A DNA stretch of 27,558 nt from a virus, in IMG/VR virus record IMGVR_UViG_3300037427_000363, positions 1 to 27,558 of that record; one strand, 5' to 3'. Below are positions 1 through 27,558 of the stretch, one piece after another (within the stretch, counting starts at the first letter, position 1; each line of letters opens with the position of its first letter). The notes beneath the pieces were generated by a model. The model saw nothing but the letters and a program-made list of their open reading frames with translations. It was not told the DNA's origin and made no database searches. Made by a program: the position numbers and the translations under genes.

Positions 1-173
1 GCTATTAGAGTACCTGTAGCCATTCTACGTTGAGCTTTCTGCTTACGGAGTTCAGCTTCAGTCTTATTTATCTCTTTAGCGTGTTCTAACTCTTCATCAG
101 TCACTATGCCATCACCATCTAAGTCGTAATCCTCGTACTCACTGTGTTGTTGAAACTTTTTTTGCGGTGTCAT
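1..173 (-). CDS. EF-hand-like acidic protein, partial (3' end beyond window)
   Basis: The first 57 codons of a leftward gene whose remainder lies beyond base 1. The start is ATG at 173-171, inside the end of the upstream gene (35-nt overlap). A calcium-loop-like acidic stretch DLDGDGIVTDEEL follows about 15 residues after the start, with the D-x-D-x-D-G spacing of EF-hand or dockerin loops. A charged helix (EELEHAKEINKTEAELRKQKAQRR) leads to the cut edge, where the residues become less charged. From memory, marine podoviruses carry short proteins with an EF-hand-like loop followed by membrane helices; whether a membrane segment follows here cannot be seen. It would be the second gene of the leftward late operon. 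The loop is clear; any role, including a lysis role, is a guess. Confidence 0.6.
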   Translation of the reverse strand, partial: MTPQKKFQQHSEYEDYDLDGDGIVTDEELEHAKEINKTEAELRKQKAQRRMATGTLI

Positions 174-432
174 ATGAGCAATACCCTCTTGGTCTATCTG
201 GATCTAGGACTTCATCCCTGCGTAAGTGTCCTTCTAGGAACATAGCCCTTTCTACATGGTCTAAACTATAAGTCTCCCCTGTGCGTTCAGCGATAGCTTT
301 GCGTACATAGAAGACATCGGACTTAGGGATGTGGACTTTGCTAAGACTATTAGGGTTGTTTCTAGCCAGAGTCTCATAAAAGTCTTCGATAACTGAGTCA
401 CTTGCATATAGTTTTACCTTCTTTTTACTCAT
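139..432 (-). CDS. Hypothetical protein, first gene of leftward operon
   Basis: 97 residues from ATG at 432-430 (MSKKKVKLYASD). An in-frame TTG six bases upstream is a less likely start. The protein is basic at its N terminus, predicted soluble, with no membrane segment and no motif I recognise; the middle (VFYVRKAIAERTGETYSLDHVERAM) looks helical. It is the first leftward gene after the divergent control region and overlaps the next gene by 35 nt, so the two are probably co-translated. There is no purine-rich Shine-Dalgarno sequence ahead of the start, unlike almost all rightward genes here, so it may begin on a nearly leaderless transcript or be weakly translated. Confidence 0.75.
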   Translation of the reverse strand: MSKKKVKLYASDSVIEDFYETLARNNPNSLSKVHIPKSDVFYVRKAIAERTGETYSLDHVERAMFLEGHLRRDEVLDPDRPRGYCSYDTAKKVSTTQ

Positions 433-519
433 TGTCAAACATTATTTTAGTTAATAACCATATTATGTAAGGTTATATAAACTATATAGTAACATATTAA
501 TAACAATAATACAAGAAAT

Positions 520-604
520 AGTTTTAACTTTATAGTTTTAACTATATATTAGTTATATTATAAAGTAGTTTTAACTTTAAAGTTTTAACTAAATAGTCTT
601 AACT
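520..604. repeat. Array of five AGTTNNAACT repeats
   Basis: AGTTTTAACT occurs exactly at 520, 534, 567 and 581, and once as AGTCTTAACT at 595. Start spacings are 14, 33, 14 and 14 bases. Each unit has dyad half-sites AGTT/AACT separated by two bases, as expected for a dimeric DNA-binding protein. A looser AGTT also lies at 551 inside the 33-base gap. The array sits about 90 bases upstream of the leftward start and just ahead of the 629-658 promoter. Operator array or origin iterons are both possible. Confidence 0.6.
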
Positions 605-628
605 ATGTTATACCACAGAATCACAAGG

Positions 629-658
629 TTGTCAAGCGACATATTGTCACACTATAAG
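629..658 (+). promoter_or_regulatory. Candidate rightward sigma70-type promoter
   Basis: TTGTCA (629-634), an 18-base spacer, then TATAAG (653-658). A second TTGTCA lies at 644-649. It is adjacent to the AGTTNNAACT array, which could control it. No coding sequence follows for over 500 bases, so the transcript would be a long leader or a small RNA. Confidence 0.35.
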
Positions 659-688
659 ATATATTAGTATTCCTATTATAGTAAAAAC

Positions 689-806
689 TAGGGGGTCTGC
701 CGTGTGATGCTATTTGTGATCACATTTAAGAAGAAATAAAGTGGTTAACAGCTAAAAATACGCTTCCGTGTATAGTTACATAGATATATATCCATAGACC
801 CCCCTA
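689..806. repeat. Split inverted repeat enclosing a palindrome
   Basis: TAGGGGGTCT (689-698) is matched by AGACCCCCCTA (796-806), the reverse complement with one extra C. The arms are G/C runs in an otherwise AT-rich region. TGTGATCACA (715-724), a perfect 10-bp palindrome, lies between them. The arms could pair across about 100 bases in RNA or as a DNA cruciform. Confidence 0.45.
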
Positions 807-1018
807 CGCCCCACGCACCATCACGTTATGTGGGTTCGATTTTTTTAAAAAAGAAAAAATATAAAACAATAGGACTCGGATAAAATAAATTTTAAGCTAG
901 GGATTCCGCATTGGATAATAAATAATAACTAAGCTATTGATATATAATAATATCTAAACTGTTTTACTATCAGTTATTAAAAATAGTATACCCATGATAT
1001 ATAGATATTCTAAGAATG

Positions 1019-1032
1019 GTTACAATTGTAAC
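1019..1032. promoter_or_regulatory. 14-bp palindrome, candidate operator
   Basis: GTTACAATTGTAAC is perfectly self-complementary. One half-site, TTGTAAC, recurs at 1072-1078, 46 bases downstream. Both lie just upstream of a candidate promoter (1100-1129) and the first island gene (1184), the usual place for a repressor or activator site. Confidence 0.45.
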
Positions 1033-1099
1033 GGTTATGTATGATATTAAATTCTAAAATATAAGTTTCATTTGTAACTAAAATTAATTTTTTTATTTA

Positions 1100-1129
1100 T
1101 TGTACATTACTCGCTTTTTGCTGTACTAT
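1100..1129 (+). promoter_or_regulatory. Candidate promoter for AT-rich island
   Basis: TTGTAC (1100-1105), an 18-base spacer and TACTAT (1124-1129), about 55 bases before the start codon at 1184. It is the best placed sigma70-like pair for the 1184 gene, but matches of this quality are common in AT-rich DNA. Confidence 0.3.
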
Positions 1130-1183
1130 CTAAGAATACAAAAACCGATTCTTTTAATACCGAATCAATTTAGGAAAAACAAA

Positions 1184-1543
1184 ATGACAAAAGCAAAATT
1201 AAAATTTGATAATGATTTAAACCTAGATAACTTTTTATATAGAGATAATGCAAAAAATAAATTAATAGATTTATGTAATCAGCGTTATGATGAAATAGAA
1301 AATCTAAAAGAAATTGTGAATCAATACGCAAGCGATCCTAAAAGGGAAAATTTAGCTAATGAAATAATAAAGTTAAAAACTGAAAACCTAAAACTAAAAA
1401 GAGATAATGAAATTACACAATCTAATTTAGGCGAGTCTTTAAATGATAATGAAAAGCTAGAGTCTGAAATAAAAGATTTAAAAACTCATTTAAGATTAAT
1501 TGCTAAATTATCAGACTATGTAAGTTTAGGTTATAAATTATAG
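1184..1543 (+). CDS. Hypothetical coiled-coil protein
   Basis: 119 residues. ATG at 1184 follows TAGGAAAAACAAA, a usable ribosome site; an in-frame ATG at 1100 would add 28 residues but has no ribosome site and overlaps the candidate promoter. The protein is Lys/Glu/Asn-rich. Residues from about 45 to 100 (LKEIVNQ ... ANEIIKLKTENLKLKRDNE ... EKLESEIKDLKTHL) form a heptad-like coiled coil, so it probably oligomerises. There is no enzymatic motif. It is the first gene of the island, with strongly AT-biased codons (AAA, AAT, TTA) unlike the genes after 3237. Function unknown. Confidence 0.7.
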   Translation: MTKAKLKFDNDLNLDNFLYRDNAKNKLIDLCNQRYDEIENLKEIVNQYASDPKRENLANEIIKLKTENLKLKRDNEITQSNLGESLNDNEKLESEIKDLKTHLRLIAKLSDYVSLGYKL

Positions 1544-1557
1544 AGTTAATATCTAGC

Positions 1558-1607
1558 AAGCGGATTCACTTAAAGAGTCCGCTTATAGATATTCGCTAAT
1601 GAATATC
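1558..1607 (+). other. Two tandem RNA hairpins between island genes 1 and 2
   Basis: Hairpin 1: AAGCGGATTC (1558-1567), 7-base loop, GAGTCCGCTT (1575-1584), ten pairs with one G-U. Hairpin 2: GATATTC (1588-1594), 6-base loop, GAATATC (1601-1607). Neither has a following T-run, so a simple intrinsic terminator is unlikely; an RNA processing or attenuation structure ahead of the 1640 gene is more plausible. Confidence 0.5.
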
Positions 1608-1639
1608 AACAAACCAAAAACTGACAATAGGAGTCAAAA

Positions 1640-1972
1640 ATGATTACATTTAATTTAAATAATATAGCTAGAGGTGAAACTATCAAAGGCGGATTCACTC
1701 CGATAAGAGTACTTGCAACCGCTTTAAGTTTTTACTTGAAAGGTAACAAGCCCGTTATCCACAGAAAGAATCCATTAGACAAGGGCTTTTTTATTAGACT
1801 CGGCAATGGTGGTAAATCTGGAGAACCTCTTTTAAGATTAAACTTTGGCAATTCTTATTCTTGCTTTCAGGCATATGATCGCAATGGTTATTCTAGAATT
1901 AATCAAAACGGAATCGTTAGGCATAAAAGAAAAGCTAACGGTACTAAATTGACTCAACGCCTAGCAAGTTAA
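1640..1972 (+). CDS. Hypothetical small basic protein
   Basis: 110 residues starting with MITFNLNNIARGE, preceded by an AGGAG (in ATAGGAGTCAAAA) eight bases before the start. It is basic and rich in Gly and Asn. The middle (KGFFIRLGNGGKSGEPLLRLNFGNSYSCFQAYDRNGYSRI) reads like beta strands and turns, and the C-terminal 20 residues (RHKRKANGTKLTQRL) are a basic tail, so nucleic-acid binding is possible but unproven. I do not recognise the family. A strong intrinsic terminator follows at 1982-2015, which should separate genes 1-2 of the island from those downstream unless transcription reads through. Confidence 0.7.
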   Translation: MITFNLNNIARGETIKGGFTPIRVLATALSFYLKGNKPVIHRKNPLDKGFFIRLGNGGKSGEPLLRLNFGNSYSCFQAYDRNGYSRINQNGIVRHKRKANGTKLTQRLAS

Positions 1973-1981
1973 TTTAAATTG

Positions 1982-2015
1982 GGAGTCTAGCTTTAATTAG
2001 TTAGACTCCGTTTTT
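1982..2015 (+). terminator. Rho-independent terminator
   Basis: GGAGTCTAGCT (1982-1992), loop TTAATT, AGTTAGACTCC (1999-2009): eleven pairs including one G-U, followed by G and TTTTT (2011-2015). It lies nine bases after the stop of the 1640 gene. This is the clearest intrinsic terminator in the window. Confidence 0.85.
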
Positions 2016-2057
2016 AAGTTAATAATGACCGTATAACAATTAAGAAAGGACTCTAAA

Positions 2058-2255
2058 ATGACAGCTACAAGTTTTCTATATAAAAAAGACTGGGGAATCT
2101 CAGATACTAAGATTCGCAAAGCAAAAATAAATGTTAAGCGATTTATTAGGAATCAGACTCCAGAAAAACAAAAAGCTTTAATTGAATACATTAAGACTAT
2201 TAAAAAAGATCATATTAATTTTCGAGCTAAAAGAAAAAATACTAGGAGTCTTTAA
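2058..2255 (+). CDS. Hypothetical small, very basic protein
   Basis: 65 residues, about a third of them Lys or Arg, with few acidic residues. The start is ATG at 2058 after AAAGGACTCTAAA. The sequence (WGISDTKIRKAKINVKRFIRNQTPEKQKALIEYIKTIKK) suggests two or three short helices and a basic C terminus, in keeping with DNA or RNA binding, but no named fold is recognisable. It follows the 1982-2015 terminator, so it needs read-through or its own promoter. The stop is one base before the next start. Confidence 0.65.
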   Translation: MTATSFLYKKDWGISDTKIRKAKINVKRFIRNQTPEKQKALIEYIKTIKKDHINFRAKRKNTRSL

Positions 2256-2256
2256 T

Positions 2257-2331
2257 ATGTTTTTTCATCCTGATTTAATAATAGTAATATTAACAATAAT
2301 AATTTTAATAGGAGTCGGATTATGCCGTTAG
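2257..2331 (+). CDS. 24-residue single-pass membrane peptide
   Basis: ATG at 2257 is preceded by TAGGAGTCTTTAAT, a good ribosome site, and begins one base after the previous stop. The peptide is MFFHPD, then about 16 hydrophobic residues (LIIVILTIIILIGVGL), then C-R and a stop that overlaps the start of the 2322 gene by ten bases. It is the size and shape of small toxin or lysis-modulating membrane peptides, but the sequence does not identify one. The ribosome site and end-to-end packing argue that it is real; the AT-rich composition makes a chance hydrophobic reading frame possible. Confidence 0.5.
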   Translation: MFFHPDLIIVILTIIILIGVGLCR

Positions 2332-3020
2332 ATAACATAGGACACATTTCTAAACTAAGAGGAAAGCTAATTAAATTTGAAGCTATAGGAAACAATACAA
2401 AAAAGAATAAGTTTTGCTATGATAGGTATATTGAAGCTAAAAAGAAAAATGAGCTTGCTGGAAAAATTGTTGATATATGCGGAGTCTGTTACTCCCATAA
2501 ATCTATGAATAGCTACATGAAAAACTTACCTTTATCATTAGATAAAAATGAAATACTAGCGGCAAAACTATTGAGTGATCTAGAGATTAAACAATTCTTT
2601 TTCTTGCAATCCTTTTTCCGTTTTAATCATCATGGTGAGCTATTGACTGAATTAGTAGATGATAATGGAGTCATAATAAAAACCTTTCCAAAATATAACA
2701 TGATCGAAAATTACTGTAGGATAGCGGAATACAATCCGCATTGTACATTCGCTTTATGGACAAAACGATCTGATATAATAAAAAGATATTTTGATAAAAG
2801 AGAAAAACCTAAAAACCTTATTATCGTTTTTTCTAATACTAAGGTTGATAAAGTTATTACTAAGATACCTAAACATTTTGACAAGGTTTTCAACAATGTA
2901 AATGGTGATAACTTTAAAGAGATTCAAAACTGTACAGGACAAAAATGCAAAGATTGTCTTAGATGCTATAAGCATAGTGACAAGCTAGAAAATAATATCA
3001 TAGTAGAAAAAACAAAATAA
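2322..3020 (+). CDS. Cys-rich phage protein, GP88-like
   Basis: 232 residues from ATG at 2322, after AATAGGAGTCGGATT. There is a CxxCY pair near residue 53 (CGVCY) and a C-terminal cluster C204, C209, C212, C215 (C-x4-C-x2-C-x2-C-Y). The middle reads FFRFNHHGELL, then NPHCTFALWTKRSD, a pattern I associate with the mycobacteriophage gene-88 family (GP88), whose function is unknown to me. The eight or so Cys suggest a metal or iron-sulfur site. It is the largest and last gene of the AT-rich island and shares its AT-biased codons. A divergent GP88 homologue is my best guess; confidence in the gene is high, in the family moderate. Confidence 0.75.
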   Translation: MPLDNIGHISKLRGKLIKFEAIGNNTKKNKFCYDRYIEAKKKNELAGKIVDICGVCYSHKSMNSYMKNLPLSLDKNEILAAKLLSDLEIKQFFFLQSFFRFNHHGELLTELVDDNGVIIKTFPKYNMIENYCRIAEYNPHCTFALWTKRSDIIKRYFDKREKPKNLIIVFSNTKVDKVITKIPKHFDKVFNNVNGDNFKEIQNCTGQKCKDCLRCYKHSDKLENNIIVEKTK

Positions 3021-3033
3021 CGCTTTACACAGG

Positions 3034-3047
3034 GTCAAAATTTTGAC
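3034..3047. promoter_or_regulatory. 14-bp perfect palindrome
   Basis: GTCAAAATTTTGAC is fully self-complementary and begins 14 bases after the stop at 3020, ahead of the hairpin and the early promoter. It may be an operator. Confidence 0.4.
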
Positions 3048-3055
3048 ACTTAAGA

Positions 3056-3087
3056 TTCTGGTTTAACTTGAAAAAGTTAAATCAGAA
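3056..3087 (+). other. 14-bp hairpin with GAAA tetraloop
   Basis: TTCTGGTTTAACTT (3056-3069), loop GAAA, AAGTTAAATCAGAA (3074-3087). All fourteen positions pair, with one G-U. GAAA is a stable GNRA loop when the plus strand is RNA; the opposite strand would give a TTTC loop, so the plus strand is the likelier functional one. No T-run follows, so it is not a classical terminator. It might protect the 3' end of the island mRNA or be a protein-binding or processing site. Confidence 0.6.
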
Positions 3088-3088
3088 G

Positions 3089-3143
3089 CTACGGTCATCA
3101 TTATGGGATGGGATGGGATGAGTTGTCTAAGATGAGATGGGAT
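3089..3143 (+). repeat. CTACGGTCATCA motif with GGATG tandem repeats, copy 1
   Basis: CTACGGTCATCA (3089-3100) is followed by three tandem GGGAT/GGATG units (3104-3120) and, after 11 bases, GATGAGATGGGATG. A second CTACGGTCATCA followed by GATGGGATGAGAT is at 7037. Four G-runs of three are present, so a G-quadruplex is conceivable, though the last loop is long. It lies just ahead of the early promoter. Confidence 0.55.
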
Positions 3144-3167
3144 GCTAAGTACTTGATTTTAAACGAT

Positions 3168-3206
3168 TATAATAGCAGTTGACAAATAACGAATCATCTA
3201 TAAAAT
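3168..3206 (+). promoter_or_regulatory. Early promoter(s) for DUF932 operon
   Basis: TTGACA (3179-3184), a 16-base spacer and TAAAAT (3201-3206), 31 bases before the start at 3237. A second -10-like TATAAT lies at 3168-3173 but lacks a good -35. The operon running from 3237 has few gaps, so this is the likely main promoter for the early rightward genes. It resembles host sigma70 promoters rather than single-subunit phage polymerase promoters. Confidence 0.55.
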
Positions 3207-3236
3207 GGGTGACATAAACAAAAGGAGAATCAATTT

Positions 3237-4085
3237 ATGACAACATATAGTGAAAGACCAATAACTAAGATGCCAGAAGAAATAGCATTTGACGTTTCTT
3301 TTGAGCCTACCAGATTTGACATGAGTAAGTATGTCATTAACAACAATACTGATGAGGTGATAGGAATTGTAGGTAAAGACTTTAAGTGTGCTAGCCACAT
3401 TGATTTCTACAGACAAGTCAGAGATACAGTTGTAGCTGAACTTAGTGACCATGACTTAGAGGATGCTACGTTGACTTGGCGAACTGCCAGAAACAATGCT
3501 TGGACTATGATGGATATGCGTTTGCCAAATGTGACACATAAGATAGCAACTAGTAAACATGAAACTGATGTAGCTCAAAGAATTATAGCTTTGCATGGTG
3601 TTGATGGGTCTTGTAGTAATACTACGTTATTTGGTGCAATAGACTATTACTGTAGTAATGGCTTAATTACTGGTGAGTACAATACCATTAAGCGAAAGAA
3701 TACATCAGGGTTTAGCTTGGAAGCTTTCATAGATGAACTGTATAGGTCTAAAGAAGATTTTACTCAGCAGATGGGTATTTTGCAGAAATGGGCAGATACT
3801 ACGTTGACCTACGTTAATGTCAAAGAGGTATTAGAGAAGATGATTAAGTCAGATCGTAAAGCTGAGAAGATGCTCAAGCTATACAATCAAGAGCGAATCA
3901 CTAGAGGTGCTAATGTATTTGCCTTGTATAGTGCTTTGACTAATTATTCATCTTACGCAGATGAGAGAAATGGTTTCGCTCTAAGAAACACAGGCTACGA
4001 TACTGCATCTGAGTCAATGTGGAAGCGAGAAAATGAGGTATCACAATGGATCTCATCTCCTATCTTTAAGGAGTTAGTAGCATGA
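3237..4085 (+). CDS. DUF932 family protein
   Basis: 282 residues, with ribosome site AAAGGAGAATCAATTT before ATG at 3237. The sequence fits the DUF932 (phage/plasmid-like) family: an N-terminal segment with FKCASHIDFYRQV, a central Cys/Asn-Gly-rich core (DYYCSNGLITGEYNTIKRKNTSG) and a C-terminal helical part ending GYDTASESMWKRENEVSQWI. Family members occur in phages and plasmids, often beside recombination or early genes; the biochemical function is not known. It is the first and largest gene of the early cluster, directly after the promoter, so it is probably made early and in quantity. The last four bases overlap the next start (ATGA). Confidence 0.85.
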   Translation: MTTYSERPITKMPEEIAFDVSFEPTRFDMSKYVINNNTDEVIGIVGKDFKCASHIDFYRQVRDTVVAELSDHDLEDATLTWRTARNNAWTMMDMRLPNVTHKIATSKHETDVAQRIIALHGVDGSCSNTTLFGAIDYYCSNGLITGEYNTIKRKNTSGFSLEAFIDELYRSKEDFTQQMGILQKWADTTLTYVNVKEVLEKMIKSDRKAEKMLKLYNQERITRGANVFALYSALTNYSSYADERNGFALRNTGYDTASESMWKRENEVSQWISSPIFKELVA

Positions 4086-4249
4086 CATACTTAATATACG
4101 ATATATCATTTTACAAAGTAAATGATGATAGTGAGCCTACCAGAGATGGTGATGGTAGGGTTAAACTTTATAACCCAAAGGGTAGATGGAAGGAGTTAGA
4201 ATATCTTTGCGAAGATAAAGATGATGATGACTTTGAAGGTAGAAGATAG
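4082..4249 (+). CDS. Hypothetical acidic small protein
   Basis: 55 residues (MTYLIYDISFYKVNDDS...). The start overlaps the DUF932 stop as ATGA and AAGGAG lies nine bases upstream. It is acidic, with a run of four Asp near the C terminus and a WKELEYLCED segment. No family is recognised. It is shorter than common gene-calling limits, but translational coupling and end-to-end packing support it. Confidence 0.65.
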   Translation: MTYLIYDISFYKVNDDSEPTRDGDGRVKLYNPKGRWKELEYLCEDKDDDDFEGRR

Positions 4250-4250
4250 C

Positions 4251-4475
4251 ATGATAACTGAAACTATAACAACTTATGGACTGCTCATGGTTATGCAATT
4301 CGCTAGCCTTGAGCAGTGTGAGACTTGGGCAACTAAAGTTTATGAACAAGAGAAGGGTGGATGCTTTGAGCAATACGAAATAATTAAAACTCTTATTGAC
4401 TTACCACCAGAAAGACCTAGAATGTTTTTATCGAATCAGTATAACTATGTAATAGCAAAGAAGGAGATACAGTAA
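4251..4475 (+). CDS. Hypothetical small protein
   Basis: 74 residues from ATG at 4251, one base after the previous stop. In-frame ATGs at 4221-4227 are possible but would run inside the upstream gene. MITETITTYGLLMVMQFASLEQCETW is followed by a helical acidic region; no motif is recognised. The stop shares a base with the next start (TAATG). Confidence 0.7.
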   Translation: MITETITTYGLLMVMQFASLEQCETWATKVYEQEKGGCFEQYEIIKTLIDLPPERPRMFLSNQYNYVIAKKEIQ

Positions 4476-4873
4476 TGGCACAAACAATAGAAATGAAAGA
4501 AACACAGATAGAGAACACATTCACTATCAAGCTGACTAAGACCATGCTAAACAAGTCTACTATAGACGCATCCAAAGACGTAAAAGATTGGTACTTTTAT
4601 GCCTTAGAAGGTAACTTTGGGGATATGCTACGAATGGAACAAGATGAGCATGACGCAGAGTTTGTCTTTGGTGTTCCTACCAAGATAAAGTTCTACAGAA
4701 CTAAGGGCAGAGGTGACAATAGGTTCTGGATCAAGGACTTGCGTAAATACGCTGACGAAGGTGACTACCTGACTGTAGAGGAAGCCTATGTAGGTAGTAT
4801 GGGTGGACAAGGTGGAGTTAAGACCATCATTATAAATGTAAATGAACCAGAAGTAGTAGAAAAAGGAGAATAA
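4475..4873 (+). CDS. Hypothetical conserved-type phage protein
   Basis: 132 residues, with ribosome site AAGGAGATACAGTA before the start. It appears soluble and mixed alpha/beta: TFTIKLTKTMLNKSTIDASK, then a core with KIKFYRTKGRGDNRFWIKDLRKYADEGDY, then a C-terminal beta-like stretch (VKTIIINVNE) and an acidic tail. The family is unrecognised. Its position in the early train suggests a host-directed or regulatory role, but nothing in the sequence proves it. Confidence 0.75.
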   Translation: MAQTIEMKETQIENTFTIKLTKTMLNKSTIDASKDVKDWYFYALEGNFGDMLRMEQDEHDAEFVFGVPTKIKFYRTKGRGDNRFWIKDLRKYADEGDYLTVEEAYVGSMGGQGGVKTIIINVNEPEVVEKGE

Positions 4874-4875
4874 TT

Positions 4876-5154
4876 ATGACAAATAAACAAGCAGAAACAG
4901 TAGTGTCTTTCACAGTAAGTCAGAGATATGATTTCTTAGAACTTATAAATGCTATGAAAGACTTAGACAATCAAGTATCTGAAGGTGTACCATTGGAGTA
5001 CAACACTATAGAAAAGATTAGGCACAGTTCTTGGATACTCAGTAAGGTGTTCAACTTTGCACAACCTAGATGCGAACATGGTCACACGAATCACTATAGT
5101 GACTACATATTTAGTGAAGATGTACCTAAAGAAAAGAAAGATAAGGTGAACTAA
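4876..5154 (+). CDS. Hypothetical small protein
   Basis: 92 residues, preceded by AAAGGAGAATAATT. It appears helical at first (RYDFLELINAMKDLDNQVSEG), then carries a Cys/His-rich stretch FAQPRCEHGHTNHYSDY with one Cys and three His close together, which could bind a metal. The family is unknown. It joins the next gene by TAATG. Confidence 0.7.
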   Translation: MTNKQAETVVSFTVSQRYDFLELINAMKDLDNQVSEGVPLEYNTIEKIRHSSWILSKVFNFAQPRCEHGHTNHYSDYIFSEDVPKEKKDKVN

Positions 5155-5441
5155 TGACTGACATGGAAGTATATGACCTATCACCAAAAGAGATGATAGC
5201 TAATGAAGTGGGTCTGCCTATGTTTGACTTAGAGGAAGCAAAGCATACCCATGTACACTGCTCAGATGACTTAGATATAGAGTGCCTAGTACATTCAGAT
5301 GGAGAAATAGTTGATGGTATGAACTTACTTGTAAAAGTAAATCAACCATCACAGAACATCAAAGATAGCTACAGACTAATGATAAGTGTAGACTACCAAG
5401 ATTTTATGCAAGAGGAGAATGAAGATGGCAAAGTTGAATGA
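5154..5441 (+). CDS. Hypothetical acidic protein
   Basis: 95 residues beginning in the previous stop (TAATG). It is acidic and contains HTHVHCSDDLDIECLVH (three His and two Cys in a short stretch) and a C-terminal EENEDGKVE. No family is recognised. Its C terminus overlaps the next gene by 17 bases, which includes that gene's start. Confidence 0.65.
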   Translation: MTDMEVYDLSPKEMIANEVGLPMFDLEEAKHTHVHCSDDLDIECLVHSDGEIVDGMNLLVKVNQPSQNIKDSYRLMISVDYQDFMQEENEDGKVE

Positions 5442-5715
5442 AGAAGAATTTGAAAAGTACAAACAAGAAACAAACGTACCATGTATTAAGGTATATAAAA
5501 GAGAAGTTGAAGAAGATGATGGTCGGACAACTTTTTTTGGTACAGAAAAACACTTGAAAGATTGGAAGCTAGAGGAAGCTGATTGGATAGCACAAGATTT
5601 ATCGGTATGTAATGATAGTATTGAGCTTTTCGCTGAGTTCTCTATTGATGAAGAAGGTATAAAAGAGTTTTTGGATGAAATAAATGATGAAGTAGGACAT
5701 TGGAGAAGCAAATGA
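5425..5715 (+). CDS. Hypothetical acidic protein
   Basis: 96 residues from ATG at 5425, seven bases after GAGGAG; the in-frame ATG at 5419 lies too close to that ribosome site. Highly acidic, rich in Glu, Asp and Trp (DWKLEEADWIAQD ... EFLDEINDEVGHW). Acidic early proteins in phages can mimic DNA or bind host enzymes; here that is only a thought. The stop overlaps the next start (ATGA). Confidence 0.7.
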   Translation: MAKLNEEEFEKYKQETNVPCIKVYKREVEEDDGRTTFFGTEKHLKDWKLEEADWIAQDLSVCNDSIELFAEFSIDEEGIKEFLDEINDEVGHWRSK

Positions 5716-5909
5716 CTAAAAGATATAACTCAATGAGCATAGATAAGGTAGATGGCAAGACGTACTGGCACAAATCCTTTGAGAGCATGGAAGAAGTAAA
5801 AGCTCACTGTAATAGGTATGTTAGTAAACCATGTGATATAATAGTGTATGACATATCAAAAGATTTAGGAGCAATAAAGTTTGTAGAAATATGGGAGGAT
5901 TTCAAATGA
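5712..5909 (+). CDS. Hypothetical small protein
   Basis: 65 residues from ATG at 5712, six bases after GGAG. An upstream in-frame TTG (5700) is less likely. MTKRYNSMSIDKVDGKTYWHKSFESMEEVKAHCNRYV is followed by PCDIIVYDIS: a compact alpha/beta protein of unknown family. The stop overlaps the next start as ATGA. Confidence 0.65.
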   Translation: MTKRYNSMSIDKVDGKTYWHKSFESMEEVKAHCNRYVSKPCDIIVYDISKDLGAIKFVEIWEDFK

Positions 5910-6103
5910 TATTCAAGAATGAACTACCACTAGACCATGAGCATAGCTTTGAGCATATGTATAATTCATGGGCATTGGATCAGCAAGAAGAGGATAAAGA
6001 GTGTAGCCCTGACCTTTACTCTAGCAACCTAGACTACTATCAGGATTGGGCATATAACTTTTTGAGTGAAGAACTTAGGTCATCTGGATTGGAGTGGGCA
6101 TGA
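5906..6103 (+). CDS. Hypothetical acidic small protein
   Basis: 65 residues from ATG at 5906, seven bases after GGGAGG; an in-frame ATG at 5891 precedes that ribosome site and is unlikely. It is acidic and aromatic (EHSFEHMYNSWALDQQEED ... DYYQDWAYNFLSEEL). Unknown family. The stop overlaps the next start (ATGA). Confidence 0.65.
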   Translation: MIFKNELPLDHEHSFEHMYNSWALDQQEEDKECSPDLYSSNLDYYQDWAYNFLSEELRSSGLEWA

Positions 6104-6270
6104 ACTGTTGGCATTGTAATACAGAACTAATCTGGGGAGGAGATCACGACTGCGAGGATAGTGTAGAGTGGCTCATAGTTAGCAACCTACACTGCCCTAA
6201 TTGTCAGAGCCATGTAGATGTATACTTTCCTAGAGAAGAAGAAGATGAGAAGGATTGGATAGATGAGTAA
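6100..6270 (+). CDS. Small zinc-ribbon-like protein
   Basis: 56 residues. Two CxxC knuckles are present: MNCWHCN (C3, C6) and HCPNCQSH (C32, C35), 26 residues apart, a classic zinc ribbon. The C terminus is acidic (REEEDEKDWIDE). Small phage zinc ribbons commonly bind nucleic acid or a host protein; the partner is unknown. It is coupled to its neighbours by ATGA at the start and an 8-base overlap at the end. Confidence 0.7.
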   Translation: MNCWHCNTELIWGGDHDCEDSVEWLIVSNLHCPNCQSHVDVYFPREEEDEKDWIDE

Positions 6271-6529
6271 GTACACAATAGTTTATACAGCCTTACCTCC
6301 TGATGAAGTGGAATGGCACGAAAGCAACCCTTATACTAAATGTGAAAAAGCTATCTTTAATGGTGACGTTTTCAGCAAGGCTGAACACATAGAGGGTAAT
6401 ACTCTTGATGATGCAATTAAAAAACATATTGAGTCGTTAAAGGATCGTAATATTCAGGAACTTATAGGTGATGTAATTATTCTTGAAGGTCATGTTCGTG
6501 AAATTAAAGAGGAGATAGAAGATGAGTAA
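6263..6529 (+). CDS. Hypothetical acidic protein
   Basis: 88 residues (MSKYTIVYTALPPDEVEWHES...). It starts inside the last codons of the zinc-ribbon gene in a GATGAGTAA arrangement, so the upstream product ends Asp-Glu while this one starts Met-Ser-Lys. The C-terminal half (DVIILEGHVREIKEEIEDE) is helical and acidic. Unknown family. Confidence 0.7.
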   Translation: MSKYTIVYTALPPDEVEWHESNPYTKCEKAIFNGDVFSKAEHIEGNTLDDAIKKHIESLKDRNIQELIGDVIILEGHVREIKEEIEDE

Positions 6530-6734
6530 GGAAGACCCACCTCATGTTGCACTAGCAAAGGCTCGTATACTAGCTGACCTACGTTACTTAGATGTATGGA
6601 AAGCTGACCTGATTAGAGATATTATGTTGCTAGAGAAACCTACAGAGTCACCACTATTTAATAAGAGAGGATTGTTTAGAGATGCCGAAGAAGGATTACC
6701 GAAAAGAGATACTAAAGATGAAGGAGATGTTTAA
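6522..6734 (+). CDS. Hypothetical helical small protein
   Basis: 70 residues, starting through the same GATGAGTAA overlap as the previous gene. The amphipathic helix HVALAKARILADLRYLDVWKADLIRDIML dominates; the C terminus is charged. Unknown family. Confidence 0.65.
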   Translation: MSKEDPPHVALAKARILADLRYLDVWKADLIRDIMLLEKPTESPLFNKRGLFRDAEEGLPKRDTKDEGDV

Positions 6735-6933
6735 GGTCATGCCTTTAACTGTAGTATGCGTTGACCAAGCTGAGAAGAGTGCTTATGTAAGACAAGCTAG
6801 GCAGATGCGTAATGTAAAGAACTTTGAGTTCATAACTAGGGAGGAAAATGATGAACGAAAGAAAAAGCTCAGTGCTAAGATCGAAGCTGAGACAAGAGCT
6901 AGGCTCAAAAGTATTAGACCAGAAGTTGAATAA
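6682..6933 (+). CDS. Hypothetical basic small protein (start uncertain)
   Basis: 83 residues from ATG at 6682, which overlaps the previous gene by 53 bases and has a weak ribosome site. ATGs at 6718, 6727 and 6739 are alternatives; AAGGAG at 6721-6726 is best placed for 6739 (12-base spacer). The conserved-looking core is MPLTVVCVDQAEKSAYVRQARQMRNVKNFEFITREE with a long basic C-terminal helix. It reads like a short beta-alpha domain plus a helix; function unknown. Confidence 0.6.
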   Translation: MPKKDYRKEILKMKEMFKVMPLTVVCVDQAEKSAYVRQARQMRNVKNFEFITREENDERKKKLSAKIEAETRARLKSIRPEVE

Positions 6934-7066
6934 ACACTATGATGCTCAACTACCTAGCTTTATGCTGACCTATAATGGTACTATATATTTTGGTCACACA
7001 AAGGAAGAAGTAATAGATAAAGTAGAAAAAGAAATACTACGGTCATCAAGAGATGGGATGAGATAA
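6851..7066 (+). CDS. Hypothetical small protein
   Basis: 71 residues from ATG at 6851, six bases after AGGGAGG; ATG at 6848 is equally in frame. It overlaps the preceding gene by over 80 bases in another frame. The basic N terminus is followed by SFMLTYNGTIYFGHTKEEVIDKVEKEILRSS. The last nine codons coincide with the second copy of the CTACGGTCATCA repeat. Unknown function. Confidence 0.6.
   Translation: MNERKSSVLRSKLRQELGSKVLDQKLNKHYDAQLPSFMLTYNGTIYFGHTKEEVIDKVEKEILRSSRDGMR
7037..7066 (+). repeat. CTACGGTCATCA / GATGGGATG motif, copy 2
   Basis: CTACGGTCATCA (7037-7048), then AGAGATGGGATGAGATAA, matches copy 1 at 3089-3143 in both the 12-base core and the GATGGGATG part. It lies at the end of a coding frame and just before the 7071 start. 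Confidence 0.5.
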
Positions 7067-7070
7067 GACA

Positions 7071-7223
7071 ATGATAAAGAAAACAATGGGAGTGCAACCA
7101 ATTAATCCTGTAGCTAGAGCTATGTTGCAAAAGCGAAAGAGTCCTATGGTCATTCCTAACAAAAAGAAACAGAAACCTAAAAAGATAAATAGAAGGGAGT
7201 TTGACAATGAAAGAGATCTATGA
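7071..7223 (+). CDS. Small very basic proline/lysine-rich protein
   Basis: 50 residues. After MIKKTMGVQPINPVARAM comes a strongly basic tail (QKRKSPMVIPNKKKQKPKK). Short proteins with a NPVAR segment and a Lys/Arg tail are frequent in marine podoviruses as far as I recall. It probably binds nucleic acid. No clear ribosome site is present, but a GATGAGATAAG stretch precedes it. Confidence 0.6.
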   Translation: MIKKTMGVQPINPVARAMLQKRKSPMVIPNKKKQKPKKINRREFDNERDL

Positions 7224-7344
7224 TACCCTAAACGAATCAGTCTTACTTGATGAAGATTTTGATGAGTGGGCAGAAGAAGAAGATTTAATTAATGATATAG
7301 TAGATAGATTTAACAATATAATAAACCAAGAAAAGGAGAATTAA
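7207..7344 (+). CDS. Hypothetical very acidic microprotein
   Basis: 45 residues, about 16 of them Asp or Glu (SVLLDEDFDEWAEEEDLINDIVD). Ribosome site AGGGAG precedes the start, which lies inside the end of the basic 50-residue gene. The pairing of a very basic and a very acidic microprotein in overlapping frames is notable. Unknown function. Confidence 0.6.
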   Translation: MKEIYDTLNESVLLDEDFDEWAEEEDLINDIVDRFNNIINQEKEN

Positions 7345-7345
7345 T

Positions 7346-7549
7346 ATGATAGGAATAGCAGAAGGATTTTTAGCAACAGTAATAGTAGCTTTCAGTATAC
7401 ACCATGCAGATTTTAATGAGATGGTAGCTGAAAGATATAAGCAAGGGCATTGGTGGAAGTTTAAGCCTGAGTTTGTAGAAGAAGAAAGAATAGCTATACC
7501 ATTTAACTCAGAGCATGGAAGATATGTTCTATTTCAAATAGGAGAATAG
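7346..7549 (+). CDS. Small protein with N-terminal membrane segment
   Basis: 67 residues after AAAGGAGAATTAAT. Residues 2-18 (IGIAEGFLATVIVAFSI) are hydrophobic and could be a membrane anchor; the rest is soluble and aromatic (YKQGHWWKFKPEFVEEERI). No lysis motif is recognised. Confidence 0.65.
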   Translation: MIGIAEGFLATVIVAFSIHHADFNEMVAERYKQGHWWKFKPEFVEEERIAIPFNSEHGRYVLFQIGE

Positions 7550-7551
7550 TA

Positions 7552-7644
7552 ATGAAAAAAGGAGGAGAAGGATATGGAACGATTATACTTGGCATACTAT
7601 CAGGCTGTTTCATGGTATATTTTTGGTTTTGTATTATTTACTGA
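7552..7644 (+). CDS. 30-residue membrane microprotein
   Basis: ATG at 7552 is seven bases after AGGAG. MKKGGEGYG is followed by about 20 hydrophobic residues (TIILGILSGCFMVYFWFCII) and ends with Tyr. A second start with its own ribosome site lies inside it at 7574 in another frame, so one or both may be used. Role unknown. Confidence 0.5.
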   Translation: MKKGGEGYGTIILGILSGCFMVYFWFCIIY

Positions 7645-7849
7645 ATATATAAAAAGAGTCGGTCTTACTCTTAGTATTCTTTTTAATGTTTTGATAGGAG
7701 GAGAAATGCACCAAACTTTTTCCTCTAGGAACTGGGAGAGAAGACGCAACAAAAAAACTAACCTAGTCTGGATCATAGATTTCTTTTTCGGTGACGGACA
7801 TTGCATGGAGTCTTGGGTAAAATGGCAAACAAAGATACTAAAAAAGTAA
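7574..7849 (+). CDS. Hypothetical membrane-associated protein (start uncertain)
   Basis: 91 residues from ATG at 7574, eight bases after GGAGG, with hydrophobic stretches at about residues 11-23 and 30-42. An alternative start at 7706, four bases after AGGAGG, would give a 47-residue soluble basic protein (MHQTFSSRNWERRRNKK...). Packing without gaps favours 7574; the stronger ribosome site favours 7706. The 3' end overlaps the integrase gene. Not recognised. Confidence 0.5.
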   Translation: MERLYLAYYQAVSWYIFGFVLFTEYIKRVGLTLSILFNVLIGGEMHQTFSSRNWERRRNKKTNLVWIIDFFFGDGHCMESWVKWQTKILKK

Positions 7850-8742
7850 AGACCCTTAGTGATATGATTGACTATTACTTTCGTAGTCCACAGTACCGAT
7901 CTTTAAGAGGTAGAACTCAGATGGACTACGAGTATTGTCTGAACAATGCTTTAGCTACTAAGATAAGTGAAAGCAAAACACTAGGTAGCATCAAGTTAGA
8001 CAGACTAGGTAAAGCTGATTGTAAACTAGCTTATCAGGAATGGCTAACCAGAGGTGTCAGGACAGCTAATATAACTGCTACAACCCTGTCAGTTGTACTG
8101 AATATGGCAGAGCAAATGGAGTTACTTATGATTAACCCTATGAAAGCAGTAAAACGTATGACACAGAAGCCACGACAGGTTATGTGGACACCTGACCAAG
8201 TTAGATTATTCTTAGATACGGCATACTCTGACTTTAAGTGGAGGAGTGTAGGTCTGCTTGTGCATATGGCATATGAGTTTGCCCAAAGAGTAGGTGATAT
8301 GCGTCTGCTTAAATGGAATAACATTAACTTTGAAGCTAGGCGATTAGACCTTACACAATCTAAGAAAAGAGCAGAGGTTCACCTTCCTATAGAGGATAAT
8401 TTATACAAAATGCTGCAACAGCAACAGGAGGACTTTGGCTTCCAAGAATACGTTGTTCCTCATGTAAGACCGATTAATGGTGCGTACAGACCTTATACTA
8501 ATATTGAAGTCTCACCCATTGTAAATGAGGTAAAGGCTGTCTGTGGCTTACCTAGTGAGTTACAGGCTATGGATATGCGTAGGACAGCAATTACAGAGAT
8601 GGTAGAGGCAGGAGTAGACAGCACTCAGATTATGGCTGTAAGTGGACACACAAATCCTAACTCTATGAAGCCTTACTTGAAGCATACCTTTGCATCAGCT
8701 AATAATGCCCTGTCCAGACGAGGAGAATACAAGCATGTCTAA
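7822..8742 (+). CDS. int: Tyrosine recombinase / integrase
   Basis: 306 residues from ATG at 7822; an in-frame TTG at 7801 would add seven. Residues about 10-110 form the helical SAM-like core-binding domain (RGRTQMDYEYCLNN). The catalytic domain has Arg I in AQRVGDMRLLKW (R156), the beta-hairpin Lys in LTQSKKRAEVHL (K181/182), box II MDMRRT (R253), SGHTN (H276) and nucleophile Y285 in PYLKHT. Box II normally reads H-x-x-R; here His is Met (M250), as in some diverged recombinases. Such enzymes integrate or excise phage genomes or resolve multimers. No attachment site was recognised in the window. It sits between the early train and the replication genes and overlaps the primase by eight bases. 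Confidence 0.9.
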   Translation: MANKDTKKVKTLSDMIDYYFRSPQYRSLRGRTQMDYEYCLNNALATKISESKTLGSIKLDRLGKADCKLAYQEWLTRGVRTANITATTLSVVLNMAEQMELLMINPMKAVKRMTQKPRQVMWTPDQVRLFLDTAYSDFKWRSVGLLVHMAYEFAQRVGDMRLLKWNNINFEARRLDLTQSKKRAEVHLPIEDNLYKMLQQQQEDFGFQEYVVPHVRPINGAYRPYTNIEVSPIVNEVKAVCGLPSELQAMDMRRTAITEMVEAGVDSTQIMAVSGHTNPNSMKPYLKHTFASANNALSRRGEYKHV

Positions 8743-9541
8743 CCAGAGGATTAAACAGCTTATAGATGGACTGCACCTAGATTTTAGTCAGAGTTTAACT
8801 CTTAACTGCCCTATCTGTGGTGGGTACAAGAAGTTCAGTGTGACTAACCTAGATGGAACAATAGTGTATAACTGTTACAGGAATAGCTGTGGCACTAAAG
8901 GAGCAGTGAAGACTACTATGACAAGTGAGCAAGTACAAAAGAAGATGAGATTAGCCCACGAAGCTAGAAAGAGAAGCCTAGACTTTGTATTACCTGAGTA
9001 TATAACAGTAGATATTCTTAACACATCCATGAAAAGATTTATCAATAGGTGGGGTCTACGAAATGTACGTTTATACTATGACGTTAAAGATAAACGAGCA
9101 GTGTTTCCTATCTTTGAAAACAACAAGATGGTAGGAGCTATAGGTAGAGCTTTAAATAATATCTTTCCCAAGTGGTTACGTTACGACAAGACTGCTAATT
9201 ACTATTCGCATGTACTAACTAGCGAATCATCTGTAGCTGTAGTAGTTGAAGACGTTATCTCAGCTACAGTACTAGCTCAAGAGATACCTCAAGTTACAGG
9301 TGTAGCGATTTTGGGTACATCGTTAAACGACAAACACAGGGAGTACTTAACTAAGTTTAAAAAGATAGTGATAGCTTTAGATCCAGATGCTGCAACTAAA
9401 ACAATAGGTTACACTAAAGAGTTAAAGTCTTTTTGTGGAGATAAGACATCAGTTTTAGCTTACAGATTAGAAGACGATATTAAATACAGGCGAGAAAACG
9501 ACATCAATAACATAAAGGAGATAACTAATGAAAAAGTGTAG
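8735..9541 (+). CDS. DNA primase, zinc-binding and TOPRIM
   Basis: 268 residues; ATG at 8735 is coupled to the integrase stop, with AGGAG ten bases upstream. The N-terminal zinc ribbon has C25, C28, C47 and C52 (CPICGG ... CYRNSCG). The TOPRIM core follows with VAVVVEDVISA (E172, D173) and IALDPDAA (D216, D218), the acidic metal-binding residues. It matches the primase half of T7 gp4 but is a free-standing protein; the helicase is encoded two genes downstream. It makes RNA primers for lagging-strand synthesis. The end overlaps the next gene by 14 bases. Confidence 0.9.
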   Translation: MSNQRIKQLIDGLHLDFSQSLTLNCPICGGYKKFSVTNLDGTIVYNCYRNSCGTKGAVKTTMTSEQVQKKMRLAHEARKRSLDFVLPEYITVDILNTSMKRFINRWGLRNVRLYYDVKDKRAVFPIFENNKMVGAIGRALNNIFPKWLRYDKTANYYSHVLTSESSVAVVVEDVISATVLAQEIPQVTGVAILGTSLNDKHREYLTKFKKIVIALDPDAATKTIGYTKELKSFCGDKTSVLAYRLEDDIKYRRENDINNIKEITNEKV

Positions 9542-10031
9542 TACATGTGGAGAAACACTAGTTAAAGATGTAAATTGGACACATTCTAGGTATAATAAAG
9601 GTATTAATAAATGTAAATATTGTAATAGCGATGAAGGTAATAAAGATAGGATGTGGGTAAACGGTGTTTACATACCTACAAGTCACCCAGATTGGAAAGC
9701 AGGGTATTATAAAGATTGGTCTAGTGTAGCTTTCTCTAATATGAACAACTACAATAAAAAAACTGAAGGTGACGTATATGTTATTACAAACCCTGCATGG
9801 AAAAACTGGTATAAAATAGGTAAGGCAGTAGATGCAGAGGATAGATGTAAAGGATACCAAACAAGTAGCCCACATAGAGACTACGAGCTAGTAAAAGTAA
9901 TTCCTTGTGATGATAGGAATAGAGCAGAAATACTAGCCCATAGAGCCGCAGAAAAAATATGTGTTGAAAAAAGAAACGAATGGTTCTATACTGAAAACTT
10001 AAATGAATTAATAGAAGGAATCACACCATGA
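9528..10031 (+). CDS. GIY-YIG-superfamily nuclease (T5orf172/MUG113-like) with zinc finger
   Basis: 167 residues. N-terminal zinc knuckles are C4/C7 (CSTCG) and C29/C32 (CKYC). From about residue 82 a T5orf172/MUG113-type GIY-YIG domain follows: GDVYVIT, YKIGKA, a catalytic-type Arg in AEDRCKGYQ (R106), an AEILAHRAAEK helix and the EWFY element (E151). Related free-standing proteins are candidate homing endonucleases or nickases. It sits between primase and helicase, overlapping both (14 and 4 bases), and shares the local codon use. It could be a mobile homing gene or a fixed nuclease of the replisome; the sequence alone does not decide. Confidence 0.8.
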   Translation: MKKCSTCGETLVKDVNWTHSRYNKGINKCKYCNSDEGNKDRMWVNGVYIPTSHPDWKAGYYKDWSSVAFSNMNNYNKKTEGDVYVITNPAWKNWYKIGKAVDAEDRCKGYQTSSPHRDYELVKVIPCDDRNRAEILAHRAAEKICVEKRNEWFYTENLNELIEGITP

Positions 10032-11254
10032 TGGAATTAGCACTAATTCGTAGTTTAATGAACAAGGACTTCTATGAAGACCACAAGGGTATACGTTGCC
10101 CAGATAAGCTGTTCACTAAAGATATACGGAAGATTAAGCAGACAGTAGACTACGCAATGGAGAACTTTGAGAAAGACTTAACTGTATCGGAGTTGCAAGG
10201 TTTGTTTATGACTAGCAACAGTACAATGACTACAGCTACTAAAGAATCATATGACCAACTATTCAGTAAACTAGAACAGGAGAAGCCTATGTGTCAGGAC
10301 ATATCTAAGCAAGTATTTTCTAAATTGTTTCAACAGATGGTAGGCGAGGAAATAGCCAACTTAGGTTTTGACTACGTTAACGGTGACAAGAGTACACTAG
10401 AACCATTACGAGTATTACTAAACGACTACCACGATAACTTTTTACCTAACCTAAATGTTGAGTGGGAAGATATGAGCATAGACACACTACTTAAAGCTAA
10501 CGCTATACAGAGCCAGTGGAAGTTTAACATACCTAGTTTGCAGAGAAAGGTGGAGGGTATTAGTGGAGGACATTTAGTTCTAATAGGAGCAAGACCTAAC
10601 ACAGGTAAGACTAGCTTCCACGCATCATTGATAGCTTCTAAAGATGGATTTGCAGAGCAAGGAGCTAAGTGTATTATCTTATGTAATGAAGAAGCATATG
10701 ATAGGGTTGGAGCTAGGTATCTTTCAGCCGCTACAAATATGAGTATGGATGAGGTGCGTCAAAATGTCTCATTAGCTTCAGCTAGGTATCAGCCAGTTAA
10801 AGACAATGTATACGTTAAGGATACAACAGGAAAAGATATGGCTTGGGTTGAGGCAGTAGTTAAAGCTACTACACCTGACGTAGTAGTGTTAGATATGGGA
10901 GATAAGTTTGCTAACAGAACAGGAGAACGATCTGACATATACTTAAAAGAATCAGCTATACACGCTAGAAACATAGCTAAACAATATAACTGTGCAATTC
11001 TGTGGATGTCACAACTATCAGCAGAAGCTGAAGGTAAAATTATGGTAGATCAATCTATGCTTGAAGGTAGTAAGACAGGCAAGGCATCTGAGTCAGACTT
11101 GATGCTACTTATCAGTAAGAACCCTACTATAGAAGGACAAGAAAATGAAGATACAGAACGGCACATAGTTATAGCTAAGAATAAGCTTAAAGGTGGATGG
11201 CACGGTGTTGTCACTGTTCAGTTAGATGGAGAAAGAGCTAGGTTTACAGCATGA
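10028..11254 (+). CDS. Replicative DNA helicase, DnaB/RecA-like
   Basis: 408 residues. Residues 1-145 form a helical N-terminal domain like that of DnaB helicases. The RecA-like motor has Walker A GARPNTGKTS (187-196), a Glu pair in LCNEEAYDR, Walker B VVVLDM (285-290) and the H3-type Gln in ILWMSQLS (Q329). The arginine-finger region reads AKNKLKGG, with Lys where Arg is common. Hexameric helicases of this type unwind the fork and bind primase. It is encoded apart from the primase, unlike T7 gp4, with a nuclease gene between. Start ATG at 10028 overlaps the previous stop (ATGA); the next start overlaps its stop. Confidence 0.9.
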   Translation: MMELALIRSLMNKDFYEDHKGIRCPDKLFTKDIRKIKQTVDYAMENFEKDLTVSELQGLFMTSNSTMTTATKESYDQLFSKLEQEKPMCQDISKQVFSKLFQQMVGEEIANLGFDYVNGDKSTLEPLRVLLNDYHDNFLPNLNVEWEDMSIDTLLKANAIQSQWKFNIPSLQRKVEGISGGHLVLIGARPNTGKTSFHASLIASKDGFAEQGAKCIILCNEEAYDRVGARYLSAATNMSMDEVRQNVSLASARYQPVKDNVYVKDTTGKDMAWVEAVVKATTPDVVVLDMGDKFANRTGERSDIYLKESAIHARNIAKQYNCAILWMSQLSAEAEGKIMVDQSMLEGSKTGKASESDLMLLISKNPTIEGQENEDTERHIVIAKNKLKGGWHGVVTVQLDGERARFTA

Positions 11255-13302
11255 AGCTAATACTTGACGTAGAGAACACTACAACAAAACGAGATGGTAA
11301 GAATCATCTTGACCCTTTTGAGCCATCTAACACTCTAACTCAAGTGGGTGTTCTTAATGCACAGGGTAGCAAACCTCATGTGTTTACTTATGACCACACT
11401 GAGAAGCAAGACACTGATGGTTCGCAAAGGAAACAACTACAGGCTGTACTAGATAAAACGACACTCCTGATAGGACACAACTTACAGCACGACTTACAGT
11501 GGTTGTGGGCATGTGGGTTTAAGTACGATGGCACAGTGTACGATACCATGTTAGCTGAATACTTATTACAAAGAGGACAAAAGAACTCTGTATCTCTTGA
11601 GGCTTGTGCAGATAGGTATGAACTAGGCTACCAGAAGCAAGACACTCTAAAGAAATACTTTGCTGACGGATATAACACTAATGAGATACCATTGGCTGAG
11701 TTATCAGGTTACTTAGAGCAAGACCTGTATGTAACTAAATGTCTGTACCATAGGTTAGAGAAAGAGTATGAAGCTCCAGAGGCACAGTCTCTACTTGGAG
11801 TTAGGGATATAAACAATGACGTTTGTAAGACCCTTACTAAGATGTACATGAGTGGCTTTAAGATAGACAAAGATGCCCTAGCTGAAGTGAGAAAGCAGTT
11901 TGAGACAGAACTAGCAGAGATAGAACAGAGATTAAACACTACAGTAAAAACTATTATGGGTGACACTCCTATCAACCTTAACTCACCAGAACAAGTTAGC
12001 CAAGTAATATACTCTAGGAAGGTACGGAACAAAAAAGAATGGGCTGTGTTGTTTGATTATGTAAACACTAAGGATGAGTTTCTATCAGCATACAAGTCTA
12101 ATAGTGACATGATGATGCGAACTAAGGCACACACATGTTTAAAGTGTAATGGCACTGGCAAGGTGCGTAAGACTAGAAAGGATGGGAAGCCTTTTGCCAA
12201 GCCTACTAAGTGTGACGCATGTGAAGCTAAAGGATACCTGTACACTGAAACTAGCACTATGGCAGGGCTAGGCTTTGCACCTCCATCTAAGGATTGGGTG
12301 AGTGCCAATGGTTTTACTACCAGTAAAGGCAACTTAGAAACGCTTATGTCAGCCGCTAAGAGTAAGAACATGGACACAGCATACGACTTCCTGTCTGATT
12401 TAAAGCGTCAGAGTGCTATCTCCAGTTACTTATCTAGCTTTGTTGAAGGCATACACAACTTCACTAAGCCTGATGGGTTACTCCATGTAGGTTTAACTCA
12501 GCACGTTACAGCTACAGGCAGGTTCTCAGGGCGAAACCCTAACATGCAGAATATGCCTAGAGGAGGTACGTTCCCTGTTAAGCGAGTATTTGTATCCAGA
12601 TGGAATGGAGGTAAGATTATAGAGGCTGACTTTGCACAGCTAGAGTTTAGAGTTGCCGCTTTGTTATCTCAAGACCAGACAGCTATGAAAGAAGTTGAGA
12701 CAGGCTTTGATGTTCATAGCTATACAGCTAAAGTTATATCTGATGCAGGTCAACCAACATCACGACAAGAAGCTAAAGCTCATACCTTTGCACCGTTGTA
12801 CGGAGCTACAGGGTACGGCAGGAGTAAAGCAGAGGCTGAGTACTACACTCACTTTACATCTAAGTATAAGGGGATAGCTAAGTGGCACAAGAAGCTAGGC
12901 AATGAAGCTATTAACTTAGGCAAAATAACTACACCTTCAGGAAGACAATATGCGTTTCCTGATGTAGAGAGAAGGACTAATGGCAACCCTTCTCATTTCA
13001 CTATGATTAAGAACTACCCTGTACAAGGCTTTGCTACAGGAGATATAGTTCCTATCGTACTCCTAGAGATAGAGAAGCGTTTAGATATAGACGGATTAAA
13101 TAGTCTACTAGTAAACACAGTTCACGATTCTGTGGTGATAGATGTCCATCCATCTGAGGAGAAAGCAGTCTTGGGGATAATCCAAGAAATAAATGACAAG
13201 TTGTCTGACATAATTGAATCGTACTACGATATAGATATTAACGTGCCAATGTTACTAGAAGCTAAGATGGGTAATAATTGGCTTGACACTGTTGATATTT
13301 AG
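11251..13302 (+). CDS. Family A DNA polymerase with DnaJ-type zinc-finger insert
   Basis: 683 residues. The 3'-5' exonuclease has D6/E8 (LDVEN), N77/D81 (GHNLQHD) and Y154/D158 (YLEQD), so proofreading looks intact. At 296-328 a DnaJ-like pair of CxxCxGxG-type knuckles (CLKCNGTG ... CDACEAKG) lies before the polymerase domain; as I recall this is a mark of HMO-2011-type phages. Motif A is DFAQLEFR (D460), motif B RQEAKAHTFAPLYG (R505, K509, F513, Y517). Motif C reads HDS (625-627) where HDE is usual. F513 matches E. coli Phe762. It replicates the phage genome. Overlaps the helicase stop by four bases; a promoter begins inside its 3' end. Confidence 0.95.
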   Translation: MKLILDVENTTTKRDGKNHLDPFEPSNTLTQVGVLNAQGSKPHVFTYDHTEKQDTDGSQRKQLQAVLDKTTLLIGHNLQHDLQWLWACGFKYDGTVYDTMLAEYLLQRGQKNSVSLEACADRYELGYQKQDTLKKYFADGYNTNEIPLAELSGYLEQDLYVTKCLYHRLEKEYEAPEAQSLLGVRDINNDVCKTLTKMYMSGFKIDKDALAEVRKQFETELAEIEQRLNTTVKTIMGDTPINLNSPEQVSQVIYSRKVRNKKEWAVLFDYVNTKDEFLSAYKSNSDMMMRTKAHTCLKCNGTGKVRKTRKDGKPFAKPTKCDACEAKGYLYTETSTMAGLGFAPPSKDWVSANGFTTSKGNLETLMSAAKSKNMDTAYDFLSDLKRQSAISSYLSSFVEGIHNFTKPDGLLHVGLTQHVTATGRFSGRNPNMQNMPRGGTFPVKRVFVSRWNGGKIIEADFAQLEFRVAALLSQDQTAMKEVETGFDVHSYTAKVISDAGQPTSRQEAKAHTFAPLYGATGYGRSKAEAEYYTHFTSKYKGIAKWHKKLGNEAINLGKITTPSGRQYAFPDVERRTNGNPSHFTMIKNYPVQGFATGDIVPIVLLEIEKRLDIDGLNSLLVNTVHDSVVIDVHPSEEKAVLGIIQEINDKLSDIIESYYDIDINVPMLLEAKMGNNWLDTVDI

Positions 13303-13310
13303 TGTATAAT
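13283..13310 (+). promoter_or_regulatory. Consensus sigma70 promoter
   Basis: TTGACA (13283-13288), a 16-base spacer, TATAAT (13305-13310): perfect hexamers. The -35 lies in the polymerase 3' end and the -10 just after its stop, 40 bases before the start at 13350. GCGAATCATT follows directly. It should re-initiate transcription for the nucleotide-metabolism and recombination genes. Confidence 0.8.
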
Positions 13311-13349
13311 GCGAATCATTAACTTACTTAAAAAAGGAGTAAAAACTAT

Positions 13350-13775
13350 ATGGATACTTTTGCTAAAGAACCTAAACCAATGACAGAAGAAGAATTACGA
13401 GATTCCTATTCTGTTATATTTAAAGTAAAGGAAGATAAAAACTTTACAACACACTTAATGTGGGATGAAAACAATTCTTTCGATAAAGAATTTCATTCCT
13501 ACATGGTAAATACTTTACGGCTTGCTATAGATGTAGTCCTAGATATTGTGAATGATGTGGAACGTATGAAAGTAAATAAGAACAGTGATCCACACGGCTT
13601 TTTTGGGAAACAACTTTTTTCTTCATACATGATGGAGTTAAAGAGTAAATATTCTGCGTATGATCCTGAGTGGGGAAAAAAGAAAGATGCTTTTTTAGCA
13701 CAGCTTGAAAAAGACTTAGAGACATATTCAGATGACAGAGGTAAATTAATATTTAATTCAGGAAAGGAACAATAA
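13350..13775 (+). CDS. Hypothetical protein
   Basis: 141 residues with AAGGAG ten bases ahead of ATG at 13350; the first gene after the 13283 promoter. It is charged and helical (LRLAIDVVLDIVNDVERMKVNK ... KKKDAFLAQLEKDLETYSDD) and probably soluble. No catalytic motif and no family recognised. It abuts the next gene (TAAATG), with which it is probably co-translated, so a role in DNA metabolism alongside that gene is likely but unproven. Confidence 0.8.
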   Translation: MDTFAKEPKPMTEEELRDSYSVIFKVKEDKNFTTHLMWDENNSFDKEFHSYMVNTLRLAIDVVLDIVNDVERMKVNKNSDPHGFFGKQLFSSYMMELKSKYSAYDPEWGKKKDAFLAQLEKDLETYSDDRGKLIFNSGKEQ

Positions 13776-14657
13776 ATGGAAAATAATTTAAGTGTAATTG
13801 AAAGTAACCCTTCAGCATTAGCTGATATTATGGGAGTGTCACAATCAAGTGGTACTTCAAGGTCAGCCTTGGCTGAAGTTAAACAAATACATCAGCCTAT
13901 TATGGGTACTAAGAATGTAGACGGTGAGGACATGGAGGTTGCAGTTATTAAAGCTTCTTCTTACTCTGTGACCTTTCCTGACGGTAGTATGTACTACAGT
14001 CCTACAGTTACCATCAGACCTTTTATGCAAAGGTTTCAGTTCCAAAGATGGGATGGAAACTATAAAAGTGATGAAGGTAAGGAAGGACGCATGTTGAAAA
14101 CTGTGTTGGCGAAATCGCTTAACCAAGACTTAAAGGATAACTATGGTGGATATAACTGTGGTAGACCTTCAGGCTACGTTGAGGATTTCAAGGCTCTCCC
14201 CTCCAAGACACAGGAACTCATGCGTCAGACCAAGCGAGTCAAAGTGATGTTTGGCTTGTGTACACTCGACAAACCAATGGACGAAAACGGTGAGCCTGTT
14301 GATGTAAAAGAGTTCCCTTTCTTTATGAATGTAAAGAACAGAGAAAGCTACAAAAACATGGATGCTATTTACAATACTATTCAAAAGAAGAATAGATTAC
14401 CAATACATTTTGAAATATTGTTATCTGGTGAAGTAAAGAGTATTCCTACAGGAGCTACCTATGGTGTTATCCAAGCTAAATTGGGTAAGTCTGTTGAAGT
14501 TACTCTTGACGATCAGGAGGTCTTGAATAACTTTGTTGAGTGGGTGGAAGCTACTAACTCTATGGTTCTTAACTACTGGGCAGAAAACAATAAGGAGGTT
14601 CTCTCCCAAGAAGACTCCGATATTGTAGGCTCAATAGTTGAAATTGACGAGGAGTAA
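13776..14657 (+). CDS. Hypothetical protein, candidate ssDNA-binding protein
   Basis: 293 residues; ATG directly follows the previous stop, with AAAGGAAC as ribosome site. A Ser-rich N terminus (about 35 residues) leads into a beta-rich core with aromatic and basic residues (YSPTVTIRPFMQRFQFQRWDGNY), and the protein ends in an acidic tail (VEIDEE). Beta-rich body, surface aromatics and acidic tail match the design of T7 gp2.5-type single-strand binding proteins, and the place between polymerase and exonuclease fits. That is analogy: no family signature was recognised. The function would be to coat single-stranded DNA and interact with polymerase and nuclease. Confidence 0.75.
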   Translation: MENNLSVIESNPSALADIMGVSQSSGTSRSALAEVKQIHQPIMGTKNVDGEDMEVAVIKASSYSVTFPDGSMYYSPTVTIRPFMQRFQFQRWDGNYKSDEGKEGRMLKTVLAKSLNQDLKDNYGGYNCGRPSGYVEDFKALPSKTQELMRQTKRVKVMFGLCTLDKPMDENGEPVDVKEFPFFMNVKNRESYKNMDAIYNTIQKKNRLPIHFEILLSGEVKSIPTGATYGVIQAKLGKSVEVTLDDQEVLNNFVEWVEATNSMVLNYWAENNKEVLSQEDSDIVGSIVEIDEE

Positions 14658-14662
14658 GTAGC

Positions 14663-15517
14663 ATGAACCATCCTGCAGAACTGGCGATACATTCTTTCTT
14701 AGAGCAAGCAGTTAAAGGTAAGGCTGAAGTGGATCAATCTATCCTTGATAAAATAGCTGATGACGTTAAGAAAGCAGTGGATCGGCAGTTCTCAGGAGGT
14801 TCGCCTAGAGATAAGTTTAGACTTCGTATGTCGAATATAGGAAGAAAGAAATGTCAACTTTGGTTTGATAAAAATGACTCAGAAGGCAAAGAGCCTCTAC
14901 CTTCGCACTTCCTAATAAACATGCTACTAGGTGATATAGTTGAAGCTGTCTTTAAGGGTGTGATGAGAGCAGCTAAAGTAGACTTTGAAGATAGTGGACA
15001 GGTTGTATTAAAAACTAAACACGCTAACATAAAGGGTGAATACGACATGGTGTTAGATGGTAAAGTTGACGATATAAAGTCTGCTTCTTCTTGGTCTTAC
15101 GAAAATAAGTTTAAAGACTTCAGTACACTAAAAGCAGGAGATAGCTTTGGCTATGTAGCCCAACTAACAGGATACGCTAAAGCGTCAGACAATGACGTTG
15201 GTGGTTGGTGGGTAATAAACAAGAACACAGGAAACTTTAAGTATGTAGAAGCTGAGAACCTAAACGTAGATGAAGAGATAAATAAAATAGAAGACACTAT
15301 AGAGTATCTTGAGAAAGACGAACCTTTTAAGAGATGCTACGAAGATGAAGATGAGACTTACTACGGCAAGCCTAGTGGTAATAGAAAGCTAGGAGTAGAG
15401 TGTGGCTTCTGTGCCTATAAAGAGAAGTGTTGGGATAACATACAAGCCCTGCCTTCTAAAGTCTCTAAGTCTAGGTTTCCACCAACAGTTTACTACACGC
15501 AGTTAAAAGATGCGTAA
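14663..15517 (+). CDS. PD-(D/E)XK exonuclease, Cas4/RecB-like
   Basis: 284 residues. The nuclease core has GEYDMVLDG (D128), DDIKSAS (D137, K139) and the QLTGY motif (Q167, Y171) of RecB-type nucleases. Cys64 (RKKCQLWF) and three C-terminal Cys (C247, C250, C256 in CGFCAYKEKC) form the four-Cys iron-sulfur set of the Cas4/AddB class. Such enzymes resect DNA and, in phages, probably degrade host DNA and support recombination, replacing T7 gp6. It follows the ssDNA-binding candidate by five bases and overlaps endonuclease I by eight, consistent with a recombination set. Confidence 0.88.
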   Translation: MNHPAELAIHSFLEQAVKGKAEVDQSILDKIADDVKKAVDRQFSGGSPRDKFRLRMSNIGRKKCQLWFDKNDSEGKEPLPSHFLINMLLGDIVEAVFKGVMRAAKVDFEDSGQVVLKTKHANIKGEYDMVLDGKVDDIKSASSWSYENKFKDFSTLKAGDSFGYVAQLTGYAKASDNDVGGWWVINKNTGNFKYVEAENLNVDEEINKIEDTIEYLEKDEPFKRCYEDEDETYYGKPSGNRKLGVECGFCAYKEKCWDNIQALPSKVSKSRFPPTVYYTQLKDA

Positions 15518-15941
15518 GCATAACAAGTTTAGATACAGGAGTGGTCTGGAAAAAGAGATTGCCGCTTTCCTGAAGTCGTGCCAGAAAGAACTAAGGTATG
15601 AACTTCTGAAGATAGAGTGGGAAGATCTTAGGTACAGGCATTACACTCCTGATTTTATTTTAGACAACGGAATAATAATTGAGACAAAGGGTATGTTTGA
15701 TTCAGAAGATAGACGAAAGCATCTCTGCATTAAGAAGCAGTACCCTAAGTTAGATATACGTTTTGTCTTTAGTAATGCTAATGCTAAACTATATAAGAAA
15801 GCTAAAAGTAGATACTCAGATTGGTGCGAAAAGAATGGTTTTTTATATGCACATAGAATTATTCCACAAAAATGGTTGACTGAAAGAAAAAAACAAATAC
15901 AACTAGGGGTTCTTCCCTTCAAAAAGAAAAGGGCAATATAA
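15510..15941 (+). CDS. Endonuclease I, Holliday-junction resolvase (T7 gp3-like)
   Basis: 143 residues. The motif order matches T7 endonuclease I: Glu in SGLEKEIA (E14/E16), Asp in YTPDFIL (D48) and E-x-K in IIIETKG (E58, K60); the spacings 34, 10 and 2 are close to those of the T7 enzyme (E20, D55, E65, K67). The C terminus is strongly basic. It cuts branched DNA and helps break down host DNA and resolve concatemers. It overlaps the exonuclease by eight bases and the next gene by one. Confidence 0.9.
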   Translation: MRKHNKFRYRSGLEKEIAAFLKSCQKELRYELLKIEWEDLRYRHYTPDFILDNGIIIETKGMFDSEDRRKHLCIKKQYPKLDIRFVFSNANAKLYKKAKSRYSDWCEKNGFLYAHRIIPQKWLTERKKQIQLGVLPFKKKRAI

Positions 15942-16303
15942 TGGAGATAGATAAAAACGAATACGTTATACTCTTTACTCCTACAGAAGACGAAGAAGAC
16001 GGAGAATTTTCAGGACATGTAGGCATAAGAGTACTATACAACTCTGACAATGATTGGGATGAGCGAACAAGATACCTGATGCTAGAGATGCTAACATTAG
16101 TTACAGCTACTGTACCATTACTAGAGACAGAAGATGAGTTCTTAATGAAGGTTAGAGACAAAAGGACGCAGTTACTTGAAGATGGGTCGTTAGCTCCTAT
16201 ATATGATGACACAGGTGCAGAGGTAAAAGACACACCGTTAATAACAGGAATAAAAGATAACGTAATACATGTAGATTGGAAGAAGAAAAATGGACGAGAC
16301 TGA
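15941..16303 (+). CDS. Hypothetical acidic protein
   Basis: 120 residues, starting in the endonuclease stop (TAATG). Acidic N terminus (FTPTEDEEDGEFSG), a helical centre (RYLMLEMLTLVTATVPLLETEDEFL) and a C terminus with VIHVDWKKKNGRD. Proteins of this size and acidic start occur next to DUF3310 genes in marine phages as far as I recall. No motif. The end overlaps the DUF3310 gene by 14 bases. Confidence 0.75.
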   Translation: MEIDKNEYVILFTPTEDEEDGEFSGHVGIRVLYNSDNDWDERTRYLMLEMLTLVTATVPLLETEDEFLMKVRDKRTQLLEDGSLAPIYDDTGAEVKDTPLITGIKDNVIHVDWKKKNGRD

Positions 16304-16514
16304 TGATATGGTTAATAGCCCTCCACATTACAATAAAGCTAACGTAGAATGTATTGATGCTATTCATGCCGCTACGGATGAAGGGTACGAATATTATTTA
16401 CAAGGTAACATCTTGAAATATGTTTGGCGATACCGATATAAAGGTGGTGTTGAGGACTTGAAGAAGGCACAGTGGTATTTAGATAGATTAGTAACAGAAA
16501 AGGAGAATAAATGA
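16290..16514 (+). CDS. DUF3310 protein
   Basis: 74 residues, complete for the family: SPPHYN (10-15), CIDAIHA, LQGNILKYVWRY (37-48) and KGGVEDLKKAQWYLDRL. DUF3310 is a common phage family sometimes annotated as a nucleotide kinase without firm proof. Its place before MazG and RNR suggests nucleotide metabolism. Overlaps both neighbours. Confidence 0.9.
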   Translation: MDETDDMVNSPPHYNKANVECIDAIHAATDEGYEYYLQGNILKYVWRYRYKGGVEDLKKAQWYLDRLVTEKENK

Positions 16515-16927
16515 ACATGCACTATAAATCACGAGAAGACAGCTTACAAGAATTTCATTCAGCTTTTGGGCATCCTGTAGATGAAGTGATGACCGTAGAT
16601 GGTATGGAGTTACGCAGAAGCTTAATAGTAGAAGAGTTTACAGAGTTAATGTCAGAGATGAGCCAAGTGTCTATAGCTTTAGCTAGAGGTAGAAAGCCTA
16701 AACTAGAAGTACGAGAAAACTTATTGAAAGAACTGTGTGACCTACAATACGTTATATCTGGTATGGCTGTAGCTTTTGGGCTTCCTTTACAAGTAGCCTT
16801 TAACAGAGTACACGCTAGTAATATGTCTAAGCTAGGAGAAGATGGTAAACCTATATACAGAGAAGATGGTAAAGTCTTAAAAGGACCAAACTATGAGCCT
16901 CCTGACTTAAAGGATTTAGTGGCATGA
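16511..16927 (+). CDS. mazG: MazG-like nucleotide pyrophosphohydrolase
   Basis: 138 residues. The all-helical MazG/HisE-type fold is shown by VEEFTEL (E41, E42, E45), KELCDLQYV (E74, D77) and the later HASNMSKL (N104, K107), the metal and nucleotide binding set. It hydrolyses nucleoside triphosphates to monophosphates and pyrophosphate. In marine phages MazG has been proposed to adjust ppGpp or recycle nucleotides. Ribosome site AAGGAG lies in the end of the DUF3310 gene; the stop overlaps the next start. Confidence 0.9.
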   Translation: MNMHYKSREDSLQEFHSAFGHPVDEVMTVDGMELRRSLIVEEFTELMSEMSQVSIALARGRKPKLEVRENLLKELCDLQYVISGMAVAFGLPLQVAFNRVHASNMSKLGEDGKPIYREDGKVLKGPNYEPPDLKDLVA

Positions 16928-17088
16928 AGTTCAAGGTATTTATGACATTAGAGGTAGACCCTGAAGAGAACGTACTATCTATTGATGAAGATGGTCAAAC
17001 AGAAAGTGTACAAGAACTAATAGAAACATTAATGTTTGACGCAGATGGAGTAGAAATTAAAAACATAAAGGTGACAAGCCATGAATAA
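16924..17088 (+). CDS. Hypothetical acidic microprotein
   Basis: 54 residues: MKFKVFMTLEVDPEENVLSIDEDG ... DADGVEIKNIKVTSHE. The acidic sequence alternates beta strands and one helix and resembles small beta-alpha-beta subunits. The start overlaps the mazG stop (ATGA) and the end overlaps the RNR start by eight bases, so it is probably translated with both. No family recognised. Confidence 0.65.
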   Translation: MKFKVFMTLEVDPEENVLSIDEDGQTESVQELIETLMFDADGVEIKNIKVTSHE

Positions 17089-18988
17089 CGCATTACCAAC
17101 AGACTATCAAAACTTTATTGCAACATCTCGTTACGCTAGATGGTTAGATGAAGAACAAAAGAGAGAAACATGGAGTGAGACTGTATCTCGCTATGTAGAT
17201 TATATATCTGACAGAGCAGGTTTAGATTACGATACACCTGAAGAATTGTGGGATGCTATACATAAGCTAGACGTTATGCCTAGTATGAGAGCCTTAATGA
17301 CAGCAGGAGCAGCTTTAGACAGAGATAACACAGCAGGATATAACTGTAGTTACCTCCCTGTAGATGATCCTAAGTCTTTTGATGAAGCTATGTATATACT
17401 ACTATGTGGTACAGGTGTAGGCTTTTCTGTAGAGAGGCAGTATGTAAATAAGCTACCTGACATACCTAACGAGTTAGAAGAGTGCGATACAACTATAGTA
17501 GTAGCTGACAGCAAAGAAGGTTGGGCAAAGGCTCTACGGAAAGTAATAGGACATCTCTACATGGGTGAGATACCTACATGGGATGTATCTAAAGTTAGAC
17601 CTGCAGGTGCTAGGCTAAAGATATTCGGTGGTAGGGCAAGTGGACCTGCACCTCTAGTTGATCTGTTTAACTTCACAGTTAATATGTTTAAAGCTAACAT
17701 AGGACGTAAGCTTTCTAGCTACGATTGTCACTCTTTAATGTGTAAGATAGGTGAGATTGTAGTTGTAGGTGGTGTTAGACGATCAGCTATGATTAGTTTA
17801 TCTAACCTGAGTGACATACGAATGAGACACGCTAAGTCAGGCAAGTGGTGGGAAAACGCACCACACATGGCTCTAAGTAACAACTCAGTAGCTTACACTG
17901 ATAAGCCTGACGGTGAGACATTTCTTAGGGAGTGGTCTAGTTTAGTTGAATCTAAGTCAGGTGAGCGAGGCATATTCAACAGAGTGTCAGCTAAGAAGCA
18001 AGTCGAGAAGCATGGACGCAGAGATTCTAACCATGAGTTCGGTACTAACCCTTGCAGTGAGATTATACTTAGACCTTACCAGTTCTGTAACTTGACAGAA
18101 GTTGTAGTTAGAGCAGAAGATAATATAGATACGTTAGCTAGAAAGGTTGAGCTTGCTACTATACTAGGTACAGTGCAATCTACATTGACTAACTTTCCTT
18201 ATTTAAGGAAGATATGGAAGCACAACACAGAAGAAGAAAGACTGTTAGGTGTATCTCTTACAGGTATCATGGACAACCCTTTAACTAACGGCACTAAAAA
18301 TGGCTTAGAGCAAGCGTTAGAACACTTGCGTAACGTAGCTATTAAGACTAATGCTGAGTGGTCACAGAAGCTAGGAGTACCTATGTCTGCTGCTATAACT
18401 TGTGTTAAACCTAGTGGCACAGTGTCACAACTAGTGGACAGTGCATCAGGCATACACGCTAGACACAGTAAGTACTATATTAGAACTGTAAGAGGTGACA
18501 ACAAAGATCCACTTACACAGTTTATGATAGAGCAAGGTATACCATCTGAACCTGACGTTACTAAGCCTAATGACACGACTGTATTTAGCTTCCCTGTTAA
18601 GTCTCCTGAAGGAAGCGTTGTCAGAGCCGATTTAACAGCCGTACAGCAGCTAGAAATGTGGCTGACGTACCAGAGGCACTGGTGTGAACATAAGCCTTCA
18701 GTGACGGTTTCTGTAAGAGATGACGAGTGGATGGAAGTTGGTGCGTTTGTCTTTGAACACTTCGATGAGATGTCAGGTGTATCATTCTTGCCACACTCAG
18801 ACCATTCGTATCAACAAGCACCATATCAAGAGTGTACGGAAGGTGAGTACGGTATAATGAAAGAGATGATGCCTGACAGCATTAACTGGTCAAAGCTATC
18901 TGAATATGAAAAAGTAGACACAACAGCAGGTAATCAGACATTCGCTTGTACTGGTGACATCTGTGAAATAGTAGATATAGGAGCTTAA
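17081..18988 (+). CDS. Adenosylcobalamin-dependent ribonucleoside-triphosphate reductase (class II RNR)
   Basis: 635 residues, near the size of monomeric Lactobacillus-type class II enzymes. The N-x-C-x-E active-site motif is TNPCSEI (N323, C325, E327), with C325 the thiyl-radical Cys. The reducible pair is C89 (YNCSYL) and C336 (FCNLTE), eleven after C325 as in the family. The C-terminal C623/C628 (ACTGDICEI) is the swinging redox pair. It reduces NTPs to dNTPs using vitamin B12 coenzyme and no oxygen, so the phage depends on host cobalamin. It follows mazG and DUF3310 in the nucleotide module. Confidence 0.95.
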   Translation: MNNALPTDYQNFIATSRYARWLDEEQKRETWSETVSRYVDYISDRAGLDYDTPEELWDAIHKLDVMPSMRALMTAGAALDRDNTAGYNCSYLPVDDPKSFDEAMYILLCGTGVGFSVERQYVNKLPDIPNELEECDTTIVVADSKEGWAKALRKVIGHLYMGEIPTWDVSKVRPAGARLKIFGGRASGPAPLVDLFNFTVNMFKANIGRKLSSYDCHSLMCKIGEIVVVGGVRRSAMISLSNLSDIRMRHAKSGKWWENAPHMALSNNSVAYTDKPDGETFLREWSSLVESKSGERGIFNRVSAKKQVEKHGRRDSNHEFGTNPCSEIILRPYQFCNLTEVVVRAEDNIDTLARKVELATILGTVQSTLTNFPYLRKIWKHNTEEERLLGVSLTGIMDNPLTNGTKNGLEQALEHLRNVAIKTNAEWSQKLGVPMSAAITCVKPSGTVSQLVDSASGIHARHSKYYIRTVRGDNKDPLTQFMIEQGIPSEPDVTKPNDTTVFSFPVKSPEGSVVRADLTAVQQLEMWLTYQRHWCEHKPSVTVSVRDDEWMEVGAFVFEHFDEMSGVSFLPHSDHSYQQAPYQECTEGEYGIMKEMMPDSINWSKLSEYEKVDTTAGNQTFACTGDICEIVDIGA

Positions 18989-18989
18989 T

Positions 18990-19184
18990 ATGAAAAGTGC
19001 ATACGATAGAGGTTTTAATGTCTTTTGGAAAGGTTATATGGATAACTCAGGCATAAATCTTAAACCTAATCCCTATAAGACACACACAAACGGACACCGT
19101 GAGTGGGAGCGTGGCTTCAATGCTGCCTATTTTAAGAGACTGCAAAGGGTCATAGACAATGAAACAAGAAGAAGAGAAACTTAG
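18990..19184 (+). CDS. RMF/CrpP-like small protein
   Basis: 64 residues. The pattern AYDRGFN ... KG ... NPYKT (27-31) ... W39 ... RGFNAAY matches the E. coli ribosome modulation factor outline (A-x2-RGY-x4-G-x-CPYQT-x-W-x2-GW-x2-A). RMF helps dimerise idle 70S ribosomes; CrpP relatives are a plasmid-borne group with the same motif. It starts one base after the RNR stop and overlaps the next gene. Ribosome binding or hibernation control during infection is an inference from the family. Confidence 0.75.
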   Translation: MKSAYDRGFNVFWKGYMDNSGINLKPNPYKTHTNGHREWERGFNAAYFKRLQRVIDNETRRRET

Positions 19185-19311
19185 AAGAGAGGTTGAGAAA
19201 TTCTATAAAGACAAGAAGACTAAAGAAACTAGTAGCTTACAACAAGAAGCAGATGACTTTATGAACAGGAAGACAAGAGATGGGCAAGAGAAGCAACTTC
19301 GACAGGATTGA
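19159..19311 (+). CDS. Hypothetical charged microprotein
   Basis: 50 residues, almost entirely charged and polar (MKQEEEKLRREVEKFYKDKK...), probably one long helix or coiled coil. The start lies inside the RMF-like gene and the end inside the methyltransferase-like gene (32-base overlap). The ribosome site is weak (AAGGG nearby), so confidence is modest. Confidence 0.5.
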   Translation: MKQEEEKLRREVEKFYKDKKTKETSSLQQEADDFMNRKTRDGQEKQLRQD

Positions 19312-19810
19312 ACGAGACTTTTACCCTACACCTGAAGAAGCATTTCTACCTTTAGTGGAGCATTTACCTAAAACTAAATTCTATTACTTAGAGCCTTGTG
19401 CAGGTGATGGAGCTTTAGTTAAATGGATAAATAAGCACACTAAAGGTAAGGGTGTAGTGTACAGTGACATTGAGCCTCAACAAGAGTGGATACAAACTAA
19501 AGATATGTTTAAGGTGTCTACTCCTCCAACTAATGCAACAACATTTGTAATCACAAACCCACCTTGGACTAGGAGTATATTGCATCTAGCCATAGATCAT
19601 TTCGCTATGCAGTGTCCTACTTGGTTGCTATTTGATGCTGATTGGTGTCACACAAAGCAAAGCCAACCCTACATGGATTGGCTCGTTAAGATTGTTAGTG
19701 TTGGAAGGGTGAAGTGGATACCTGATAGTAAGATGACAGGCAAGGATAACTGTTGTTGGTATCTATTTGATTCTACTAATAAAGCTGTGACTGAGTTCTA
19801 TGGACGTTAG
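19280..19810 (+). CDS. DNA adenine-N6 methyltransferase-like protein
   Basis: 176 residues. DFYPTPEEAF opens the domain, then motif I LEPCAGDGAL (38-46) for S-adenosylmethionine, an acidic YSDIEP (D63), and motif IV TNPPW (93-96) for the target base. The phage family of this shape modifies adenine. It is shorter than most full DNA methyltransferases and no target-recognition region is obvious, so the sequence specificity cannot be read. It is the last rightward gene; its stop overlaps that of the leftward gene at 19807. Confidence 0.8.
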   Translation: MGKRSNFDRIERDFYPTPEEAFLPLVEHLPKTKFYYLEPCAGDGALVKWINKHTKGKGVVYSDIEPQQEWIQTKDMFKVSTPPTNATTFVITNPPWTRSILHLAIDHFAMQCPTWLLFDADWCHTKQSQPYMDWLVKIVSVGRVKWIPDSKMTGKDNCCWYLFDSTNKAVTEFYGR

Positions 19811-22800
19811 TTAAGGACTATTCTCTTAGCTGCTTTCCTGTCTCTTTCTATCATCTCTTTTAGTAATAGAAGCTCTTGGAGACTTAAATCAGACATTTCT
19901 CCTGTTGATGTAAAAGCTTTTAAGTATTTTGATACTTCAGATTTACTTTTATTTTTAGATATATCAAACATAACTTTTAGTTTTCTGTCTTCCCTTATAG
20001 GTGATGTTCTTAGTTCTCTTTTAGCTAATTCTCTAGCCCTCGACACTACTTTACCTACGACTTCTATTCTTTGCTTCAAAGACATCTTAGAAAAGTTTCC
20101 TGTTTTAAGTATTCTATTAGCTTCATCTTCTAAATATTTAAACACAACTTGATTTAACCTATTATCAGCTTCAGGTACTTTAGAGTAAAAACCTGTTCTC
20201 CAATTAGGTCTTCCTATAGTATTAAACATTCTTTCTATTTGGCTGTGTTTAGGAACTTCCCTATAACCTACTAGCTTACCTGCTTGAACTCTAGCTTTTT
20301 CTTTTGTTGAAGCTCTGTGTTTCTCAGGTGTTAATTCTAAACCTAAACCTTTAGCTATGTCTTCTACGTAGCGCATTGAGTCATTTAAAACTCTACTACC
20401 TTGTCTTCTATCAATACCTTCATATTCTTCTGGTCTTGTCATTGCAAAGGCTACATTGAAAGGCTCTAGTGGTCTAGTTACACCAGATGCTACTTGTGAC
20501 ACGGATGATCCTATCACTCTTGCAGCTTCATCTTTAGCTAACATAAAGTCTCCGTTAAAAGTAGCGTTAAGTAAATTATAGACACCCTTCTCATATGTTC
20601 CTAGCTGTCTGGTCATTTGCCCTAGTAGAAATTGATCTCCTATAGTTGTCATTATTTCTTTAGGAACACCTTCTCCTCTTTTCATGTGAGCTACAACTCT
20701 ACCTGCCATTTTAAAAGCAGAGTAAGGATAGTCGTATTGATAACTTCTTATTTCTCCTGTGCTATCATCTCTGTCCTCATACCAAGCCAATCCTTCTGAT
20801 AAGTTTTTCTCTTCTCTTAGTGCGTAAGCTCCTACTAAAGCTCCTCCTATAGAAGACTTTATTACGCTTTCAAGACCATCTTCTCTAGTGGTAGCTCTGC
20901 TAATTACGTTTCCTGCTTCATCCATTTTATCTCTAGCAAACATTTTATAAAAATTAAGACCTGCATTTAATGGAGACATCTCATACATAAACGCTATAGT
21001 GTTGTTAAAGAACTGACCAAACGGCATAGTCAAACCGACAAGGGGTACTTTTCTAAACTCTTCCATTAAAAATGCTCCTGCCTTAACAGGGTTAGTAAAG
21101 TCAGCTTTGCCTACATCACCAAACTTTTTAGAGAACACAGATTTTAAAGTTCTATCTACAGCTTCAGCCTCTAATTTTACATATTCAGCCGAACTCATTT
21201 TTGTAAATACATCTTTACTATCTACAAAATCATTGTAGCTTTGTCCGTATCTTTTTCTTATGCCTTTATCTAAGTTATAGAAAAACTCTACAGACTTAGT
21301 AAGAACATCTTGTCCTTTAACTGCGAATAATTGTTGCATAAACTCTGTGTACTTTTCAGCAGCTAACCCAAAAGGGTTTTCTTTAGGGTCAAAGTTAAAT
21401 TGTTTTTTAGCAAACTCCGCACTTTCAACACCGCCTGTTCTGTAACGCATAAGATCACGCATTTCTTTATGTCGCACCGTCATATACGATTCTAATGCTT
21501 CAATAGTAGTCTGTGGGTCAAAAAGATTTCTTAACTTCCTAACTTGGTTTGTGGCTAAACCTTTTATGTAGGTAGTCTTTTTATCTCTGTCTAACTTGTT
21601 TAATTGAGGTATAGCTAGAGTAGGAGTATATAGAACAGCTTTTATTAAGTCTGTAGTTGTTTGTAAAAATGAATAGCCACTCCAACCAGTTAAGTTCAAT
21701 GCTGTAGTTCCAGGATGAGTAACTATGTTTCTTATAACTAAGTTCTGTACATATTGAGCTACATCTAGTGTTTTACGAGCTACATCAGAAACCATATTAT
21801 CAAGTCCTACGTCATCAATTATATCCTGCATGGTTATATCATCTATTTTGCCTCTGGCTCTCATAGTTAGTGCAGCTTGGCTCAAACCCTTCATAAATCT
21901 ACCTGCCCTATTAGCCATAAAAGACATACGATCAGCAAAAAATCTAAGTTTTTCTTCTTCTGTTAAATCAGATACTTCTTTACTTACGTAGCCTTTAACT
22001 TTAGCGTTGCCTAGTTTTTTAGTTGTAGAAAGTGATCCAGTTCTTGCATAATCTTGAAGTGCTTTATTATAATCAGGTATTAAACCTTTTAACCCTGTAA
22101 ATTTAAAGTTTTCTTCAAATATACTATAAACTTCACCAAAAGCTCTTATGTCAGCATTACCTTGGATAGTACTAGCTAACCACTGTGTAATAGGACCATC
22201 ACGATCCCTGCCCTGCCATCTTACACCACTTTCAAATAAGTTAGGAACAAAACCATTGTATACTTGACCTAGTTTTGGATCATCGTTTCCAAATAAAAAC
22301 CGCAAGAAAAACTCTTCTTCTAGGTTTCCTCGCTCTATTTTTTGGTCCATGCCTCTTTTAGCTCTAGTTTTAATAAGCTCTTGTGACAGGGCTTTAGCAC
22401 TATCCTTAAATGCTTTTCCTGACTTATTTAATAAAGCTTTTTGTGACGCTTTATACTTACCTTCTAGCTCCCTTGTAGGAGCTAAATGCGTATCTTTAGT
22501 AACTTTTCTAGTTCCTACAGAAGCTGCAGCAACGCTACCACCAACAAGACCTCCTAACGCTGCAAGACCTGTTTGCAAGCCATTATAGTCTTCTTGTTGC
22601 ATAGATTTTATCATACCGTTTTGGTATGCTACATCAATGCCCATGCTTAAAAGTGTGTCTGTTGCTGTTGCTCCAATAACTTCTTTCTTGTCAGCAGAGT
22701 TAGCTATAGCTTTTTTAACAAAGTCTGCAGTAGCTTTTTTAGCCTCTTTTTCTCCTACACCTAATGCTGTTTGTTTTTTCATAAAATTTAAAGCAGAAGC

Positions 22801-23313
22801 TTGTACTACTTTAGCTGTTGTTTTAGCTCCTACTCCTGCAAAAAAACGTCCTGCTCCAAAGCTAACTAAGTTAACAGGGTCTACAATAGCTGCTCTAAGA
22901 TAATCACCTACACCATCTATTTTTTCTAAAAAAGTATTCTGGTCGCCAAAAACATTACCTAGTCTGTCAAACGTATTGTAAGCATTAGCTGCAATCATTC
23001 TGTCTTCTTCACTAGCTCTGCTTAACCAAGTTGTTTCACCTAAAGTAACAACAGATTGACCAGACCTAAATCGCCTCATCTTGTTTACAAACTTATCCAC
23101 TACTTCTTTGTCAGTAGCGTCATCAAATTCACCTACACCGTAGCGACTTTTCATATATGATTTTATTTTGCGTAAAGAATCCTGATCCTCCACTAAATCA
23201 CTAGGAGATAGTTTAGGTAGGTCTTCATTACTGTCAGGGAAAACTGGAGGTGTGCTAGGCATGGATGGAAAAGTATCTACACCTGTATACATAGGCTTGT
23301 TTAGTTTAACCAT
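19807..23313 (-). CDS. Large internal virion / DNA-ejection protein
   Basis: 1168 residues, the last gene of the leftward operon. Length and position match T7 gp16-type proteins of the ejection channel. The N-terminal region has RYGVGEFDDATDKEVVDKFVNKM and a hydrophobic Ala/Gly-rich stretch near residues 248-265 (LAALGGLVGGSVAAASVG), and another near 830-850 (SIGGALVGAYAL); long amphipathic helices follow. No transglycosylase or peptidase motif was found. The start ATG at 23313 has no good Shine-Dalgarno but is coupled to the previous stop at 23316. T7-like internal virion proteins line the channel through which DNA enters; the similarity here is by size, order and composition only. Confidence 0.8.
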   Translation of the reverse strand: MVKLNKPMYTGVDTFPSMPSTPPVFPDSNEDLPKLSPSDLVEDQDSLRKIKSYMKSRYGVGEFDDATDKEVVDKFVNKMRRFRSGQSVVTLGETTWLSRASEEDRMIAANAYNTFDRLGNVFGDQNTFLEKIDGVGDYLRAAIVDPVNLVSFGAGRFFAGVGAKTTAKVVQASALNFMKKQTALGVGEKEAKKATADFVKKAIANSADKKEVIGATATDTLLSMGIDVAYQNGMIKSMQQEDYNGLQTGLAALGGLVGGSVAAASVGTRKVTKDTHLAPTRELEGKYKASQKALLNKSGKAFKDSAKALSQELIKTRAKRGMDQKIERGNLEEEFFLRFLFGNDDPKLGQVYNGFVPNLFESGVRWQGRDRDGPITQWLASTIQGNADIRAFGEVYSIFEENFKFTGLKGLIPDYNKALQDYARTGSLSTTKKLGNAKVKGYVSKEVSDLTEEEKLRFFADRMSFMANRAGRFMKGLSQAALTMRARGKIDDITMQDIIDDVGLDNMVSDVARKTLDVAQYVQNLVIRNIVTHPGTTALNLTGWSGYSFLQTTTDLIKAVLYTPTLAIPQLNKLDRDKKTTYIKGLATNQVRKLRNLFDPQTTIEALESYMTVRHKEMRDLMRYRTGGVESAEFAKKQFNFDPKENPFGLAAEKYTEFMQQLFAVKGQDVLTKSVEFFYNLDKGIRKRYGQSYNDFVDSKDVFTKMSSAEYVKLEAEAVDRTLKSVFSKKFGDVGKADFTNPVKAGAFLMEEFRKVPLVGLTMPFGQFFNNTIAFMYEMSPLNAGLNFYKMFARDKMDEAGNVISRATTREDGLESVIKSSIGGALVGAYALREEKNLSEGLAWYEDRDDSTGEIRSYQYDYPYSAFKMAGRVVAHMKRGEGVPKEIMTTIGDQFLLGQMTRQLGTYEKGVYNLLNATFNGDFMLAKDEAARVIGSSVSQVASGVTRPLEPFNVAFAMTRPEEYEGIDRRQGSRVLNDSMRYVEDIAKGLGLELTPEKHRASTKEKARVQAGKLVGYREVPKHSQIERMFNTIGRPNWRTGFYSKVPEADNRLNQVVFKYLEDEANRILKTGNFSKMSLKQRIEVVGKVVSRARELAKRELRTSPIREDRKLKVMFDISKNKSKSEVSKYLKAFTSTGEMSDLSLQELLLLKEMIERDRKAAKRIVLN

Positions 23314-23315
23314 GT

Positions 23316-24923
23316 TTATTTACCGTAGTCTTTTGCAAACTGTCCTAGAATCCTTACGTCAATGTTAGGATACTCTTCTATTAACTTAGTTCTTAAATAG
23401 CGGTCAAAGCCAAAATAGCTTGTTCCTTTGTACTTAATACCTTTTCTTGTTCCAGAGGATGAAGGAGAATTTTCTTTATAATACTCATACTCTTTTTTAA
23501 GAGTTTCAATATGTTTAGAAATACTAGCCTTTTCAGCATCAGATAAATCAGGCATTTTAATTCTAGCAGACTTCGCAGAACTAACAGGTTCTGCTCTGTT
23601 AAATATTGAAGTTAAGTTAGACTCTGGTGTTTCTAGTATTTTAACTTCTTCTTCATCCGTATCAGCCATTAATTCTTCTGGGTCTTTTTGTGCGTATTTG
23701 TATTTACCCTCTGACATTATAGCTGTTGTAGACGGTAAAACATCTTTAGTACCTTTAGCTCTATCAACGTCATCCTCGGTTACGTCTGCTGTCATGTATA
23801 AGTCTTTTAGGTATACTTTACTACCTGCTTTTAATTTGTCTTCTCTTATCAACACATCTATACTTGCATTATAATCGTCTGCAGATGTGCCAGATATTAC
23901 AGGTAAACCTTTTCTTTGCTCTATTAATTCTACAGTAGATTCAAACTGGTTTGGTGCAAGAGCTTTTAACTCATTATTACTTTCCCAATTAGGGTACAAC
24001 TCTGCTATCTGCATCATTGCTTGCGTACCATATAAGTCAGTTAACTGACCAGTAGTGTAGCCTGTTAATATCTTATCTTCTGTATCTTCAGATATAACAA
24101 CTCTGTTACCTAAATCTAATAAGTTAAAATCCTGTTGATCTATAACACCTGCTGCCAGTGCTTCTTCTGCAGTACCATCAAAGTTATCCACTACTTTAAA
24201 TACTCTATTGTAGTCTTTTACAACAGCAGTTTTTAGTAATCTGTTAAATGTTTCTGTTTGTAGGACGTTTTCAGTGGCAGAAGGAGCAGAAGGCAATTCA
24301 CTATAGTTTATATTTATATTAGCCATCTCATCAGGAGTGTAGTCACCTGTAGTACCCATCTGATATAAGTCATATGTAGTTAAGTTATCAATCTCTGTCC
24401 GTTCTCTTAACTGTGCATCAATTCTGTCTTTCGCATTGAAACCAAAAACGGATTGTAGCATATTATCTTCATCTTGTTGTGGATCAGGTGTATAATTCTG
24501 CATGTAAAGACCTGCTGCTCTTTCTATCTGTTGAGGTAATTTTAAAGCAAATCCATTATCATCAACAGGAGAAGCATAATCATTAGTTAAAGTAATAAGC
24601 TCATTAAGTCTGTTTGCTTTCATAGACCTACCATGCTCTTGTTCAAACTTATTAACAGAATCAAAGACAGTAGCTAACGCTGACGGATTACTAGCAAGGT
24701 AGCTTAAATTATCATCATCCATGCCTTTTGATTTTAAAGAGTTAGCCCATTGTAAATACTTAGCTGCTAGTGTCTTACGTTTTCTGTACTGGGTCATACC
24801 TGCAGTACGAGCTAATTCTTTTCTGCGATCACTTTCTGTTTTAGCTTCTTTAAATCTTTCTTTTATATCTGCAGCTTGACCTTCTAAAAAAGCTGTAGCA
24901 AAAGCTTGTGCATCAAAACCCAT
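23316..24923 (-). CDS. Structural protein, internal-virion type
   Basis: 535 residues; AGGAG precedes the start and the upstream stop directly abuts (TAGATG). The N terminus is helical (FATAFLEGQAADIKERFKEAK) with many short helices and no membrane segment; the later part is acidic and rich in Thr and Ser, with ADTDEEEVKILETPESN near residue 415. Between a LysM gene set and the 1168-residue ejection-type gene it occupies the place of T7 gp15-like proteins. No catalytic motif. Function by position. Confidence 0.75.
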   Translation of the reverse strand: MGFDAQAFATAFLEGQAADIKERFKEAKTESDRRKELARTAGMTQYRKRKTLAAKYLQWANSLKSKGMDDDNLSYLASNPSALATVFDSVNKFEQEHGRSMKANRLNELITLTNDYASPVDDNGFALKLPQQIERAAGLYMQNYTPDPQQDEDNMLQSVFGFNAKDRIDAQLRERTEIDNLTTYDLYQMGTTGDYTPDEMANININYSELPSAPSATENVLQTETFNRLLKTAVVKDYNRVFKVVDNFDGTAEEALAAGVIDQQDFNLLDLGNRVVISEDTEDKILTGYTTGQLTDLYGTQAMMQIAELYPNWESNNELKALAPNQFESTVELIEQRKGLPVISGTSADDYNASIDVLIREDKLKAGSKVYLKDLYMTADVTEDDVDRAKGTKDVLPSTTAIMSEGKYKYAQKDPEELMADTDEEEVKILETPESNLTSIFNRAEPVSSAKSARIKMPDLSDAEKASISKHIETLKKEYEYYKENSPSSSGTRKGIKYKGTSYFGFDRYLRTKLIEEYPNIDVRILGQFAKDYGK

Positions 24924-25535
24924 CTATCTTCTCCTAGCCATTAAGCCTCTAGGTGGCTCTTCCATAGGCATTTCTTCTTGTTCCATAGCTAGATCTTCTT
25001 TTTGTTCATCTGTAACCATTTCAACACCACTAGCCATCTCTGCTTGTTCATCAGGACTTGGCTTATCTTCTAGCATTTCCGCTACCTCTTCAAGTAAGTC
25101 TGTACCTGCATCTTTTTCTGAAGCTTCGTCTATTGATTTACGCAATATATTCTTAAATACTTCTTCATTAGTTTCATTATCGCTGTCTTGTTTTTGAACT
25201 GGATGCTCTTTAACATTAATGTCTTCAACTTGAGCAGCAGCTAAAATATATTCATGTATTACAGGTGACACTATAAGACTTGCATCTACAGTGTGCATAC
25301 CTTCCATAACACCTACACCAAGTATACTATCTACCATAGTACTTAATGGGAAACCATTGTCTAATGCAGTAAATACGTCATCCATAACTCTTTGATCGCC
25401 TAACCTTGTTATGTAAAAATTCATAACATCAGAGACTTCATTCATCTCAGGAGGACGCTCCCAAGCGTAGCCTTTAGGCTCTGTAGTTAGTGATTGCCCT
25501 GCAATAGGTGCTGTAAATGTATTAACTTCTTGCAT
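24924..25535 (-). CDS. Hypothetical acidic structural-operon protein
   Basis: 203 residues. Very acidic C-terminal half (KDAGTDLLEEVAEMLEDKPSPDEQ ... MEQEEMPMEEPPRG) ending in Arg (MARRR). The N-terminal half (APIAGQSLTTEPKGYAWERPPEMNEVSDVMNFYITRLGD) looks folded. Acidic Glu-rich proteins in virion operons can be assembly or scaffolding-like factors; here there is no signature. Ends adjacent to the next gene (TAGATG). Confidence 0.75.
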   Translation of the reverse strand: MQEVNTFTAPIAGQSLTTEPKGYAWERPPEMNEVSDVMNFYITRLGDQRVMDDVFTALDNGFPLSTMVDSILGVGVMEGMHTVDASLIVSPVIHEYILAAAQVEDINVKEHPVQKQDSDNETNEEVFKNILRKSIDEASEKDAGTDLLEEVAEMLEDKPSPDEQAEMASGVEMVTDEQKEDLAMEQEEMPMEEPPRGLMARRR

Positions 25536-25537
25536 TA

Positions 25538-26065
25538 TTATGTTTTCCTAAATATGTTTCTCATCTGGTCATAAGCAGGTTGTATTAATGGACCTAATTC
25601 TCTTAGCTGTCCTAGACCAGAGCCACCAAGGTTTTGTAACGTATCTAGTATGTCAGGTATTAGACTTAAATCAGCTACCTTTCGTACTTTAATAACGTCA
25701 CCTGCAGCTAACCTATCTTTATCTTTCATATCATTTAAAGCTAACATTTGACCTATTGTTGTGTTGGTTTTTTCAGCTATGTCTGTTAATGTGTCTCCTG
25801 CTTGAACAACGTAGTCTGTAGTTGCAACATCAGCACCCATAGTATTAGCTTCCATCTCGTACACTTTCTCTAATGCTTCTTGCACTTTAGATGTAACTTT
25901 TTTTATCTCTTTAGTGTCTTTAACTTCAGGAGCTTTTGCCATTATACCTGATACAGCTTGTACTTTATCACCTTCTTCATCCACTACATTTTTAGTAGCA
26001 GCAAAAAAAGCTGCTTCTCTTAATCTATTAAGATTGTTTTTTCTTAAGATTGGATCTATAGCCAT
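25538..26065 (-). CDS. LysM-domain protein of the virion operon
   Basis: 175 residues, AAAGGTG before the start. Residues about 84-128 form one LysM repeat: DYVVQAGDTLTDIAEKTNT, QMLALNDM, LAAGDVIKV. LysM binds glycan chains of peptidoglycan. The N-terminal part is a basic and acidic helix and the last 45 residues end in RNIFRKT. There is no signal peptide and no lytic enzymatic motif, so a virion-borne peptidoglycan contact or ejection role is more likely than an endolysin. Confidence 0.85.
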   Translation of the reverse strand: MAIDPILRKNNLNRLREAAFFAATKNVVDEEGDKVQAVSGIMAKAPEVKDTKEIKKVTSKVQEALEKVYEMEANTMGADVATTDYVVQAGDTLTDIAEKTNTTIGQMLALNDMKDKDRLAAGDVIKVRKVADLSLIPDILDTLQNLGGSGLGQLRELGPLIQPAYDQMRNIFRKT

Positions 26066-26083
26066 TATTTCACCTTTTATACT

Positions 26084-27558
26084 TTAAAATGGAAGTCCAT
26101 ATTGAAACATACCACTTACAACAGCACTACCAAATTGCCCTAGCGCAGAACTAAAAGCTGTATCTCCTGCTTGTTCAGCATTTAAGTTAGCTTCCACTAG
26201 TCTTTGTCTTCTTTCAGCAGCAGCTTCAGCAGAAGCAAATGCGTAAGCCATAAGGTCACGCTCTTTCTGCCACACTTCGTCTAAACCTTTTTGTGTAAGA
26301 CCGTTAGCTTGTAGAGCGTTTTGTCTGTTAGCTTCATTTGCAGTTTGATTGTTTATAGTAGCTAACTGCTGTCTCCATCTAGCGTTAGCTTGTGCTATGA
26401 CTAGTTGGTTTTGTCCATTAAACTGATCTCGCTGATTATTAATCTCCTGTTGAAATTTACTTAAAGCATTAGTTTCTCCTGCGTTAAACTGCTCCATAGC
26501 GTTAGTTTGAGAAGAGTTAAACTGCCCTACTGTAGTTGCTAAGTTCTCAAAGAACTGGTTAGTTTGATTTTCACTAGTAGCATTGAACTGAGAAGCTGCA
26601 TTATTAGCAGCAGCGTCACTAAACAAAGACTGCACCATAGACTGATTTCTAAACATATCAGCTTGCTGTGACATCTCTAAATTAGCCATATCCATTTGTA
26701 GAAAGTTCTGAGCGTTCTGTACTGCAGCTTGTTGTCTGTTGTTTAAGTTGGACATATCAGCTTGAGACATAGCTGCAGCTTGAGCCATTATAACTCCCTG
26801 TCTATTGTTTAAATTATTAAGATCAGCAGTTTGAGCAAGCCTAGCGTTCTCTAAAGCTATCTGTTGTTCAGCAGAGAAGTTCATATTCGCTATATCGGAT
26901 ACTTTAGATGCGTTTTGAACACGAGCTTGAAACTGTTGGTCAAACTCCATACCCATAAAGGTAGCTCTTTGTTGAGCAGCAAGCATAGCTCTTTGTTGTC
27001 TATTAGAAAGATTAGCAGCTTCAAACTGTGCCGTTGTCTGAGCATCAGCCATAGCTATAGGTAAAGCAGTCTCCATTGCAGCTTGTACTATAGCTTGTCC
27101 TGCCATAGATGAAGCTGATACTCCTCTTTGAGCCATAGCTGTAGTTGCTGCTCGTATAGCACCTGCAGCCCATGCAGGAGGCTGACCACCTTCAAACTGG
27201 GTCATTAGAGTAGATAGCTGTCCTTGAACAGTTGCAGCAGTAGATGGCGCACCTGTTGCAGCTTCTACACCTTCCGTAAACTGTGCGGCTGTTTGAGCAT
27301 TAGCTGCTCCTTGTATCATTTCTCCTTGTTGAAGCTGTCTAGCTGCAGGAGATACTATTTGTGTACCTTGTGTTTCAGCAGCTTGTACGTTTTGTACGGC
27401 TAACTGAGCAGGAGCTTGCTGTGCTGCATCGAGTAAAGCTTGAGGTGTAACTTGACCTTGTGTTTTTTGTATGTCTAGTGCTGCTATGTTTTCTGCTGTA
27501 CCTGCTGCTGTAGCTTGGGCTGCTGTAGTAGGAGTAGGAGCAGCAGTTTGTGCTGTTT
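26084..27558 (-). CDS. Ala/Gln/Asn-rich virion protein with 11-residue repeats, partial
   Basis: The frame is open from 27558 through the ATG at 27319-27317 to the stop at 26084, so the true start lies beyond the window; at least 490 residues are seen. Numbering from that internal Met, residues 100-341 form 22 consecutive 11-residue units without insertion, most with Asn in position four. The C terminus (FSSALGQFGSAVVSGMFQYGLPF) is hydrophobic, the window-edge part is Ala/Gln/Thr-rich and probably flexible. By position, ahead of the LysM and ejection-type genes, it is a candidate T7 gp14-like internal virion or tail protein. Long continuous helices or right-handed coiled coils are the likely structure. 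Confidence 0.75.
   Translation of the reverse strand, partial: TAQTAAPTPTTAAQATAAGTAENIAALDIQKTQGQVTPQALLDAAQQAPAQLAVQNVQAAETQGTQIVSPAARQLQQGEMIQGAANAQTAAQFTEGVEAATGAPSTAATVQGQLSTLMTQFEGGQPPAWAAGAIRAATTAMAQRGVSASSMAGQAIVQAAMETALPIAMADAQTTAQFEAANLSNRQQRAMLAAQQRATFMGMEFDQQFQARVQNASKVSDIANMNFSAEQQIALENARLAQTADLNNLNNRQGVIMAQAAAMSQADMSNLNNRQQAAVQNAQNFLQMDMANLEMSQQADMFRNQSMVQSLFSDAAANNAASQFNATSENQTNQFFENLATTVGQFNSSQTNAMEQFNAGETNALSKFQQEINNQRDQFNGQNQLVIAQANARWRQQLATINNQTANEANRQNALQANGLTQKGLDEVWQKERDLMAYAFASAEAAAERRQRLVEANLNAEQAGDTAFSSALGQFGSAVVSGMFQYGLPF
26297..27022 (-). repeat. Hendecad (33-nt codon-level) repeat region
   Basis: Twenty-two tandem 11-residue units. Asn occupies position four in fifteen units (examples EAANLSNRQQR, DLNNLNNRQGV, GQFNSSQTNAM, EQFNAGETNAL, NRQNALQANGL). 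The nucleotide repeats are degenerate, so the period is visible mainly in protein. Confidence 0.75.

Follow-up and report, generated by a model that had tools for sequence, protein, structure and literature searches.

A recurrent array of short dyads at a leftward promoter of HMO-2011-type marine phages: a probable operator of the leftward operon

The stretch of viral DNA analysed here (27,558 nucleotides, called the window below) carries five near-identical short dyads which lie on a leftward promoter, P1. The sequence itself shows that the array exists, that it sits on P1, that it recurs in relatives with motifs which differ by lineage, and that the TACT lineage has a second array. Judged from these features, it is probable that the array is a cis-acting operator on P1 for a putative phage-encoded, sequence-specific DNA-binding regulator of the leftward operon. 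PMC9038755 describes the HMO-2011-type phages as a dominant marine group, and the array is a concrete place to seek their master regulator. The main texts of three papers on the group (PMC9038755, PMC8528129 and PMC6918029) deal with modules and integrases and use neither the word promoter nor the word repressor; in the literature searched, outside which most subscription papers lie, the arrays are not described.

The array and its promoters in the window

The window represents part of the genome of a marine HMO-2011-type phage. A profile search recognised its DNA polymerase A (PF00476, E 2.2e-53), and residues 290-332 of the same protein gave a weak match to PF00684 (E 7.7e-5; 23.3 bits, below the cut-off of 32.7). 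The window protein thus combines DNA polymerase A with a central, partial DnaJ domain, which is given in the main text of PMC9038755 as a feature of the HMO-2011 type. We placed the window in this group because of the polymerase with its weak DnaJ-domain match, because of how its genes are ordered, and because the first leftward gene has named relatives in HMO-2011 and seven Roseobacter CRP phages. A DnaB-type helicase, a Toprim protein and a tyrosine integrase are also encoded. Contig L007 is identical to positions 1-2372 of the window and extends further leftward, and on reading their sequences its next leftward proteins look like membrane/holin-like proteins and a peptidase-type endolysin; in phage CRP-207 the same leftward arm reaches lysozyme, terminases and portal. 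Because of these lysis-like and late genes the arm was taken as a late operon, consisting of the 97-aa gene followed by lysis, packaging and structural genes.

A sequence-only reading of this DNA had reported five near-identical dyads in 85 bases with three of the four spacings equal to 14, and this was borne out by the site positions (start-to-start steps from 520 to 595 of 14, 33, 14 and 14; Table 1) and by shuffling. The intergenic stretch 433-1183 (751 bases, 25.7% G+C) holds four exact AGTTTTAACT sites against a shuffle mean of 0.037, and this number was reached by none of 2000 dinucleotide shuffles of the stretch. When any 4-bp half-site was allowed with gaps of 0-6, four sites in 85 bases were reached by 0 of 1000 shuffles. 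The search for further sites which that reading had called for found the exact 10-mer nowhere outside the array in the full 27,558-base record. The window-wide count of sites with one mismatch was unremarkable (39 against 30.4 expected), and the signal is therefore the cluster. As in phage operator arrays, specific dyads are repeated at a promoter beyond chance.

The reading had also placed the array between the leftward start and a candidate rightward promoter, which is not simply so. The array occupies the ~90 nt that follow a strong leftward promoter of the sigma-70 type and spans about -4 to +80 relative to P1, while a strict scan of the gap gave no consensus rightward promoter and a looser scan gave only weak matches on the plus strand. 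A second leftward promoter, P2, lies about 80 bp past the last dyad and is not covered by the array.

Table 1. Positions of the dyads, the two leftward promoters and the first leftward gene in the window
Feature	Positions	Strand	Remarks
First leftward gene, 97 aa	139..432	-	Family of CRP-207 gp76 and HMO-2011 gp71; candidate regulator
P2 -10 box TAAAAC	411..416	-	Within first leftward gene; 16-nt spacer
P2 -35 box TTGACA	433..438	-	Touches start codon of first leftward gene
Dyad 5 AGTTTTAACT	520..529		Exact match
Dyad 4 AGTTTTAACT	534..543		Exact match; preceded by the 33-base step
Dyad 3 AGTTTTAACT	567..576		Exact match
Dyad 2 AGTTTTAACT	581..590		Exact match
Dyad 1 AGTCTTAACT	595..604		One mismatch; 2 nt past the P1 -10 box, over the expected start site
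P1 -10 box TATAAC	607..612	-	17-nt spacer from the -35 box; near-consensus promoter
P1 -35 box TTGACA	630..635	-	Leftward, sigma-70-type; kept in L008, L009, L010 and L013
GACA-N3-TGTC dyad	638..648		Just upstream of the P1 -35 box; possible second site

Recurrence in relatives and lineage-specific motifs

Three scans of viral contigs with the first-gene family gave 240 loci, to which eight named phage regions were added; many loci share lineages, so the counts below are not independent. Among the 241 loci tested for promoters, P1 was found upstream in 223 and a P2-like promoter near the gene start in 229. Dereplication left 91 representatives, of which 86 had leaders that could be tested without a preset motif. 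Arrays of dyads were detected de novo (at most 2 of 200 shuffles) in 40 of the 86 leaders. Control stretches of equal length gave an array in 2 of 83 cases when taken downstream of the gene and in 6 of 72 when taken upstream of P1, and at least two of these six upstream positives (L035 and L082) carry the AGTT motif themselves. The remaining 46 leaders, which gave no significant array by this method, are either negative or too divergent for it; under this unbiased test they include relatives with variant motifs such as AGTTATAACA (L024 and L025), CRP-207 and CRP-1. CRP-2 has no clear motif. The sequence-only reading had named absence of the array from relatives with the same gene order as part of what would refute it; such relatives carry the array in many lineages. 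Exceptions include L014-L016, where the first gene is present but P1, P2 and the array are all absent.

The P1-array-P2 layout recurs across the group, and the motif varies by lineage (AGTTNNAACT, TACTNNNAGTA, CACTNNNAGTG, ACTTAAGT and ACATNNNATGT). The leading classes are TACT-3-AGTA, AGTT-1-AACT, AGTT-2-AACT, ACAT-3-ATGT, ACTT(-1)-AAGT and CACT-2/3-AGTG. Of the 35 array leaders for which a promoter was called, 20 have a first dyad starting between -3 and +3 nt relative to the -10 box end, and 58 of 165 steps in the array leaders measure 12-14 bp. When four distinct genomes of the window clade were compared, 34 of 40 half-site columns were invariant versus 21 of 45 columns between half-sites (Fisher p 2.6e-4).

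Codon usage at the start of the first gene bears on P2. In the 64 representatives with a VKL or VQL peptide, the V codon is GTA in all 64 (elsewhere 165/346), the L codon is CTA in 62 (elsewhere 63/377), and the distance from TTGAC to the V codon is 21 in 63. On these counts P2 is constrained at the DNA level and seems to dictate the conserved VKL/VQL peptide. There are lineages in which P2 lies upstream of the gene, and in these the VKL/VQL residues are altered or missing; L014, in which P2 was not found, has QKL at that position.

Of the eight TACT-class records, seven contain another TACT cluster a long way from the first, although these are not seven independent cases, G009 being close to CRP-13 with a first gene 99% identical. 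In CRP-13, L286 and L291 a promoter-like sequence precedes this second cluster, which adjoins a similar sequence in CRP-9, G010, G011 and G013. No second cluster was found in eight records of the AGTT class, which includes the window clade. Three cobaviruses have polymerases resembling those of CRP-9 and CRP-13, and in them the first-gene family is unmatched and the TACT array absent, linking the array to the leftward arm.

The sequence-only reading had offered replication iterons as one option, that is, sites of a replication origin bound by an initiator. AT-rich intergenic repeats at a point of divergence, with a conserved GTTAACCAC block nearby, would be in keeping with this. The conserved unit is nevertheless a short palindrome with variable spacers and a fixed place on a promoter, the TACT lineage has an array beside a second, distant promoter-like sequence too, and the more uniform GTTAACCAC block is the better candidate for an origin. 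No adjacent gene for an iteron-binding initiator was recognised among the open reading frames scanned. The iteron option is thus poorly supported, and we consider it highly improbable.

Candidates for the binding factor

Three phages listed on one host strain, FZCC0023, were informative about the origin of the binder. CRP-1 carries CACTNNNAGTG three times, whereas CRP-9 and CRP-13 carry TACTNNNAGTA six and ten times, respectively (0/500 shuffles in each case), and neither has the other's motif in the 330 bp searched. The promoters resemble host sigma-70 promoters, as would suit binding of the dyads by a host transcription factor, but since phages of the same host carry different motifs, the binder is very unlikely to be the host's. 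The same differences allow phages of one host to be sorted into regulatory classes by their array motifs, and it can then be tested whether these classes exclude each other.

Among the proteins scanned, neither Pfam nor PHROGs revealed a DNA-binding regulator. The small open reading frames of CRP-9 and CRP-13 (65 proteins, from part of the genomes) gave no helix-turn-helix or ribbon-helix-helix family in Pfam at E <= 0.01. The small proteins of an island in the window, which the sequence-only reading had put forward as candidates, are not supported: relatives of each were found in at most 10 of the 254 loci searched and in none of the six named phage stretches among these. They may at most be lineage-specific regulators. 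One of them, encoded at 1640-1969, was modelled from 8 rows with a mean pLDDT of 59.7, which is too poor to use, has no match in the named phages and was dropped as a candidate.

Within the leftward arm, the 97-aa protein is the natural candidate binder, with mixed evidence. If it bound the array itself, P1 would be autoregulated and the P2 start inside the gene would keep the late genes on. Its variants track lineages, which in turn track motifs. Against this, the gene is carried without an array by L014-L016, many members of the family have a net charge that is negative or close to zero, and the AlphaFold monomer (mean pLDDT 81.5, pTM 0.68) gave no PDB match at E <= 0.001 in fold searches, although absence from such searches is no proof of a different fold. 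A ribbon-helix-helix identity had been proposed by eye. This idea has lost support: the monomer model has no clear strand, fold searches gave no such match, the strand argument is weakened by the N-terminal VKL doubling as the P2 -10 sequence, and a clade lacking the VKL strand region (L208, L217, L222 and L223) keeps TACT-type arrays. We regard binding by the 97-aa product as a tentative proposal.

In CRP-3 (L296), gp50 at 3148-3405 retains only the C-terminal part of the first-gene family (partial match, E 6.3e-6), and it is preceded by a TTGACC-N17-TATAAT-like promoter.

Possible action of the regulator and comparison with known operators

Small dimers would occupy the 10-11-bp dyads side by side at 12-14-bp steps, with possible cooperation between the two groups of dyads over the gap that separates them. 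The expected start site lies under the first dyad, so that a bound regulator would most likely prevent initiation at P1, and from position the regulator probably acts as a repressor of the late/lysis operon rather than as an activator. P2, left uncovered, could sustain expression of the late genes further downstream at times when P1 and the first gene are off. Specificity of the regulator would have diverged between lineages, as it has among immunity repressors.

A P1 transcript would include the repeats, which raises the question of an RNA element in the leader. A single dyad leaves a loop of only 2 nt, however, and the leader fold is unremarkable, being slightly better than shuffles (z -1.83; 7/200 as good). 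The short step and the promoter-locked position fit binding to DNA, and we give an RNA element hardly any credence.

The DNA operator could also serve a lysogeny repressor which silences the late genes in a prophage. A member of the group, CRP-3, integrates at tRNA-Met according to the main text of PMC6918029, and the motif differences among phages of one host resemble immunity groups. Yet strong arrays are present in CRP-9 and CRP-13, both without an annotated integrase, and in the proven integrator CRP-3 the two upstream stretches examined are free of such an array. A scan of species genomes (84,980 species, one genome each) with the first gene gave six MAG contigs, none of them shown to be a prophage. 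A lysogeny repressor is thus a possible but doubtful user of the array, and a role in lytic timing is favoured at least for those phages that carry arrays but no annotated integrase.

It is conceivable, though we would put it forward only cautiously, that an undescribed family of small regulators, perhaps the 97-aa protein, reads the tandem dyads at the late promoter in at least five specificity classes, and that P2 in the first codons lets the late operon escape repression. If so, the HMO-2011-type group would comprise heterotypic classes, immunity-like but with no known repressor.

In operators of the lambdoid and other immunity types, a short dyad is repeated several times at a promoter, and specificity differs among related phages of one host. 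The arrays described here are alike in both respects, but their dyads are 10-11 bp long, follow at 12-14-bp steps and lie for the most part past the -10 box of a late/lysis operon, and no CI/Cro-like gene was recognised in the proteins scanned. Operators of the MetJ/Arc/omega type are tandem short palindromes beside a promoter with steps of 7-8 bp. Here too tandem short palindromes at a promoter would suit small dimers sitting side by side, although the steps are 12-14 bp and no such protein was recognised. In mycobacteriophage L5, the operators or stoperators are asymmetric 13-mers with more than 20 copies across the genome (PMC9283540). The likeness is that one regulator probably reads several sites and that specificity varies between related phages. 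Unlike the asymmetric, scattered stoperators, which are oriented with transcription, the sites of the HMO-2011-type phages are symmetric and form clusters at one or two promoters; those of the window are palindromic, and in its record the exact 10-mer is confined to the array.

Several further features were noticed around the array. The island in the window (1184-3020) is AT-rich, with 28.5% G+C compared with 38.1% for 3237-13302. It includes, at 2322-3020, a weak GP88-like protein related to one in pelagiphage Greip, which was found in only 25 loci of the viral scan. In the clade with VQLY (L087, L094 and L052), an apparent long inverted repeat with a pyrimidine-rich loop was seen by eye in the leader upstream of the first leftward gene. 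A palindrome, GTGATCAC, at 716-723 of the window occurs in 16 of 78 upstream regions of relatives versus 0 of 74 downstream regions. On the plus strand at 741-749 the window reads GTGGTTAAC, and the 9-mer GTTAACCAC is present across motif classes in 52 of 78 upstream regions versus 0 of 74 downstream; this block is a candidate for an origin or a DnaA-like element, or may belong to a rightward promoter.
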